Below, in pieces: positions 1-64,000 of a DNA stretch of 64,000 nucleotides. Positions within the stretch are counted from its first letter, which is position 1; every line of letters begins with the position of its first letter. The translations under genes and the position numbers were made by a program. Below the pieces are notes generated by a model. It ran no database searches, had not been told where the DNA came from, and worked only from the letters and a program-made list of their open reading frames with translations. This DNA is from Chitinophaga vietnamensis (GTDB taxonomy: Bacteria; Bacteroidota; Bacteroidia; Chitinophagales; Chitinophagaceae): contig NZ_CABHMS010000005.1 of assembly GCF_902167635.1 (NCBI RefSeq), positions 186,001 through 250,000 on the forward strand. The letters are read 5' to 3'.

Positions 1-9
1 TTCGTGATC

Positions 10-1656
10 TTATCTTTCTCTGTACGATACGCTGACGATCTTTCCAAACCCGCTGTATTCCTGCTTTTTCACGAGTGCGGCGTGTTGCGATAGGAAGTCT
101 TGCGGGGAATAGAAGGTGAGCGTGCCGTTGCTGGCAGTGGGTTGGGCGGGATCGTAGGTAGCCACGCCCAGCCAGCTGCCGGGGTAATTGTCTAATGAGC
201 CGCTCCCCTGCGGATTGTTGTAAGTGTAGCCGTTCACGTAGCCGCCGCGGGAGGGCCCATAGCCTTTGTTCACTGTAAATAGATGCTGGTCGAGCCAGGA
301 TATTTTTTTGTTGCCTGCATCCAGTACCTGGTAGCATACGCCGGGGAAGTCTTTGTTCATGGCGTATACTTTGCTGCCAACGGAATAGTAGATGGTGCCG
401 TAGTTTTTATCGACGGTGAAATGCTCTGCTTTTGATATATCCGTTCCCGTTAGTTTCACTTTTCTGTCTTGTGTTACCGAGGACCTTACATCGAAAGTGA
501 GGAGCCAGGTATCGCCGGCGGCGTCTTTCATAATGGCGAAAGTAAGGTCGAGGCCGGGTACGGAGCGCATCCAGCGCAGGTCCATGCCGGTATTGGAGAA
601 GTCGAACAAGGGACTGTCGGGATTGGGAATGATATTGCAGGTGCTGCTGCCGGGCGTGGAAAGCAGGAAACGCTTTTTGTCCATATCGAAGAGTACGGAA
701 TTATAGAAGAAAGCCATGCCGTAGTTTCTGCCCAGGAAGGGCGCAGCCCTGAAATTTCCTTCTCCTGAAACTTTATTCATATTGGTAACGTACCACTGGT
801 AGGGATCACGTTCATAGAAATTGCCTTTGTTGTCGTAAACATATACATAGTCGCTGCTGGCGGCGCCTTCGTTGGCGCCCACGAAGCCAGGGAGGAAGGT
901 GGCGCTGTCGGGCCTTGAGATGAACTCTTTGGAAGTGTACCAGGCGCCGGAGGTGTATAGGTAGTCGTTGCGCAGCTTCCAGCTGCCTTTGTCGGTGCAG
1001 AGGTAGATCCATTCCCTGTCGACCAGCGATACTGCCGGGTTGTGATACGGTGGCGGCGCGGCATTGGGCCTGCCGGTAGCATAGTATGCGATATAGCGCG
1101 GGCCTTTCAGAGGCTTGGGAAGATCGGGAGAAAGCGACAGGATATCACGGGTGAAACGGGTGTTGCCGTTCACGAAGTTCACCATATCCAGGCGGGTATT
1201 ACCATCTACATCACATAACACCATCCAGCCTTCGTAGGTGGATGAACCTATTACGAGCTGGGAGGTATACCTGGTGAAGACCTGCCCGGTCTTTTTATCG
1301 GTCATCTCGAAATACAATCCGTAGCTGCCTACGGCATTGGTAACACGGGCATTGAGGTTGCGGTCATAGCTGAGTATCGTGCCTTTTACATAAGAGGAGC
1401 CATTGCCGCCGATAGTCCACTGATAGGCGAAGCGCGCGGTATCATTGAGGATAGACGAATCGAGGGTGGCCGATATTTTCGGCGTGAGCCGCAAGGTATC
1501 GAACTGATATACGAAGATAGAAGATGGAAAAGTATCGATGACCACTTTATTCACATCTTTATAAGCGTAGTTGCCGAGATCTTTATAGCAGGAGCTGAAG
1601 AGCAGGGAAGCGCTTCCTGATGCCAGCAGCAATATATTTTTTATGGTGCGTTTCAT
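10..1656 (-). CDS. PKD-like surface lipoprotein of a SusC/SusD locus
   Basis: A 548-residue exported lipoprotein. The N-terminus has a basic start, a hydrophobic stretch and a lipobox ending at Cys23 (LLFSSC). The following segment (YKDLGNYAYKDVNKVVID) is the usual opening of the PKD-like family that accompanies SusC/SusD pairs in Bacteroidota, followed by beta-rich sequence with many Trp/Tyr residues. It is the last visible gene of a leftward operon, 28 bp after the DUF4843 gene. The role is probably surface ligand binding; the substrate cannot be told from sequence. Further operon members may lie beyond the left edge of the window. Confidence 0.85.
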   Translation of the reverse strand: MKRTIKNILLLASGSASLLFSSCYKDLGNYAYKDVNKVVIDTFPSSIFVYQFDTLRLTPKISATLDSSILNDTARFAYQWTIGGNGSSYVKGTILSYDRNLNARVTNAVGSYGLYFEMTDKKTGQVFTRYTSQLVIGSSTYEGWMVLCDVDGNTRLDMVNFVNGNTRFTRDILSLSPDLPKPLKGPRYIAYYATGRPNAAPPPYHNPAVSLVDREWIYLCTDKGSWKLRNDYLYTSGAWYTSKEFISRPDSATFLPGFVGANEGAASSDYVYVYDNKGNFYERDPYQWYVTNMNKVSGEGNFRAAPFLGRNYGMAFFYNSVLFDMDKKRFLLSTPGSSTCNIIPNPDSPLFDFSNTGMDLRWMRSVPGLDLTFAIMKDAAGDTWLLTFDVRSSVTQDRKVKLTGTDISKAEHFTVDKNYGTIYYSVGSKVYAMNKDFPGVCYQVLDAGNKKISWLDQHLFTVNKGYGPSRGGYVNGYTYNNPQGSGSLDNYPGSWLGVATYDPAQPTASNGTLTFYSPQDFLSQHAALVKKQEYSGFGKIVSVSYRER

Positions 1657-1684
1657 GATGTTTGTTTTCCTGTTTCTGAAAAAA

Positions 1685-2539
1685 TTAATCGCAGAGGTTA
1701 CCGCCGCCTACGCTGGGTTCCATATCGAATTTCTGACCGGTTTTGTCGTTCATATCCTGGATGGGATGCCCGGCTTTCCTGGCTTCCGCGAGATGACAGT
1801 TATACAACTGCGCCAGCGCGAAGAGGTAGCCGATATCGGGCCGGTCGTTGAGCAGGGTGGCCAGCGGGATGTTCATATCATTGATGAGCATCTTCATTTT
1901 AGTAACAGAATAATTGCCCAGGCAATAAGCGCCTATGCTGCCGGAGCCCAGCCACCAGGAAGGTACCGGCAGGTTGTCGGTGATCGCAAACGTACGTTGC
2001 ACAGTGGTTTTAAACCTGTCGGGGTTACTCTTCACTTTCACTTGCCGGTAATCGGTGGCCAGGTCGTTGCCGGCTTCGAGTTGTACCGTGATATACTGGA
2101 AGCCGCTGCGAAGGGTATCGGCCCTGCGGATAGTGAGCGGTATCAGTGTATTCATAGTGCCATGCGGCAGCACGCAGTCTTCCGGTTTGATGGTGAACAG
2201 GCTGGCAGGCACCGTGCTATTCACAACAGACAGTTTGATCGGACGGTTCTGTGCAGAAGTATCGCCCATGACTTGTACTTCCATCATGATGCTGAGTTCG
2301 GGCAGGTTGTCGGAATAGAAACCGAAATTGGTGTAGAGCGTATCCATGGCGGCGGTATCTACTTTCGCTGCGTCGAAGGAGCGGATGGAAAGTACGCCTT
2401 TATCATCGGCAGTACGCACGTAATTATAGCTGGGCGTAGGTTTGAAGTATATATTGTTATGTGCCTGGAAGCGCATCAGCTCTGCTTTTTTACAGGAGAT
2501 GACGAGCAAGGCACTGAAGAATATGATGATCTTTTTCAT
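1685..2539 (-). CDS. DUF4843-type lipoprotein of the Sus-like locus
   Basis: A 284-residue lipoprotein with a short signal peptide and a lipobox ending at Cys16 (LLVISC). The body resembles DUF4843 proteins: a beta-sandwich with an IYFKP segment near residue 30 and a hydrophilic C-terminal half. In Bacteroidota this family typically sits between SusD and a PKD-like lipoprotein, exactly as here. It lies 17 bp downstream of the SusD gene, so it is almost surely co-transcribed. It is likely anchored in the outer membrane near the SusCD transporter. No catalytic motif is apparent. The family call rests on context plus general resemblance. Confidence 0.75.
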   Translation of the reverse strand: MKKIIIFFSALLVISCKKAELMRFQAHNNIYFKPTPSYNYVRTADDKGVLSIRSFDAAKVDTAAMDTLYTNFGFYSDNLPELSIMMEVQVMGDTSAQNRPIKLSVVNSTVPASLFTIKPEDCVLPHGTMNTLIPLTIRRADTLRSGFQYITVQLEAGNDLATDYRQVKVKSNPDRFKTTVQRTFAITDNLPVPSWWLGSGSIGAYCLGNYSVTKMKMLINDMNIPLATLLNDRPDIGYLFALAQLYNCHLAEARKAGHPIQDMNDKTGQKFDMEPSVGGGNLCD

Positions 2540-2556
2540 TGGTTGATTTTTTTAGA

Positions 2557-3993
2557 TTATGGATGATGAACCGTGAGCTCCTGATCCGGGATGGGCACCA
2601 CATATTGTGTGGCGCTCATGGTCACTTTCCCGCTGCTGGAAGTGGTGGCTGCATTGGGGATAGAAGTGGCAAAGGTGCGTTTGTAATAATAGAACAGCTG
2701 TCCTTCTCCATAAAATTCACGCATATATTCTTTCCTGATCTCATCGTTGAGCATTGCGTTAGCCGGCAAAGCGGCAATATTCCTGGCAACGCGCAGGGTA
2801 TTGAGGTAGCCGAGGCCGGAAGTGGCGTCGGGCGCGGATTCTGCGGCAATCAGGTAGCATTCGGAAGCGCGGAAGAGCGGCACCATCGTGTTTGGTTTCT
2901 GTTGCGACAGCGGCGCATATTTCAGGAAGCATTTGATGGTGCGGGAGCCGTCGGGCGGCAGGTTCCATATGGCGGAGCGGATGCGTACATCGCTGGCATC
3001 CGCATAAATGCTGTTGAGCATATCAGCGCGGGGCGCCAGCAGGTCGGCATCTTGCAGCGTGTAGGCAAACCAGGTATTGTAGCTGTTGACGAGTTTTGTA
3101 TTCTGCGCCATGAAGAGGCAATCACCCAGCAGGGAAGGATCTGCTTTGATGGCGCCGTCGTTGGTGGCAGTGAAAGGAAACTTGCCAGGTTGCGCCGCGA
3201 TCACTGTTTGCGCCGCGGCGAACGCATTCGCCTTGTTACCACGATACAGATGTATCCTGGCCTCCAGCGCTTTTACTGCATAGTAGTTGAAACGCAGGTT
3301 GCGTGCAGCAGCATAGGGATAAGTAGGATCACCATTGGGACCATTGAGGATCACGGGGTCCTGGGAGAGCAGGGCGCTGGCTTGCTGCACATCGCGGAGC
3401 AAACTGTCGATCACCTGGTTGGCCGGCAGGAATGGCTGTGGCACCTGTGTCCAGCGGCTGTAATAGGGAATGGCATTGCGGGTGGAGTCGGATGATTTAT
3501 ACACCGGCCCAAACATCCGCAGGGCATCGAAATGAAGGAAGGCACGCAATGCGAGCGCTTCTCCCTTGATCATCTCATAATTATGATGGGTGAAAACGTT
3601 TTTCTGCCCGTCGATATGATCCAATATCGTATTCACATTGGCGATCTGTTTGTAAAGCGATGCCCAGTAGGCGGCAAATACCGGCTTCACAACAGTATTC
3701 GTATAGTCGAAGGTAGCGATCTCGTAATAGGAGTAATGCGTCGGAGACGCGCTCTGGAAGTAGCGCTGCGCCAGCAGATCAGGTATCTGCATGGTCATGG
3801 CGCCGCCATACATATCCTGTGCAGACAAGGCCAGGTACACGCCGTTGAGATGCTGCATGAAACCCGTTTCCGATTGATAGGCATCATCCTGCAATACGCT
3901 TGTTTCCGGTTTCACATCCAGGTATTTGTTGCAGCTGCTGATACCACCGGTTACCAGTGCCGCGATCAATATATTTTTCAGAACCTTGTTCAT
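2557..3993 (-). CDS. SusD/RagB-family nutrient-binding outer-membrane lipoprotein
   Basis: A 478-residue SusD-like lipoprotein. The lipobox ends at Cys21 and runs into CNKYLDVKPE, the classic SusD/RagB N-terminus. Helical TPR-like segments follow, such as EALALRAFLHFDALRMFGPVY near residue 145, and a C-terminal YYKR...YVVPIPDQEL segment is typical of the family. SusD proteins cap the SusC barrel and capture the substrate at the cell surface. The start lies 17 bp downstream of the SusC stop. Substrate class (glycan or peptide) is not determinable, because no glycoside hydrolase is visible in the part of the locus shown. Confidence 0.95.
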   Translation of the reverse strand: MNKVLKNILIAALVTGGISSCNKYLDVKPETSVLQDDAYQSETGFMQHLNGVYLALSAQDMYGGAMTMQIPDLLAQRYFQSASPTHYSYYEIATFDYTNTVVKPVFAAYWASLYKQIANVNTILDHIDGQKNVFTHHNYEMIKGEALALRAFLHFDALRMFGPVYKSSDSTRNAIPYYSRWTQVPQPFLPANQVIDSLLRDVQQASALLSQDPVILNGPNGDPTYPYAAARNLRFNYYAVKALEARIHLYRGNKANAFAAAQTVIAAQPGKFPFTATNDGAIKADPSLLGDCLFMAQNTKLVNSYNTWFAYTLQDADLLAPRADMLNSIYADASDVRIRSAIWNLPPDGSRTIKCFLKYAPLSQQKPNTMVPLFRASECYLIAAESAPDATSGLGYLNTLRVARNIAALPANAMLNDEIRKEYMREFYGEGQLFYYYKRTFATSIPNAATTSSSGKVTMSATQYVVPIPDQELTVHHP

Positions 3994-4010
3994 AATTTTC
4001 CTTTAGGTGT

Positions 4011-7000
4011 TTAGAAAGTGGCATTGAGCTTTAAAGAGAACGACCGGGCATAAGGGTAATCGATACCACGTTCGCGCTTGATGTTCGACAAACGGAAGAT
4101 ATCATTCATATAGCCCGTAATGTAGAGCCCTTGCAGGCCGGCGCGTTTCAGCCAGGCGGATTGATAGAAATTATAAGTGGCCGAGATAGTTTCGCCGGAG
4201 AGGGTATTTTCTTCCTGTATAAATCTCGACGACATATTAGTGCCACCTAAAGCGCCGCCATAGCTGAGGTCGGGGATGCCGATGAATTGCGCTTTATCGC
4301 CCACCTGTTTCCAGCGTTCATAGAGTGCGCGTTTGTCGAGGTTCTGGTTGTAGATCTGCTCGCGGGAAAGGTTTTCCACTTTGCTGAACAAGGCATTGTT
4401 GAATTGCTGTGAACGCAGCATATAACGCAGCCCGATATTCACGGAGAGGCCCTTGTACTGGGCGCTTGCGCCGATCACGCCTTGCATGAGCGGCATGGAA
4501 TTACCTACTTTCACGATATCGGCCACATCATATTTGTAAGTGAGCTGGCCATCACGCGTGAGGAACAATTCACGGCCGGTAGCCGGATCGATGCCCATGG
4601 AACGTACCGCCCAGAGATCATCAGGATGACCGCCATCTACATAACGTTGCAGGTTGATGTTGATAGAATTGTAATCCTGTTTCTGATCGTGGTTATCTAC
4701 CGCATGTTGGTTGTTATAATTAATTACCTGTAACGCATCACCTAGGCCGCCATAGGTGGTGGTTTCACGCTTGCCCATAACGTTGAGGCGCACGGAGATA
4801 CGGTCTTTCGGGATATCGATGATGGCGCCGCTGATGGTGAAGTCCATGCCTTTGGTACGGGCATGGCCTACGTTGAGCATTACGTTGCTGCTGCCAACGG
4901 AAGGCGCATTATCCATTTTTACCACTAATGGATCGGTGAGGTTGTTGTAGGCATTAACGACCATGGATATACGTTCGTTGAACAATCTCACGTCGAGGCC
5001 GAGTGATTTCTTCAAAGTCTTCTGCCAGGCGAGATTGTTATTGCCCCAGGTATCTACCTGTGTGCCGAGGCCGAAATAGTTGAGGGCATTGGCGTTGTAA
5101 ACGAGTGTGGTGAAAGAGTTATAGGAGGCGAAGTTCTGGTTGCCCGGGTTGCCAATGCTGCCGCGCAGTTTCAGGTAATTGATCCAGCGGGCGCGCTTGA
5201 TGAAGGCTTCGTTATGCAGGTTCCAGGAGAGGCCTACTGTCCAGGTATCGGTGAAGCGTTTGTTGGCGCCGAAGATAGATGAACCATCTCTCCGGTAGTC
5301 AAAATCTACCATGTATTTTCTCCAAAGGCCATAGTAGGCGTTCACAAAACCGCTGAGGGAGCGGGTTACCGCCGATGTATAGGTAGGCGATCCGCCCACA
5401 GGATAGCCACTGCCAAAGGAAGGCGATATCTGTGCTACATCCGGGAAGCCCACGGCCAGATAGCCATTGTTCACCGCTTTGCTGCCATCGATGAAGACGC
5501 CCGGCACGATGTTGACCTCATGCGTTTTGCCCCAGGTTTTGCCATAGCTGGCTTGCAGGAATCCCTGGTAATTAAAGCTGTGGCTGCGGTTATTGGTGTA
5601 GCTTCCTTTTTGCGAAATATCAAGGTCTTTAAATTCTTCCATGCCGGGAGAATGGTATACTTCATGTTCGTTGGTGCCGTAGGTCAATGCCAGTTTGGCT
5701 TCAATCCTGAACTGGTCGTTGATCATGTAGTACGACTGGAACTGGTTAGAGAACTGCACATCCACGGTCTGGTCTTTCTTGGGTAACATGGCCTGGTAGA
5801 GCGGGTTCCAGACGTAATAAGCGGCGGCGCCGCCGTAGTTGTCGTAGACCGTATCGAGATATTTATTGGTAAAATTGGGTTTATAATACGGGATCGTATT
5901 TACATAAGTAGAGAAACTGCCATACTCGGATTCTTTTGCGGTGAAGGTGTTGAGCAATATCCTGTTGGAGAAGGAGAACCTGCCGGGTTTGTATACGAGA
6001 TCGACGTTAGCCGCGCCGGTATTGCGTTGTGAGCCTTTCATCACGCCGGGTTCGTTGCGGTATTTGAATCCGAGTCCGTACCTGAATTTGTTATCGCCGC
6101 CATCGGCCTGAACGGAATAGGTGTTGGCCATGGTGGTGCTGCGGATGGGATACCCCATCCAGTAAGTGTTTACGCCGCTCATCACGTCGTTGAGGCGGCG
6201 GTTGTACAGCTCGTCCAGCGTGATGCGCTGGCCCATATAGTCTTCACTTTTTTTGTAAATGCCGGCGAGCTTCTCAAACTGAAGTTTCTCTGCGGCCGTC
6301 ATCATGTTGTAGTCGCGCAGGTCTGCAAAAGAAGTAGTATTATCGATGGTGAGCGAGAGGTTCATCCGGCCGGGGCGCGGCAGTTTGGTTTCGATCACGA
6401 TCACGCCATTGGCGGCTTTGGAGCCATAGATAGCGGTGGATGATGCATCTTTCAATACCGTTACGGATGCGATGCGGTTCATGTCCAGACCGATAATATT
6501 TTCCAGGGTAGTTTCAAAGCCATCGAGAATGAATAATGGTTGGTTTGGATCTTTCTGGAATTTATCAACAACACCGATGATGCTTGATTTCCCCTGGATA
6601 ATCATATTGGGCATGGCATTGGGATTGGACCCTGCCAGGTTATTTTCTATGACGATGAAAGAAGGATCGAGAGATTTGAGGCTCTGTATCACGTTCTGGT
6701 TGCCGACAGTATTAAGCTGCTCGCCGGAATAGGTGGCGGCGGCGCCGGTGAAGCTCTCCTGGCGGCGTTTGAAGATACCGGTGCTCACCATCACTTCACC
6801 AATGTTTTGCGTTTTGCGCGCAAGTGAAACATTGACGATCACACGGCCGTTCAATTTATATTCCGCAGGCTGATAGCCCAGCATGCTGATCACCAGTACG
6901 GCCTGCTCCTCTACATTTCGCAGTTCAAATTCTCCTTTTTCGTTGGTGGTGGTACCTCTCGGGGCGCCTTTGATGGCGATGGTGGCGCCGGCCAGCGGCA

Positions 7001-7412
7001 GGCCGCGATCATCGGTGATGCGGCCATGTACGTTGAGGCGTACCGGTTGTTGATCGTTGACATCGTCAACTATCTGGGGCGCGCGGCGGCGGATGAACAC
7101 GGCCTTGTCGCGCTCCCTGATCTCGTAAGTGAGCGGCTGTCCTTGAAGACAGGCATCCAGCGCTTCAGTGAGGGAGGCATCCTGTATGTCTACATTTACC
7201 GGCAGCATCTTGTTCAGCAGCTGCTGATCCCAAAAAAAGGAATAGCCGGTTTGCTTTCTGATCACGCTGAAAACTTTCTCCAGCGGCGTTTTTCGGAGCG
7301 ACAAGGTCACCCGCTGTGCATAGGTGCTGGCGCTGACCTGTAACATCGCGGTCAGCATCAGGATGGCAGTCATTTTCATAACCATCAGCATTTTGGTTGG
7401 CGAAAAGTTCAT
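4011..7412 (-). CDS. SusC/RagA-family TonB-linked outer-membrane transporter with STN signalling domain
   Basis: A 1133-residue TonB-dependent transporter. After the signal peptide (to about residue 32) comes an STN domain (VTLSLRKTPLEKVFSVIRKQTGY, about 33-110), which contacts the FecR anti-sigma factor. A carboxypeptidase-like beta domain follows (about 128-205), then the plug with the SusC signature (VLKDASSTAIYGSKAANGVIVIETK, about 315-340), then a long barrel ending in an aromatic residue (LNATF). It imports the ligand bound by the SusD partner. The STN domain plus the upstream FecR and sigma genes indicate induction by ligand occupancy through a trans-envelope relay. Confidence 0.97.
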   Translation of the reverse strand: MNFSPTKMLMVMKMTAILMLTAMLQVSASTYAQRVTLSLRKTPLEKVFSVIRKQTGYSFFWDQQLLNKMLPVNVDIQDASLTEALDACLQGQPLTYEIRERDKAVFIRRRAPQIVDDVNDQQPVRLNVHGRITDDRGLPLAGATIAIKGAPRGTTTNEKGEFELRNVEEQAVLVISMLGYQPAEYKLNGRVIVNVSLARKTQNIGEVMVSTGIFKRRQESFTGAAATYSGEQLNTVGNQNVIQSLKSLDPSFIVIENNLAGSNPNAMPNMIIQGKSSIIGVVDKFQKDPNQPLFILDGFETTLENIIGLDMNRIASVTVLKDASSTAIYGSKAANGVIVIETKLPRPGRMNLSLTIDNTTSFADLRDYNMMTAAEKLQFEKLAGIYKKSEDYMGQRITLDELYNRRLNDVMSGVNTYWMGYPIRSTTMANTYSVQADGGDNKFRYGLGFKYRNEPGVMKGSQRNTGAANVDLVYKPGRFSFSNRILLNTFTAKESEYGSFSTYVNTIPYYKPNFTNKYLDTVYDNYGGAAAYYVWNPLYQAMLPKKDQTVDVQFSNQFQSYYMINDQFRIEAKLALTYGTNEHEVYHSPGMEEFKDLDISQKGSYTNNRSHSFNYQGFLQASYGKTWGKTHEVNIVPGVFIDGSKAVNNGYLAVGFPDVAQISPSFGSGYPVGGSPTYTSAVTRSLSGFVNAYYGLWRKYMVDFDYRRDGSSIFGANKRFTDTWTVGLSWNLHNEAFIKRARWINYLKLRGSIGNPGNQNFASYNSFTTLVYNANALNYFGLGTQVDTWGNNNLAWQKTLKKSLGLDVRLFNERISMVVNAYNNLTDPLVVKMDNAPSVGSSNVMLNVGHARTKGMDFTISGAIIDIPKDRISVRLNVMGKRETTTYGGLGDALQVINYNNQHAVDNHDQKQDYNSININLQRYVDGGHPDDLWAVRSMGIDPATGRELFLTRDGQLTYKYDVADIVKVGNSMPLMQGVIGASAQYKGLSVNIGLRYMLRSQQFNNALFSKVENLSREQIYNQNLDKRALYERWKQVGDKAQFIGIPDLSYGGALGGTNMSSRFIQEENTLSGETISATYNFYQSAWLKRAGLQGLYITGYMNDIFRLSNIKRERGIDYPYARSFSLKLNATF

Positions 7413-7538
7413 TTGGTTGGTTTTTGATTTTTACTATTCTGATATTGGCAGGTATACGGGCATAGCAAGGGCCTTTCTCATTCCGAGAAACGCCATGCAC
7501 AAAATCGAATGACCTGAAATGATTGCTACTGTCAGCTG

Positions 7539-8675
7539 TTAAGGCATCACGGTGATAATACGTCCATCTTCTTTAATGTGTATCCCGCTTTCCTGCAGGA
7601 ACTGGATTAAGGTTGATAACTGTGTATTACGGCTGACAAGCCCGCCAAATTGCCTGTCAGGGATCGTTCCTTCATATCTTACTTCTACATCATACCATCG
7701 TTCTACCTGTCGCATCAGGCTTTTGAGATCGGTGGTGTTGAGTGATAGCTGGCCATTTTTCCATGCGGTTACCTGCTCTATATCGGCCGTTTTTACGGTA
7801 ACGTCGTTGGCGCTGATAAACGCCATCCTGCCGGGTTGCAGCAAGGTTTTGCCGCTGGCATGTATCACTTGTATGCTGCCGCTGACGAGGCAGGCCTGTT
7901 GCGCCGGCTCGTTGGAATAGGCCATCACATTGAATTCCGTACCGAGCACCTGTATTGCCGTTCCGCCGCAGCTCACAACAAAAGGACGCTGCGCATCCGG
8001 CGAGATATCGAAATATCCTTCACCGCTAAGTTCCACTTTCCGTTCATGGCCGGTAAAGGCGGTAGGGTAACGGATGGAAGAAGCGGCATTGAGCCATACA
8101 TGGCTGCCATCAGGCAGCACTACCTGGAACTGGCCACCACGGGGCGTTGACAAGGTATTGTACGCAACGGCGCCCGTTGTTTTACTGTATTGTATCTGCC
8201 CGTTCTTTTGATAAATAGACGCAGTGCCTTGCTGTATCACTTTGTTGCCGCTGTCGAGCGCTACAGTGGCGCCATTGTCCAGTGTGAGGATGGCTTTGTT
8301 GCCGCCGGGCACCGGCAGCTGCTGTGCAGTGGGAGCAATAGCATTATGGCGGAAGAAGAAATGCTGTGCGCCCCATACGGCCAGCAGCGCTACTGCCGCG
8401 GCCGCGGCATATTGTTTCCAGCGGATCACGCGGGGAGCTGCGAGCTCCTGATCCATAGCGGTGATGCGGCTTTTCAGCTGTGCAAACAGCCGGGCATCGG
8501 GCGGGAGCGTGGTGGTATGGCTCATCACCACCTGCTCATAGTCGTGTAACAGTTGCGTATACAGTGCGTCGTCCGCCGCGCTGATGGCGGCCGACAGCTG
8601 CTCTTGCTCTTCGGCGCTAATAGTGCCGGCAGCATATTTCTCCAATAAAACAGTTATATGGTTACGTGTAGTCAT
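7539..8675 (-). CDS. FecR-family anti-sigma factor
   Basis: A 378-residue single-pass inner-membrane regulator. Residues 1-80 form the cytoplasmic sigma-binding part, one Ala/Val-rich membrane segment lies near residues 88-105 (YAAAAAVALLAVWGAQ), and the periplasmic FecR domain contains the hallmark LSTPRGGQFQVVLPDGSHVWLNAASSIRYP. The C-terminal end (about 315-378) resembles the DUF4974 STN-interacting domain. I start it at the ATG at 8675 rather than the GTG two codons upstream. It sits between the sigma factor and the SusC gene with which it should communicate. Confidence 0.93.
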   Translation of the reverse strand: MTTRNHITVLLEKYAAGTISAEEQEQLSAAISAADDALYTQLLHDYEQVVMSHTTTLPPDARLFAQLKSRITAMDQELAAPRVIRWKQYAAAAAVALLAVWGAQHFFFRHNAIAPTAQQLPVPGGNKAILTLDNGATVALDSGNKVIQQGTASIYQKNGQIQYSKTTGAVAYNTLSTPRGGQFQVVLPDGSHVWLNAASSIRYPTAFTGHERKVELSGEGYFDISPDAQRPFVVSCGGTAIQVLGTEFNVMAYSNEPAQQACLVSGSIQVIHASGKTLLQPGRMAFISANDVTVKTADIEQVTAWKNGQLSLNTTDLKSLMRQVERWYDVEVRYEGTIPDRQFGGLVSRNTQLSTLIQFLQESGIHIKEDGRIITVMP

Positions 8676-8732
8676 TGTCACTAATAAGACGCTTGTGCGT
8701 TTGAAAAGAACACCTCCGGGAAGAAAAAAAAT

Positions 8733-9326
8733 TTATCGGTAGAAGAAAAACAGCAATACTAATGGGAGATCCAATCCTGCATTGGATTTCAGGTATTCTT
8801 TGACGAAGCGGATGGCATCGTATAATTGTTTCTTTACGGCAAATTTGGTGATCTGTAGTTCCTCGGCTATCTCATCGAGGGAGAGACCTTTTTCATTGCG
8901 AAGGGAGAATATCTTCTTTTTTTGCGCGGGCAGGCGGTTGATGGCCTGCCGCGCAATGGCGGTATATTCATTGAACTGTGCGTTCTCCTGCACTTCGGAA
9001 TGGTGGAGCGGCTGGTGGTTTTCCAGGGTGCTGATCATTTCGCGCTGCCGTACATGCAGGGTCCGCAGGTCGTGTAGCCGGTTGCGGGCCATCGTAAAAA
9101 GATAAGCCTGGATGGACTTTACGCCTGTCAAGGTTTCTTTCCTCAACCATATTTTAAAAAAGATGTCCTGTATCACCTCGTCTGTATCCTGCTTTGAGAA
9201 GGCTGTAAGCGGGAAAATGAACAAGTATAGTTTTGGTTGATACTGGTCATATAAATGCGCAAAGGCACGCTCATCACCCTGCGCTAGCCGTTGGAGCAAT
9301 AACTCCTCAGTTAGCGGTCTGTCCAT
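8733..9326 (-). CDS. RNA polymerase ECF sigma-70 factor (SusC/FecR-linked type)
   Basis: A 197-residue ECF sigma factor. Region 2 is visible in FAHLYDQYQPKLYLFIFPLT and the following DEVIQDIFFKIWLRKE; region 4 is the helix-turn-helix segment GLSLDEIAEELQITKFAVKKQLYDAI. The C-terminus ends in a hydrophobic FYR tail often seen in this Bacteroidota subgroup. The gene is first in the leftward order sigma-FecR-SusC-SusD. It probably directs RNA polymerase to the SusC promoter when FecR releases it. The target promoter was not identified in the 126-bp FecR-SusC gap. Confidence 0.93.
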   Translation of the reverse strand: MDRPLTEELLLQRLAQGDERAFAHLYDQYQPKLYLFIFPLTAFSKQDTDEVIQDIFFKIWLRKETLTGVKSIQAYLFTMARNRLHDLRTLHVRQREMISTLENHQPLHHSEVQENAQFNEYTAIARQAINRLPAQKKKIFSLRNEKGLSLDEIAEELQITKFAVKKQLYDAIRFVKEYLKSNAGLDLPLVLLFFFYR

Positions 9327-9390
9327 ATTGCTTCCCCGGTTTTATTGTTCACCATTCAGGGGTATAAAAATATGGTATTGATTGCGAAAT

Positions 9391-9428
9391 AAAAAGAGCC
9401 CTTGAAGCGCCTTCTACGCTTCAAGGGC
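9391..9428 (-). terminator. Intrinsic terminator after the glycerophosphodiesterase gene
   Basis: A perfect 12-bp GC-rich stem (gcccttgaagcg, 9398-9409, pairing with 9417-9428) with a 7-nt loop. On the minus strand it is followed by a run of five T. It lies about 20 nt downstream of the glycerophosphodiesterase stop codon. Confidence 0.9.
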
Positions 9429-9447
9429 CCGGGCCTTATTATAATAT

Positions 9448-10344
9448 TTATTTATTCTGATAACTGCCGAAGATATTCACCAGGCGGTCGGGGTAGTTGG
9501 AAATGATACCATCTACACCGCAGGCGCTGAGGCGTTTGATATCGGTTTCTTCATCCACCGTCCAGGGCAATACCGCTACATGCTTGTCGTGCGCGGCTTT
9601 CACGAGTTCGGGTGTTACGCTGCCATGGAAGGGGCTGTACACGTCGGGTACGAAGCCCAGTCTTTTGATCTCGTTCTCAAAACTGTCTTTACCGGAAGTG
9701 AGCAAGGATAATTGCTGATGCGGGAATTGTTTGTGGATCAGCTGTAAGGTACGGATATCAAATGATTGAACGGTGACGCGGCCAGCGATCTTTTTGTCGT
9801 TGATCACGCCCATGACCAATGATACAAATACTTCCGGCGTGGGGTTGATCACACCGTCGCCGGCAGGATCGCTCTTGGTTTCGATATTGTAATATACCGG
9901 TTTCAGTTTACGTTGTTTCACGTAGGCTTCCACGCTGTCGATCAATGAGGCCAGCAGCGGGCGGTAGGCGGGCATCTTCTGTTGTTGCGGAAAGCGTGGA
10001 TGCGGCTTGGTGCCTGCATCATATTTACGGATGCTGTCGTATGTCATTTTGTAGAGGATGAAATTTCTCTCCTCTGCTTTAGGAATATCGCGACCATCAG
10101 GCTGGCGCATAAATTCAGACGACATATAAGGATCATGCGATACCACTACTTTATTATCCGCTGTAATGATGCAGTCGAGTTCGAGCGTTCTGGCGCCGAG
10201 CTTCACGGCGTTGATCATGGCGGGGATGGTGTTTTCCGGCATCAGGCCCATGCCGCCGCGGTGCGCCTGCACATCCATCTGCTGGGCAAACAGGGCGGTT
10301 TTCATGAAGGCAAGACCTGCAAATAAAAAGATGAACTGTTTCAT
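9448..10344 (-). CDS. Secreted glycerophosphodiester phosphodiesterase
   Basis: A 298-residue exported enzyme that hydrolyses glycerophosphodiesters to glycerol-3-phosphate and an alcohol. The signal peptide is KQFIFLFAGLAFMKTALFAQ. The GDPD core shows the ordered catalytic and metal-binding motifs QAHRGGMGLMPENT, LELDCIITADNKVVVSHD and, near the C-terminus, PWTVDEETDIKRL with DGIISNYPDRL, all typical of the family. I chose the ATG at 10344; a GTG two codons upstream is possible. It may feed glycerol-3-phosphate to the GlpD encoded near 25016, but the genes are not linked. The polarity suggests its own transcription unit ending at the terminator at 9391-9428. Confidence 0.93.
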   Translation of the reverse strand: MKQFIFLFAGLAFMKTALFAQQMDVQAHRGGMGLMPENTIPAMINAVKLGARTLELDCIITADNKVVVSHDPYMSSEFMRQPDGRDIPKAEERNFILYKMTYDSIRKYDAGTKPHPRFPQQQKMPAYRPLLASLIDSVEAYVKQRKLKPVYYNIETKSDPAGDGVINPTPEVFVSLVMGVINDKKIAGRVTVQSFDIRTLQLIHKQFPHQQLSLLTSGKDSFENEIKRLGFVPDVYSPFHGSVTPELVKAAHDKHVAVLPWTVDEETDIKRLSACGVDGIISNYPDRLVNIFGSYQNK

Positions 10345-10391
10345 GTGCACAAGTAACTCAATAAATGGGAAATTTACCCATTATATTAATG

Positions 10392-11141
10392 TTAATTACG
10401 GAGATGATGACCAGCAGTGTGGCCGCCATCGACGCGGAAGATCTCTCCGGTGATGAAGTTGCTGGTGGCGAGATGCCAGGCGAGGGTGGAGATTTCCTCT
10501 GTTTCACCGATGCGGTTGAGGAGCGACAGCACTCCCAGCGCATCAGGATTATCCACGCTGCTCTTGGCTTGCAGCGGGCTGCGGATCACGCCCGGCGCGA
10601 TCGTGTTCACGCGGATATTCTGCGGCCCGAACTCCGCTGCCAGTTGCCGCGTGAGCGCATGGATGGCCGCTTTGCTGGCGATGGGCGCCGTAGCAGGAAA
10701 TCCGCCGATGGCATGATCTACCAGCACCGTGCCGATATTGATGACGGCGCCGCCGCCATGCTGTAGCATCTCACGTATCGCCGCCTGCGTAAGAAAGAAA
10801 GTACCTTTGAAATTCACATCCATAAAAAGGTCGAGGTCTGCTTCTTCTACTTCAAGAAAAGGCTTGCCCTGGAAGATGCCGGCATTGTTGATCAATACAT
10901 CCACCGTGCCGAAATGCTCCACCGCAGCGGCTACCAGCGCTTTCGCGGTGGCTTGTTCACGGATATCGCCTGCCACCAGTTTCAGTTGCGCCGGCATACC
11001 GGTAGCGGCAAATGCCGCCTGGAGGCCTGTTTCACTGGTGCCGCCGGCCACCACGTTAAAGCCTTTCTCCAGGAAATACAGTGCCATGGCCTTTCCCAGG
11101 CCAGATGAAGCTCCTGTTATAATTGCTGTACGATTGTTCAT
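10392..11141 (-). CDS. SDR-family protein lacking the catalytic tyrosine
   Basis: A 249-residue Rossmann-fold protein of the short-chain dehydrogenase/reductase family. The nucleotide-binding motif TGASSGLG (residues 9-16), the NNAG motif, and the C-terminal IRVNTIAPGVIRSPLQ and RVDGGHTAG segments are intact. The usual YxxxK active site reads P-I-A-S-K, so the catalytic Tyr is a Pro while the Lys remains; the nucleotide sequence confirms this (codon CCC). The preceding INIGT segment also lacks the usual catalytic Ser. It may be a divergent or non-oxidoreductase member. It follows an AraC regulator by 65 bp and is probably co-transcribed with it. Confidence 0.9.
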   Translation of the reverse strand: MNNRTAIITGASSGLGKAMALYFLEKGFNVVAGGTSETGLQAAFAATGMPAQLKLVAGDIREQATAKALVAAAVEHFGTVDVLINNAGIFQGKPFLEVEEADLDLFMDVNFKGTFFLTQAAIREMLQHGGGAVINIGTVLVDHAIGGFPATAPIASKAAIHALTRQLAAEFGPQNIRVNTIAPGVIRSPLQAKSSVDNPDALGVLSLLNRIGETEEISTLAWHLATSNFITGEIFRVDGGHTAGHHLRN

Positions 11142-11206
11142 AGTAAAGTTTTAATGCTGCAAAGTTGAGCACAATAGCAAAAACAGGGAATGGACAATGA
11201 AGCAGA

Positions 11207-12082
11207 TTACTTGTACTTTTCGACATCATACCCTTCCAGGCGCTGCGCCTTGAAATGCTGCGGGGCAATACCGGCGTGCTTCTTGAAGAAACGGGTGAAA
11301 TAGCCGGGGTCTTCGAAGCCCAGCTCAAAACAGATCTCCTTTACGCTGCGGGTATCATGGTATAAACGGCGTTTCGCCTCTAATATCAGCCGGTCCTGTA
11401 TAATCTCTCCAGCCGATTTATCCACATATTTACGGGTAACATTATTCAATTGACGTACCGTAGCAGATAACAATTGCGCATAGAATGGCAAGGCATGTTC
11501 CTGCCGGTAATGTTTTTCTACCGCGATCCTGAATGCCCTGAAAAGCTCGTACTGCGGGTGATTGAGGGCAGGGCCTTCTTCCAGCAGCGCTCTCTTCACG
11601 CGGTTCAGATGGGTGACGAGTATACGCAGGTAAGCCGTAAAGAGTTTGTCGGTCCCGCTGCCCGGCTGCCGGTATTCTTCCAGCATCCGTGAAAATACCT
11701 CTTCCAGCAATGGTTGCAGCGATACCGGTATCTTAATGGTGTGGCAGGCATTCACGCGATCAAACAGGCAGGTATCCAGCATGTAGTCAAAAAAATCTTT
11801 CTCATGACTGAATACGCCGGGCGCAAATTTCAACAGGTAGCCGTCTGAAGGTATCTGCGGTATGATCTTATGCAGCTGCCCCGGCGCAATGATGAACACC
11901 ACAGGCCCCTCATACACATACTCATGCAAATCGATGGAATGCGTGCCTTTGCCGTTATGAAGCCAGATGATCTGAAAATATTCATCACGTTGCAAGGTGT
12001 TAAATTCATCAGTTGTGCCGCTATTGCTGTGCAGGCGTATCACCTTGAAATGATGCAAGGCGTCTGTTGATTGCTGGAACAT
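11207..12082 (-). CDS. AraC-family transcriptional regulator
   Basis: A 291-residue regulator with an N-terminal cupin-type sensing domain (about 20-110; IIWLHNGKGTHSIDLHEY and VVFIIAPGQLHKI) and a C-terminal pair of helix-turn-helix motifs. The second helix-turn-helix is clear in VKEICFELGFEDPGYFTRFFKKHAGIAPQHFK. It stands directly upstream of, and on the same strand as, the SDR gene, so it may control that gene or itself. The effector is unknown. Confidence 0.92.
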   Translation of the reverse strand: MFQQSTDALHHFKVIRLHSNSGTTDEFNTLQRDEYFQIIWLHNGKGTHSIDLHEYVYEGPVVFIIAPGQLHKIIPQIPSDGYLLKFAPGVFSHEKDFFDYMLDTCLFDRVNACHTIKIPVSLQPLLEEVFSRMLEEYRQPGSGTDKLFTAYLRILVTHLNRVKRALLEEGPALNHPQYELFRAFRIAVEKHYRQEHALPFYAQLLSATVRQLNNVTRKYVDKSAGEIIQDRLILEAKRRLYHDTRSVKEICFELGFEDPGYFTRFFKKHAGIAPQHFKAQRLEGYDVEKYK

Positions 12083-12242
12083 GGGTTAAAATTACGGATT
12101 ACGAATCAAGAATCTATCGCTGCTGCGGGGCGGGCGAAAAGCATTTGCAGATCAATATAACTATCAAGCTGAAAAAATAAGCGGCAGTCCGGGATACGCG
12201 GGCTTTATATTTTGTATCTTCTTCCATAAACCATCCAGCGCT

Positions 12243-13268
12243 ATGCCCAAGAACTTTATCTGCCTGCTTGTGTTGCTGCTTCCCATCTACCTGAAAGCAC
12301 AAACAAACACCTTCCCGGTGGCCGCTTTACAGGAAGATTTCCGTTTCATCCGCCAACAGCTTTTCAATGCGCATGCCAATCCTTTTTCTGTGCTTACCAA
12401 AGAGCAATACACGCATTACCTGGATTCCATGGAAGCGCGTATCACTGCACCGCTCAGCGCTGCTGAATTTTTAGAGCGCGCAAAGCCTGCACTGGCGCCC
12501 TTGGAAGACGAACATTCCGCGCTCTTCCTGCCGGAAACAGTAAAGCAGCACATCATAGATGATCGTAAAGAAGATGTTTCCGCCAATATCTCTTACACCC
12601 GCTACGGCCGCAGCGGCTACCTGCTGGCACGTTCTTTCTCCTGCCATGGCGATAAAGAAATGGCGATCTATGAACATAATATCGACAGCATCTTTCATCA
12701 GATACACCTCGATGGCATTACCCGGCTAGTGATAGATGTAAGCCACAATACAGGCGGTAATTCCGGCGTAGGCGACATCATCATCAACCATATCTGGAAC
12801 AAACCCTACATAGGCTATGCCTGCAACTGGCGGCGCAGTGATGAATACCTCCATCTGATGAAATCATGGCACTCCAACGATGAAGTATATGAACATACCG
12901 CCGTAGGCGACATTGTACATTTTGATCCGGATACGATCACGCCTCCTGAAAGTATCAAAGACCGCTTCAACGGGAAAGTGATCGTGCTCACCGGCCCGAA
13001 AACTTTTTCCAGCGCCATCATGTTCGCCACACTTGTAAAAGATAACGGCATCGCGCAGCTGGCAGGGCAATCGCCGGAGAATGGCCACCCTACACATTTT
13101 GGTGAGAACTACGGGGTGGAGCTTCCTTATACGGGTATCCAGTTGAAATTCGGCGTGAAAGAATGGATACGCCCGGCCGGCAAAACAGGTGTGAATAAAC
13201 TGATACCGGATATCCCCGCAGATGTGAACCTGCCGCCTGATCAGCTGATCAGGAAAATAAAATGGTAA
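12243..13268 (+). CDS. Exported S41-family peptidase
   Basis: A 341-residue exported protein. It begins with a signal peptide (FICLLVLLLPIYLKAQ). An N-terminal helical region is followed by an S41 (C-terminal processing peptidase/tricorn-like) core: LVIDVSHNTGGNSGVGDIIINH and VIVLTGPKTFSSAIMFATLVKDNG, where the Ser of TFSSA is the expected nucleophile. No PDZ domain is evident, so it belongs to the short tricorn/IRBP-like members rather than classic CtpA. The gene converges with the AraC gene at 13270, the two stop codons being about one base apart. Substrate unknown. Confidence 0.88.
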   Translation: MPKNFICLLVLLLPIYLKAQTNTFPVAALQEDFRFIRQQLFNAHANPFSVLTKEQYTHYLDSMEARITAPLSAAEFLERAKPALAPLEDEHSALFLPETVKQHIIDDRKEDVSANISYTRYGRSGYLLARSFSCHGDKEMAIYEHNIDSIFHQIHLDGITRLVIDVSHNTGGNSGVGDIIINHIWNKPYIGYACNWRRSDEYLHLMKSWHSNDEVYEHTAVGDIVHFDPDTITPPESIKDRFNGKVIVLTGPKTFSSAIMFATLVKDNGIAQLAGQSPENGHPTHFGENYGVELPYTGIQLKFGVKEWIRPAGKTGVNKLIPDIPADVNLPPDQLIRKIKW

Positions 13269-13269
13269 G

Positions 13270-14244
13270 CTAATGCCTGCTCTTTAACTGGCTCGGGCTC
13301 ATGCTGCATTTTTTCTTGAATAGCCTGGAGAAATGCGCTACCGACTTATATCCCAGCTTGTAACACACATCAGAGATGGAATAGTTGCCGCTGCTCAGCA
13401 GCTCATGGGCCAACCCCATTTTATAATCGGTAAGATAGCCCATCACAGTATTGTGATACAGTTCCCGGAAACCTCTTTTCAATTTATGATCGTTGATGCC
13501 TACCTGTCTTGCCAGCTGCCGCAGGGAAGGAGGGGAGGCATGTTGTGTGATCAGCAATGTTCTGGCCGCCTCAAGTTTTTCCAGGTCATGCGGGCTGCTG
13601 TAGCGGCACGCAGGCGCTTTGTGTTGAGCCTGTTCGAGCTGTAGTAGCAGGAGGCCCAGCAGTTTGTTATCGAAGAAGGCACGCTTCAGGCGCCTGGTAA
13701 CATTGCAATGCAGGATGTCTGTTAATTGAGTATGAATGGCTGCCGTGATGGGCAAGGGGGCAGGAGAGAGCTGAAAGAACCGCTGGTGGCGTATGGCATC
13801 CAGCAGTTCCGGAAAGGCCAGTGGATAGGCCGTGAACAAACGCTGCACCAGGGAGGCATCCAGGCAGATATCTACAAACTCCATTTCCTGGCCCGCACAA
13901 AAATCGATATAACCATTGCCAGGCTTGAAATAATAGACATTATGCTGCCGCATTCGCGTGTGGAAGTATTGATGATCAGCAGGGATGCCTGATTTTCTCT
14001 CCCCATTCAAACAAAAATGCAGCTTTACCAGTGCATCATGTTCTGCCTGCAGGCGGTAATCCTTTACTGCAAAGGCTTTTATATGGAAGATAGCGCCGCC
14101 GTCAAAGTAATAGCTCTTACGTGTGCCGTGGATCGCGCCGAAATCAAAAGATACCGTTTCTACATTGATATCCATAGGGTCGGCATATAGCTGGCTTGAA
14201 TCATAAGATTCAGAGATGTTTCCCGCTATGATATTTCCTCGCAT
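13270..14244 (-). CDS. AraC-family regulator, PchR-like, divergent from a TonB receptor
   Basis: A 324-residue regulator with an N-terminal sensing region and a C-terminal AraC DNA-binding domain (about 225-324; LRQLARQVGINDHKLKRGFRELYH and ISDVCYKLGYKSVAHFSRLFKKKCSMSPSQLK). The architecture is that of siderophore-responsive PchR-type activators. I chose the ATG at 14244 over the one at 14286. It has an AAGGAG sequence just upstream, and the extra 14 codons of the longer version only translate a pair of direct repeats that look like an operator. It is divergent from the TonB receptor gene, its probable target. Confidence 0.88.
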   Translation of the reverse strand: MRGNIIAGNISESYDSSQLYADPMDINVETVSFDFGAIHGTRKSYYFDGGAIFHIKAFAVKDYRLQAEHDALVKLHFCLNGERKSGIPADHQYFHTRMRQHNVYYFKPGNGYIDFCAGQEMEFVDICLDASLVQRLFTAYPLAFPELLDAIRHQRFFQLSPAPLPITAAIHTQLTDILHCNVTRRLKRAFFDNKLLGLLLLQLEQAQHKAPACRYSSPHDLEKLEAARTLLITQHASPPSLRQLARQVGINDHKLKRGFRELYHNTVMGYLTDYKMGLAHELLSSGNYSISDVCYKLGYKSVAHFSRLFKKKCSMSPSQLKSRH

Positions 14245-14250
14245 AATAAA

Positions 14251-14289
14251 CTCCTTTTCAGGCAAATCATACTCCCTTTCAGGCAAATC
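14251..14289. promoter_or_regulatory. Candidate AraC-type operator: two 18-bp direct repeats, 21-bp centre spacing
   Basis: Two copies of ctcc(t/c)tttcaggcaaatc occupy 14251-14268 and 14272-14289. They match at 17 of 18 bases, are in the same orientation and are 21 bp apart, i.e. two helical turns, which is the half-site geometry used by AraC-family dimers. They lie between the PchR-like gene (start 14244) and the TonB receptor (start 14387). The copy nearer the regulator overlaps its Shine-Dalgarno-like sequence, which suggests autoregulation as well. Confidence 0.65.
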
Positions 14290-14386
14290 CCGGGAATATG
14301 CTTGCCTTATTTTTGCTCAAAAATAATTATAAATGCAACAGTGTTTCAAAAAATATTTACCCATTTATTCCATACCAGGTTAAAAT

Positions 14387-16531
14387 ATGAAGGATCAGAT
14401 AGGGAGATGGCTGGCGCCATTGCTATGCTGGCCGATATGTTCTTTCGCCCAGACCACAGGAACCACAAAAGACACAACAGTGCACGCACTGCAGGAAGTG
14501 AACGTTACCAGTCAGGCTCCGGCAAAGGAGAGCGCTGCCGCATTGAAGCGTAGCGTAGTGCCGGTAACGATATTATCGTCCAAAGACATAGAGAACAGGG
14601 CCAGCAACCTTACCGAGATGCTGGCCAGACAAGCAGGCGTGCAGATCCGCCTCACAGGAGGCCTGGGCAGCGATGCCCGCATTTCAATAAGAGGCCTGGA
14701 AGGCAAGCGGGTGCAGATATTCATTGAAGGCAATCCCTTGAATACGCCCGATGGCAGTTTGAGCATCAATGATATTCCCTTGCAGCTCATCGAGCGCGTG
14801 GAGATATATAAAGGCACTGTACCGGCCTGGCTCGGCGGTGATGGCCTCGGCGGCGCGGTGAACATTGTGATCAAACATCGTGATATCAGTTACCTTGATG
14901 CCAGCGTCACACAAAGTGCCAACCATACCACACAGGCCTCCATATTGGGAAAGAAAACTTTTGATAAACCAGGGATAGAAACTGGCGCCGGAATTTTCTA
15001 TACCAATGCCGCCAATGATTATGTGATGTCGTCGCCTTATCAGCCCGGTTTGCGGATACGCCGCGATCACGACCGCTATCGCTCCCTGCTCGCAGGCGCC
15101 AGCTTTCGTATGCACAAAGCCTGGTTTGATGAAGCAGAGCTGGAAGCAGTTTATATGGACAACTATAAACAGATACAAGGCATCCAACGCAATGTACAGC
15201 ACGTGGAAACCCGCTCCCGTGCCAGCATCCTAGCGCTCAATCTCCGGAAGGAAAAACTGTTGAAAGGCAAACTTGATCTGCGCTATAACTTCATCCTTGC
15301 CGGTTTTACCGGACATCTCATTGATACGTCTTCCAATATGTACAACTGGGATGGCAGCGCTTATCCAAGCATACTGGGTAAGGGAGAGCTGGGAGTAGGG
15401 CCTAACCTGAGCACCACTGTGCAGCGTGAGGCCCGGCACCGTTTCAATCTGAACTACAAGCTCAATAAAGACTGGTCCCTGAACCTGAACAATACGTTCC
15501 GCGCAGCAAGGTTCGAGCCGGATGATAGTCTGGGTAACGCTTTCGCCGGAAAGAACCTCTTCAACTATCCCGGGCGTTTATTCAACACCGTTAGCGGGCT
15601 TACGCTGGAAGGTGCATTGATCAATGATAACCTGTTGCTATCGGCCTCCGGGAAGCATTACTACTACAAAGTGAATGGGTATAACACAAATGTATATATC
15701 ACCGGCGCACCGGAAGAGGTGTCCAACACGCAACAGGAGCTGGGGTATAACCTTGGCGCCCGGTACAACTTCACTCCCTGGCTGCTGATGAAGGCCAGCT
15801 ATGAGCGGGCGCTGCGTATGCCGCTGCCATCGGAGCTTTTCGGGGATGGCGCCTTGATAACGCCTGCTATCACTTTGCAACCGGAGATTGCCCACAACGC
15901 CACAATAGGATGGCTATACGATAAAGTACATGCCGGCGATCGCCGCCTTCAGCTCGAAGCAAATATCTTTCACATGCGTGTGGAGAACCTGATACAACTG
16001 GCGGGCAACGGGCTTTCTGTGGGGTATGTCAATTACCAGCAAGCGCATATCGACGGCGCAGATGCAGAAGTGAAATATGATCTCAGTAAACAGTTTTATG
16101 TATCTGCCAACGCTACTTACCAGCGCCTTACGGATGCAATGCCTTACCTGCCCGGCACATCGCATGTGCCCAATCCCACCTACCGGATGCAGCTGCCCAA
16201 CATTCCGTCTTTCTTTGCCAACTGGAACCTGGAGTTCCACCGCGACGGCTGGCCACTACGGTATTGCCGGATGCGCATCATCTATGAAGGTAGCTACGTA
16301 CACCAGTTTGACTACGGATTTGCCGTGAGTAGTTATAACGATCTCACCATACCTGCCTATCATACACACAACATAGCGTGGGAGCAATCGTTCAGGCGTA
16401 ACCGTTATACCATCACTGCAGAAGTGCATAATATAGGCGATGCCGTGATGATCAACAACTACAACAATCCGCTGCCCGGCCGCACCTGGCGCCTGCGTTT
16501 GCGCTACCTGCTGTTCGGGAAAAATCAGTAA
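14387..16531 (+). CDS. TonB-dependent outer-membrane receptor (siderophore/metal-type)
   Basis: A 714-residue receptor with a signal peptide (LLCWPICSFAQ). Its plug domain spans about residues 45-165 (LTEMLARQAGVQIRLTGGLGSDARISIRGLEGKRVQIFIEGNPL, VEIYKGTVPAWLGGDGLGGAVNIVIK). The 22-strand-type barrel ends near an aromatic-rich terminus. It lacks the SusC-type N-terminal beta domain and the STN domain, so it resembles classical siderophore or cobalamin receptors. The divergent PchR-like regulator and the downstream beta-propeller lipoprotein (21 bp away) point to iron-chelate uptake. That assignment is an inference from context; the ligand is not visible. Confidence 0.93.
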   Translation: MKDQIGRWLAPLLCWPICSFAQTTGTTKDTTVHALQEVNVTSQAPAKESAAALKRSVVPVTILSSKDIENRASNLTEMLARQAGVQIRLTGGLGSDARISIRGLEGKRVQIFIEGNPLNTPDGSLSINDIPLQLIERVEIYKGTVPAWLGGDGLGGAVNIVIKHRDISYLDASVTQSANHTTQASILGKKTFDKPGIETGAGIFYTNAANDYVMSSPYQPGLRIRRDHDRYRSLLAGASFRMHKAWFDEAELEAVYMDNYKQIQGIQRNVQHVETRSRASILALNLRKEKLLKGKLDLRYNFILAGFTGHLIDTSSNMYNWDGSAYPSILGKGELGVGPNLSTTVQREARHRFNLNYKLNKDWSLNLNNTFRAARFEPDDSLGNAFAGKNLFNYPGRLFNTVSGLTLEGALINDNLLLSASGKHYYYKVNGYNTNVYITGAPEEVSNTQQELGYNLGARYNFTPWLLMKASYERALRMPLPSELFGDGALITPAITLQPEIAHNATIGWLYDKVHAGDRRLQLEANIFHMRVENLIQLAGNGLSVGYVNYQQAHIDGADAEVKYDLSKQFYVSANATYQRLTDAMPYLPGTSHVPNPTYRMQLPNIPSFFANWNLEFHRDGWPLRYCRMRIIYEGSYVHQFDYGFAVSSYNDLTIPAYHTHNIAWEQSFRRNRYTITAEVHNIGDAVMINNYNNPLPGRTWRLRLRYLLFGKNQ

Positions 16532-16552
16532 AAAACAAGACCAGATATTTTT

Positions 16553-17743
16553 ATGAAACAAAATCATTTTACCAGGTGGATGATCTTCGCCGCCTTGCTG
16601 TCGGGCGCGGCCTGCAAGAAGGACCAGCAAGGCAATAGCCCATCTGACGGAAAAGACAAACTGCTGGTGGTTACCAGCATCAGTAACGGTTCTTCACAGG
16701 TATCTTATATAGGAACACTGAAAGATCTGGGTGTAGGCAGTTATACAAATATCAACGCAAGACCCTCGTCTATCGTACCTTTTATTTATACCCGCAACAA
16801 CGACGTTTTTGTAATACCCAACCGTGGAGGCGATATACTGAAAAAGTACACCCGCAGTGGCAATGGCCAGCTCTCGGAGAGTGGCAGCCTGGTATTGCCC
16901 GCTGCATCACAGCCTACAGGCTTCGCTTTTGAAAGCGATACCAGCGCCTGGTGCACCTTATACAATACCGGAACAGTAGTACGGTTCAATCCAGTGACCA
17001 TGCAACTGACCGGCACGATCGATCTTCGCGCCTATGCTATCGCAGGCAGTACTCCCAATCCCTCCAACATGGTGTACGGGAATGGCAAACTTTATATTGC
17101 TGTTACACAAACATCTAATGGTTATACCAGTACGCATCCCGCACAGGTGTTGATAGTGGACCTGAAGAATGGCCAGAAGATCACCAGTACTACCGATGCG
17201 CGTACTACCTGGGCCGGTAGCATTGATGCACCGCGTTCTATGTTCTTTGATGAGAAAGGAGACCTGTATATTAATTGCGTTGGGTCATATGGCTTTGTGC
17301 CCGGACAGGATGCAGGCATCTTGCGTATCCGCAATGGTGAAACCACTTTCGATCCGGCATATTTCTTCAATATTTCCAAAGCCACGATCAGCGGGCTATC
17401 TGCCACTGTCAACTACCTGCATTATCTCACCTATGCAGGTAACGGTATTGTTTATGCAACCGGCAATATTCCTTCGTTGGTAAGCAATCCGCCTAACTAT
17501 GTGACAGATCGCTCCTATGGCGCGTTCAAACTGGACCTGGCGGCAAAAACGATCACCAAAATAGGTATTCCCAATACCAACGGCTATTCTGGCTATGTGG
17601 TGCCATTTGAAGGGAAGATATTATTCTCTGCTTCATCAGTTACCGGTGTTGGTATTTACACATACGATCCCGGTTCAGGAATAGCAAGTCCGGCCCCGGT
17701 GGTGACAACACAAGGAGACCCATCAGTGATAGAGGTGTTTTAA
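16553..17743 (+). CDS. Beta-propeller surface lipoprotein partner of the TonB receptor
   Basis: A 396-residue lipoprotein with a lipobox ending at Cys21 (LLSGAAC). The mature part is built of repeats of the form NxVFVIPNRGGDILKKY, SAWCTLYNTGTVVRFNP and GKLYIAVTQ, typical of YncE/DUF4374-like beta-propellers. It follows the TonB receptor by 21 bp. In Bacteroides, a DUF4374 propeller lipoprotein (XusB) paired with a TonB receptor (XusA) binds ferric enterobactin; by analogy this could be a ligand-capturing partner. I see no family-specific residues proving DUF4374, so the family call is tentative. Confidence 0.75.
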   Translation: MKQNHFTRWMIFAALLSGAACKKDQQGNSPSDGKDKLLVVTSISNGSSQVSYIGTLKDLGVGSYTNINARPSSIVPFIYTRNNDVFVIPNRGGDILKKYTRSGNGQLSESGSLVLPAASQPTGFAFESDTSAWCTLYNTGTVVRFNPVTMQLTGTIDLRAYAIAGSTPNPSNMVYGNGKLYIAVTQTSNGYTSTHPAQVLIVDLKNGQKITSTTDARTTWAGSIDAPRSMFFDEKGDLYINCVGSYGFVPGQDAGILRIRNGETTFDPAYFFNISKATISGLSATVNYLHYLTYAGNGIVYATGNIPSLVSNPPNYVTDRSYGAFKLDLAAKTITKIGIPNTNGYSGYVVPFEGKILFSASSVTGVGIYTYDPGSGIASPAPVVTTQGDPSVIEVF

Positions 17744-17850
17744 ATTATTTGTCTATTTTATTATTTTGATATTTTGATATTTAGCCTCCAGGAATGTTTT
17801 CCCGGAGGCTAAATATCAAAATATCAAAATAATAAAATAGACAAATAATT
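17743..17850. repeat. Perfect palindrome, 47-bp arms, abutting a stop codon
   Basis: Positions 17743-17789 are exactly reverse-complementary to 17804-17850. The 14-nt spacer itself can add four more pairs (ggaa/ttcc) after one mismatch. The arms are AT-rich (ttttgat repeats) except the closing cctcc/ggagg. The outer base coincides with the last base of the beta-propeller lipoprotein's TAA. As RNA it forms a very long hairpin and probably terminates or protects the transcript; as DNA it could extrude as a cruciform. Confidence 0.95.
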
Positions 17851-17899
17851 ACGTGAAGCTTTCTTGTTTTTACAGTGTTTTTATCTTCGAGAAAGAAGT

Positions 17900-17958
17900 A
17901 ACTGTCAAGGATACCTTGACAGTTGGAAATAGCAACTGTTCGGGTTTTCCGAACAGTT
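17900..17958 (-). repeat. Twin hairpins sharing AACTGT ends, downstream of the methyltransferase
   Basis: Two adjacent perfect stems: aactgtcaagg (17900-17910) with 17914-17924, loop ata; and aactgttcgg (17934-17943) with 17949-17958, loop of five. Both begin with aactgt and the second touches the methyltransferase stop codon. There is no clear T run, so they may act as 3'-end stabilisers or weak terminators for the leftward transcript. Confidence 0.6.
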
Positions 17959-18809
17959 CAAATGGTGCTATCAGCCACCAGCAGCTGTTCTCCATTGGAT
18001 GCCGCAAGGCCATCCTGTCTGTCTGCAAAATATTTTGCGGACAGATCGCTGGCCGATATAATTTTCACATCCCGGAAACCCGCCTTCACGGCGAGTTCCA
18101 GCATTTGCTCCGGCGTAAAGAAACTAAGGAAAGGCGTGCCTGCCGCCGCAGCTCCTTTCATCGCCATCTCCAATAAACGTTGTTCTGCGGGTTCCAGCAA
18201 TTCCACTGGGATCAGGAAAGACATAGCCAGCATTGAACCGGGCGCCATCGCAGCTACCTGTTGCAGCAAACCGGCAACCGCTCCCTGTGTGAGATACATA
18301 CTCACCCCGGTGCAGGCCACTACGGCAGGAGCTTTCATGTCAAAGCCTGCATCCGCCAGGGGCGACAGCCAGTTGGATGTTTTTTCAAAGTCAACAGGCA
18401 CGAAGTGCAGGTGAGGTACGTCAAAGCCAAGCTCGCCTATACGCTGTTTCTTCCAGGCTTGTGTGGCAGGTTCGTCAATTTCATAGACGGTTATTTTCGA
18501 ACCAAGGTCTTTCCGCCGTATAGCAAAGGTATCCAGGCCGGCGCCCAGGATCACGTACTGCCGCACGCCACGGCTGATGGCTGTCTCCACGAGGTCTTCT
18601 ACAAAACGTGCCCGCGTAACAATCGACATGCGCGCAGGCTTCGTTCCTTCCGGATGCATATCCGGACGCTGCTGCCAGCCGGCATCCGGCGCAATCAGTT
18701 GCAGACCGGTTTCATCTTCCAGTATATACGGCGGCGCATCGATCTGTACATGAAGGGCTCTCCACAAAGCGGTACGCACTGCGGTATTATCCGGTATCGT
18801 CTTTTGCAT
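17958..18809 (-). CDS. SAM-dependent methyltransferase, leucine carboxyl methyltransferase-like family
   Basis: A 283-residue class I methyltransferase. The signature RQYVILGAGLDTFAIR (SAM-binding, V-x-LGAGLDT) and the following YEIDEPATQAWKKQRI place it in the LCM/PPM-like family (PF04072 type), whose bacterial members are O-methyltransferases of mostly unknown substrate. I start it at the ATG at 18809; a TTG extension to 18848 is less likely. It lies downstream of, and on the same strand as, an AraC regulator (74-bp gap), suggesting a two-gene unit. Confidence 0.88.
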   Translation of the reverse strand: MQKTIPDNTAVRTALWRALHVQIDAPPYILEDETGLQLIAPDAGWQQRPDMHPEGTKPARMSIVTRARFVEDLVETAISRGVRQYVILGAGLDTFAIRRKDLGSKITVYEIDEPATQAWKKQRIGELGFDVPHLHFVPVDFEKTSNWLSPLADAGFDMKAPAVVACTGVSMYLTQGAVAGLLQQVAAMAPGSMLAMSFLIPVELLEPAEQRLLEMAMKGAAAAGTPFLSFFTPEQMLELAVKAGFRDVKIISASDLSAKYFADRQDGLAASNGEQLLVADSTI

Positions 18810-18883
18810 AAATGTTGATTTAATTTGAAGCAAAGTTACCCGCGCCAACTATAGCTGAATTGTAAAAAACCGACAGCGCACTT

Positions 18884-19678
18884 TTAGGATGCCCATTCGG
18901 GAAAACCAGGCATCCGCTCAATGGCCTTGCGCAAATAGATACCCGGGCTCGCACCGGAAAATAATTTGAAATCACGGATAAAATGAGACTGATCGTAGTA
19001 GCCAAGCGTATGTGCAATATCTGTGAGCGAATGAAACCTGCCCCCGCGCAAAAGCGCCATGGACGACTGAAAGCGGCAGATACGTGCAAACAGGATCGGC
19101 GTAATGCCCACATGCGAATGGAAAAGCCGCTCCAATGATCGTTCAGATAATTGAAGATCGTTGAGCACGCCGGATATATCCGTACCCTGCTGCAAAGCCG
19201 CAACAGCATACGCCACTTTTTGATTATCGTTTTCATGATGACGTATCTGCTCCAGCAAAAAATTGGAGAGCAAGGCTACCCGCTCCTGTATCGTGCAACA
19301 ACCAAGCAGCTGATCGGTCAGAGATGTTTTAACAAGATCAGAGAGGGAGATGTTTTGATGGGCTAACTCATTAGCATCCAGGCCAAATACCGACTTGAGC
19401 GCCGACGGATGAAAGTTTGCACCCATCGTGCGAAAGCTGCCGCTGCTGCTCAATTGCCCGTATTGCTTCGCCTGACCAAAAACAAATAATTGCGGCAGCT
19501 GCTCTCCTTCGAAACCAGTATAAGCATCAGGGTTCTCCTGAAAGATAAGCCCCGGCGCGCCGGTGCACATCACCCTGAATGTTTTATGTGATAGATCATT
19601 CGTTCGATGTTCCAGCATCCAGAAATGCTGAACATAATTTTTGAGTGGCGCCGGAGCTGCAATTAACTGGAAATGCAT
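18884..19678 (-). CDS. AraC-family regulator with DUF6597-like N-terminus
   Basis: A 264-residue regulator. The N-terminal half (PAPLKNYVQHFWMLEH, FVFGQAKQYGQLSSSGSFRTMGANFHPSAL) resembles the DUF6597 sensing domain; the C-terminal half carries the AraC helix-turn-helix pair (LSERSLERLFHSHVGITPILFARICRFQSS and LTDIAHTLGYYDQSHFIRDFKLFSGASPG). I start at the ATG at 19678, since the upstream alternative is TTG. It precedes the methyltransferase on the same strand and may control it. Confidence 0.88.
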   Translation of the reverse strand: MHFQLIAAPAPLKNYVQHFWMLEHRTNDLSHKTFRVMCTGAPGLIFQENPDAYTGFEGEQLPQLFVFGQAKQYGQLSSSGSFRTMGANFHPSALKSVFGLDANELAHQNISLSDLVKTSLTDQLLGCCTIQERVALLSNFLLEQIRHHENDNQKVAYAVAALQQGTDISGVLNDLQLSERSLERLFHSHVGITPILFARICRFQSSMALLRGGRFHSLTDIAHTLGYYDQSHFIRDFKLFSGASPGIYLRKAIERMPGFPEWAS

Positions 19679-19929
19679 GTAGTGATCTTTCAAATATAAA
19701 GATACAAAATACCGCCAGACAGGATCGGGTCTACACAGGTCATATCCTTGAAACCCTTACTGCACGGGCTGCTCCAGCCATGATGCTGTAGGTTTTATTA
19801 CGCATTCTGTCCGTCAAACGCCACGGGCAATGCCTGATAACCTGCGTATATCGTAAAGTATTGAGGTGGCTTGGATATTGCCGGCATCTGGATGGAAGAG
19901 ATTATTTACCACACTTAAAAAATTGTCTT

Positions 19930-20430
19930 ATGCCAGAAAAGAAAACAATTGAGCGGGCGAGGAAAGCTGCACGTCAGGGTAAATCCGCCACCACACAAGC
20001 TGGTGAGTTTGTACATAAAGAAATAGAAAAGATCCGTAAAGGCGAGCATGGTGCAAGATCCGCCAAACAGGCTATTGCCATTGGATTATCGGAGGCCCGT
20101 CGTGCCGGAGTAAAATTGAAACCGCCCAAAGCAGGAGCTGTATCCGAAAAAACACGCAAGAGCGCAGAAAGATCTTATGAAAAAGGGCAAAAGCATGAAC
20201 CTGTTTCAAAAACGCGCTCACAAGCCAGGGTGAAGGCTTTGAAGAAAGAAAGCACAACGGCTGCGTCTCATGAGGCGCTCTCTCGTCAGGCGCATAGTGC
20301 AGCAACGAAACGGACAAAGTCTGAACGTTCCGCCGCAGCAAAAAAGGCAGCACAAACAAAAGGTCCGCGCGAACGTTCAGCAGCCGCGAAAAAGGCCGCA
20401 AAAACAAGAGCGAAGAAAGCCCATAGTTAA
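19930..20430 (+). CDS. DUF6496 lysine/alanine-rich histone-like protein
   Basis: A 166-residue, very basic protein. The first 70 residues match DUF6496 (KKTIERARKAARQGKSATTQAGEFVHKEIEKIRKGEHGARSAKQAIAIGLSEARRAGVKL). The C-terminal half is low-complexity Lys/Ala/Arg/Ser with repeated SAAAKKAA units, like histone H1 or AlgP tails. It probably binds nucleic acid, but this is an inference from charge. I start at the ATG at 19930 because the longer frame begins with TTG and has an unrelated N-terminus. It stands 33 bp before the hydrolase gene on the same strand. Confidence 0.88.
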   Translation: MPEKKTIERARKAARQGKSATTQAGEFVHKEIEKIRKGEHGARSAKQAIAIGLSEARRAGVKLKPPKAGAVSEKTRKSAERSYEKGQKHEPVSKTRSQARVKALKKESTTAASHEALSRQAHSAATKRTKSERSAAAKKAAQTKGPRERSAAAKKAAKTRAKKAHS

Positions 20431-20463
20431 AATGAATTATTATTTTTAGTGTAAAAAGAGAAG

Positions 20464-21006
20464 ATGAATGTCCTGTTTATTCAGGGCGCCGGTGAAGGCG
20501 CCTATGCGTTAGATCGGTTACTGGTAGAACAATTACAAAAATACGTGAAAGGAAATATGTCCTTTCATTATCCCCCGATGCCCCGGGAGGAAGCGCCGGA
20601 CTATGAACCCTGGAAAGCAGTGATCCTGCAACAACTAAAAGTATTGGATGCGCCCATCGTATTGATAGGACATTCTCTGGGAGGTTCAGTATTACTAAAA
20701 TTATTGTCGGAAGAAAAGGGAATTAAAAATATCAAAGCGCTTTTCCTGGTGTCAGCCCCGTTCTGGGGGGAGCCTGGATGGGAGTACGCGGTCTTTAAAC
20801 TGAAAGATGATTTTAATGAGCGCCTTCCTGTTATTGATCATATTTTCATTTATCAGGCAGAAGACGATGAAATAGTCGCATTTGCCCATCACAAGCGCTA
20901 TGCAGACAAATTACCCAACGCAGTTGTAAGAACATTTAAAAAGGGCGGTCATGAATTGATCACAGCAGCAGCTACCCTGGCTGATGATATTGATCAACTC
21001 GAATAA
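20464..21006 (+). CDS. Small alpha/beta hydrolase (RBBP9/YdeN-like)
   Basis: A 180-residue cytoplasmic protein with no signal peptide. The nucleophile elbow is GHSLGGS (residues 74-80, in PIVLIGHSLGGSVLLKLL). A candidate acid lies in YQAEDDEIVAF and the catalytic His in KKGGHELI, giving a complete Ser-Asp-His set in the compact RBBP9/YdeN layout. Substrate unknown. It is probably co-transcribed with the DUF6496 gene upstream. Confidence 0.85.
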   Translation: MNVLFIQGAGEGAYALDRLLVEQLQKYVKGNMSFHYPPMPREEAPDYEPWKAVILQQLKVLDAPIVLIGHSLGGSVLLKLLSEEKGIKNIKALFLVSAPFWGEPGWEYAVFKLKDDFNERLPVIDHIFIYQAEDDEIVAFAHHKRYADKLPNAVVRTFKKGGHELITAAATLADDIDQLE

Positions 21007-21022
21007 CAGACTGCTTGCATTT

Positions 21023-21928
21023 TTAGTTCTTGATTATCTCCGGCGTGGTCCCTACAGGCCCGTAAGGATTATTTGGAGACGTCCCTCCATAATACGGAAG
21101 CCTGCTATGATCGGAAGTGGAATGTACCCACATGCTCTTGCCATCAGGCGCTAATACGCCAAAATAAGGAACTGCTCGACCTACAAATCCAGCCGGAGGA
21201 TTTTCTTCATTAAATCCGCTCATATACACCCTGCATCCTTGTTGAACATACAGGGCTTGCACTGCTTTCTGATCACCATCATGCAGCAGGATACCGCTTC
21301 TAAGGTATCGTGTCACATTATTAGTACCATCTTTTATAAATTCAATGCCGGCTACATCCGGGTAAGAATTGCCATCATAATATTTACCTTTCCAGCTGGT
21401 GCCGGTCAGAGAGTATCCGGCAGCCGGGAATGGCGCCAGTTTCGCCGCAATGATCGCATTGAAATTATAGGCATTGGCGATAGTGGTGGAGCTGGTCATC
21501 TGGTTCCTGTCTGCCGAAATGATTATCCTATGCGTATCTGCCGTGGCGGCATAGATCAGCTCAATGCCTACCTGACTGGTATCCTGTTGGTTCGGATTAC
21601 CTAAGTAATCTACTTTCTTTATACTTTTTATCGTCCCTTGAATGCTGTCCAGGTATATATAGCCCGACCGGTTCTGATTATAAAATATAAAATTGGAATA
21701 TAGGGTAACGGCGGTATTGTCTCCATTGAATTGCAGGCAGCAGGGCGGGTCGTACTGTGTGCCCGGGGAAACAATATGATAGGTTCCTACCCATTGTGAG
21801 TTTTTCAAAAAATCAAAAGCGCCTGAAGTGACCGGAGGTGGATTGGGGCCGGGAGATGGATGGGCGCTCTTGCTGCAAGCTGCTAACAGTAACAGACTTG
21901 TGGCAGATAGTATTAATAACTGTTTCAT
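21023..21928 (-). CDS. Lipoprotein with two tandem related domains, function unknown
   Basis: A 301-residue lipoprotein; signal peptide LLILSATSLLLLAAC with lipobox Cys17. I chose the ATG at 21928, which gives a clean signal peptide; the longer frame adds 18 odd residues. The mature part holds two similar units: FLKNSQWVGTYHI...CCLQFNGDNTAVTLYSNF and LTGTSWKGKYYD...GIEFIKDGTNNVTRYLRSG. These share a W-x-G-x-Y start and an F-x-x-D-x-T-x-x-V-T-x-Y end, so the protein looks like an internal duplication of a beta-barrel or lipocalin-like domain. I do not recognise the family. Confidence 0.8.
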   Translation of the reverse strand: MKQLLILSATSLLLLAACSKSAHPSPGPNPPPVTSGAFDFLKNSQWVGTYHIVSPGTQYDPPCCLQFNGDNTAVTLYSNFIFYNQNRSGYIYLDSIQGTIKSIKKVDYLGNPNQQDTSQVGIELIYAATADTHRIIISADRNQMTSSTTIANAYNFNAIIAAKLAPFPAAGYSLTGTSWKGKYYDGNSYPDVAGIEFIKDGTNNVTRYLRSGILLHDGDQKAVQALYVQQGCRVYMSGFNEENPPAGFVGRAVPYFGVLAPDGKSMWVHSTSDHSRLPYYGGTSPNNPYGPVGTTPEIIKN

Positions 21929-22120
21929 CCGTTGATTTTTTGGAATTGGACAAGACAATAAAATAGCCGGATCTTTTATCAAAACTCCAACTTAAAAACG
22001 CATGAAGAAAGCCTCATTGAGCGGTTCACAGAGATGAGTGAGTCGGAGGGGCGATGCAGTCGAAAAGCGCTTGATTGCTGCAATGATTGTGAGTGATAGT
22101 ATTGAATGTGAACCAATATA

Positions 22121-22148
22121 AAAAGCCGCATCATTAGATGCGGCTTTT
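22121..22148 (-). terminator. Intrinsic terminator downstream of tRNA-Met
   Basis: A 12-bp perfect stem (aaaagccgcatc, 22121-22132, with 22137-22148) and a 4-nt loop, flanked by A and T runs. It lies just downstream of the leftward tRNA and would work on both strands. Confidence 0.88.
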
Positions 22149-22154
22149 TATCTG

Positions 22155-22228
22155 TAGCGAGATCGGGAGTTGAACCCGAGACCTTTGGGTTATGAATCCA
22201 ACGCTCTAACCACCTGAGCTACCTCGCC
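22155..22228 (-). tRNA. tRNA with CAU anticodon (tRNA-Met, elongator type likely)
   Basis: A 74-nt cloverleaf reading from 22228 leftward. The acceptor stem GGCGAGG pairs with TCTCGCT, with G-U pairs at both ends. The D-arm is AGCTCAGGTGGTTAGAGC, the anticodon loop is TTCATAA with anticodon CAT, and the T-arm is TCGGG-TTCAACT-CCCGA. The 3' CCA is not encoded. The 1-72 position is a G-U pair, not the unpaired position of initiator tRNA, so it is an elongator Met tRNA or an Ile tRNA with a modified CAU. The last pair of the anticodon stem is A-C. Confidence 0.93.
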
Positions 22229-22341
22229 ATATTTCCCTTTCAGAACGTTACCAGTGGCCGCATTCCTCAAAACGGGAGTGCAAAGATAACGGCTTATAAA
22301 CGAAAATTCAAAATGTATCCCGCGTTTTTTTGAAACTTTTT

Positions 22342-24882
22342 TTAAACATCCTTCCCGGGAGCCGGCGGACGCCATTGCTGCAACACCTCGTTATCCACTG
22401 AACGGATATGCAGATCCCGCTGTGGATAAGGCATCTCGATGCCTGCTTTATTCAGCTCATCATAGATATACGCCATCACGTCACTCTGCATCGTACCGGC
22501 AGTGCCCAGGTCGCTGATCCAGAAATACACCTTGAAGTTAATGGAATTATCGGCAAACTGGCTGAGCAGGATCACTGGCTCCGGCGCCATCATCACGCCT
22601 TCGCGGCCTTTGAAAGCGCCCAGCAGGATATCTTTCACCTGCTGCACATTGCTGCCATAACCCACGCCGATGGTCAGTTCCACACGGCGCGTACGGTTGC
22701 TCAGCGTCCAGTTGACCAGTTGCTGCGATAGCAGGTCGCCATTGGGAACGATCACTTCGGAACCGTCAGGGGCGGATATTTTGCTCGACCGTATCCCGAT
22801 CTCTTTCACCGTGCCGGAGCGACTGCCCACTTCAATCACATCGCCTACTTCGATCGGTTTCTCAAATGCCAGGATCACACCGGATACCAGGTTGTTCACA
22901 ATGTTCTGCAAGCCAAAGCCAATGCCCACGCCCAGCGCACCAATGACGATGGTGAGCTTGTCCATCGGAATGCCCGAAGCGGCAAAGGCCAGCAGGATAC
23001 CGCCTGCCAGCACCGCCAGCCGCACCAGCAGCAAGGCAGATCCCAGCTTGTTCTTTTTGCCGGGCGCCTTCTCCTGGCCGGTGTTGCCAAAAAGATAAGA
23101 GATCAGTTGTGATAAGATGAACGCAACCCATATCACCAGCATAAAGATGATCACACTGCTGAAGGTGAAGTCTGAATTGCCCAGCTGGTGGCGGGTTAGC
23201 AGGAAATCCGAGATCGCCTCGTAAATATCGTCATACACATACAGGTTGCGTGTAATGATCATCAGCCAGCCAATGTAGCCCATCACAGTGAGAAAGGTCT
23301 TCATCTTCCGCTGTACCTCCTGGTAATCTACAAAGGAAATAAAACTACTGGTGTTCTTATTGGCTTCTACCTGTAAATACATCGCTTCCAGCACAATCTT
23401 CACGAAGATAAAAAGATTGATCGCCAGCGCCGTGCTCACCACTGCACTTGAACCGAGTATCTTGGCAAAGCTCACACGGGCAAACAACACCATCAGCAGC
23501 GACAAAGCGCTCATCAAAATAAATGATTTGAATAGCAGTCGTGTATACCTCGGCTGCACAAAAGTGGTAACGGCAGATTCCTTCAAAAGCCTTGCCCCCA
23601 GCACAATAGAGAGCACGCTGCCGATCAGCAGCCCCCATTGTTCCACGTATGTGATCTCTATCAACAGGTTGTTCAAACCATAAAGGAACAGGAGCGCCAT
23701 CAACAGCAGCCAGTTCCTGAATAATGTTTTCGGGAAGACGGTACGGAAGATGTAAGTGAGCGAAATCATCGTCAGAGCGCCATTGATCTCTGTATATAAA
23801 ATAGGATAACGGACAGACAACACAGATGACAAAGTCGTCACAAATATAATGGTGCTCGATATCGGGTACCGGTACACATACTGCGAATGTTGCATGATGG
23901 CCTCGGCTTCCTCTTCAGCGTGCCGCTGCTTGATGCGCCGCATATTGTAATATATCCACCACGAAAATAATCCTGCCAGCATCAGCCAGATGAAGAATAC
24001 CGGCCATTGTATGGAGAAGAAAATGCCCAGCACCTTGGTGCTCTTGTGCAAAGATTGTTTTACTACCGGGAAGAAATCCAGTGGATTGATGCTGTCGCGA
24101 TGCGGCTTCCAGATGTAGCGGTAGTCGCGGTTCAGCATCTGTGCGGTAAATTGATCCAGCCGATAGTCCATATCTCCGGCCAGGTTGCTCACCTCGATGT
24201 AGCGGTTGGCTACTTTGTTTTGCAGCAGCCCTATCTTCAATAGATTAATGCGGTTGGCGCTGTCCACCGCATGAAATTTCATGATCAGCGTGCTGAGTTG
24301 CCCGATATAAAAGCCATATAGTTCGCCTTCCGCGGGGATGCTGCGCATAGCAGTATCTTTTCGCAGGGAATGTATCGTATCATTGATGTTCACCAGTTTG
24401 CTGTAGTAGTCGAACAGCAGATCCTGCCAGGAGTCCAGCTTGCGGTCCAGCTGGTCCAGCATGATCTTGTTGGTATAGATATCGTTGATGTTGGGCGTGC
24501 GGTTCAGGCCTGCAATATTTTCTTTGACGAGATCCAGCGAAGCGTCCACCAGTGGCATCTCTTCGGTGATGGCCGAGGTATCGAATCCACGGCGCAGCGA
24601 GGCCATCTCCTGGTTCAGCAGCAGGGTATAACTTTCAATGCGACTGATCAATATCGCCACGCTGGTATCCGAGCGGTGAATGCCGGCCTTGTTGGAAGAA
24701 TCTTTGGCCAGGTTACTCAGGCGTTTGCTCAAGGTGGCGCTGTCGGGCGTCCGGAGCGTATCTGGCGGCGGGATAGGAGGGAGGGGCCTCTTCTTATGCT
24801 GGGCTTCTGCCGCCGTGGCGGCAAAGAAAAGACAAACAAAGAGAAACACGCGTAACAATGGCCTTATAACCTGCATGTACAT
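22342..24882 (-). CDS. Large MscS-family mechanosensitive channel
   Basis: An 846-residue inner-membrane channel that releases solutes on hypo-osmotic shock. A signal peptide (LLRVFLFVCLFFAATAAEAQ) leads into a helical periplasmic region of about 260 residues. Around nine hydrophobic segments follow (about 285-640). The MscS core includes the pore helix and beta domain (GALGVGIGFGLQNIVNNLVSGVILAFEKPIEVGDVIEVGSRSGTVKEIGIRSSKISAPDGSEVIVPNGDLL). The extended N-terminus makes it an MscK/YbdG-like large member. It is transcribed towards the tRNA. Confidence 0.93.
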   Translation of the reverse strand: MYMQVIRPLLRVFLFVCLFFAATAAEAQHKKRPLPPIPPPDTLRTPDSATLSKRLSNLAKDSSNKAGIHRSDTSVAILISRIESYTLLLNQEMASLRRGFDTSAITEEMPLVDASLDLVKENIAGLNRTPNINDIYTNKIMLDQLDRKLDSWQDLLFDYYSKLVNINDTIHSLRKDTAMRSIPAEGELYGFYIGQLSTLIMKFHAVDSANRINLLKIGLLQNKVANRYIEVSNLAGDMDYRLDQFTAQMLNRDYRYIWKPHRDSINPLDFFPVVKQSLHKSTKVLGIFFSIQWPVFFIWLMLAGLFSWWIYYNMRRIKQRHAEEEAEAIMQHSQYVYRYPISSTIIFVTTLSSVLSVRYPILYTEINGALTMISLTYIFRTVFPKTLFRNWLLLMALLFLYGLNNLLIEITYVEQWGLLIGSVLSIVLGARLLKESAVTTFVQPRYTRLLFKSFILMSALSLLMVLFARVSFAKILGSSAVVSTALAINLFIFVKIVLEAMYLQVEANKNTSSFISFVDYQEVQRKMKTFLTVMGYIGWLMIITRNLYVYDDIYEAISDFLLTRHQLGNSDFTFSSVIIFMLVIWVAFILSQLISYLFGNTGQEKAPGKKNKLGSALLLVRLAVLAGGILLAFAASGIPMDKLTIVIGALGVGIGFGLQNIVNNLVSGVILAFEKPIEVGDVIEVGSRSGTVKEIGIRSSKISAPDGSEVIVPNGDLLSQQLVNWTLSNRTRRVELTIGVGYGSNVQQVKDILLGAFKGREGVMMAPEPVILLSQFADNSINFKVYFWISDLGTAGTMQSDVMAYIYDELNKAGIEMPYPQRDLHIRSVDNEVLQQWRPPAPGKDV

Positions 24883-25015
24883 ATGAATTGCTGATGGATG
24901 CTTACAATTTAATCAAGAAATCCTTTTCGAGAACATTTTTTGCGGCCAATTGTTCCGCCTTTCAAACTTTTATCGTCCTTTACGGTTTAAGTGTAGATGA
25001 CTTTCATTTGATGAT

Positions 25016-26581
25016 ATGAAAAGAGAAGCAATCGTAGCCACACTAAGAAACGATCTCGAACCCTGGGATATTGTTATCATCGGCGGTGGCGCCACCGGGC
25101 TGGGAGCCGCAGTGGAAGCCGTCACCAGGGGATACCGTACCCTGCTGCTCGAGCAGGCCGACTTTGCAAAATCCACTTCCAGCAAAAGTACCAAACTGGT
25201 ACATGGAGGCGTGCGGTATCTCGCGCAAGGCGATGTATCACTGGTGCGTGAAGCCAGCGTGGAACGCGGGCTGCTCGCTCACAATGCCCCGCATCTTGTA
25301 CGTAACCTCTCTTTCGTGATCCCCACTTTTAGCTGGTGGGAAAATATCAAGTATACGATCGGACTTAAAATGTACGACTGGCTCGCAGGCCGTCTCAGTC
25401 TGGGCCGGTCCCGCCATATCTCTAAAAAAGAAACGCTGGAACGCCTGTCTACACTGAAGCAGGACCGCCTCGCAGGCGGCGTGTTGTATCACGATGGCCA
25501 GTTCGACGACAGCCGCCTGGCCGTCAATCTCGCGCAAACCATTGCCGATAAGGGCGGCACAGTACTGAACTACCTGCGTGTAACGCGCTTGCACAAAGAT
25601 CAGCAAGGATTTATCAGCGGTATAACGGTGAAGGATACACTGGATGGGGGAGATGAATTTCATCTCAACACCCGCGCGGTGATCAATGCCACCGGCGTGT
25701 TTGCAGATGATATCCTTGAGATGGACAATCCCGCGGCGCCGAAGTCTATCGCCGCCAGCCAGGGTGTACATGTGGTGCTCGACAGCAATTTCCTGCCGGG
25801 CCACAACGCACTCATGATCCCTTCTACCAGCGATGGCCGCGTGCTTTTCGTAGTGCCCTGGCACAACAAAGTAGTAGTAGGCACCACCGATACGCCGGTG
25901 AATCATATCAGCCTGGAACCGCATGCGCTGGAAGAGGAGATCAGCTTCATCCTCCGCACAGCAGATCAATACCTGGCACACCCTCCGCAACGTAGCGATG
26001 TACGCAGCGTATGGGCCGGCCTCCGGCCGCTGGCAGCGCCCAAAGCAGAAGGGCATAAAACAAAAGAGATCTCCCGCAGCCACAAGATCATCGTAGCCGC
26101 ATCAGGTCTCGTCACCATCATCGGCGGTAAATGGACCACCTACCGCCGCATGGCGGAAGATGTGATCCACGAGCTCGAACGCGCCCTCCGCTGGAAAGAA
26201 ACCGCATCCGTAACTCATGAAATGAAACTCCACGGCGCCACCGACAACGTCAACTGGGACGATCCCTGGTATTTCTATGGCAGCGATGCCTTACATATCC
26301 ACCAGATGGTAGCCACACAACCCGATCTCCAGGAAGTGCTGAGCCCCGCATACAATATTATTAAAGCACAGGTCATATGGGCCGTGAGAGAAGAGATGGC
26401 CCGTAAAGTGGAAGATTTTCTGGCCCGCCGCACCCGCCTCCTGTTCCTGGATGCCCGCGAAGCAATTCGTATAGCCCCCGCCGTAGCCGCTATCATGGCT
26501 GCCGAACTCAAAAAAGACGATGGCTGGATCACTGAACAGGTAAGGAGTTTCACGGAAGAAGCCAAAATGTATATATTATAA
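25016..26581 (+). CDS. glpD: FAD-dependent glycerol-3-phosphate dehydrogenase
   Basis: A 521-residue flavoprotein oxidising glycerol-3-phosphate to dihydroxyacetone phosphate at the inner membrane, passing electrons to quinone. The N-terminus has the Rossmann FAD motif VIIGGGATGLGAAVEAVTRGYRTLLLEQADFAKSTSSKSTKLVHGGVRYL, the GlpD/GlpO signature. WAGLRPLAAP and ASGLVTIIGGKWTTYRRMAED are also conserved. A C-terminal helical domain is present (about 400-521). It converges with the nitroreductase gene, with a perfect palindrome between them. Confidence 0.96.
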   Translation: MKREAIVATLRNDLEPWDIVIIGGGATGLGAAVEAVTRGYRTLLLEQADFAKSTSSKSTKLVHGGVRYLAQGDVSLVREASVERGLLAHNAPHLVRNLSFVIPTFSWWENIKYTIGLKMYDWLAGRLSLGRSRHISKKETLERLSTLKQDRLAGGVLYHDGQFDDSRLAVNLAQTIADKGGTVLNYLRVTRLHKDQQGFISGITVKDTLDGGDEFHLNTRAVINATGVFADDILEMDNPAAPKSIAASQGVHVVLDSNFLPGHNALMIPSTSDGRVLFVVPWHNKVVVGTTDTPVNHISLEPHALEEEISFILRTADQYLAHPPQRSDVRSVWAGLRPLAAPKAEGHKTKEISRSHKIIVAASGLVTIIGGKWTTYRRMAEDVIHELERALRWKETASVTHEMKLHGATDNVNWDDPWYFYGSDALHIHQMVATQPDLQEVLSPAYNIIKAQVIWAVREEMARKVEDFLARRTRLLFLDAREAIRIAPAVAAIMAAELKKDDGWITEQVRSFTEEAKMYIL

Positions 26582-26591
26582 TTAGTGCGCC

Positions 26592-26697
26592 TAAATATTT
26601 GAGGATTTCTTGATTTACGGATTTATGAATTTATAAGCGAACCTCAGCATTGCTATAAATTCATAAATCCGTAAATCAAGAAATCCTCAAATATTTA
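26592..26697. repeat. Perfect palindrome, 44-bp arms, between convergent genes
   Basis: Positions 26592-26635 are exactly reverse-complementary to 26654-26697, with an 18-nt spacer. The arm contains gaggatttcttgattt and gatttacggattt words. It starts 10 nt after the glpD stop, and its outer end includes the nitroreductase stop codon. It is probably a shared bidirectional terminator or RNA 3'-end element. Confidence 0.95.
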
Positions 26698-27288
26698 AAT
26701 CCATTTGGTTTTCTCACTCATTGGCTTGATACGCTTGCCCGGTACCGGCGCTTCATCTGTATAACCAAGATAGAAAAATCCCATCACCTGGTCTTCTTCA
26801 CCCAATTCCAGGTAATCCTTCATGGCAGGGTGGAAGGTCATACCGCCGGTGCCCCAGTAGGCGGCGATGTTGAGGGCAGTAGCGCTGAGCCACATATTCT
26901 GTACGGCGCAAGCCACAGCTGCTACTTCTTCCAGCACCGGTATCTTGGGATTATTCCCGCGTTTCATGCAGATCGCAATCACATGCGAAGCCAGGTCGCC
27001 CTGGTGTTGCAGTTTATCGTAGTTGCCAGCCACGAATTTATCTGCCGGTGTAAATTGCTTATAGATATCTGCATGATCTGCGCAGAACTGGCGGGCTTTA
27101 TCACCGCTGAAAACCACAAAATACCAGGGTTCGGTATAGCCATGTGTGGGCGCCCAGTCGGCCATCTGCAGCAGGTGTTGTACGGTAGCGTCAGGGATCT
27201 GCTTGCCGTTCATGCTGGTGGGCTTTATGTTCCGGCGGCTGCTGATCACTTTGTCGAGGTAGGTAGCCGTTGTTGTTGTGTCTATCAT
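26695..27288 (-). CDS. Nitroreductase-family FMN oxidoreductase
   Basis: A 197-residue nitroreductase. The FMN-binding N-terminus has the SSRRNIKPTSMNGKQIPD pattern (two Arg before the first helix), then LLQMADWAPTHGYTEPWYFVVF, EEVAAVACAVQNMWLSATALNIAAYWGTGGM and GFFYLGYTDE, all in family order. It probably reduces quinones, nitro compounds or enals using NAD(P)H. The stop codon lies within the palindrome at 26592-26697. It is probably co-transcribed with nothing upstream beyond the thioesterase, 12 bp away. Confidence 0.92.
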   Translation of the reverse strand: MIDTTTTATYLDKVISSRRNIKPTSMNGKQIPDATVQHLLQMADWAPTHGYTEPWYFVVFSGDKARQFCADHADIYKQFTPADKFVAGNYDKLQHQGDLASHVIAICMKRGNNPKIPVLEEVAAVACAVQNMWLSATALNIAAYWGTGGMTFHPAMKDYLELGEEDQVMGFFYLGYTDEAPVPGKRIKPMSEKTKWI

Positions 27289-27300
27289 TGATTTGTTTTT

Positions 27301-27735
27301 TTATTGTTCCATGCTTGCCTTCATATCGGCAGGCAGTTTCGTTACTTTTCTCTGGTGGTAGTCGAAACAGATCATGCCTGTTTTGGCTTCTGCCACTACA
27401 ATGGTCTTGCTTTCACGTTGTGTGGTGATACGGTAGAAGAGGTCAAAGCCGAAGGGGCTGAAATCGCCCGCTGCTACCTCCACAAGGAAGGTATCACCAT
27501 GGAAAGCTTCGCTCTTGTAGCTTATGGCTACGTCCACTATAATTAAGCCTTTGCCCGTTTCATGGTCCAGCTCTTTCGTCCCGATGCTCTTCAGGTATTG
27601 CACCCTTGCCTCGTGAAGGATGGAGAGAATGGCGTCATTGCCTACATGTCCGCCATAGTTCATATCCTGGATCCTAACAGGAATATGGGTGCTGAAAGGA
27701 AAAGCTGCCGGTAGTTCTATTTTGATCCTTGCCAT
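27301..27735 (-). CDS. Hotdog-fold acyl-CoA thioesterase
   Basis: A 144-residue hotdog protein of the 4-hydroxybenzoyl-CoA thioesterase type. It shows the N-terminal strand IPVRIQDMNYGGHVGNDAILSILHEARVQYL, with the Asp-Met-Asn-x-x-GHV active-site pattern common to YbgC-like thioesterases, and the later strand VVAEAKTGMICFDYHQRKVTKLP. It likely hydrolyses acyl-CoA esters in the cytosol. It lies 12 bp upstream of the nitroreductase and 21 bp downstream of the RdgB gene, all leftward, forming one operon. Confidence 0.87.
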   Translation of the reverse strand: MARIKIELPAAFPFSTHIPVRIQDMNYGGHVGNDAILSILHEARVQYLKSIGTKELDHETGKGLIIVDVAISYKSEAFHGDTFLVEVAAGDFSPFGFDLFYRITTQRESKTIVVAEAKTGMICFDYHQRKVTKLPADMKASMEQ

Positions 27736-27756
27736 TATATTATTTATAGGTAGATA

Positions 27757-28338
27757 CTAAACTTTTGCTGATTGAAGGAAATCCACAAACTGACGGAAAG
27801 CCCTCGCCCGGTGACTGTATTGGTTCTTCTCTGCCAGGTCCATCTCTGCAAATGCCCTGGTTTCGCCTTCCGGCACAAATATCGGGTCATAGCCAAAACC
27901 TTTGTCGCCATGTACCGTTGTGGTAATATGGCCACGGCTCACGCCTTCAAACTGGTATTCCTCTCCGTTCAATATCAGTGATATCACGGTACGGAACTGC
28001 GCGCTGCGGTTTGTTTTGCCTTCCATCTCCTGCAATACCTTGGCGATGTTATCCGCTGCCAGCTTGGTTTCGCCGGCATAACGGGCGGATAATACGCCCG
28101 GTGCGCCATGCAGCGCATCGATCTCCAGGCCGGTATCTTCACCGAAGCAGCTCAGACCCGTCATTCGGTGGATGGTCGTTGATTTCTCGCGGGCATTGGC
28201 TTCCAGCGTATCATGCGGTTCCGGTATATCGATATCAATGCCCGCCTCTTTCAGCGTGATGATCTCGAACCGGTCGCCCAGCAGCGAACGGAATTCTTTC
28301 ACCTTGTTATCATTGTTCGTCGCAAAGATCAATTTCAT
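27757..28338 (-). CDS. rdgB: XTP/dITP diphosphatase (non-canonical purine NTP pyrophosphatase)
   Basis: A 193-residue Ham1/RdgB enzyme that hydrolyses dITP, XTP and related damaged nucleotides to monophosphates. Family motifs are intact: LIFATNNDNKVKEFRSLL at the N-terminus, GLSCFGEDTGLEIDALHGAPGVLSARYAG with the catalytic Asp, GDKGFGYDPIFVPEGETRAFAEM, and KNQYSHRARAF at the C-terminus. It sits in a leftward operon between an unrecognised protein and a thioesterase. Confidence 0.96.
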   Translation of the reverse strand: MKLIFATNNDNKVKEFRSLLGDRFEIITLKEAGIDIDIPEPHDTLEANAREKSTTIHRMTGLSCFGEDTGLEIDALHGAPGVLSARYAGETKLAADNIAKVLQEMEGKTNRSAQFRTVISLILNGEEYQFEGVSRGHITTTVHGDKGFGYDPIFVPEGETRAFAEMDLAEKNQYSHRARAFRQFVDFLQSAKV

Positions 28339-28367
28339 ATAGTCGTTTACGTTTGCCTTTTATTGTA

Positions 28368-28868
28368 TCAGATGCCTAATAGTTGTTTCAAGCCTGCCCA
28401 GAGCTTCGCTTTCAGCATTTTATCCGTGCCGATCAATTGCAGCTCGTCGGAAAACAGGAAGGTGGCGCCGTTCACCGTCACCAGCTGGTATAAAGGGATT
28501 TCTTCTCCCAATCCCACCTGCGCCGGCGTAATGCCAAACAGTACGCCCTGCTTGATAAGCACGCCCGCCTGCCAGTCGATAAGGCTCAATCCCCGCGCTG
28601 AAACTGTGTTGATCAGCGATACATCCTGCATGCCCAGTTTACAGGCATTTAATATATTGGTAAGGAGGTTGAATAATTCCTCGTTTAAATACGCTTCATT
28701 TTCGTTTTGTATGAAGAGCGCAATGTTTTTTTGATTTTCTCCTAAATATTTCACTTTAGGGGCTGCTTTTTGCGGCGCCGCAACAGGCGTGCTTTTCCCG
28801 GGAATGATCGGCTGGGTAAAGATTTTAGCCACAAAGTAAGGGTCGAGTTCCAGTTGCTCAAGTGACAT
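28368..28868 (-). CDS. Unrecognised cytoplasmic protein, distantly DNA polymerase III psi-like
   Basis: A 166-residue soluble protein; no signal peptide or membrane segment. A basic, Pro/Ala-rich linker (about 25-40, PVAAPQKAAPKVKYLGENQ) precedes a compact alpha/beta domain (about 42-166). The end, FSDELQLIGTDKMLKAKLWAGLKQLLGI, resembles the C-terminal helix of HolD (psi), where L-x-x-N-P-x-x-(R/K)-x-x-LW occurs. That likeness is weak, and I would not name it on sequence alone. It is first in the leftward operon with rdgB (29-bp gap), which would suit a replication or nucleotide-pool role. Confidence 0.7.
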   Translation of the reverse strand: MSLEQLELDPYFVAKIFTQPIIPGKSTPVAAPQKAAPKVKYLGENQKNIALFIQNENEAYLNEELFNLLTNILNACKLGMQDVSLINTVSARGLSLIDWQAGVLIKQGVLFGITPAQVGLGEEIPLYQLVTVNGATFLFSDELQLIGTDKMLKAKLWAGLKQLLGI

Positions 28869-28996
28869 ACTTATTATGATTTAATTTTATGTGACAATCC
28901 CGCGTGGGGAAAAATCAGTTTATTTGCACTGCCGTCCATCCAGACGGGCCCTATGCCGATAAAAATGTAAAAATATTGAGATAAAATTGATTAACC

Positions 28997-30094
28997 ATGA
29001 TGGTAGCAAAATCAACAGTTAAGGAAGAAGCACTGCAGAAGATCAAAGTCACAAAAACTACCGCGAGCAGGTTAAGTGAAGTGGATTTTGACAATCTGGT
29101 TTTTGGGAAAAAATACGCCGACCATATGCTGGTGGCGGATTTCGACGGGAAAGAATGGAAAAATGCCCAGATACTCCCTTTCCAGAACCTTTCCGTAAGC
29201 CCCTCCAACGCCGCCTGGCACTATGGCCAGGCTATCTTTGAAGGTATCAAAGCTTATAAGGATCCCCAGGGTAATCCCATGATCTTCCGCCCTTACGATA
29301 ACTACAAGCGCTTCAATATCTCCGCAGAAAGAATGGGCATGCCCGAAGTGCCGGAATGGCTCTTTATCGGTGGCCTGGATCTTCTCATTGACCTGGACCG
29401 CAATTGGATACCCACCGGCGACGGCTGTTCCCTCTACCTGCGTCCTTTCATGATCGCTGCGGATGAGTTCATCGGCGTTCGCCCTTCTGATACTTACAAG
29501 TTCGCTATTATCAACTCACCTTCCGGCCCTTATTTTAATAAGCCGATCAAATTGCTGGTGCAGGATAAATATGTACGCGCTTTCCCCGGCGGGGTGGGCT
29601 ATGCCAAGGCCGCAGGTAACTACGGCGGCGCCATGTATCCTACCATGCAGGCCAGGAAACAGGGTTATGACCAGATACTGTGGGTAGACGGCTACGAACA
29701 CAAATACCTGCAGGAATGCGGCACCATGAATGTTTTTGCGATCATTGGCAATACTGCTGTCACACCGGATCTTACCCAGGGCACCATCCTTGAGGGCGTT
29801 ACGCGCGCCAGCGTGATGGATGTACTCTCCGACATGGGCCTCACGGTGGAGGAAAGGCCGGTTTCCATCGATGAGATCGTGACGGCCTATAAAAAAGGCA
29901 GCCTCCGCGAAGTGTTCGGCACCGGCACCGCTGCCAGCGTGGCCTACGTAGAACAGCTGGATTACAAGGACGAACACCTGCGGCTCGACACTGCTAAATA
30001 TGAAGTGGGCGCCGAAGTGATTCGCCGTTTGGATGCGATCCGTACCGGCAGGGCAGCAGATACCCGCCACTGGAATTATCGGGTAGGTGAATAA
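28997..30094 (+). CDS. ilvE: Branched-chain-amino-acid aminotransferase, type II
   Basis: A 365-residue PLP enzyme transferring the amino group between Leu/Ile/Val and 2-oxoglutarate. Characteristic segments are WHYGQAIFEGIKAYKDPQGNPMIFRPYDNYKRFNISAERMGMP, AFPGGVGYAKAAGNYGGAM (with the PLP Lys in the AKxxGNY context), and GTILEGVTRASVMDVLSDMGLTVEERPVSIDEI. The C-terminal GTGTAASVAYVEQL is conserved. ATG codons at 28997 and 29000 are both possible. A strong terminator follows at 30125. Confidence 0.96.
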   Translation: MMVAKSTVKEEALQKIKVTKTTASRLSEVDFDNLVFGKKYADHMLVADFDGKEWKNAQILPFQNLSVSPSNAAWHYGQAIFEGIKAYKDPQGNPMIFRPYDNYKRFNISAERMGMPEVPEWLFIGGLDLLIDLDRNWIPTGDGCSLYLRPFMIAADEFIGVRPSDTYKFAIINSPSGPYFNKPIKLLVQDKYVRAFPGGVGYAKAAGNYGGAMYPTMQARKQGYDQILWVDGYEHKYLQECGTMNVFAIIGNTAVTPDLTQGTILEGVTRASVMDVLSDMGLTVEERPVSIDEIVTAYKKGSLREVFGTGTAASVAYVEQLDYKDEHLRLDTAKYEVGAEVIRRLDAIRTGRAADTRHWNYRVGE

Positions 30095-30124
30095 TCAGCC
30101 AGTTATGTATTAATATAATAGATT

Positions 30125-30157
30125 AGATGGACTGTGAAAAAGCAGTCCATCTTTTTT
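30125..30157 (+). terminator. Intrinsic terminator after ilvE
   Basis: A 10-bp perfect stem (agatggactg, 30125-30134, with 30143-30152), an 8-nt loop and a run of six T. It separates ilvE from the ribosomal genes. Confidence 0.92.
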
Positions 30158-30180
30158 ATGGTAGTTTCTGTCAGAAAGCA

Positions 30181-30188
30181 TACCTTTG
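30181..30188 (+). promoter_or_regulatory. Candidate upstream promoter (P1) of rpsL-rpsG
   Basis: TACCTTTG matches the Bacteroidota -7 element TAnnTTTG and is followed by CA. No good -33 TTTG is seen at the right distance, so it is weaker evidence than P2. It lies just past the ilvE terminator, about 190 nt before rpsL. Confidence 0.45.
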
Positions 30189-30279
30189 CAATCCGGTTTC
30201 AGGTAAGGTATCAATTACCGGCAACCAAAGGCCACCCGGCCCGCCGGGATAATAATCCGGCAAAATTTTTCAGAACAAT

Positions 30280-30311
30280 TTTGTTATTCACATATATTAG
30301 TTTTACCTTTG
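30280..30311 (+). promoter_or_regulatory. Promoter P2 of rpsL-rpsG
   Basis: TTTG (30280-30283), a 20-nt spacer and TACCTTTG (30304-30311) match the sigma-ABfr consensus. The following CCCTCCCAAAA is also found after the fusA and rpsJ promoters. The expected start site is near 30318, about 60 nt upstream of rpsL. Confidence 0.82.
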
Positions 30312-30378
30312 CCCTCCCAAAATCCCATATGGGAAATTTGGATGTCATTGTAAACCGACATAAAAAACTAGGTAAAGA

Positions 30379-30759
30379 ATGCCTACTATACAACAATTAG
30401 TAAGAAAAGGAAGAGAAATTATCCGGGCTAAGTCCAAGTCCAGGGCGTTAGATAGCTGCCCTCAGCGTCGCGGCGTTTGTACTCGTGTGTACACTACCAC
30501 GCCTAAAAAACCTAACTCCGCTTTGCGTAAAGTGGCAAAAGTGCGTTTGACAAACAAAGTTGAGGTAATTGCCTATATCCCAGGTGAAGGTCACAACCTG
30601 CAGGAACACTCTATCGTACTGATCCGTGGTGGAAGGGTAAAAGACTTACCAGGTGTACGTTACCACATCGTTCGCGGTTCTCTCGATACTGCTGGTGTGA
30701 AAGACAGAAAGCAGAGCCGTTCCAAATATGGTACTAAAAAGGAAAAGGCTAAGAAATAA
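30379..30759 (+). CDS. rpsL: 30S ribosomal protein S12
   Basis: A 126-residue S12, at the decoding centre. [19 protein letters not shown] and [17 protein letters not shown] are intact. Both lysines linked to streptomycin resistance (K43 and K88 here, K42 and K87 in E. coli mature numbering) are wild type, as is the adjacent Asp that is methylthiolated. A Lys-rich tail ends the protein. It is first in a two-gene unit with rpsG, 29 bp away. Unlike the usual str order, fusA does not follow directly. Confidence 0.98.
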
Positions 30760-30788
30760 CAATTATAAATAGTCGTAATTTTCAATAA

Positions 30789-31256
30789 ATGAGAAAGCAA
30801 GCTGCAAAGAAATTGCCTCTGGCTCCCGATCCAAGATTTAATGACAAGCTGGTTACCCGCTTTGTTAATAACGTAATGGAACAGGGAAAGAAGAGCATTG
30901 CCTATAAAATTTTCTACGATGCTGTGGATAAGGTGAGCCAGATGACCGGCGAAAACGGTTACGAGGTTTGGAGAAAAGCATTGAACAATGTTACTCCTGC
31001 TGTAGAAGTTAGAAGCCGCCGTATCGGTGGTGCTACCTTTCAGATCCCCGCTGAAGTACGTCCCGATAGAAAGGTGTCCCTGAGCATCAAATGGTTGGTT
31101 CGCTACGCTGGTGAAAGAAACGGTAAGAGCATGGCTGATAAGCTGGCAAACGAAATCGTAGCAGCAAGCAAAGGTGAAGGCGCAGCTTTCAAAAAGAAAG
31201 AAGATACTCACCGTATGGCTGAAGCTAACAAAGCTTTCTCTCACTTCAGAGTATAG
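30789..31256 (+). CDS. rpsG: 30S ribosomal protein S7
   Basis: A 155-residue S7, which nucleates assembly of the 16S 3' domain (the small-subunit head). MRKQAAKKLPLAPDPRFNDKLVTRFVNNVMEQGKKSIAYKIFYDAVD and VEVRSRRIGGATFQIPAEVRPDRK match the family from end to end, with normal length. It is followed by a strong terminator at 31288, so it ends the rpsL transcript before the leftward collagen-like gene. Confidence 0.98.
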   Translation: MRKQAAKKLPLAPDPRFNDKLVTRFVNNVMEQGKKSIAYKIFYDAVDKVSQMTGENGYEVWRKALNNVTPAVEVRSRRIGGATFQIPAEVRPDRKVSLSIKWLVRYAGERNGKSMADKLANEIVAASKGEGAAFKKKEDTHRMAEANKAFSHFRV

Positions 31257-31287
31257 TTATCGCCCTAACAGGCAACTCAATATATTT

Positions 31288-31324
31288 GGCAAACAGTTCC
31301 TTCATGGAGCTGTTTGCCTTTTGT
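31288..31324 (+). terminator. Intrinsic terminator after rpsG
   Basis: A 13-bp stem (ggcaaacagttcc, 31288-31300, with 31306-31318; one G-U pair), a 5-nt loop and a T-rich tail. Confidence 0.88.
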
Positions 31325-31349
31325 GTTTATAACAAGGTTCAAGTATGGA

Positions 31350-31404
31350 TACTGCCTGTATGCTCCCTGTATACTCCCTGTATACTGCCTGTATACTGCC
31401 TGTA
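31350..31404. repeat. Tandem repeat, five copies of 11 bp
   Basis: The unit tactgcctgta is repeated five times at 31350, 31361, 31372, 31383 and 31394; copies 1, 4 and 5 are identical, while copies 2 and 3 differ by one or two bases. It lies between two terminators in the rpsG/collagen-like intergenic region and is not in a credible gene. Confidence 0.9.
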
Positions 31405-31433
31405 TAGCGTATGGATAAGGTATGCTCACCATA

Positions 31434-31465
31434 AAGAAAGGGCTGCCCGATGGCAGCCCTTTTTT
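31434..31465. terminator. Bidirectional terminator between rpsG and the collagen-like gene
   Basis: A 10-bp perfect stem (aagggctgcc, 31438-31447, with 31452-31461) with a cgat loop, a T run on the plus side and a T-rich run on the minus side. It probably serves the leftward collagen-like gene, whose stop is 21 nt away. Confidence 0.85.
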
Positions 31466-31485
31466 CATCTCATCTCTCGAAACTA

Positions 31486-34400
31486 TTATTTAACATTCAC
31501 CAGTACTTTGATCTTCCCGGCAACACCGGCAAATTCCTGCAAAGCCTTACCAATCACCTGCCCCGGCCGCACCTTGTCGGGATCGGCCTTCATGGCGTAT
31601 CCCGGCTTGCTGGAAGTTACCAGCAGATCGCCCCGGTGGATCTCCCCGTTCTCATTACATACCTTCGTCGGTATCACACCCACCACGCCCATCGGTACCT
31701 TGCCGGACATATCTGCATCTACCTTTTCTTCTGTCATCAATACCCCCGGTTTGGTGGCATATACACCCACTACCAGGGTGGAGTAGGGCGTGGCTGATTT
31801 TTCCACCATACGGTCGCTATCCGTAGAAATGATCAACACATCCCCCGGTTCATATGTCTGGGCACTACCTTTCACATCAAAGGCTTCCGCCATATCAGCT
31901 CCCCCTGTGACTGCACCGCCATCAAAGAAGCCCTTGCCGGTTTTGTCAATACGGGCAACATTAAGGCCGCCTGACTGGAAGATAGCCACATTACCCGAAG
32001 CCCCGTTGTGGTTAGCAATGAAACAAGTACCCAGGTCATTGGTGGTGGCTAATAAGGTAGTGCCGAAACCCGTAGATTCGGTATGCTCGAAGTAGCCGGC
32101 AAAACCTCCGGTGCCTGAGGCCACGCCATAAACGCCTGCTGCACCACCGTTCCCGAATATGGTATTTACCTCTCCCCGCACGCCGGCGCCTACACTCGTA
32201 GTATTGTTCACGAAAAAATTACCGGCATTACCCAAAGAATGATCTCCAATCACACCGCCGCCTCTGTTGATCACCTGGAGCGTATTGTCTGTGTTGGCAG
32301 TGTTATTAGTTTGAATAAGTACAGCATTGCCGGAGGGGCCGCCGTGATCCAGCTCCGTAGCCGTTCCCTGCCCTTGCGAGTTGACATATAATGCACGCCC
32401 GTAGCCAGTGGTACTGGTATGTTCAAAAAATCCTCCATAGCCTCCCGTACCGGAAGCCACACCGTATACGCCGGCTGTCCCTTCATTTCCGAAAATACTG
32501 TTCACCTCTCCACGTACGCCTGCGCCTACGCCGTTGGTATTGTTGTAAAAGAAATTGCCCGCATTTCCCTGTGAGCGATCGCCAATGGATCCACTACCTA
32601 TGTTAATCACGTCCACAGTATTATGTGTATTGGCAGTATTAGTATTCTCAAAGAAACCCGCCCTGCCGGTAGAGCCACCGAGCCCCACCCGGCCCGCCAC
32701 CGCTGCCGCCGTACCGCTGCTATTGGTAGCAATGAAACCATAAACACCATATCCGCCACCGTCATTGCGGCCTACTGAGGCGCCGATGCCAGCGCCGGTA
32801 TTGCCTCTCGCCGTTACTGCCTCTCCACCGCCGCTATTATCTCCTACAATGCCACCGCCGCTAATATTGGTGGCCGTACCGTGTACTGCAAATCCGCCTA
32901 TGGCAGTGGCATCCACCGCATTACCGCCGCTCTGCGTCGTTACTACCACTGTAGATATGGTATTGGAGGTACTAATATTCTCAAACTTACCCGCGCTTCC
33001 GGTACCGCTGGCAATACCAACGCGTCCTAATACAGCCACCGCATTACCGGAAGCATCTGTTGTAACAAACCCTTCTACACCATAACCTGGTCCATCATTC
33101 CGGCCTACTACGGCGCCGGTAGGTATGCCGGTTGCACTTTGAGTAAGCCCCGTAACTGCCTCGCCGCCACCATTATGCTTGCCAAGTATACCGGCTCCGG
33201 ACAAGGCCTGCGCAAAACCATGTACGCCCGATGCGCCCGTACTGAGGGAAGATATACCATCTCCGCCAACAGTGCTCACATTAATGCCTGTGCCGCCACC
33301 AACCGTGGATATCATCGTTACGCTACTATTGTTGGCATTGTTACTGATGCCGAAATTAGCGGCCGAGCCGGTATTGCTGGTGCCATACACGCCAGTACCG
33401 CTACTGCTATTGCCATATACACCAAAACCGCTGCCTGTTGCATTGCCATATACGCCTATGCCGGTAGGTACAGAACCATACACGCCCCAACCACTGCCAG
33501 CCTGGGAACCCCACACCCCGATTCCTAATCCACCAGTCCCGTTATTAATCCCACGTACAGCAGTAGAGAAACCTCCCGGCGTGGTAGAGGATATCGTGCC
33601 CCGCACAGCATTGACACTGCTGCTGGTAGAGGAGTTTATACCTTCTATGGAAGCGCCTATACCCTGATTTGTAAGGGAAAACAAGCTGGTAGGAAGGTTG
33701 AACGTATTCACATACGGTATGGCGAAACCCGCTGCTGCAGCCGCTGGCGACCAGTTGGTGCCATCAAAGGTAAGTACCTGGCCAGCTGCCGGCGCAGTAG
33801 TAGCTACTGGTTTGCCCTGCAATTTGGCTACGCCGGGATTGGGATAAGTGCCGCTCAAATCACCGCCGGCAGCGCCATTCGGTGGCAGACTGGCAGGAAT
33901 CACACCGGGGGCCAGCTTGGCCGCGGTAACGGCGGCATTTGCGATGGTCGGATTAGGATAGTTGCCAGTAAGGTCACCGCCAGCAGCTCCGGTAAGACTT
34001 CCCGCTGGCCCAACAGGTCCTTGTGGTCCAACAGGTCCTGCCGGTCCGGTCAAGCCTATGGGTCCCGCAGGTCCAATAGGTCCCATCGGCCCGATTGGGC
34101 CTATAGGACCGGTCAAACCTATGGGGCCTGCTGGTCCTACAGGTCCGGTTAATCCCATGGGCCCTGCCGGTCCTACAGGTCCCGTCGGCCCTGCCGGCCC
34201 GGTTAACCCTGCTGGTCCGATAGGTCCTGCCGGTCCTGCAGGCCCTGTTAATCCAATGGGCCCGGCGGGTCCAGCCGGCCCTGTTGCACCAGCCGGTCCG
34301 GTAGCGCCAGTGGCGCCTTGCGGCCCCGCCGGTCCAGCCGGCCCTTGTGGCCCTGTTGGGCCAGGATTACCGGTAGCAGATACCATCGCAAAGGGTACGC

Positions 34401-34779
34401 TCATTAACTGACTGGTACCCAGCTCACTGAAATTACCGCCATTAGTGGCAATTTCAACACGTAAAAACTGATTGGCATGCGCCCAGGGTACACCTGCAAA
34501 AGTGCCGGTAACCGGGCTGCCCTTGCCTATCTGTAAGGTGAATAAACCAAGTTGATTGGTTGTTACATCATGTGTTTCCTGATACTGAACGTTGCCCGCC
34601 GGGGAACCATCCAGCACAGAGAAACGCACCTGCATCGGCTGGTTCGATAGTATTGTACCGTTGGCATTACGCGCCACGGCCTGATAGTTGATGCCCGAAA
34701 AGCCGCTTTGTGCCTGGGTTTTAGTATAATGAATCAGGCAAAAGATGACAAACGTAGTGTATAGAAATATCCTTTTCAT
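31486..34779 (-). CDS. Secreted collagen-like, fibre-type repeat protein
   Basis: A 1097-residue exported protein. After the signal peptide (to about residue 24) comes a beta domain ([32 protein letters not shown]) common to Bacteroidota surface fibre proteins. A collagen-like run of about 42 Gly-x-y triplets follows (about 137-262), mostly GPA, GPI, GPV and GLT. Then comes a [11 protein letters not shown] linker and about 600 residues of Gly/Asn-rich repeats ([17 protein letters not shown], two near-identical [14 protein letters not shown] blocks). The C-terminus ([27 protein letters not shown]) resembles tail-fibre knobs. It has no T9SS sorting domain. It is probably a trimeric surface fibre. 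Confidence 0.88.
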
Positions 34780-34792
34780 AGCTTTTGTTTTT

Positions 34793-35170
34793 TTATTGTT
34801 GTCTGGCGGCTTTTTCAGCTGATTCTATTCGTATAGCCGGTGGGGTTTTAGCAATATTTGATTGTATCCTCGATGCACTTTTATCTTGTGTTGCGGGTGC
34901 CGGCGTGATTGCGTTAGCGCGCCTGCTGTTATTGCCGGCATCGTTTTTTGTATCAGAAGCAGTGGGCGATTGTGTATTGGTGTGGGTAGCTAATGTATTG
35001 AAACGAGCTTGCGAACCCGCTTCTCCACCCGGTTTTACAGGTACTTCCTTTTGGAGGTTGATCTTGTCGGCGCCTGTTTTTATCGGCACATTTTTAGGGG
35101 CTTGCTGCGCCTGCACGCTTGTTACAATAAGCAGCAACATCAAGCCAATGAATGCAATAAAAAGTTTCAT
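34793..35170 (-). CDS. Small secreted disordered protein
   Basis: A 125-residue protein with a good signal peptide ([20 protein letters not shown]) and a mature part rich in Ala, Thr, Asn, Pro and Lys, lacking hydrophobic core patterns, so probably disordered. It sits between the PorV-like gene and the collagen-like gene with gaps of 35 and 13 bp, on the same strand, which argues that it is expressed with them. No family recognised; it might be a linker or chaperone for the fibre. Confidence 0.7.
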
Positions 35171-35205
35171 ATGAATCGTTTTTTTGAAGATGAGCGATGA
35201 TGGAA

Positions 35206-36375
35206 TTATTGATCTTTGGCAGCCTGGTGGCCGATGTTATACACAAGCGAGAATTTCAATGTCCGCCTTTCTCTCAGGCTACCATCTGTGGGCATGAGGT
35301 AAGCCAGGTCAAAACCTATGTTTTGCACGCGCACGCCAAGCCCGGCTGAAAAGTGTTGCCTGTAGCCTTTGTTGGGATGCTCGTAGAAATAACCTGTGCG
35401 CACAAAAAAGACACGTCTGTAGGCATACTCGATCCCTGAGCCGATCGCGAACTCCCGTAACTCTTCGCTAAACCCTCCCGGCGCATCGCCGAAAGAAGAG
35501 AAGATCGCCTCTACCACGCCCCGGTTGGGATCTTTGCCTTTCAGTATCTGATTGGTAGGAATGCCGTTTGAATCCAGTGCATAAACTGGTGGCGTGGGCA
35601 CCAGCAGTTTGTTGATATCCAGCGAAAGGGTGAACTCATGATCGGTAGTGTGCACAAACGTATAGCCGGCGCCGATACGAAGGTTCATCGGCAGAAAACT
35701 CTTTCTGTTGGCGTCATCTGTGTACTGCAACTTCGTACCTACGTTGGTGATACTTACACCAAAACAATAGCGGTTGCCAAAATCCAGTTTGTCCACACTG
35801 TTCTGGTAATAGAAGCCGATATCGCCAGCTACCGCGGATGCCGGCTTTTGCTGCAATCCGTTAAAGGAGCCCTGGCCCAGCTGACTGCGCACATATCTGA
35901 TGCCCAGGGACACGGCAGTGTGCTGCCCCAGTTTGCGTGCATAACTGCCGTCAACCGAAAATTCACGGGGATTATAATCTTGTAACACGGTGCCATTGTC
36001 GTCTCTGAAAGTAACATTGCCATAGTTGAAATATTTCATGGAAATGCCGATCCCTTCTGATTCGTGCCAGGTCTTGTAGGCAGATACATAGGCCATGTTG
36101 GACTGGTTATTATTCAACTCCCACATCCAGGGAGAGTAATTGGCGCTGATGCCCCAGTCGCCCGCAAATACAATTTTTGCGGCATTGGAAAACAGCGCAT
36201 TGGGGTCAGGCTCAAGGCCTGTGGTAGCGTCGCCTGTGCCGCTGCTACGTGCGTCAGGGTTTACCAGCAGAAAACTGGCGCCGATGTTAGGAGGCTTTTG
36301 CACGCCCTTCTGCGCAACGGCAGTCGTACATAGCAACATGGCAGGAATGATAACACTGGTGAAGTAATGTTTCAT
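35206..36375 (-). CDS. porV: Type IX secretion outer-membrane protein PorV (LptO) family
   Basis: A 389-residue FadL-like outer-membrane barrel. The start of the mature part, GASFLLVNPDARSSGTGDATTG, and the internal GNVTFRDDNGTVLQDYNPREFSVDGSYARKLG match PorV, the type IX secretion shuttle that delivers cargo to the attachment complex. An N-terminal signal peptide is present. It may be an accessory PorV paralogue rather than the main one, as it is clustered with a sorting-domain protein and a fibre protein rather than with other por genes. Confidence 0.87.
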   Translation of the reverse strand: MKHYFTSVIIPAMLLCTTAVAQKGVQKPPNIGASFLLVNPDARSSGTGDATTGLEPDPNALFSNAAKIVFAGDWGISANYSPWMWELNNNQSNMAYVSAYKTWHESEGIGISMKYFNYGNVTFRDDNGTVLQDYNPREFSVDGSYARKLGQHTAVSLGIRYVRSQLGQGSFNGLQQKPASAVAGDIGFYYQNSVDKLDFGNRYCFGVSITNVGTKLQYTDDANRKSFLPMNLRIGAGYTFVHTTDHEFTLSLDINKLLVPTPPVYALDSNGIPTNQILKGKDPNRGVVEAIFSSFGDAPGGFSEELREFAIGSGIEYAYRRVFFVRTGYFYEHPNKGYRQHFSAGLGVRVQNIGFDLAYLMPTDGSLRERRTLKFSLVYNIGHQAAKDQ

Positions 36376-36410
36376 GATCTCGTCTTTTTAAGATGAGCAG
36401 GTTGATGGGG

Positions 36411-36914
36411 TTATTGTATGATGAGCTTTTCGAAGTACACCGTGCCATTCATTTTAAGCATAACAGTATAGATACCGGCCGCAAAATGGTTGACCGGCAA
36501 TACCACAGTGGTTTTGCCTGGTCCCAGCTCAATGAGCTGGGTATGCAAGGTTTGCCCGGCAGTATTGATCAGCTCCAGCGTCACGGTGGTGCCCGCGATC
36601 AGCTCAAAGGTTATCTTTACATTGGTAGCCGCAGGATTGGGGAAGAGAATATAACTTTTCACTGCATTGCCGCCTGGCGGTAGCTTGGGCAGCTCCTCCG
36701 GTTGATGGAAGCCCTGAGTAAGTAACATCCTGCCATCAGTAATAGGAGTAATTGCTGTTTCGCCTACTGTGTACTGGATTTGCAACTGGTTTACAATCCG
36801 GCTGCCACCGGCAATTGCCACAACCTGTCTGTTGAGTACCTGCGCATTCACGGATGGGCATAGCCATGCCATCATTAATAACATGCCTGCACAGGCTGGG
36901 GTACATACTTTCAT
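36411..36914 (-). CDS. Small T9SS cargo protein with type A sorting domain
   Basis: A 167-residue exported protein. The signal peptide ends near NAQ (about residue 25). A short segment (GGSRIVNQLQIQYTVGETAITPITDGRMLLTQGFHQPE) typical of Chitinophagaceae T9SS proteins follows. The last 75 residues are a type A sorting domain (ILFPNPAATNVKITFELIAGTTVTLELINTAGQTL...GIYTVMLKMNGTVYFEKLIIQ). It has essentially no passenger domain. It is the first gene of the leftward cluster with PorV, 35 bp upstream. Confidence 0.9.
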   Translation of the reverse strand: MKVCTPACAGMLLMMAWLCPSVNAQVLNRQVVAIAGGSRIVNQLQIQYTVGETAITPITDGRMLLTQGFHQPEELPKLPPGGNAVKSYILFPNPAATNVKITFELIAGTTVTLELINTAGQTLHTQLIELGPGKTTVVLPVNHFAAGIYTVMLKMNGTVYFEKLIIQ

Positions 36915-37133
36915 AATAAATTTGGTTGATCGCTGTCCTGGTACTAACTAGGTGAATTTTATGGGGTGCCCGGTACTGGTCACACAGTTATTGCAATGCT
37001 CAGCCACATGACAGACGGGGAGATAAACAAACGGGAAGATCCCGTGATTAGATAGTACAATTCAGGGCCATCGACTTCAATTTTTAGTTAAAACAATAAT
37101 GATAACGCAACTCCATGCTTTGGGGAATAGTGC

Positions 37134-37164
37134 TTTGCTTTGGGAGTATAACGGGTTAAATTTG
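37134..37164 (+). promoter_or_regulatory. Promoter P1 of fusA
   Basis: TTTG (37134-37137), a 19-nt spacer and TAAATTTG (37157-37164) fit the Bacteroidota consensus exactly. It lies about 240 nt upstream of fusA. Confidence 0.7.
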
Positions 37165-37361
37165 CGGCAAAACTCCCGGCCCGAAAAGCGGGATTTAAAT
37201 TCTGGCGGTTTTTGCTGAAAAAGCGGCAGGTACAGTTCGACAAACGGCTAAAGTATACTAACCCATAGATGTTTTTCCTTATATCGACCAAGGGATTGGT
37301 TGTTAAAAAGAAATAACAATTTGGCAAACTGGGAGCGTTTTATTTATTGTTAAAAATAGAT

Positions 37362-37369
37362 TACCTTTG
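37362..37369 (+). promoter_or_regulatory. Promoter P2 (-7 element) of fusA
   Basis: TACCTTTG followed by CCCCCCAAATC, the same promoter-start block as at rpsL and rpsJ. The -33 region is weak (gttttat). The start site would lie about 30 nt before the ATG. Confidence 0.75.
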
Positions 37370-37404
37370 CCCCCCAAATCGCATTATTTAGTCATTTTAA
37401 TATT

Positions 37405-39549
37405 ATGGCAGACTTAAGATTTCAAAGGAACTTTGGTATTGCGGCGCACATCGATGCGGGTAAAACCACTACCACAGAGCGTATCCTGTATTATACAGGT
37501 AAATCCCACAAAATTGGTGAGGTGCACGAAGGTGCCGCTACCATGGACTGGATGGCACAGGAGCAGGAGAGAGGTATTACCATTACATCTGCTGCTACCA
37601 CTTGTTTTTGGAATTTTCCCACTCAACAAGGTAAAGGAACTCCAGATACCAAACAATATAAATTCAACATCATTGATACTCCGGGCCACGTGGACTTTAC
37701 CGTTGAGGTAGAGCGTTCCCTCCGTGTACTGGATGGTCTGGTGGCACTGTTCTGCGCTGTATCCGGCGTTGAGCCTCAGTCAGAAACCGTTTGGCGCCAG
37801 GCTAACCGCTACCGCGTTCCCCGTATCGGTTTCGTTAACAAAATGGACCGCTCCGGTGCCGACTTCCTGAACGTGGTTAAACAGGTAAAGGAAATGCTGG
37901 GTGCTAACCCCGTTCCCCTGACCCTGCCTATCGGTGCTGAAGATACCTTCAAAGGCGTGGTAGATCTGATCACCATGAAAGGTATCATCTGGGACGAAGA
38001 AGGTAAAGGCGCTACTTACCAGGAAATCGAAATTCCTGCGGATATGAAAGAAGAAGCTGAACAATGGAGAGCTAACCTCGTTGAAGCAGTAGCCGAATAC
38101 GACGACAAACTCATGGAGAAATTCTTCGAAGATCCTAACTCTATCTCCGAAGCTGAAATCCACGAAGCGATCCGTAAAGCAACCATCGATATCGCTATCA
38201 TCCCGATGATGTGCGGTTCTTCCTTCAAAAACAAAGGCGTTCAGAAAATGCTGGATGCGGTTTGCCGCTACCTGCCTTCTCCAATGGACGTGGATGCAGT
38301 AAAAGGTACCAATCCTGATAACGGTGAAGAAATTGAACGTAAACCAGATGCAAAAGAACCATTCGCTGCACTGGCGTTCAAAATCATGACCGATCCTTTC
38401 GTAGGCCGTCTGGCGTTCTTCCGCGCTTATTCCGGTCACCTGGATGCAGGTTCTTATGTACTCAATACCCGCACCGGCAAGAACGAGCGTATCAGCCGTA
38501 TCATGCAGATGCATGCTAACAAACAGAACCCGGTTGATTTCATCGAAGCTGGTGATATCGGTGCTGCCGTTGGTTTTAAAGATATCAAAACCGGTGATAC
38601 CCTGTGCGACGAAAACCATCCGATCGTACTGGAATCCATGACCTTCCCTGATCCGGTGATCAGCATCGCCATCGAGCCTAAAACTCAGGCAGACGTTGAT
38701 AAAATGGGTATGGCCCTCGCTAAACTGGTAGAAGAAGATCCTACCCTGAAAGCGAAAACAGACGAAGAAACCGGCCAAACCGTACTGAGCGGTATGGGTG
38801 AGCTGCACCTCGAAATCATCGTTGACCGTATGCGTCGCGAGTTCAAGGTAGAAGTAAACCAGGGCGCTCCTCAGGTGGCTTACAAAGAAGCTATCACCGC
38901 TAAAGTTGAACACCGCGAAGTGTTCAAGAAACAAACTGGTGGTCGTGGTAAATTCGCTGATATCCAGGTAGAGATCGGCCCTGCTGATGCTGAATGGCTG
39001 AAAGAAAACGATGGTAAATCATTCCAGTTTATCAACGATATCTTCGGTGGTGCTATCCCGAAAGAGTTCATCCCGGCTGTACAGAAAGGTTTCGAACAAT
39101 CTATGGGTCAGGGCGTACTGGCAAACTTCCCGCTGGTAAACCTGAAAGTGCGTCTGTTCGACGGTTCCTTCCACGCAGTGGACTCCGATGCAATGTCTTT
39201 CGAACTTTGCGCTAAACAAGCATTCCGCGAAGCTGCCCGCAAAGCTAAACCAGTATTGCTCGAGCCGATCATGAAAGTAGAAGTACAAACTCCTGATCAG
39301 TACATGGGTGATGTTACAGGTGACCTGAACCGTCGTCGTGGTATGCTGGAAGGTATGGACTCTAAAAACGGTGTACAGGTAATCAAAGCTAAAGTTCCGC
39401 TGAGCGAAATGTTCGGTTATGTAACCCAGCTGCGTTCCCTGTCTTCTGGCCGCGCTACTTCCATCATGGAATTCTCTCACTACTCTCCTGCGCCTAACAA
39501 CGTAGCTGAAGAAGTGATCGCTAAAGTAAAGGGTAAAGTAAACGCTTAA
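37405..39549 (+). CDS. fusA: Elongation factor G
   Basis: A 714-residue translational GTPase that drives translocation. GTPase motifs are complete: [15 protein letters not shown] (P-loop), RGITITSAA (switch I), DTPGHVDF (switch II) and NKMDRSGAD (base recognition). Domains II-V follow, including [15 protein letters not shown] and the C-terminal [11 protein letters not shown]...[25 protein letters not shown]. Length is normal for Bacteroidota EF-G. It is a single-gene unit with its own promoters and terminator, separated from both rpsG and rpsJ. Confidence 0.98.
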
Positions 39550-39566
39550 TTTTTAGCTCTTTTATA

Positions 39567-39604
39567 GGAAAGGTTGCCTCCGCTTATAGCGAGGGCAACC
39601 TTTC
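39567..39604 (+). terminator. Intrinsic terminator after fusA
   Basis: An 11-bp stem (gaaaggttgcc with ggcaacctttc), plus further imperfect pairing in the loop, then a T-rich tract (tgctttta). It starts about 18 nt after the fusA stop. Confidence 0.85.
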
Positions 39605-39983
39605 TGCTTTTATACCCGATGGCATGAACATGCTATTGTAATCAAGCTGGAATTTAATATTTTCGGTAAAATAACCTTACAACTGCATAATACTTTTTGC
39701 CGACTGCCAGGGTTCCCGAGTTATCGGGAGCCCTTTTTATTTCAGGATTTTTTAATCTCTGAATAGGGGGGAGACAAAAATAAGCCGTCTCTTATGTATG
39801 TCAGTCTATATGTGATATGCACCTGATTGCCTGTAGTTTTTACTGATAGCCACCAATAATATGTCGTTCTTGAACACATTACATTTACCTCCTGCAACTG
39901 TTATCCAGAGGTCGGGAGCTTGGTTGCAATGACTTCCGGCCTTCATTTAAAGTGTCACCAGAACGATCAAATTTGTGCATAAG
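39605..39983. other. Intergenic region between fusA and the glycosyltransferase
   Basis: No ORF longer than a few codons is credible. It contains a second complete terminator at 39709-39739 with no protein gene between it and the fusA terminator, so either read-through insurance or a small RNA of roughly 100 nt is possible. I saw no consensus promoter for the glycosyltransferase. Confidence 0.6.
39709..39739 (+). terminator. Second intrinsic terminator downstream of fusA
   Basis: An 11-bp stem (39709-39719 with 39724-39734; one G-T pair), a gtta loop and five T. It is as strong as the first terminator. Confidence 0.85.
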
Positions 39984-41024
39984 ATGAAGAAATTGATTTC
40001 CATCGTTGTACCGGTTTATAATGAACAAGGTAATGTCGCACTCCTGAACCAGGCAGTGCAGAAAGTATTTGAAGCATTACCTTACAGGTTTAATATCCTC
40101 TTCGTGGACGACGGCAGCCGCGATGGTACCCTCGACGTTCTGAAGAACCTCGCCCTTGTCTATAAAAATGTCCGTTATATTTCCTTCTCAAGGAACTTCG
40201 GCCACCAGGCTGCTCTCAAAGCCGGTCTCGATATGGCTGATGGCGATTGTGTGATCAGCATGGACGGCGACATGCAACATCCGCCCAAACTGATCCCCCT
40301 GCTGCTGCAGAAATGGGAAGAAGGCTATGAAGTAGTATATACCCTCCGCCAGGAAGATAATAAGCAGCCATTCCTGAAAAGGAAAACATCCAATCTTTTC
40401 TATACCGTGATGAGTAAGCTCTCCGAAATAGAAATAGAAAAAGGTTCCGCCGATTTCCGCCTGCTCGATAGAAAAGTAGTGGACGTGATCCGTAACCTCC
40501 AGGAATACGATCTCTTTTTCCGCGGGCTTGTAAAATGGGTAGGCTTTAAACAACTGGCCATAGAGTATATGCCCGAGCAACGCTCCTCTGGCGTGTCTAA
40601 ATACACTTTCAAGAAAATGTTGTATTTCGCATTGCAGGGCTTTACCTCTTTCAGTACCCGTCCATTATATGCCGCCACTTATATCGGGCTTGTCTTCTCC
40701 CTGTTATCATCACTGTATATTCCTTACGCGTTTTTCAGTCTGATCTTTGATCACCCGATCTCCGGCTGGGCGTCCATTATCGTTACTATTGCCTTCTTCG
40801 GCGGTCTGCAACTCATGATCCTGGGGATTATCGGTATCTACCTCGGCAAGTTGTTCACACAAAGCAAACAACGCCCGGTTTACCTGGTCAGTGAAAGCAA
40901 CATGGAAAAGCATGCTCCTACGATGTGGTCTACAGATATGATCAGAGAGAATAATTTAGGTATTACAAAAGAAAGATATATACTGAGGGAGAATAATCTC
41001 GTTGTAGAAAGGAACATCTCATAG
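39984..41024 (+). CDS. Membrane-anchored family 2 glycosyltransferase (DPM/GtrB-like)
   Basis: A 346-residue glycosyltransferase probably charging undecaprenyl phosphate with a sugar. The GT-A core shows SIVVPVYNEQGN, ILFVDDGSRDGT, SFSRNFGHQAALKAGLDMADGDCVISMDGDMQHPP and the DFRLLDRKVVD segment of polyprenyl-phosphate glycosyltransferases. Two membrane helices follow (about 225-255 and 262-290, IIVTIAFFGGLQLMILGIIGIYLG). I start at the ATG at 39984 rather than the GTG three codons upstream. It precedes two deacetylase genes by 26 bp and shares their strand: one cell-surface polysaccharide operon. Confidence 0.92.
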   Translation: MKKLISIVVPVYNEQGNVALLNQAVQKVFEALPYRFNILFVDDGSRDGTLDVLKNLALVYKNVRYISFSRNFGHQAALKAGLDMADGDCVISMDGDMQHPPKLIPLLLQKWEEGYEVVYTLRQEDNKQPFLKRKTSNLFYTVMSKLSEIEIEKGSADFRLLDRKVVDVIRNLQEYDLFFRGLVKWVGFKQLAIEYMPEQRSSGVSKYTFKKMLYFALQGFTSFSTRPLYAATYIGLVFSLLSSLYIPYAFFSLIFDHPISGWASIIVTIAFFGGLQLMILGIIGIYLGKLFTQSKQRPVYLVSESNMEKHAPTMWSTDMIRENNLGITKERYILRENNLVVERNIS

Positions 41025-41050
41025 CGAAGCCCGGCAAAGGAAAAGCATTT

Positions 41051-41833
41051 ATGACCAAAGACCGATATGTATTACTGAGTTTTGATGTGGAGGAGTTTGA
41101 TATGCCCCTGGAATACAACCAGCAGGTAAACATGGCCGATCAGATGCGAGTAGGCCATGAGGGCTTGATAGCTACCATGGATATTGTGAATGCAACAAAT
41201 GCCCGGTCTACCTTTTTTACTACGGCCAATTTTGCCCGGACTTTTCCCGGGGATATCAAAGAGATCGCCACAAAACACGAGATCGCTTCTCATACCTTCT
41301 ATCATTCCTCCTTTACACCGGAGCACCTGCTGGAAAGCAAGCAATTGCTGGAGAGCATTACGGAAAAACCGGTATATGGCCTGCGGATGCCCCGTATGCG
41401 TCATGTGGAAATGCTGGATGTGAAAAATGCCGGGTATGTATATGATTCATCGATCAACCCTACCTGGATCCCCGGCCGCTACAACTATCGGTCAAAACCG
41501 CGCACCGTTTACACAGAAGAGGGCGTACTACGTGTACCCGCTGCTGTTAGTCCTAATCTCCGTATACCTTTGTTTTGGCTTGCTTTCAAGAATTTTCCCT
41601 ATGCTGTTTTCAAGTCTCTCGCATTACAGACCTTAAAACATGATGGCTATCTGTGTCTGTATTTTCATCCATGGGAGTTTGTGGAACTGACAGCGTATCA
41701 GATACCGGCATATACCAAAAGACACGCCGGTCCTGCCCTGCAAAACCGCCTCCGGCAGCTGTTGAGAGACCTGTCCGCCGAAGGCAGCTTCATTACCATG
41801 CAGGAATATCTTGAATTGAAGAACTTATGCTAA
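41051..41833 (+). CDS. Polysaccharide deacetylase-family protein, copy 1
   Basis: A 260-residue NodB-like deacetylase without a signal peptide. Motif 1 is LSFDVEEFDMP (family SFDVE type), motif 2 is HEIASHTFYHSSF with the two metal-binding His, motif 3 is GLRMPRMRHVEML, and YFHPWEF near the C-terminus carries the later catalytic His. It likely removes an N- or O-acetyl group from a lipid-linked sugar. It is a tandem paralogue of the next gene, 16 bp away, and follows the glycosyltransferase. Confidence 0.87.
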   Translation: MTKDRYVLLSFDVEEFDMPLEYNQQVNMADQMRVGHEGLIATMDIVNATNARSTFFTTANFARTFPGDIKEIATKHEIASHTFYHSSFTPEHLLESKQLLESITEKPVYGLRMPRMRHVEMLDVKNAGYVYDSSINPTWIPGRYNYRSKPRTVYTEEGVLRVPAAVSPNLRIPLFWLAFKNFPYAVFKSLALQTLKHDGYLCLYFHPWEFVELTAYQIPAYTKRHAGPALQNRLRQLLRDLSAEGSFITMQEYLELKNLC

Positions 41834-41849
41834 CCCGGTTCGGTATTGT

Positions 41850-42626
41850 ATGAAACACGATAAAAGGATATTGATCAGCGTAGAAGTTGAAGAATTCGAT
41901 ATCCCCGAAGAATTTGGCCAACAGGTTCCTTTGCAGGAAAAGTTGGAAATATCCCGTCGTGGGCTGCATGCTACCCTTGAGCTTTTTGAAAAGCATGGGG
42001 TGCGCGCTACCTTTTTCATTACTGCATATTGGGCCCAGCATTATCCTGAACTGATCCGCCAGGTGGCCTCCCGCCATGAGATCGCCTCCCATGCTTACTA
42101 CCACAACACCTTTACACCGGCCGATCTTGAAGGCTCAAGGCTGGTATTACAGGAGATCAGCGGCCAGCAGATCCGTGGCTTCCGGATGCCACGCCTGCAA
42201 CAGGTGAATTTCCCCGCCCTCCATAAGGCCGGCTACCTTTACGACGCTTCGATAAATCCCACCTGGATGCCCGGTCGTTATAACCATTTTCATCTTCCCC
42301 GTACAATTTCCCGGGAAGAAAATATATGGATCATTCCAGCTTCCGTATCCCCCGTGATCCGTTACCCGATCAACTGGCTCAGCGTGAAAAATGTGCCGCT
42401 GTGGTTGTCCAGGCATTTCTGCAAAACAGTGCTGCGTAAAGACAACTACCTTTCTTTTTACTTCCATCCCTGGGAGATGACGGATATCAGCAATTATGCA
42501 TTGCCAGGCTATATCAAGCGTACATCTGGAATCAACATGGAAAGGAAAATGGATTGTTTCCTGCAATTCCTCCGCCAGCAGGGCGCCTTCTGTGCGCATA
42601 TCGATATGCTGCCGATAAATGCATAA
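41850..42626 (+). CDS. Polysaccharide deacetylase-family protein, copy 2, motif 1 altered
   Basis: A 258-residue paralogue of the preceding gene, collinear along its length (HEIASHAYYHNTF, GFRMPRLQQVNFPALHKAGYLYDASINPTWMPGRYN, FYFHPWEM). The difference is motif 1: LISVEVEEFDIP, where the first Asp of SFDVE is Glu. That position is the expected catalytic base, so activity may be altered or lost while the metal-binding His are kept. Tandem duplication with divergence is the simplest explanation. No terminator is evident directly downstream. Confidence 0.85.
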   Translation: MKHDKRILISVEVEEFDIPEEFGQQVPLQEKLEISRRGLHATLELFEKHGVRATFFITAYWAQHYPELIRQVASRHEIASHAYYHNTFTPADLEGSRLVLQEISGQQIRGFRMPRLQQVNFPALHKAGYLYDASINPTWMPGRYNHFHLPRTISREENIWIIPASVSPVIRYPINWLSVKNVPLWLSRHFCKTVLRKDNYLSFYFHPWEMTDISNYALPGYIKRTSGINMERKMDCFLQFLRQQGAFCAHIDMLPINA

Positions 42627-42971
42627 ATTTTTTCAGTATGCTGTCAAACAACCTGCTGTGATAAGGTGTTATAATCTTTGATGGCAGCGGAATTCACGGG
42701 TTTACAGTAGAATTTTTAAATTTTATTGAGAGAAAAAGATACTTATTATATTCATTTTCAGTAGCTTTGCCCTTGTAAGCATATGTATAGTGTGAATGCC
42801 TTGTGAATGTTTGGATTGTTAACTATATCTCCCCATTATCCCTGCCTGCACATTTTTTTCGAGTTCATTATTTGAAGCGCTGGTTACCATGAATGCAGTT
42901 GATGCATACCTGCATTGCTGTGTCAACCGTTACTCATTCAGCATGTTATTGTTAAAACTAAAAATTAGATC
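42627..42971 (+). other. 345-bp intergenic region before the outer-membrane protein gene
   Basis: No credible ORF. A forward -7 element TAGCTTTG lies at 42762-42769, giving a leader of about 195 nt for the outer-membrane protein. The leader holds a short inverted repeat around 42895-42925 (tgcag/ctgca words), but no RNA family is recognised. Confidence 0.6.
42762..42769 (+). promoter_or_regulatory. Candidate -7 element for the outer-membrane beta-barrel gene
   Basis: TAGCTTTG followed by CCC matches TAnnTTTG. The -33 box is poor. It is about 200 nt upstream of the start codon. Confidence 0.5.
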
Positions 42972-43571
42972 ATGAAAAAAATTCGTCTCTTAACCCTTGT
43001 ATTATTGACCCTGATGTTCGGCTCTGTTGCCAATGCACAAATCCAGAAAGGAAATATAATGGTAGGGGCAAATCTAACCGATCTCGGTTTTATCTTCCAG
43101 AAAAACAGCACGACATTCAATTTTGACCTGACGCCTAAAGTAGGTTGGTTCATTAAGGATGGTCTTGCCATTGGCGGGTATGTTAATTTCGGGCTGAAAA
43201 CCGTTAAGGATGCCGGTTCCGACGTGAATTACGGTGTAGGAGGTTTTGCCCGTTACTATATTGAAGACAAGAATGTGCGCAAGCTGGAATTTTCAAAGCG
43301 GGTGCGCTTTTTCCTGGAAGGTAATGCAGGCTTCGCCGGTAGCAACCCTGCTAATGGTGTTTCTACCAATGGTTTCAACATTGGTGTAGGCCCTGGTATC
43401 TCTTATTTCATTACGCCTAATGTGGGCCTGGAAGGCTTGCTGAAGTATGATCTGACTGTTGGCGGCGGTAGCTCTACTACTGCCAACCACCTGGGTTTGA
43501 ACATCGGGTTCCAGATCTACCTGCCTACTTCCAAAGCTCGTCAGATCTATAAAGAAGAAACTGGTAAATAG
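42972..43571 (+). CDS. Outer-membrane beta-barrel protein (OmpW/OmpX-like size)
   Basis: A 199-residue protein with a standard signal peptide (LLTLVLLTLMFGSVANAQ). Alternating hydrophobic/polar strands follow, such as KGNIMVGANLTDLGFIF, FDLTPKVGWFIKDGLAIGGYVNFGLKT, YGVGGFARYYI and LGLNIGFQIYLP, ending in a probable eight-stranded barrel. It is a common Bacteroidota porin-like or PorT-type outer-membrane protein of unknown function. It stands alone, downstream of the deacetylases and before the small peptide genes. Confidence 0.85.
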   Translation: MKKIRLLTLVLLTLMFGSVANAQIQKGNIMVGANLTDLGFIFQKNSTTFNFDLTPKVGWFIKDGLAIGGYVNFGLKTVKDAGSDVNYGVGGFARYYIEDKNVRKLEFSKRVRFFLEGNAGFAGSNPANGVSTNGFNIGVGPGISYFITPNVGLEGLLKYDLTVGGGSSTTANHLGLNIGFQIYLPTSKARQIYKEETGK

Positions 43572-43592
43572 GTTTAAGCATTTATTTCTTTT

Positions 43593-43631
43593 ACAACAAG
43601 GCTCCTGGATATATCCGGGGGCCTTTGTTGT
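43593..43631 (+). terminator. Hairpin after the outer-membrane barrel gene
   Basis: acaacaaggc (43593-43602) pairs with gcctttgttgt (43621-43631) with one bulge. It lacks a long T run, so it is a weak terminator or an mRNA-end structure. Confidence 0.5.
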
Positions 43632-43690
43632 TAGGAGTCCGTTTGCTGTGGTTCAGCGCAATGAACAAGTGAAAGATAGTGAAGACGAAT

Positions 43691-43817
43691 TGAATAAAAT
43701 GAATGGGTGATATATTCTGAATACACTTTAATTTCAATGCCGGGTCTAGCGCTAGCCCTTGGGATTGCCGAAAACCAAGTAACAGAGTAGGTATTATTTT
43801 GACGTAAAAACCATCTT
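43691..43817 (+). promoter_or_regulatory. Conserved leader of small peptide gene 1
   Basis: It contains tgaataaaatgaat (43691-43704) and gggattgccgaaaacca (43761-43777), followed by agagtagg (43784-43791). All three recur in the same order before small gene 2. The 17-nt block is identical in both and starts 57 nt before the ATG in both. It may be a promoter/operator or a structured 5' leader. Confidence 0.75.
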
Positions 43818-43886
43818 ATGAATTTACTCAACCAACTGCTGCAAACTATTGTTGCATTGCTGAAATCTCTGCTGGGCGGCCTGTAA
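43818..43886 (+). CDS. Small amphipathic peptide gene 1 (22 aa)
   Basis: ATG to TAA encodes 22 residues. It begins MNLLNQLLQT, ends KSLLGGL, and is almost all Leu/Ile/Val with Asn, Gln, Lys and Ser on one helical face: an amphipathic or membrane-active helix. The start is supported by the leader shared with peptide gene 2 at identical spacing, and by a strong terminator 53 nt downstream. An 8-bp inverted repeat (ctgtaatc, 43881-43888, with 43910-43917) spans the stop codon. Size and composition recall type I toxins, phenol-soluble modulins or leaderless bacteriocins, but no homology is claimed. Confidence 0.7.
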   Translation: MNLLNQLLQTIVALLKSLLGGL

Positions 43887-43938
43887 TCAGTACGTTCCCG
43901 CCAGTGAGGGATTACAGTATTATTCCCTTACGAAATTC

Positions 43939-43972
43939 AAGAGCTCCGGATCCGTGCCGGAGCTCTTTTTTT
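43939..43972 (+). terminator. Terminator of small peptide gene 1
   Basis: An 11-bp perfect stem aagagctccgg with ccggagctctt, a 7-nt loop and a T run of about seven. Confidence 0.93.
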
Positions 43973-44071
43973 GTGAGGAATCCGTACTTACTTGAAAAAT
44001 ATGAAATCGAATTGTTGGTTGAAATGCTTGCTGCCAGCGGAATGAATGGATGAGGCGTTATGTTGGACAAA

Positions 44072-44196
44072 TGAATAAAATGAACGACTGCGGAATGAAA
44101 GTTTGGGTCTAAATTTATTCCGGTAACAAAATAACCACTGGGATTGCCGAAAACCAGAGAATAGAGTAGGCGTTTACCTATTAAAACCTTCAAACT
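44072..44196 (+). promoter_or_regulatory. Conserved leader of small peptide gene 2
   Basis: tgaataaaatgaac (44072-44085), gggattgccgaaaacca (44140-44156) and agagtagg (44163-44170) mirror the leader of gene 1. The distance between the first two blocks is 68 versus 70 nt; the 17-nt block starts 57 nt before the ATG in both. Sequence between agagtagg and the ATG has diverged. Confidence 0.75.
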
Positions 44197-44283
44197 ATGG
44201 ATCTGCTGAATCAACTGCTGGCACTGATCTTAGGATTAGTAAAATCATTATTAGGCGGTTTGGGTGGTGGCTTACCTCTGTAA
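44197..44283 (+). CDS. Small amphipathic peptide gene 2 (28 aa)
   Basis: ATG to TAA encodes 28 residues, beginning MDLLNQLLAL and containing VKSLLGGLGGGLPL. Residues 3-8 (LLNQLL) and 16-22 (KSLLGGL) are identical to peptide 1 at the same positions; the extra six residues are a Gly-rich tail. The DNA has diverged at many synonymous sites (ctg/tta/ctc for Leu) while the peptide is kept, which argues for selection on the protein. Its own terminator follows. Function unknown. Confidence 0.7.
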   Translation: MDLLNQLLALILGLVKSLLGGLGGGLPL

Positions 44284-44319
44284 GAGTTAAGCAAGCCCAG
44301 GCGATGCGCCTGATTATTC

Positions 44320-44361
44320 GAGAGGCTGTTCCCTGCAGAGAGGTACAGCCTCTCTTTTTTT
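44320..44361 (+). terminator. Terminator of small peptide gene 2
   Basis: A 10-bp perfect stem (gagaggctgt, 44320-44329, with 44345-44354), a 15-nt loop and a T run of about seven. Confidence 0.92.
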
Positions 44362-44386
44362 GTGTATAAATAAATCCTCTTTGATT

Positions 44387-44419
44387 TTTGGAATTGTGAA
44401 ATTTGTTTACCTATATTTG
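44387..44419 (+). promoter_or_regulatory. Promoter P1 of the S10 operon
   Basis: TTTG (44387-44390), a 21-nt spacer and TATATTTG (44412-44419). It would give a leader of about 225 nt before rpsJ. Confidence 0.65.
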
Positions 44420-44574
44420 TCAAAATGGGCATATTAACTTAGTCTAAGGCCTAATATGCACAGAATGAATGTTTTCGAGCGCCTCATTGCACTATTCCCT
44501 ACTGTAGATCCCTCCTTTCGCTGCTGCCAAACTGTGTCTGCTGCCAGTAATCTTTTATTTTTTCCTGAGAATTA

Positions 44575-44605
44575 TTTGCCAAATAAAAAAAACGGGTTAC
44601 CTTTG
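44575..44605 (+). promoter_or_regulatory. Promoter P2 of the S10 operon
   Basis: TTTG (44575-44578), a 19-nt spacer and TACCTTTG (44598-44605), an ideal Bacteroidota promoter, followed by CCCTCCCAATTTG as at rpsL. The start site is about 38 nt upstream of rpsJ. Confidence 0.88.
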
Positions 44606-44649
44606 CCCTCCCAATTTGTAAAGGGAAAAAAAGTAGAAGTTCATTGCAT

Positions 44650-44955
44650 ATGTCTCAGAGAATAAGAATCAAGCTGAAGTCCTACGATCATAACCTGGTA
44701 GACAAATCTGCTGAGAAGATCGTAAAAACCGTGCGTAACACGGGTGCCGTGGTAACTGGTCCAATTCCGTTACCTACAGAGAAGAAAATTTTTACGGTGC
44801 TGCGTTCCCCGCACGTAAACAAGAAAGCGCGCGAGCAGTTCCAGTTGTGCACACACAAGCGTTTACTGGACATTTACACGTCCTCTTCCAGAACGGTAGA
44901 TGCGCTCAGCAAGCTGGATTTGCCATCTGGGGTAGAAGTTGAAATTAAAGCATAG
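44650..44955 (+). CDS. rpsJ: 30S ribosomal protein S10
   Basis: A 101-residue S10, in the small-subunit head and a NusB partner in antitermination. [24 protein letters not shown] and [43 protein letters not shown] are canonical. I use the ATG at 44650; an upstream TTG in frame is unlikely. It is the first gene of the S10-spc-alpha series, with no tuf or fusA directly upstream. A 194-nt structured gap separates it from rplC. Confidence 0.98.
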
Positions 44956-45149
44956 GACAACAGCAAGGCTGGGTGAAAGGCCCGCTTTTACTTGATTTAT
45001 GGTTATACTGCTGATTATCAGCAGTATAACAATTTTAACAAATTTAACATAGGTCGTACCTTCTGGGCGGCCGCCCAATAAATGTATTTAACCGCCCATC
45101 CTGGGGATAGCTAGAAATCCCCCAGGCGCTGGGTAAAATCATATAAAAA
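44956..45149 (+). ncRNA. Structured rpsJ-rplC intergenic RNA, candidate r-protein leader
   Basis: A 194-nt gap, long for this operon. It has a 12-bp perfect hairpin (ttatactgctga, 45003-45014, with 45018-45029, 3-nt loop) without a T run, so not a terminator. It also has two GC-rich helices near 45065-45105 (gggcgg/ccgccc) and 45100-45130 (cctgggg/cccccagg). Folding and position before L3-L4 would suit an autoregulatory binding site, as L4 does in E. coli. No Rfam family is recognised. Confidence 0.45.
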
Positions 45150-45767
45150 ATGAAAGGTATTATTGGTAAAAAGATTGGCATGACCAGTATCTTCGAAGCC
45201 AATGGTAAGCAAACTGCTTGTACCATTATCGAAGCTGGTCCCAACGTTGTAACTCAGGTAAAAAACCTGGAGACAGATGGTTACAACGCTATTCAGGTTT
45301 CTTTCGGTGAGAAGAAAGAAAAGCACACCACTAAAGCAGAACTCAGTCACTTCGCGAAAGCAAGCACCTCTCCCAAACGTTTTGTAAAAGAATTCCGTAA
45401 CCCGGATGTACAGAAAGCCCTCGGCGAAACTATCACCTGCGAAATCTTCGCTGAAGGTGAAACCATCGACGTCGTAGGCACCTCCAAAGGTAAAGGTTTC
45501 CAGGGTGTTGTAAAACGCCACGGTTTCTCCGGTGTGGGTGAAGCTACCCACGGTCAGCACGACAGAAGCAGGGCTCCCGGTTCTGTTGGTGGATCCTCTT
45601 ATCCTTCCCGCGTTTTCAAGGGTATGCGCATGGCAGGTCAAACAGGTAATGAAAGAGTGAAAGTGAAAGGCCTGAAAATTCTGAAAATATTCCCTGAAAA
45701 GAATTATATCCTGGTAAGTGGTTCCGTTCCCGGCCACAATGGTTCAATCGTTTTAATCCAGAAGTAA
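45150..45767 (+). CDS. rplC: 50S ribosomal protein L3
   Basis: A 205-residue L3, an early-assembly protein near the peptidyl transferase centre. [34 protein letters not shown] and the loop [57 protein letters not shown] are conserved. Its stop is one base from the rplD start, so translation is probably coupled. Confidence 0.98.
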
Positions 45768-45768
45768 C

Positions 45769-46407
45769 ATGCAGATCGATATTTTAAATATAGAAGGTAA
45801 GAAAACAGGCAGATCCATCGACCTCCCCGAGGAGATCTTCGGTGTAGAGCCTAACAACCACGTGATCTACCTGGCTGTTAAGCAATACCTCGCCGCACAG
45901 CGTCAGGGTACTCACAAAGTGAAGACCAGAGCTGAAGTAAAAGGTGCTTCCCGCAAACTGCACAAACAAAAAGGTACTGGTGGCGCCCGTAAAGGTAACA
46001 TCCGTAACCCGCTCTATAAAGGTGGTGGTACCATCTTCGGACCCAAACCTCACGGTTGGGGTTTCAAACTGAACAGAAAAGTAAAAGATCTCGCCAAGAT
46101 CTCTGCCCTGTCAGTAAAAGCTAAAGAGAACAGCATCATCATCGTTGAAGATCTGGCGCTCCAGGCTCCTAAAACCAAACAGTTCGTTGGTCTCCTGAAG
46201 AACCTGAACATCAATGTTGACGGTAAGAAGACTATGTTCATCACACCGGAATACAATGATAACGTTTATCTGTCTTTAAGGAACATCCCTACTGTAGACG
46301 GTGCAATGCTGAGCGATATCAATACTTATGATATCATGAACAGCAACTACCTGGTGTTTACAGAAAGCGCTGCTAAAATCTTCACTGAAGAGCCTGCAGA
46401 AGCGTAA
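45769..46407 (+). CDS. rplD: 50S ribosomal protein L4
   Basis: A 212-residue L4, which lines the exit tunnel. The tunnel loop region AEVKGASRKLHKQKGTGGARKGNIRNPLYKGGGTIFGPKPHGWGFKLNRKVK is intact. The C-terminal acidic end (TEEPAEA) is slightly extended. It starts one base after the rplC stop. It might bind the structured RNA upstream of rplC. Confidence 0.98.
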   Translation: MQIDILNIEGKKTGRSIDLPEEIFGVEPNNHVIYLAVKQYLAAQRQGTHKVKTRAEVKGASRKLHKQKGTGGARKGNIRNPLYKGGGTIFGPKPHGWGFKLNRKVKDLAKISALSVKAKENSIIIVEDLALQAPKTKQFVGLLKNLNINVDGKKTMFITPEYNDNVYLSLRNIPTVDGAMLSDINTYDIMNSNYLVFTESAAKIFTEEPAEA

Positions 46408-46472
46408 GGTGTTAAAAACCAATTAAATAACTCAGCTGAAGCTTCAAGCAAACAGCTATAAGTATAAAGAAG

Positions 46473-46772
46473 ATGAAACTTTCAGACGTTTTAATCAAAC
46501 CGGTAGTATCAGAAAAGGTGAATAAAGCCACCGATAAATTCAACCGCTACTACTTCATCGTTGACAAAAAAGCCAACAAACTGGAGATCAAAAAAGCTGT
46601 GGAAGAATTTTATGGTGTGACCGTGGCAGATGTGAATACTGCAGTAATGCCTGGTAAAGCAAAATTCCGCTTTACTAAAGCCGGTTTCATTGCGGGTAAA
46701 AAACCGTCTTACAAAAAGGCTGTGATTACCCTCGCCGAAGGCGAAGCTATAGATCTGTATGCTAACATGTAG
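46473..46772 (+). CDS. rplW: 50S ribosomal protein L23
   Basis: A 99-residue L23, at the tunnel exit where trigger factor and SRP dock. LSDVLIKPVVSEKVNKATDKFNRYYFIVDKKANKLEIKKAVEEFYGVTVADVNT follows the family pattern; the GKAKFRFTKAGFIAGKKPSYKKAVITLAEGEAID end is typical. Normal length. Confidence 0.98.
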   Translation: MKLSDVLIKPVVSEKVNKATDKFNRYYFIVDKKANKLEIKKAVEEFYGVTVADVNTAVMPGKAKFRFTKAGFIAGKKPSYKKAVITLAEGEAIDLYANM

Positions 46773-46860
46773 TGCCGTTCCGGCCCCAACAGCCGGGATG
46801 TGGATGTATATACAGATCACGATTTATAATTCATAACAACATTTAACTTTTTAGGAAGTA

Positions 46861-47694
46861 ATGGCACTGAAGAAATTTAAACCAATGACGGCTGGTACCC
46901 GCTGGAAAATCGGTAACGCTTATGCGGAACTGACTACGGATACCCCGGAAAAAAGCCTGCTGGAGCCAGCAAAGAGAAGCGGTGGTAGGAATGCTCAAGG
47001 TAGGATGTCTATGCGCTACATCGGTGGCGGTCACAAGAAACAATACCGTGTGATCGACTTCAAGCGCGACAAACAGAATATCCCTGCTACAGTTAAAACG
47101 ATCGAATACGATCCAAACCGTAGCGCGTTCATCGCACTGGTTAGCTATGCTGACGGTGAGAAACGTTACATCATTGCTCCGCAGGGCCTGCAAGTAGGCG
47201 GTACCGTTATCAGCGGCGCTGAAGTAGCTCCTGAAGTAGGTAATGCCCTGCTGCTGAAAAATATGCCGCTGGGTACTGTTGTGCACAACATCGAGCTGCA
47301 ACCTGGTAAAGGTGGCGCCATCGCAAGAAGCGCCGGCGCTTATGCACAGCTGAGCAACAAAGAAGAAAAATATGCCGTACTGAAAATGCCTTCTGGCGAG
47401 CTCCGTAAAGTGCTCAACACCTGCATGGCTACTGTTGGTACTGTTTCCAACTCCGACCATGCCCTGCAATCCATCGGTAAAGCAGGTGCTAACCGTTGGA
47501 GAGGTATCCGCCCCCGCAACCGTGGTGTGGCTATGAACCCTGTAGATCACCCGATGGGTGGTGGTGAAGGTAAATCTTCCGGCGGTCACCCAAGATCAAG
47601 AACAGGTAAATATGCGAAAGGTCTGAAAACCAGAAAGCCGCATAAGAGCTCTGACAAACTGATCATCAGCAGGAAAAACGGTAAAAAATTATAA
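46861..47694 (+). CDS. rplB: 50S ribosomal protein L2
   Basis: A 277-residue L2, needed for subunit joining and peptidyl transferase. The C-terminal region [71 protein letters not shown] contains the conserved His of [10 protein letters not shown]. The next gap holds a 13-bp hairpin (47705-47738). Confidence 0.98.
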
Positions 47695-47704
47695 TCTTTC
47701 ATGA

Positions 47705-47738
47705 TCCGGGTTCCGGTAAAACACGACCGGAACCTGGA
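47705..47738 (+). other. Intercistronic hairpin between rplB and rpsS
   Basis: tccgggttccggt (47705-47717) pairs with 47726-47738 (one G-U), with an 8-nt loop and no T run. It begins about ten bases after the rplB stop and may tune mRNA stability or expression between the genes. Confidence 0.6.
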
Positions 47739-47764
47739 ATTGAAAAAATAATAAACACAAAGAC

Positions 47765-48031
47765 ATGGCTCGTTCCATAAGAAAAGGTCCTTACGTAGAC
47801 CAGAAATTAGAGAATAAAGTAGAAAAAATGAATGAAGGCACTAAACGTACTGTTATCAAGACGTGGAGCCGCCGTTCTACTATCACTCCTGATTTCGTAG
47901 GCCACACATTCGCAGTTCACAATGGCAACAAATTTATTCCTGTTTATGTAACGGAATTTATGGTAGGCCACAAACTGGGCGAATTCGCACCTACCCGTAA
48001 CTTCAGAGGACACGCTAACAAGAAAATGTAA
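47765..48031 (+). CDS. rpsS: 30S ribosomal protein S19
   Basis: An 88-residue S19, in the head next to the A site. [77 protein letters not shown] is canonical from end to end. Confidence 0.98.
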
Positions 48032-48093
48032 ATTATAGTCTGCGGTTTGAATAACAAGCTGCAGACACTCAATAAATCAAGAAATTAATAACA

Positions 48094-48441
48094 ATGGAAG
48101 CAGTAGCTAAGCTGAACAATAATCCTACATCTACCCGCAAAATGCGTTTGCTGGCAGACTTGATCCGCGGTCTGGATGTGGAAAAGGCTTTGAATATTTT
48201 GAAATTCCATCCAAAGCACCCGAGCGTACCATTAGAAAAACTGCTGGTATCTGCCATCGCGAACTGGAAAGTGAAGAATGAAGGTGCGAGGGTTGAAGAT
48301 GCTAACCTGATTGTAAAAACCATCTTCGTAGACGGTGGCCGCACGCTGAAAAGAATGCGCCCTGCTCCACAAGGTAGAGGTTACCGTATCCGCAAGAGAA
48401 GTAACCACGTTACAATCGTAGTGGACAGCAAGAACGCGTAA
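48094..48441 (+). CDS. rplV: 50S ribosomal protein L22
   Basis: A 115-residue L22, whose beta-hairpin lines the exit tunnel. [24 protein letters not shown] near the start and [27 protein letters not shown], the tunnel hairpin, are present. No macrolide-resistance-type deletion is visible in that hairpin. Confidence 0.98.
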
Positions 48442-48483
48442 GAGAAATTAAAACTATTAAACTAATAGACAAATAACCAGAAC

Positions 48484-49272
48484 ATGGGTCAGAAAACAAA
48501 TCCTATTGGTAACAGGTTAGGTATCATCAGAGGATGGGACTCTAATTGGTATGGCAGCAAGAAAGATTTTGCTACCAAACTGATCGAAGATAACAAGATC
48601 AGAACTTATCTGAATGCCCGTATCAACAAAGGTGGCATCTCCAGAGTTGTGATCGAAAGAACTTTAGGTAAGTTGATTATCACTGTTCATACTTCCAAAC
48701 CTGGTATCATCATAGGTAAAGGTGGCAACGAAGTTGACCGCATCAAAGAAGAACTGAAGAAGCTGACAGGTAAGGAAGATGTTCAGATCAACATTCTGGA
48801 GATCCGCCGCCCTGAAATGGATGCTAACATCGTTGCTGAAACAATCGCAAAACAGATTGAAAGCCGTATCAACTACAAACGTGCTATCAAAATGGCGATT
48901 GCTACTGCACTGAGAATGGGTGCTGAAGGTATCAAAATCAAAGTAAGCGGCCGTCTGGGTGGTGCTGAAATCGCCCGCGCTGAAGAAATGAAACAAGGTC
49001 GCGTACCCTTGCATACTTACCGTATGGACATCGACTACGCTTCCCTGTTTGCATTGACCGTTTACGGTAAGATCGGTATCAAAGTATGGATCTGTAAAGG
49101 TGAAGTACTGGGCAAACGCGATCTGAACCCGAACGTGCTGACTGGTAAAGAAGGTGATAACCGTGGCGGTGGCCGTGAGCATCATCACAACGAACGCGGT
49201 GGCGAGAGAAGAGAACGTGGCGGCGAAAGAAGAGGTGGTGGTGATCATCGTGGCGGTGGCCGCAGATCATAG
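48484..49272 (+). CDS. rpsC: 30S ribosomal protein S3 with Arg-Gly/His-rich tail
   Basis: A 262-residue S3, part of the mRNA entry helicase. The KH domain ([22 protein letters not shown]) and the C-terminal [27 protein letters not shown]...[20 protein letters not shown] are conserved. After about residue 220 an added low-complexity tail of roughly 40 residues, rich in Arg, Gly, Glu and His ([16 protein letters not shown]...), extends it well past the E. coli protein. Arg-rich S3 tails occur in the phylum, but the RGG and His-cluster form is notable. Confidence 0.97.
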
Positions 49273-49326
49273 TATCAGCGCGAAAGCAGACATTAACAAT
49301 TACTATTAACATTAACAACATAGACG

Positions 49327-49746
49327 ATGTTACAGCCAAAAAGAACGAAACACAGGAAGATGCACAAAGGCCGCATCAAAGGGAACGCTAAAAGAGGCGC
49401 TACCCTCTCCTTTGGTACTTTCGGTCTTAAAGCATTAGAACCTAAGTGGATCACCGACAGGCAGATCGAAGCTGCCCGTGTGGCCCTGACAAGGCATATG
49501 AAACGTGAAGGTAACGTTTGGATCCGCATATTCCCTGATAAACCAATCACCGCCAAGCCTTTGGAAGTGAGGATGGGTAAAGGTAAAGGTGCTCCTGACC
49601 ATTGGGCAGCAGTAGTGAAACCAGGCAGAATTTTATTTGAAGCAGATGGCGTTCCCTTACAGGTAGCCAAAGAAGCGATGGAACTGGCGGCACAGAAACT
49701 GCCGATCAAAGTGAAATTCGTAACCAGCCGCGACTACGTTGCGTAA
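49327..49746 (+). CDS. rplP: 50S ribosomal protein L16
   Basis: A 139-residue L16, near the A-site t[65 protein letters not shown] and [23 protein letters not shown] are canonical, including the conserved Arg of the hydroxylation-loop region. Confidence 0.98.
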
Positions 49747-49817
49747 TCACAGGAACACAATAACTAATAAATCCGGTGAGCCGCCAAAAACGGTAAACTG
49801 AATCAAATCCAAATACA

Positions 49818-50018
49818 ATGGCAAAAGAAAAGCTGGACCTGAAAAGCCTGAGCGAACAAGACCTTAAAGAGAAAATCTCTGCTGAGGAACTGCGCTTGAA
49901 GAAGATGACCTTCAGTCATGCAATCACGCCGATCGAAAATCCGATGAGCATCCGCTCCGTAAGACGCGATATCGCTCGTATGCATACTGAACTGCGTAAA
50001 AGACAACTGGGCTTCTAA
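49818..50018 (+). CDS. rpmC: 50S ribosomal protein L29
   Basis: A 66-residue helical L29 at the tunnel exit. It has the helix pair ending VRRDIARMHTELRKRQLG and a loop with MTFSHAITPIENP, the form found across Bacteroidota. Confidence 0.96.
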   Translation: MAKEKLDLKSLSEQDLKEKISAEELRLKKMTFSHAITPIENPMSIRSVRRDIARMHTELRKRQLGF

Positions 50019-50098
50019 ATCCTCTCTGGCCCCGGCCAGAAGGACAGCATTAGTATTAACATTTAAGACCTCCTCCGGAGAGTTAAATACTTTCAAAA

Positions 50099-50359
50099 AT
50101 GACGACCGAAAGAAAATTAAGAAAAACCAGGATTGGTGTGGTTTCCAGCAACAAAATGGATAAAACCATCACTGTTAAAGTGGAGCGTAAGGTAAAGCAC
50201 CCGATCTATGGTAAATTCGTTAAAAAAACTACCAAGTTCATGGCACACGACGATAAGAACGAGTGCAGCATCGGCGATACCGTTAAAATCGCGGAAACCC
50301 GTCCGATGAGCAAGAACAAATGCTGGAGACTGGTAGAAATAATCGAAAAAGTAAAATAA
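50099..50359 (+). CDS. rpsQ: 30S ribosomal protein S17
   Basis: An 86-residue OB-fold S17. [74 protein letters not shown] is a full match to the family pattern. Confidence 0.98.
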
Positions 50360-50431
50360 TTCATTATTTGTTTCAAGCTGTATCCGGCAATCCTGGTTAC
50401 AGCCGCTGACTAAACAACAAATCTCATTACG

Positions 50432-50800
50432 ATGATACAACAAGAATCAAGGCTGAACGTAGCTGATAACAGCGGTGCAAAAGAAGTACTTTGCATCCGT
50501 GTGTTAGGTAACTCTGGCCAGGACTACGCTAAAGTGGGCGATAAAATTGTGGTAACTGTAAAGGATGCAATTCCTGGCGGTGGTGCTAAAAAAGGTATGG
50601 TTACTAAAGCCGTAATCGTAAGAACCAAGAATAAATTACGTCGTAAAGACGGTTCTTATATCCGTTTCGATGATAACGCGGTTGTACTGCTGAACAACTC
50701 AGACGAACCTCGCGGAACCCGTATTTTCGGTCCGGTAGCACGTGAGCTTCGCGATAAGGGTTATATGAAAATTATCTCCCTCGCACCTGAGGTGTTATAA
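50432..50800 (+). CDS. rplN: 50S ribosomal protein L14
   Basis: A 122-residue L14 at the subunit interface. [41 protein letters not shown] and the C-terminal [28 protein letters not shown] are canonical. An AT-rich inverted repeat follows the stop codon. Confidence 0.98.
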
Positions 50801-50809
50801 GATATTGTC

Positions 50810-50871
50810 GATTTAGGGATTTTGGAATTTTTATGATTTAAATCAAAAAATCCCAAAATTCCTAAATTCTT
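50810..50871. repeat. Imperfect AT-rich palindrome after rplN
   Basis: The arm gatttagggattttggaa... is largely complementary to ...caaaaaatcccaaaattcctaaattc, with an offset of one base and a few mismatches; the centre is gatttaaatc. It starts about 10 nt after the rplN stop, like the perfect palindromes elsewhere, and shares their gattt words. Confidence 0.7.
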
Positions 50872-50881
50872 AAATATTTCT

Positions 50882-50889
50882 TATCTTTG
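50882..50889 (+). promoter_or_regulatory. Internal promoter (-7 element) before rplX
   Basis: TATCTTTG followed by CAGCCC fits TAnnTTTG well. No TTTG at -33 is seen. It lies about 80 nt upstream of rplX and could restart transcription after the palindrome behind rplN. Confidence 0.6.
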
Positions 50890-50968
50890 CAGCCCGTTTG
50901 CAAAACGAGAAAAACATTAATCAAGCGAAACAGACGTTTCGCTTGGCGTTTATAAATAAATCAAAGTA

Positions 50969-51307
50969 ATGAAAACTAGATTTAAGCCTAAGTTCAACAT
51001 TAAGAAGGGCGACCTGGTTGCGGTAATTGCCGGCGACGATAAGGATAGGACCAAGCCTCGCAAAGTGCTGGAAGTAAATCCTGAAGAAGCCCGCATTCTT
51101 GTAGAGGGCGTTAACATTATTACCAAGCATACGAAGCCTACTGCTCAGAACACCAAAGGTGGTATTGTGAAGCAAGAAGCTCCTATTGCCATTTCTAACG
51201 TAATGCTGTGGGATGCTAAAGCTGGTAAACCTACCAGGGTTAACAGACAGAGAGAGAATGGTAAAACAATCCGTATCGCTAAAAAATCAGGGGAGGTAAT
51301 TAAATAA
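50969..51307 (+). CDS. rplX: 50S ribosomal protein L24
   Basis: A 112-residue L24, an assembly initiator. The KOW motif is [46 protein letters not shown], then [19 protein letters not shown]. Its stop overlaps the rplE start by one base (TAATG), implying translational coupling. Confidence 0.98.
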
Positions 51308-51882
51308 TGGCTAACACTACATATACTCCGAGACTGCAGAAGAAATACAGAGAAGAAGTTGCAGGTACACTGATGAAGAAATTCAACTACAAAAGTGTAA
51401 TGCAGGTTCCACGCCTGGTTAAAATCTGCCTGAACCAAGGTATCAATGGTGCCGTTGGCGATAAAAAACTGGTGGATATCGCTGTAGACGAAATGACCCG
51501 TATTTCTGGTCAGAAAGCAATCGCTACCCTGTCTAAAAAGGATATCTCCAACTTCAAACTCAGGAAAAACATGCCTATCGGTGCTCGTGTAACACTGCGC
51601 GGCGTGAACATGTACGATTTCCTGGATCGTTTGATCGCTGTGTCTCTGCCTCGCGTACGCGACTTCAAAGGTGTGAACGAAAAAGCTTTCGACGGCCGTG
51701 GTAACTATACCCTGGGTATCACTGAACAAATCATCTTCCCCGAAATCGATATCGATAAAGTGACTAAAATGTCCGGTATGGATATCACTTTCGTGACAAC
51801 TGCAAACACCAACGAAGAAGCTTACGAGCTGCTGAAAGAAATGGGTATGCCGTTCAGGAACATGAAAAAAGATAATCAGTAA
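51307..51882 (+). CDS. rplE: 50S ribosomal protein L5
   Basis: A 191-residue L5, which binds 5S r[68 protein letters not shown] and [25 protein letters not shown] are canonical. The ATG overlaps the rplX TAA. Confidence 0.98.
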
Positions 51883-51903
51883 AATCGAAACGATAAATAA
51901 ATT

Positions 51904-52173
51904 ATGGCAAAAGAATCCGTAAAAGCCAGACAAAGGAAAAGGGAAGCAATGGTAGCCAAATTTGCAGAAAAACGCGCCGCGCTGAAAGCAGCAGGCGATT
52001 ACGCTGCACTGGACCAACTGCCCAAAAACGCTTCTCCTGTTCGTCTGAAAAACAGGTGCCAGCTGACCGGTCGTCCTAAAGGCTACATGCGTCACTTCGG
52101 CCTCTGCAGGAACATGTTCCGCGACCTGGCACTGGCAGGTAAAATCCCTGGCGTAAGAAAAGCCAGCTGGTAA
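51904..52173 (+). CDS. rpsN: 30S ribosomal protein S14, long zinc-free type
   Basis: An 89-residue S14 of the long type without the four-Cys zinc site (two Cys only, in [28 protein letters not shown]). The C-terminal [10 protein letters not shown] is universal. It is followed by an AT-rich imperfect palindrome before rpsH. Confidence 0.97.
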
Positions 52174-52182
52174 ACAGTATTT

Positions 52183-52242
52183 TCGGATTTTTTGATTTTC
52201 GGATTTTAAATCCGTAAATCCTCAAATTCGAAAATCTTTGAA
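52183..52242. repeat. Imperfect AT-rich palindrome after rpsN
   Basis: ttcggattttttgattttcggattt pairs with the downstream aaatccgtaaatcctcaaattcgaa at about 20 of 25 positions. The word gaggatttacggattt on the opposite strand also occurs in the perfect palindrome at 26592-26697. It starts about 10 nt after the rpsN stop. Confidence 0.75.
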
Positions 52243-52309
52243 TTTTTTTGATTCCCATCTAATACTGATTGGATATCGCATTGTAAACATCATCAAACTA
52301 TTTAAGACA

Positions 52310-52708
52310 ATGGTTACTGATCCAATAGCAGACTTCCTGACAAGAATCCGGAACGCGCAAATGGCCACCCACAGGATCGTGGAAATCCCGGCTTCCAAGC
52401 TGAAAAAACGTATTACAGAAATTCTGTACGATAAAGGTTATATCCTGAAGTACAAATTCGAAGAGGATAACAAACAAGGTGTGATCAAGATCGCGCTGAA
52501 ATACGATCCTCAAACCAAAGAACCCGCTATCAAGGAATTGCAACGCATCAGCCGCCCAGGTTTGCGTCAGTACGCAAAACCTGCTGAGTTCAAACGCGTG
52601 AAGAATGGCCTGGGTGTGGCAATTGTGTCCACTTCCAAAGGTGTTATGACCGACAAAGAAGCGAAAGCTCAGAACGTAGGTGGCGAAATAGTTTGCTACA
52701 TCTATTAA
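52310..52708 (+). CDS. rpsH: 30S ribosomal protein S8
   Basis: A 132-residue S8, a central-domain assembly protein and, in E. coli, the spc operon regulator. [37 protein letters not shown] and [37 protein letters not shown] are conserved. I use the ATG at 52310; an upstream in-frame extension lacks any family match. Confidence 0.98.
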
Positions 52709-52830
52709 TATACCCGACCGGCTTTGCTATGCAATCGCCAGTCCCGCAGTTATCTGACAATTAAGCTCTCTATACGGCGCTGAACACGGATAACCGGTAA
52801 TCAAATCATCAACAACTTTAAACTAAAGTT

Positions 52831-53385
52831 ATGTCTCGTATAGGTAAAAGTCCTATCAAATTGGCTAGCGGCGTTACAGTTACTGTATCTCCTGCCAATG
52901 AAGTAACAGTAAAAGGACCTAAAGGTGAACTGAAACAGCTCATCGACAGGGATATCAAAGTAGAAGTGAAGGATGGCGTATTGAACGTAATCCGCCCTAC
53001 TGACCAGATCCGCCACAAAGCGCTGCACGGTCTGTACCGCGCACTGATCGCCAACATGGTACTGGGTGTTACAGAAGGATTCAAAAAACAACTGGAACTT
53101 GTGGGTGTGGGTTATAAAGCTGCACACAGCGGTCAGTTACTGGACCTCGCACTGGGTTACTCTCACAACATCGTGTTTGAAGTGCCTAAAGAACTGAAGG
53201 TTAGCACCTTAACTGAAAAAGGTCAGAACCCTAAGATCATGCTGGAAGGTGTTGACAACCAGCTGCTCGGTCAGGTTGCCGCTAAAATCCGCAGCCTGCG
53301 TAAACCTGAGCCTTACAAAGGTAAAGGTGTACGCTACAGCGATGAAGTTGTACGCAAGAAAGCTGGTAAATCAGCAGGTAAATAA
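52831..53385 (+). CDS. rplF: 50S ribosomal protein L6
   Basis: A 184-residue two-domain L6. MSRIGKSPIKLASGVTVTVSPANEVTVKGPKGEL, LVGVGYKAAHSGQLLDLALGYSH and RKPEPYKGKGVRYSDEVVRKKAGKSAGK are typical. A terminator-like hairpin follows (53396-53433). Confidence 0.98.
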   Translation: MSRIGKSPIKLASGVTVTVSPANEVTVKGPKGELKQLIDRDIKVEVKDGVLNVIRPTDQIRHKALHGLYRALIANMVLGVTEGFKKQLELVGVGYKAAHSGQLLDLALGYSHNIVFEVPKELKVSTLTEKGQNPKIMLEGVDNQLLGQVAAKIRSLRKPEPYKGKGVRYSDEVVRKKAGKSAGK

Positions 53386-53395
53386 AATTTTTAAG

Positions 53396-53433
53396 TTAGC
53401 TAATCAGCTTGCAATGGCTGGTTAGCTAATTTT
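53396..53433 (+). other. Terminator-like hairpin between rplF and rplR
   Basis: ttagctaatcagc (53396-53408) pairs with 53417-53429 (one G-T), with an 8-nt loop and four T after. It is about ten bases after the rplF stop and inside the operon, so at most a partial terminator or processing signal. Confidence 0.6.
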
Positions 53434-53477
53434 AACAATATCCCGGCAGCATCGGGATAAATAAAATTAAACTCAAA

Positions 53478-53831
53478 ATGAGCACAAAAGTTAACAGGAG
53501 ACAGAAGATCCGCTACCGCATCCGTAAGAAGATCTCCGGTACTGCAAAAGCACCAAGGTTATCTGTATTTCGCAGCAACAGCGACATCTATGTGCAACTG
53601 ATCGATGATACCAATGGTACAACCCTGGCTGCAGCTTCTTCCCGCGATAAGGATATCAAAGCGCAGAAAGGTACCAAAACTGAAAAATCCAAACTGGTAG
53701 GCGCAGCCCTGGCTACTAAAGCAGTTGCTTTGGGTATCACCACCTGCGTATTCGACAGAAGTGGTTATTTATATCACGGCCGCATTAAAAGCGTAGCTGA
53801 CGGTGCAAGAGAAGGCGGGCTCCAGTTTTAA
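53478..53831 (+). CDS. rplR: 50S ribosomal protein L18
   Basis: A 117-residue L18 that binds 5S rRNA with L5. [38 protein letters not shown] and the C-terminal [28 protein letters not shown] are canonical. Confidence 0.98.
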
Positions 53832-53882
53832 TAACCGGATCCGAATTTTATCATTCTGAACAAGTAATTCTTATAAAATAAA

Positions 53883-54401
53883 ATGGCAAAGAATTCATTC
53901 AATAAAGTAAAGGCCGGTGACCTGGAGCTGAAAGAGAAAGTTGTGGCGATCAACCGTGTTACTAAAACCACCAAAGGCGGTCGTACATTCAGTTTCTCCG
54001 CACTGGTAGTAGTAGGTAATGAAAACGGCGTGGTGGGTCATGGTCTTGGTAAAGCGAAAGAAGTACAGCAGGCTATTACCAAAGGTATAGACGATGCTAA
54101 GAAGAACCTGATCAAGGTTCCTGTTATGCACGGTACTATCCCTCACGATCAGTTTGCAAAAGAAGGCGCTGCCAAAGTATTGATCAAACCTGCCGCTCAT
54201 GGTACTGGTGTGATCGCTGGTGGTTCTATGCGCGCCGTACTGGAAAGCGCTGGCGTTACTGACGTACTGGCTAAATCTCTGGGTTCTGCCAATCCGCATA
54301 ACGTGGTAAAAGCTACATTCAAAGCGCTCGGCCTGTTGCGTGAGCCAGTAAGCGTAGCTAAAACCAGAACTGTTTCACTGAAGAAAGTATTCAACGGTTG
54401 A
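53883..54401 (+). CDS. rpsE: 30S ribosomal protein S5
   Basis: A 172-residue S5, at the mRNA entry and decoding region. [47 protein letters not shown] and the C-terminal SARE/domain pair ([37 protein letters not shown]) are canonical. Confidence 0.98.
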
Positions 54402-54496
54402 TACTGATCTCCGGAAGGAGATTGGTTTTCCCGTGTGTAATATCAGAACTATTTCATTAACAATTAAATTACTCCGCCGCCGGCGGATAGGGGTTT

Positions 54497-54682
54497 ATGG
54501 CAAAGATTAAAATCACTCAGGTGAAAAGTGGTATCGACCGTCCTGAAAGGCAGAAACTGACCTTGAAGGCACTGGGCCTGACTAAAATGCACGCTACTGT
54601 TGAAGTAGAAGCTACTCCTCAGATCCTGGGTATGGTTACTAAAGTTAATCATCTGGTAAAAGTTGAGCAGGTAAACGGCTAA
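54497..54682 (+). CDS. rpmD: 50S ribosomal protein L30
   Basis: A 61-residue L30: MAKIKITQVKSGIDRPERQKLTLKALGLTKMHATVEVEATPQILGMVTKVNHLVKVEQV. Normal bacterial short form. Confidence 0.97.
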   Translation: MAKIKITQVKSGIDRPERQKLTLKALGLTKMHATVEVEATPQILGMVTKVNHLVKVEQVNG

Positions 54683-54804
54683 GCCTAACACTGCTGTGGG
54701 ATTGTCTGTTGATAATCTTACTTTTACATTTGTAACTTTACAATAGACACTTTACATTTAACATGCGAGCGGTTAATTTCCGCGTAAGTAAAAAAAATTA
54801 AACT

Positions 54805-55251
54805 ATGAATCTGCATTCATTACAGCCTGCTAAAGGCTCCGTACATAAAGAGAAGCGCCTGGGTCGTGGTGAGGCTTCCGGTAAAGGTGGTACTTCCACA
54901 AAAGGTAACAAAGGTATTCAATCACGTGCCGGTTACTCCAGCAAAAGAGGCTTCGAAGGTGGCCAGATGCCTATCCAGCGCCGTATGCCTAAACGTGGTT
55001 TCAAAAACAATAACCGCGAAGAGTATCAGATCTTTAACCTGGGTCAAATCGATCATCTGGTTGAAAAATATGGTCTCCAGGAATTCAATCTCGAGAACCT
55101 GTTCATGAATGGTCTGATCAACAGGACCGCCAAAGTTAAGATTCTGGCTCATGGCGAACTGAAAACGAAGGTTACTGTGAAAGTGAACGCGATCAGTGAG
55201 AAAGCTAAGCAGGCCATCGAAACAGCAGGTGGATCAGTAGAACTGGTATAA
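54805..55251 (+). CDS. rplO: 50S ribosomal protein L15
   Basis: A 148-residue L15. The Gly/Arg-rich N-terminus (KGSVHKEKRLGRGEASGKGGTSTKGNKGIQSRAGYSSKRGFEGGQMPIQRRMPKRGF) and the C-terminal ISEKAKQAIETAGGSVELV are family hallmarks. Confidence 0.98.
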   Translation: MNLHSLQPAKGSVHKEKRLGRGEASGKGGTSTKGNKGIQSRAGYSSKRGFEGGQMPIQRRMPKRGFKNNNREEYQIFNLGQIDHLVEKYGLQEFNLENLFMNGLINRTAKVKILAHGELKTKVTVKVNAISEKAKQAIETAGGSVELV

Positions 55252-55329
55252 GACTTTACGACTGAGGAGACGCCTACGGAGTAGTGCGTCTTTTCATATT
55301 TAATAGCGCTATTAAACCTTTATCTTCCT

Positions 55330-56670
55330 GTGAAGAAATTTATCGAAACGATTAAGAATATCTGGAGTATCGAGGACCTGCGTAACCGCATCTTGACCAC
55401 CCTGCTCCTGGTCCTGATCTACCGTATCGGATCCTATATTGCATTGCCCGGTATTGATGCCAACGCCCTCACAGAGTTTTCAAAAAGTTCCAATCAGGGG
55501 ATCCTGGGGCTGTTTAACATGTTTGCAGGTGGATCGTTTTCAAGAGCCTCCATTTTTGCGCTCGGTATCATGCCGTACATCTCCGCGTCTATCGCTATCC
55601 AGCTGTTAACGATAGCAGTGCCTTATTTCCAGAAACTGCAGAAGGAAGGTGAAAGCGGCCGCAAAAAGATCAACCAGTACACCCGTATCCTCACCGTGGT
55701 GGTAACAGGCTTCCAGGCAAGTGCTTACGTTGCTTATCTGCGTAATCAGTCAGGTGGCGCTATTATCCCGGAATATGGCACTTTCTTCTTCTGGCTCTCC
55801 ACTACCGTTGTGCTTACAGCAGGTACCCTGTTTGTAATGTGGCTCGGTGAAAAGATTACAGATAAAGGCATCGGTAACGGTACTTCCATCATCATCATGA
55901 TGGGTATCCTTGCCCGTCTGCCACAGGCGCTGATCGCGGAATTTTCCACCAAAATCGCTGGTGGCGGTGGCCCGATCCTCTTCCTGATAGAAATTGCAGT
56001 TTTCATCCTGATCACAGTGGGGCTCATCCTGCTTGTTCAGGGTACCCGCAAAATCCCCGTTAACTACGCCAAACGTATTGTGGGCAATAAACAGTATGGT
56101 GGTGTACGCCAGTTCATTCCCCTGAAGGTGAATGCTGCCGGTGTAATGCCCATCATCTTTGCCCAGGCGATCATGTTCATCCCGGCTACGGTGATTGGCT
56201 TTGCCACTTCTTCTGAAAGTGCATCCGGCTTTGTCCGCATCTTCAGTGATCACACCAATGGCTGGTATAACCTGATTTATGCCGTACTGGTAATCGTATT
56301 TACTTACTTCTATACTGCGCTGATCTTCAACCCCACCCAGATGGCGGATGAGATGAAACGCAACAACGGTTTCATTCCTGGTGTTAAACCTGGTAAAGCC
56401 ACTGCCGATTATATCGGTGCGGTGATGGACCGTATCACCCTGCCTGGCGCATTTTTCCTGGCGCTGGTAGGTATTCTTCCAGGTGTAGCTGCCGCTTTCC
56501 GTGTTAACAGCAACTTTGCCACCTTCTTCGGTGGTACTTCCCTGTTGATCATGGTAGGCGTTATCCTGGATACGCTGCAACAGATCGAAAGCCAGCTCCT
56601 GATGCGCCACTATGATGGGCTCATGAGCACCGGCCGTATCAAAGGCAGAACTGCCCCGGCTAATGCATAA
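55330..56670 (+). CDS. secY: Protein translocase subunit SecY
   Basis: A 446-residue inner-membrane channel of the Sec system with ten predicted membrane helices, from LLLVLIYRIGSYIALPGIDANAL to GVAAAFRVNSNFATFFGGTSLLIMVGVILDTLQQIESQLLMRHYDGLM. The helix 2-3 region with FSRASIFALGIMPYISASIAIQLL is conserved. It begins with GTG, as no ATG fits the conserved N-terminus. It sits at the end of the spc part. adk, which often follows secY, is absent; map comes next. Confidence 0.97.
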   Translation: MKKFIETIKNIWSIEDLRNRILTTLLLVLIYRIGSYIALPGIDANALTEFSKSSNQGILGLFNMFAGGSFSRASIFALGIMPYISASIAIQLLTIAVPYFQKLQKEGESGRKKINQYTRILTVVVTGFQASAYVAYLRNQSGGAIIPEYGTFFFWLSTTVVLTAGTLFVMWLGEKITDKGIGNGTSIIIMMGILARLPQALIAEFSTKIAGGGGPILFLIEIAVFILITVGLILLVQGTRKIPVNYAKRIVGNKQYGGVRQFIPLKVNAAGVMPIIFAQAIMFIPATVIGFATSSESASGFVRIFSDHTNGWYNLIYAVLVIVFTYFYTALIFNPTQMADEMKRNNGFIPGVKPGKATADYIGAVMDRITLPGAFFLALVGILPGVAAAFRVNSNFATFFGGTSLLIMVGVILDTLQQIESQLLMRHYDGLMSTGRIKGRTAPANA

Positions 56671-56705
56671 GTAATTGCGCGCCCCTGGCGTACAAGAACA
56701 ATATA

Positions 56706-56750
56706 ATAGCCACATAAGCATGAAACGTAATTTTATGCTTTAGTGGCTAT
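56706..56750 (+). other. Intercistronic hairpin between secY and map
   Basis: atagccac-at-aagcat pairs with atgctt-ta-gtggctat across a 13-nt loop, giving 14 pairs with one 2x2 internal loop. No T run follows. It is more a processing or stability element than a terminator. Confidence 0.6.
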
Positions 56751-56809
56751 GTTATTTGAAAGTGGCCTCCGCGCAGGGTTGTGCGGGGTGCAAGAAGAAA
56801 AGGATTGTT

Positions 56810-57610
56810 ATGATTCATTATAAGACCAAGGAAGAGATAGAATTAATGCGTAAAAGCGCGCTGCTCCTGAGTGCAGCCCTGGCGGAGGTGGCAAAGAACC
56901 TGAAGCCCGGCATGAGCACCCTCGATGTAGATGCAGTGGCGGATAAATATATCGTTGATCATGGCGCCGTTCCTTCCTTCAAGAATTATAAAGGATTTCC
57001 GAATGCTTGCTGTATCTCTGTAAATGAAGAGGTGGTGCACGGTATTCCCAATAAATATGTGCTGAAAGACGGAGACATCGTTACGGTGGACGTGGGCGTG
57101 TACCTGAATGGTTACCATGCCGACAGCGCCTATACCTTCGCCATTGGCAATGTACCGGAAAATGTGCTTCGCCTGATGGGCGCTACCAAAGCGGCTTTGT
57201 ACAAAGGCATCGAAAAAGCGGTAGTAGGCAACAGGATAGGGGATATCTCCTATGCTATCCAGGAGTATACAGAGAAGGAGAGAGGCTATGGCGTGGTAAG
57301 GGAACTGGTAGGCCACGGCCTGGGCCGGAACCTGCACGAAGATCCCCAGGTGCCTAACTACGGTAAACGTGGCAGTGGCCCGGTGATGAAGGAAGGCCTG
57401 GTGATCGCCATTGAACCGATGATCAACCTCCGTAGCAAGGATGTGGAATATATGGAAGATGGCTGGACCGTGGTGACCCGCGACAGCAGTCCTTCCGTGC
57501 ATTTTGAGCATACAGTGGCGGTAGGCAAAGGAAAGGCGGATGTTTTGTCGACTTTTGCGGACATTGAAAAGGAAGAGAAGAATAACCCGGAATTGAATAC
57601 AAACTATTAA
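56810..57610 (+). CDS. map: Methionine aminopeptidase, type I
   Basis: A 266-residue metalloenzyme removing N-terminal Met. Metal ligands are all visible: Asp in VTVDVGVYLNGYHADSAYTF (two Asp), His in ELVGHGLGRNLHEDPQVPNYG, Glu in AIEPM and Glu in FEHTVAVGKG. I start at the ATG at 56810; a longer frame adds 18 residues with a CAGCKKK motif that has no family counterpart. It has no N-terminal zinc-finger extension. Confidence 0.97.
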   Translation: MIHYKTKEEIELMRKSALLLSAALAEVAKNLKPGMSTLDVDAVADKYIVDHGAVPSFKNYKGFPNACCISVNEEVVHGIPNKYVLKDGDIVTVDVGVYLNGYHADSAYTFAIGNVPENVLRLMGATKAALYKGIEKAVVGNRIGDISYAIQEYTEKERGYGVVRELVGHGLGRNLHEDPQVPNYGKRGSGPVMKEGLVIAIEPMINLRSKDVEYMEDGWTVVTRDSSPSVHFEHTVAVGKGKADVLSTFADIEKEEKNNPELNTNY

Positions 57611-57733
57611 TACTAAGTATTCTATCTATTTGATATTATACTTATCTGAAAGTGAGGCTGGGCAGATTTGTTTAAAAGACTGGTTGTAAGAATAATAATC
57701 AAGGGAAATTTTTCTATTTCAAAAGATAAATGC

Positions 57734-57741
57734 TATCTTTG
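57734..57741 (+). promoter_or_regulatory. Internal promoter (-7 element) before infA
   Basis: TATCTTTG followed by CAGTCC, an exact TAnnTTTG element 18 nt before the infA ATG. The -33 region has tttct, a partial match. It could give infA-rpmJ-rpsM and downstream genes independent expression. Confidence 0.65.
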
Positions 57742-57758
57742 CAGTCCTAAAAATTTTT

Positions 57759-57977
57759 ATGGCAAAACAGGCACTCATTAAGCAGGATGGAATTATATTA
57801 GAAGCCTTATCGAACGCTATGTTCCGTGTAAAATTGGAAAACGGGCATGAGATTCTGGCCACCATTTCTGGAAAAATGAGAATGCACTATATACGCATTC
57901 TGCCCGGAGACAAGGTTGGAGTGGAGATGAGCCCATACGATTTATCAAGAGGCCGTATAATTTTCAGATACAAGTAA
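57759..57977 (+). CDS. infA: Translation initiation factor IF-1
   Basis: A 72-residue OB-fold protein binding the A site during initiation. [70 protein letters not shown] is canonical. It sits between map and rpmJ, as in many bacteria. Confidence 0.98.
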
Positions 57978-58044
57978 TTATCAGACTGGAATGTGAGGTT
58001 GGAAAGAATTAACAAAAAATATAACCTTTTATAAAATAATCATC

Positions 58045-58161
58045 ATGAAGGTAAGAGCTGCAATCAAAAAAAGAAGTGCGGATTGTAAAATAGTTCGTAG
58101 GAAAGGCGTTTTGTTGGTGATCAACAAAAAGAATCCTCGCTTCAAACAACGTCAGGGTTAA
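58045..58161 (+). CDS. rpmJ: 50S ribosomal protein L36, zinc-free type
   Basis: A 38-residue protein too short for most ORF callers: [20 protein letters not shown]...[12 protein letters not shown]. Of the four zinc ligands of the E. coli type (C11, C14, C27, H33), only Cys14 remains; the others are Ser, Asn and Phe. This C-minus form is the usual one in Bacteroidota. It lies 67 bp after infA and 56 bp before rpsM. Confidence 0.97.
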
Positions 58162-58217
58162 TATTCCCTTTCGGAATTTGATTTTTTAATCAGAATCATA
58201 AAATCTAAAATAGAAAT

Positions 58218-58598
58218 ATGGCACGTATAGCCGGTATAGATCTTCCTAAAAATAAAAGAGGAGAAATTGGCCTCACCTATATCTTTGGTATAGGCCGTTC
58301 TACCGCCCAATATATCCTGAACAAGGCGGAAATTGATTTCAACAAGAAAGTGAAGGATTGGAATGACGATGAGCAAGCTGCCATCCGTAACATCATCAAC
58401 GGCGAGTTTAAGGTAGAGGGTCAATTGCGTTCTGAAGTACAAATGAATATCAAGCGTTTGCTGGATATCGCTTGCTACCGCGGTCTGCGCCACAGGAAAG
58501 GCTTGCCGGTAAGAGGCCAGCGTACACGTACCAACAGCCGTACCCGTAAAGGTAAGCGTAAAACAGTGGCTGGTAAGAAAAAAGCAACTAAGAAATAG
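58218..58598 (+). CDS. rpsM: 30S ribosomal protein S13
   Basis: A 126-residue S13, in the head, touching the P-site t[37 protein letters not shown] and the C-terminal [38 protein letters not shown] are canonical. Confidence 0.98.
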
Positions 58599-58709
58599 TA
58601 AATAAAATCCCAGGTTGAAATCCCAAGGTCCGAATCAGCGGGGTTTCTATGACGGCAAGGTCGTGTAAAATTTGGGATCTGGAATTTCATATTTGGAATT
58701 TAAATCATT

Positions 58710-59111
58710 ATGGCAAAAGCAACTAATACAAAAACTGCTGCTAATAAAAAGAGGGTAGTAAAAGTAGACAACTACGGAGATGTTCATATCTCTGCTAGCT
58801 TTAACAATATCATTGTAAGCATCACCAACAAGCATGGTCAGGTTATCTCCTGGTCTTCTGCAGGTAAAATGGGCTTCAGAGGTTCTAAAAAGAACACTCC
58901 TTACGCAGCTCAGCTGGCTGCACAAGATGCTGCTAAAGTTGCTATGGATGCCGGTCTGAAAAGAGCAGACGTTTTTGTAAAGGGGCCGGGTGCCGGCCGT
59001 GAAAGCGCTATTCGCGCTATCGCTACCTCTGGTATCGAAGTGAGCATGATCAAAGACGTGACGCCTTTACCACACAATGGTTGCCGTCCTCCCAAGAAAA
59101 GAAGAGTGTAG
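58710..59111 (+). CDS. rpsK: 30S ribosomal protein S11
   Basis: A 133-residue S11 on the platform. [57 protein letters not shown] and the C-terminal [20 protein letters not shown] are universal. A hairpin (ccagatacc, 59131-59139, with 59158-59166) follows in the 157-bp gap to rpsD. Confidence 0.98.
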
Positions 59112-59268
59112 GAATATAAAACAACAAATTCCAGATACCGGATTTCGCTCGAAGTCTGGTATCTGGACTTTGTAGTTTATAATTTATATTGGGTGCATGA
59201 TCGGGTTTTTGAGATTTTTTGAAGAGCTTGCACCATTAACTAAAAAATCTTAAGTATATTCAATTTTT

Positions 59269-59874
59269 ATGGCAAGGTACACAGGACCAAAGACCAAAAT
59301 TTCCAGAATTTTTGGTGAGCCCATTCTCGGTAATGGCAAGTATTTAGGTAAAAACAGTAACCCTCCGGGTCAGCACGGCGCTAACCGCAAGCGTAAACAG
59401 CTGGGCGAATACGCACTGCAGCTGAGAGAAAAACAGAAAGCAAAATACACTTACGGTGTACTGGAGCGTCAGTTCCGCAACCTGTTCGACGAAGCTAACC
59501 GCAGGAAAGGTGTTACCGGTGAAGTATTGATCAAATTACTGGAAGCCCGTCTGGACAACACCGTGTTCCGTCTGGGTATCGCTCCTTCCCGCCCCGCTGC
59601 TCGCCAGCTCGTATCTCACAAACACATTACTGTTAACGGTATCGTAGTGAATACGCCTTCTTTCCAACTGAAACCAGGCGATATCATCAGCCTGAAGAAC
59701 AGAACCGCGAACAATACTGCGCTTACCAGCGTTATCCGCGGTAAAAATCCCAAGTTCAGCTGGTTAGACTGGAACGAGAAGGAATTCAAAGGTACATTCA
59801 TTGCTTATCCTGAGAGAGAGAGCGTTCCTGAGAACATCAAGGAACAACTGATCGTGGAATTGTACTCTAAGTAA
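59269..59874 (+). CDS. rpsD: 30S ribosomal protein S4
   Basis: A 201-residue S4, an assembly initiator of the 16S 5' domain and part of the entry-channel helicase. MARYTGPKTKISRIFGEPI, QLREKQKAKYTYGVLERQFRNLFDEA, and the S4 domain LLEARLDNTVFRLGIAPSRPAARQLVSHKHITVNG are intact. It lacks the N-terminal four-Cys zinc motif, again the zinc-free form. Confidence 0.98.
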   Translation: MARYTGPKTKISRIFGEPILGNGKYLGKNSNPPGQHGANRKRKQLGEYALQLREKQKAKYTYGVLERQFRNLFDEANRRKGVTGEVLIKLLEARLDNTVFRLGIAPSRPAARQLVSHKHITVNGIVVNTPSFQLKPGDIISLKNRTANNTALTSVIRGKNPKFSWLDWNEKEFKGTFIAYPERESVPENIKEQLIVELYSK

Positions 59875-59879
59875 TAAAT

Positions 59880-59906
59880 TAGTCCATGGCCTTCGGTCAT
59901 GGACTA
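59880..59906 (+). other. Intercistronic hairpin between rpsD and rpoA
   Basis: tagtccatg (59880-59888) pairs with catggacta (59898-59906); the loop gccttcggt can add further pairs. No T run. It is a possible mRNA processing or expression-tuning element before rpoA. Confidence 0.6.
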
Positions 59907-59940
59907 AATTCATATTTAAACTCATAAATCTATCATATCA

Positions 59941-60936
59941 ATGGCAATTTTAAATTTCCAGAAACCTGATAAGATCGTATTGCAGAAGTCTACCGACTTT
60001 GAAGCTCAATTCGAATTCCGTCCATTAGAACCAGGTTATGCTGTGACCATCGGTAATGCGTTACGCCGCGTACTGTTGTCTTCTTTGGAGGGCTATGCCA
60101 TTGTGGGTATCAAGATTGAGGGTGCTGATCACGAATTCGCCACACTGAAAGGTGTTACTGAAGACGTTACTGAGATCATCCTGAACCTGAAACAGGTTCG
60201 TTTCAAGAGGATCTCCGAGAGTGATGTGACGAATGAAAAGATCACACTGTCAATCAAGGGTAAAACAGAATTCCGTGCGGATATGATCGAAAAAGCCACC
60301 AGCGCTTTCCAGATCATGAACCCTGAGCTGTTGATCTGTACCCTCGATCCTTCTGCCAAGATGGACATCGAACTGACTATCGGTAAAGGTCGTGGTTATG
60401 TTCCTGCAGAGGAAAACAAACCCAAAGATGCAGTATTTGGCTACATCGCTATTGACTCCATCTTCACACCGATCAAGAACGTTAAGTACAGCATCGAAAA
60501 TACCCGTGTGGAACAAAAAACTGACTATGAGAAACTCATCATGGAGGTGATCACAGACGGTACTATCCACCCGGAAGAAGCAGTGAAACAGGCTTCCCGT
60601 ATCCTCATCCAGCACCTGATGATCATCACCGATGAAAACATCAGCTTTGATACCAAAGACGCTGAGAAAGAAGATGTGGTAGACGAACAAACACTGCAAC
60701 TGCGTAAGATACTGAAAACACCGCTGGAAGATCTCGATCTGTCAGTACGTGCATTCAACTGTCTGAAAGCAGCAAAAATCAACTCCCTGAGCGAACTGGT
60801 ACAGTACGAGCAGGAAGAGCTGATGAAGTTTAGAAACTTCGGTCAGAAATCACTGAGCGAAATCGAGCAAGTACTCGGCGAAAGAGGCCTGCACTTCGGT
60901 ATGGACCTGTCCAAACTGAAACTCGAAGAAGAATAA
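59941..60936 (+). CDS. rpoA: DNA-directed RNA polymerase subunit alpha
   Basis: A 331-residue alpha subunit. The N-terminal dimerisation domain (RPLEPGYAVTIGNALRRVLLSSLEGYAIVGIKIEGADHEFATLKGVTEDVTEIILNLK) and the C-terminal domain with two helix-hairpin-helix motifs (LEDLDLSVRAFNCLKAAKINSLSELVQYEQEELMKFRNFGQKSLSEIEQVL) are complete. An AT-rich imperfect palindrome follows the stop before rplQ. Confidence 0.98.
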   Translation: MAILNFQKPDKIVLQKSTDFEAQFEFRPLEPGYAVTIGNALRRVLLSSLEGYAIVGIKIEGADHEFATLKGVTEDVTEIILNLKQVRFKRISESDVTNEKITLSIKGKTEFRADMIEKATSAFQIMNPELLICTLDPSAKMDIELTIGKGRGYVPAEENKPKDAVFGYIAIDSIFTPIKNVKYSIENTRVEQKTDYEKLIMEVITDGTIHPEEAVKQASRILIQHLMIITDENISFDTKDAEKEDVVDEQTLQLRKILKTPLEDLDLSVRAFNCLKAAKINSLSELVQYEQEELMKFRNFGQKSLSEIEQVLGERGLHFGMDLSKLKLEEE

Positions 60937-60941
60937 AATCA

Positions 60942-61016
60942 TTTTGGAATTTCTTGATTTTTGAATTTGAGAATTGAAATTCGAAAATCAGGCAATCCAA
61001 AAATCACTCAATTTTC
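60942..61016. repeat. Imperfect AT-rich palindrome after rpoA
   Basis: ttttggaatttcttgatttttgaattt is largely complementary to the downstream aaattcgaaaatcaggcaatccaaaa, allowing one indel. The word tttcttgattt is shared with the perfect palindrome at 26592. It begins about 6 nt after the rpoA stop. Confidence 0.7.
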
Positions 61017-61067
61017 ATAAGTACCTTGCAATTCCTGACACGGTGCAAGGGGTAAAACAAAAATGTC

Positions 61068-61556
61068 ATGCGTCACGGAGTTAAATTAAACAAATTAAGC
61101 AGAACTGCTTCCCACCGTAAAGCCCTGATGTCCAATCTGGCTTGCGAACTGATCAGCCACAAACGTATCACCACTACCCTCGCTAAAGCAAAAGCGCTGC
61201 GTGTGTATGTTGAGCCGCTGCTGACAAGAGGTAAAAAGGATTCTACCCACAACCGCAGAATCGTATTCAGCTACCTGCAGGATAAAGAAGCTATCAAAGA
61301 ATTGTTTGGCACTATCAGCGAAAAAATCGCTAACCGTCCAGGTGGTTACACCCGCATCATCAAGCTGGGTAAACGTGTAGGTGATAACGCAGAAGTAGCA
61401 CTGATCGAACTGGTTGATTTCAACGAAATCTACGGTGCCGGCACTACTGCTGAAAAAGCTCCTGCCAAGAAAACCCGCCGTGCTGGTGGCGCTAAAAAGA
61501 AAGCTGAAGGTGAAGCTGCTGCTGAACCTAAAGCTGAAGAAAAATCAGCTGAGTAA
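61068..61556 (+). CDS. rplQ: 50S ribosomal protein L17 with Lys/Ala tail
   Basis: A 162-residue L17. The core ([53 protein letters not shown]) is standard. The C-terminal 40 residues are an Ala/Lys/Glu-rich extension ([33 protein letters not shown]) common in Bacteroidota. It ends the ribosomal series, closed by a strong terminator. Confidence 0.97.
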
Positions 61557-61572
61557 TTTTACATTACGATAC

Positions 61573-61607
61573 AAAAAAGGGTTACGGCGCCACCGTAACC
61601 CTTTTTT
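61573..61607. terminator. Terminator ending the S10-spc-alpha operon
   Basis: A perfect 15-bp stem (aaaaaagggttacgg, 61573-61587, with 61593-61607), a 5-nt loop and an A/T-symmetrical flank. It would work in both directions. Confidence 0.95.
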
Positions 61608-61664
61608 ATGCCTTGATAAATGCGGAAATTTCGTAATATTACAGGAGATATACCTATCTGTCCT

Positions 61665-62492
61665 ATGAAATACCTGTTATGTAACCACTGCCAGCACGCT
61701 AATGCAATAAAATCCGAATACCTGACCTTTTGCGAGCAATGTGGAAAGAAGATGGCCAATAATTTTTCCGATTGGCATCAGAGCCGGCCTATGGCGGATT
61801 TTGACGAATACCGGCAAGCGGTGGCCGTGGAGATAAAAGAACGGAAACCTAAGCCGGTGGCCGCCTGGACGCGGCGGCAGTTTCAGCCGGGGAACCGCGG
61901 CAAAGTCGTATTGTTCTTCTCCGTGCTGATGATCATGATTGCTACTGCCGGTACCCTTTTTGGCAAGCGGGCTGTATTTACACTGTTGTATCCGAAGGTG
62001 CCAAAGTCAAGCCTGTACAGCAACTGGCAAACGGCTACCATTGGCCGTCAGGCGCTGGAGATCAGTACGCCGGTGAAGTTGTGGGTGCATGACCGGCCGC
62101 TGGACCGGGAAGAGGCTAAAACGGTGGAATATGTGAAGAGTTACAGTAATGAAGATGGAGGCGGCATACAGATCACCGTGAACCTGCGCAGTTATCAATC
62201 AAATGTGTCCAACGACCTGGAAGATGCAGTAGCATCCTGCCATCGGGAAATGCAATTGCAGCGCCAGATATCGGAGATACAATGTAAATCAGTGCCCGTG
62301 CTGATCTCCGGCGCCCCTGGCGTGCTGGAAGAAGGCAGTTATCTGTACAAAGGCGCTATCCGCCTCACTTTTGCGAACCTGGTAGCGGTGCGGGGCGCCA
62401 GCCGCTGGCAGATACATATCAATTACCGGGAAGATGATCCGGTAGGGCAGGAAGTGGCGAGGAGAGTGATGAAATCTGTGAAGATCAAATAG
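61665..62492 (+). CDS. Zinc-ribbon single-pass membrane protein, unknown function
   Basis: A 275-residue protein. The N-terminus is a zinc ribbon of two CxxC pairs (CNHCQHANAIKSEYLTFCEQCGKK), followed by a charged linker (about 30-80) and one membrane helix (VVLFFSVLMIMIATAGTLFG, about 85-105). The rest is an extracytoplasmic domain of about 165 residues with no recognised family. I start at the ATG at 61665, where the ribbon begins; the longer frame adds 15 residues. It precedes carA by 139 bp with a promoter and hairpin in between, so it is probably not in the carA transcript. Confidence 0.82.
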   Translation: MKYLLCNHCQHANAIKSEYLTFCEQCGKKMANNFSDWHQSRPMADFDEYRQAVAVEIKERKPKPVAAWTRRQFQPGNRGKVVLFFSVLMIMIATAGTLFGKRAVFTLLYPKVPKSSLYSNWQTATIGRQALEISTPVKLWVHDRPLDREEAKTVEYVKSYSNEDGGGIQITVNLRSYQSNVSNDLEDAVASCHREMQLQRQISEIQCKSVPVLISGAPGVLEEGSYLYKGAIRLTFANLVAVRGASRWQIHINYREDDPVGQEVARRVMKSVKIK

Positions 62493-62541
62493 CCCTGTTC
62501 TGCTGAGGCAAAAAAAATCTGCATTTAACTGTTGCATTTCA

Positions 62542-62549
62542 TAACTTTG
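62542..62549 (+). promoter_or_regulatory. -7 promoter element of carA
   Basis: TAACTTTG followed by CACGG matches TAnnTTTG. The -33 box is weak (tctg). The expected start near 62556 lies just before a terminator-like hairpin. Confidence 0.65.
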
Positions 62550-62565
62550 CACGGTTTTTTATCCG

Positions 62566-62604
62566 AACCTTCAGGGCCAACACGCCCTTGAAGGTTTTTT
62601 TTAA
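62566..62604 (+). terminator. Terminator-like hairpin in the carA leader
   Basis: aaccttcagggc (62566-62577) pairs with gcccttgaaggtt (62584-62596), one bulge, 6-nt loop, followed by an unbroken T run. It is about ten bases downstream of the predicted carA start site, so it may be an attenuator; it could equally be the terminator of the upstream gene. Confidence 0.75.
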
Positions 62605-62631
62605 AATATAAAACAAGAACAGATACCAGAA

Positions 62632-63744
62632 ATGCCTCAGACAAGAACCATCCAACCTGCCATACTGCTGTTAGACGACGGCACGGTTTTTCAGGGAAAA
62701 GCTTTTGGAAAAATTGGCACTGCTGCCGGTGAATTAGCTTTCAATACTGGTATGACGGGTTACCAGGAAGTGTTTACCGACCCTTCTTACAAAGGGCAGG
62801 TGCTGATCATGAACAACTGCTATATTGGTAACTATGGGACCAAAAAAGATGACGTAGAAAGTAGCAGTGTGAAGATCAGCGGTCTGATCGCCAAAAACAT
62901 CGCCTATAACTACTCTAGGAAAATGGCCGATGAGTCATTGGAGAAATTCCTGACCGACAACAACCTGGTGGCGATCTATGATGTGGATACCCGTGCGCTG
63001 GTATCTCATATCCGCAGCAAAGGTGCGATGAACTGCATCATCTCCTCCGAGATACTGGATGTGGAAAAACTGAAGGCAGAGCTGGCAAAAGTGCCGTCCA
63101 TGGAAGGTTTGGCGCTGTGCCAGGAAGTGACTACCAAAGAGCCTTATCATATTGGCAACCCGAATGCGGAAATCCGTATAGCCGTGCTGGACAACGGTGT
63201 GAAAAGAAACATGCTGAAATGCCTGTCTGAAAAAGGCGCCTATTTGAAAGTGTTCCCTACAGATACCAAATTTGAGGAGTGTGAAACATTCAAGCCGCAC
63301 GCTTATTTTGTGTCCAATGGTCCTGGCGATCCGGCGCCGCTGAAATATGCGGTGGAAACCGTAAAACAGATCCTTGCTGCTGAAAGGCCTATGTTTGGCA
63401 TCTGTCTTGGTCATCAGCTGCTGGCGCTGGCTAATGATATTCCCACTTACAAAATGCATCACGGTCACCGCGGCTTGAACCACCCGGTAAAGAACCTGCA
63501 AACCGGTAAATGTGAGATCACTACGCAGAACCACGGTTTCGCGGTGGATCCTAAGGCGGTGGAAGCCAATCCTAATGTGGAGGTAACGCATATCAACCTG
63601 AATGATAACACCGTAGAAGGCATCCGCATCAAGAACAAGCCGGCGTTTTCTGTGCAGTACCACCCTGAGTCTACTCCGGGTCCGCATGATTCCCGCTACC
63701 TGTTCGATGATTTCTTTGCGATGATCAAAGCGCATCAGCACTAA
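62632..63744 (+). CDS. carA: Carbamoyl-phosphate synthase small subunit
   Basis: A 370-residue glutaminase subunit supplying ammonia for carbamoyl phosphate (pyrimidine and arginine synthesis). The N-terminal CarA domain (LLDDGTVFQGKAFGKIGTAAGELAFNTGMTGYQEVFTDPSYKGQVLIMNNCYIGNYG) and the glutamine amidotransferase domain with the catalytic Cys in FGICLGHQLLALA, NHGFAVD and His-Glu in VQYHPESTPGPHDS are complete. The large-subunit gene carB is not in the window. Confidence 0.97.
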   Translation: MPQTRTIQPAILLLDDGTVFQGKAFGKIGTAAGELAFNTGMTGYQEVFTDPSYKGQVLIMNNCYIGNYGTKKDDVESSSVKISGLIAKNIAYNYSRKMADESLEKFLTDNNLVAIYDVDTRALVSHIRSKGAMNCIISSEILDVEKLKAELAKVPSMEGLALCQEVTTKEPYHIGNPNAEIRIAVLDNGVKRNMLKCLSEKGAYLKVFPTDTKFEECETFKPHAYFVSNGPGDPAPLKYAVETVKQILAAERPMFGICLGHQLLALANDIPTYKMHHGHRGLNHPVKNLQTGKCEITTQNHGFAVDPKAVEANPNVEVTHINLNDNTVEGIRIKNKPAFSVQYHPESTPGPHDSRYLFDDFFAMIKAHQH

Positions 63745-64000
63745 TATCCTGCATTACATACGAGTTTAAATAGAGACGGTCCCGAGGAATCGGGACCGTT
63801 GCATTTTAAAATTCCACGTTATGAAAACAAACGAAAATCCTACGCATAAATGCTGTAGTTATTCCGCCGTTTTATTACATAACAATATTATAAAAAAAAG
63901 GTGTGTTAAAGTGAATTGGGGAGGGGAATTTTTTCTTCAGAAGCCCTGAATCAGTACTTTCCGGACTTTTTTAAGGGTAAACCCGTAATATGGGCAAAAA
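63745..64000 (+). other. Right-edge region after carA with hairpin
   Basis: A 10-bp perfect stem acggtcccga (63776-63785) with 63790-63799, loop ggaa, lies 30 nt after the carA stop; only a weak T-rich tail follows. A 42-codon frame from 63823 has no family likeness, so I do not call it. Nothing else recognisable up to the edge. Confidence 0.6.

Follow-up and report, generated by a model that had tools for sequence, protein, structure and literature searches.

Chitinophaga is a genus of soil bacteria known for antibiotics and surface motility. In Chitinophaga vietnamensis two very small open reading frames (orfs) stand in tandem ahead of rpsJ, and the locus raises the question of what such products do and how their expression is controlled. 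The window analyzed here is a stretch of 64,000 nucleotides on contig 5 of the 6.3 Mb genome, and the coordinates below refer to it.

Organization of the two units

The original prediction, made from the sequence alone, described two tandem units built of the same parts, with equal spacing between a common block and the start codon and with a terminator closing each unit. The coordinates bear this out: with starts of the 17-nt block gggattgccgaaaacca at 43761 and 44140 and ATGs at 43818 and 44197, the distance is 57 nt in both units. Both orfs are open, and the motifs LLNQLL and KSLLGGL occupy equal positions in the predicted products of 22 and 28 amino acids, as had been claimed. Within each unit the order is a box of the pattern TGAAYAAAATGAAYG, a TAnTTT -7-like element 38 nt on, the leader, the orf and the terminator:

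43691..43705, + strand: box TGAATAAAATGAATG, promoter/operator-like, unit 1; conserved about 66 nt 5′ of the pseudoknot core in micropeptide units
43729..43736, + strand: -7-like element TAATTTCA, unit 1; column conservation in units aligned on the box
43758..43793, + strand: DUF805b RNA (RF02914), predicted H-type pseudoknot, unit 1; 37.5 bits (cut-off 35.6) and covariation; stem S1 43758-43762 with 43775-43779, stem S2 43767-43769 with 43790-43792
43818..43886, + strand: micropeptide B, MNLLNQLLQTIVALLKSLLGGL, 22 aa; 22-aa type, pN/pS 0.32
43904..43931, + strand: 3′UTR hairpin with arms GTGAGGGA and TCCCTTAC, unit 1; recurrent in B-type units, by eye
43939..43972, + strand: intrinsic terminator, unit 1 (stem 43939-43967); terminator-like stem search
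44072..44086, + strand: box TGAATAAAATGAACG, promoter/operator-like, unit 2; match to the pattern TGAAYAAAATGAAYG, conserved among units
44110..44117, + strand: -7-like element TAAATTTA, unit 2; column conservation
44137..44172, + strand: DUF805b RNA (RF02914), predicted pseudoknot, unit 2; 39.8 bits (cut-off 35.6) and covariation; stem S1 44138-44141 with 44154-44157, stem S2 44146-44148 with 44169-44171
44197..44283, + strand: micropeptide A, MDLLNQLLALILGLVKSLLGGLGGGLPL, 28 aa; 28-aa type, pN/pS 0.17
44337..44361, + strand: intrinsic terminator, unit 2 (stem 44337-44355); terminator-like stem search

Three terminator-like stems were found in the interval 43500-44700 against a mean of 1.0 in shuffled sequences, and the transcripts of both units are predicted to fold strongly (z -3.9 and -3.7, terminators included). 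Most B-type units carry a second 3′UTR hairpin (GTAAGGGA...TCCCTTAC) ahead of the terminator and many A-type units have a CTTTAATTATT-like stretch in common, both recognized by eye; these elements possibly play a role in mRNA stability.

Reading of the orfs places fusA at 37405-39549 and the start of rpsJ at 44650, in agreement with the predicted location of the units between these genes. The same interval encodes a glycosyltransferase-like, two polysaccharide deacetylase-like and one barrel-like product; the second deacetylase was matched by Pfam at E 3.7e-12 and the barrel-like one at E 5.4e-4, below the cut-off of the model. Behind the barrel-like orf stands a terminator-like stem of its own (43598-43625). 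No exporter, immunity or processing gene was recognized adjoining the array when the orfs of the window were read and two neighbors were scanned with Pfam; the unit loci of other genomes were searched solely for the neighbor genes of this window.

The tgaataaaatgaa block, which had been noted at the head of each unit, is present in both (at 43691 and 44072), and we recognize it as the upstream half of a promoter-like arrangement. When distinct units from the genus were aligned on the box, a -7-like T-A-n-T-T-T was conserved by column in 45 of the 70, and -7-like sites (at least 5 of 6 positions) were enriched 25-34 nt 5′ of the pseudoknot core (74 vs about 16 in shuffles). The box, at a match of at least 11 of 13 positions, precedes 84 of the 99 units that stand alone or come first. 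None of the 18 close-following units has it; their core is situated 6-108 nt downstream of another orf and they were themselves identified via their pseudoknot. One of these 18 (L049, with a 108-nt gap) has a terminator-like stem ahead of the unit. The exact pattern TGAAYAAAATGAAYG occurs in its own genome at the two units only. Across the genus the box was found in at least 68 of 79 genomes, and the reversed pattern used as a control gave 3 matches in 79 genomes. The idea that the box is private to micropeptides was rejected, a pseudoknot-micropeptide unit standing behind just 7 of 33 boxes (30 loci, L280-L309); it may be a regulator site common to other loci.

The DUF805b leader and its targets

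The original prediction was right that both units have a common leader, and it missed the identity of this leader, its pseudoknot and its many other targets. In a cmscan search both leaders were assigned to DUF805b, RF02914, a family of the Cis-reg type from the Rfam clan CL00115, with E-values of 5.3e-7 and 8.2e-8 over the whole window. Like members of this family, they exceed the gathering score, stand 5′ of orfs and belong to Bacteroidota. The alignments contain the marks of the family, namely the conserved stem, CCGAAAA and AGAGTAGG, and both elements are co-oriented with the coding orf and located 5′ of it, as are most elements read elsewhere.

Unlike the Rfam consensus, which comprises one hairpin only, the elements analyzed here have a second, pseudoknotted helix. 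This helix (S2) consists of CC-GG and one covarying pair, 10-34, formed by the base before CC and the base after the GG of AGAGTAGG, and its addition turns the element into an H-type pseudoknot of about 35 nt. In the genus set (145 loci) the pair 10-34 is standard in 180 of 182 distinct elements (G-C 120, A-U 27, G-U 22, U-A 7, C-G 3 and U-G 1), and outside the genus it is standard in all 29 elements (G-C 18, U-A 6, C-G 3 and A-U 2). The columns CC, GAAAA and AGAGTA test little since the pattern used to search for the elements fixed these bases. In an alignment of 69 rows (A3), comprising 28 of the 29 elements from outside the genus (L166 was left out) and 41 chosen genus elements, 98.1% of the cells are paired and the covariation reaches 0.602, compared with 0.121 in shuffles and at most 0.069 for slid registers; further pair types in A3 are not above the shuffles (12 vs 12.2). 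When L166 is forced into the fixed register its S1 fails at two of three pairs, the stem being shifted by one, and S2 fits. When all 193 distinct elements are counted, the pairs of S1 hold in 181, 192 and 188 and those of S2 in 188, 192 and 190, with at least one failing row (L040) being an artefact of script parsing. The covariation of S2 comes from a single pair, the remaining two being invariant or nearly so. Because the pair 10-34 covaries both within and outside the genus, we take it as near certain from these comparisons that the DUF805b element is an H-type pseudoknot.

Riboswitches of the preQ1-I type are H-type pseudoknots of about 35 nt with two short stems and an A-rich third loop. 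DUF805b resembles them in size, in its two short stems, in its A-rich third loop and in its location near the start codon; it differs in its conserved bases and in targets that do not belong to one metabolic pathway. What the analysis shows for DUF805b is its fold, conservation and position.

The distance from the GG of the pseudoknot to the ATG is 23-26 nt in 90 of 117 micropeptide units. At the best-scoring locus of other genomes of the phylum this distance is 19-27 nt in 25 of 26 cases, three of the 29 phylum loci not having been caught by the pattern. For other targets within the genus the distance is 8-43 nt, and a second group has 47-58 nt, where the spacer frequently contains a small hairpin. 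At DUF6520-type loci (L130, L142, L086 and others) a GCCTTTTGATTTATAAAGGC-like hairpin sits in the spacer, which is about 50 nt long, and could restore the usual distance between pseudoknot and ATG. The distance from the -7-like element to the pseudoknot is fairly constant too, which is compatible with a transcriptional role. We favor a translational one because the normal spacing between pseudoknot and ATG persists in the close-following units that have no box; judged from this geometry, the pseudoknot likely controls translation.

At E up to 0.001, RF02914 was detected in 59 of 60 genomes of the genus, with up to 23 matches in each, and 53 of these genomes exceed the cut-off. A phylum-wide sample of 296 genomes gave 92 with matches, 59 of them over the cut-off; in both the genus and the phylum searches none of the 14 controls gave a match. 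The genome of C. vietnamensis has four other copies, located ahead of three tandem GG-type orfs and one 45-aa orf. One scanned GG-type product is a class I lanthipeptide (NF038153, E 2.2e-11), and the 45-aa product falls just under the cut-off of the same model (19 vs 22 bits). A fourth lanthipeptide-type orf without DUF805b follows the three that have the element (L001 1501-2680, C1:837 kb). Of the downstream orfs in the genus set, 93 have at least 40 aa; among these, Pfam (E up to 0.001) recognized DUF6520 in 17, PixA in 15, lantibiotic dehydratase in two, ricin-type lectin models in two each and two peptidase models in one each, and NCBIfam matched three models with one member each; most of the 93 have no match in either collection. 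From these matches we infer that the targets of DUF805b may form one regulon of released goods.

The RNA family RF02914 itself is already known. Its micropeptide targets are not named in those parts of the open-licence literature that our searches covered, and in these papers we found no precedent for the pseudoknot or for such targets; the source paper of RF02914 may already mention the pairing.

The peptides and their distribution

The proposal that the peptides are conserved as proteins is upheld by pN/pS ratios of 0.17-0.32 in four classes. The pairwise values are 0.17 for the 28-aa type (20 unique sequences), 0.32 for the 22-aa type (36), 0.27 for the 24-aa type (13) and 0.28 for the 20-aa type (7), so that purifying selection, and with it a coding function of these orfs, is near certain on comparative grounds. 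A search pattern independent of the leader retrieved 74 LLNQLL-type orfs, and in 71 of them the pseudoknot pattern stands no more than 90 nt away; close variants of the pseudoknot, recognized by eye, precede the remaining three.

The predicted amphipathic helix is supported by computation. In all nine peptides analyzed the best helical periodicity falls at 94-106 degrees, calculated over 19 N-terminal residues or over the whole peptide where it is shorter. The hydrophobic moments of the two window peptides were reached by 13 and 2 of 5000 shuffled sequences, those of five other peptides by 0-44, and those of two short peptides from another genus (G394, below) by 230 and 85. The nine peptides have a net side-chain charge of -2 to +1, and with this near-neutral charge they are not typical cationic antimicrobials. 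The orfs of 22 and 28 codons specify a short amphipathic helix, as computed, with no signal or leader peptide. None of the four classes was matched in Pfam or NCBIfam at E up to 1, and a PDB sequence search with the 28-mer gave one match that was not significant (E 0.17).

A pattern combining leader and peptide retrieved 43 stretches from the GTDB genome collection, 34 of them named Chitinophaga. Eight of the nine others were read (L239, Flexibacter, was left out); six of these have no pseudoknot and were taken as chance matches. The contig L250, from a metagenome-assembled genome (MAG) labeled Flavihumibacter, carries three Chitinophaga-type units adjoining rpsJ and may be a misplaced or misbinned Chitinophaga contig. 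In L247, from a Bacteroidales MAG, a DUF805b-like pseudoknot (at 2343) precedes a 48-aa hydrophobic orf.

In a tblastn search with the 28-mer, 61 of 79 genomes of the genus gave matches at E up to 1. Five of these (G061, G075, G033, G052 and G066) were discarded as spurious: the match starts at residue 4 of the query, the frame has 102-130 aa and the rpsJ locus has no unit. One divergent unit each in G024 and G046 was added to the tally. By our own count 58 of 79 Chitinophaga genomes carry units, and homologous units in relatives, on which the original prediction had been staked, are thus present and mostly intact rather than absent or decayed. The two units of the window are not chance occurrences, since their RF02914 E-values are significant and like units recur in most of the Chitinophaga genomes searched.

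Units adjoin rpsJ in 57 of the 58 genomes (coordinates compared by eye), rpsJ not being found in G077. The array stands just 5′ of rpsJ in 30 of 30 loci of one set and in all 21 fetched loci that bear units, and 19 of the 40 fetched loci have rpsJ and no unit; 20 of these 40 had been picked for absent or weak matches, and G006 and G070 lie outside the set. The picture of two units thus holds for the window, and elsewhere it has to be extended to further peptide classes and to several units per array. The four main classes usually appear in the order 20 aa, 24 aa, 22 aa, 28 aa, rpsJ. An array has from one to at least four units, so genomes range from none to at least four, and some arrays contain further short orfs, e.g. 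of 21, 23, 27, 35-36 and 40 aa. L058 and L232 have one pseudoknot each without an orf of the expected kind; these look like decayed units.

In a fusA tree of 39 species, including 17 of the 19 with an empty locus, the empty ones form one clade of 14, one pair and the single genome G051. At the G051 locus (L210, about 7460-7700) the box and a terminator-like hairpin are kept, as judged by eye, and the pseudoknot and orf are both gone; these remnants suggest the loss of a micropeptide unit.

With a profile of 32 peptides and E up to 0.1, matches were obtained in 12 of 294 genomes of the family; five of the 12 are Chitinophaga, and most matches in the others are weak. The leader-subtype pattern was found in 14 of 394 family genomes, nine of them outside Chitinophaga; all nine were read, and only G394, from another genus, has micropeptides behind the pattern. 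It carries three tandem units for peptides of 17, 17 and 22 aa, each with a pseudoknot, and rpsJ is absent from the 3 kb read around them.

Proposed role and alternatives

We propose that the arrays encode leaderless membrane-active peptides under pseudoknot control, a reading that deserves about as much credence as doubt. Each window unit would be a complete micro-gene with a promoter, a short 5′UTR containing the pseudoknot, a leaderless amphipathic-helix peptide and a terminator. The last stem of the pseudoknot ends about 25 nt 5′ of the ATG, which would put it at the upstream edge of the initiating ribosome, where a ligand or RNA-binding factor common to other DUF805b genes could act through it to gate or boost translation. 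The peptides would work on membranes or interfaces, most probably once released, either by antagonizing competitors or by serving as surfactants that aid surface spreading. Because the differing sequences have length and amphipathicity in common, action in bulk is suggested.

Phenol-soluble modulins and leaderless bacteriocins of Gram-positive bacteria are short, have no signal or leader peptide, form amphipathic helices and are often encoded by tandem near-identical genes. The Chitinophaga peptides resemble them in being short, leaderless, amphipathic by computation and tandem, and are unlike them in matching no family, in their near-neutral charge, in their Gram-negative hosts, in that no linked exporter was recognized and in having a separate RNA pseudoknot for each gene.

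The main alternative is that the arrays are type I toxin genes, whose hydrophobic peptides depolarize the membrane of the producing cell unless antisense RNAs and structured mRNAs restrain them. Such systems typically occur as tandem near-identical copies, and the size and hydrophobicity of the peptides, the tandem duplication and the strongly folded transcripts agree with this interpretation. There is, however, no clear sign of an antisense promoter: in a scan that detects the common -7 consensus only, the highest 10-nt bin held 3 antisense sites vs 2.9 expected for 28 A-type units, and for 34 B-type units the highest bins held 5, 4 and 3 vs 2.8. The leader is also found at unrelated genes for lanthipeptides, lectins and PixA, and we consider a toxin function unlikely.

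Small conserved hydrophobic peptides are also common regulators that bind membrane complexes, and the products could stay in the cell and tune such a complex under the condition sensed by DUF805b. The purifying selection on the peptides would suit this role, but an array can hold at least four sequence classes alike mainly in length and amphipathicity, and the number of units varies from none to at least four. Given this diversity and variation, a bulk physical activity would fit better than one specific partner, and we regard a tuning role as a little less likely still than a toxin.

The presence of DUF805b ahead of class I lanthipeptide precursors in the same genome raises the thought that the micropeptides are RiPP precursors modified by remote enzymes. 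This is very improbable: no leader-core structure was found and the peptides are too short for it, none of the four classes has an NCBIfam match at E up to 1, the 32 aligned LLNQLL-type peptides have no Cys and few Ser/Thr, and reading of the orfs revealed no modification gene nearby. That the units are leader peptides or attenuators of the downstream ribosomal operon is scarcely credible in spite of the array standing directly 5′ of rpsJ wherever the loci of both sets bear units, since both window units start with a box and end in a terminator, rpsJ has no unit at almost half of the fetched loci and the units of the other genus have no rpsJ in the 3 kb read there.

As the same pseudoknot precedes lanthipeptide-precursor and other genes, the micropeptides may belong to a common RNA-controlled set of products. 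More broadly, and tentatively, with rather more doubt than belief, DUF805b could be a phylum-wide orphan riboswitch or protein-responsive translational switch for a released-goods regulon of lanthipeptides and other RiPP precursors, PixA-like proteins, DUF6520 peptides and lectins, and in Chitinophaga it would also drive the arrays of leaderless amphipathic micropeptides. The analysis improves the structure of the RNA family, shows that its position relative to the start codon is nearly fixed and gives a set of targets that can be read, so that a search for its trigger becomes possible with simple reporters. A conserved micropeptide family that no Pfam or NCBIfam model matches also comes to light. 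If the broader reading is true, the Chitinophaga arrays would represent a new class of micropeptides, a Gram-negative counterpart of the staphylococcal modulins.
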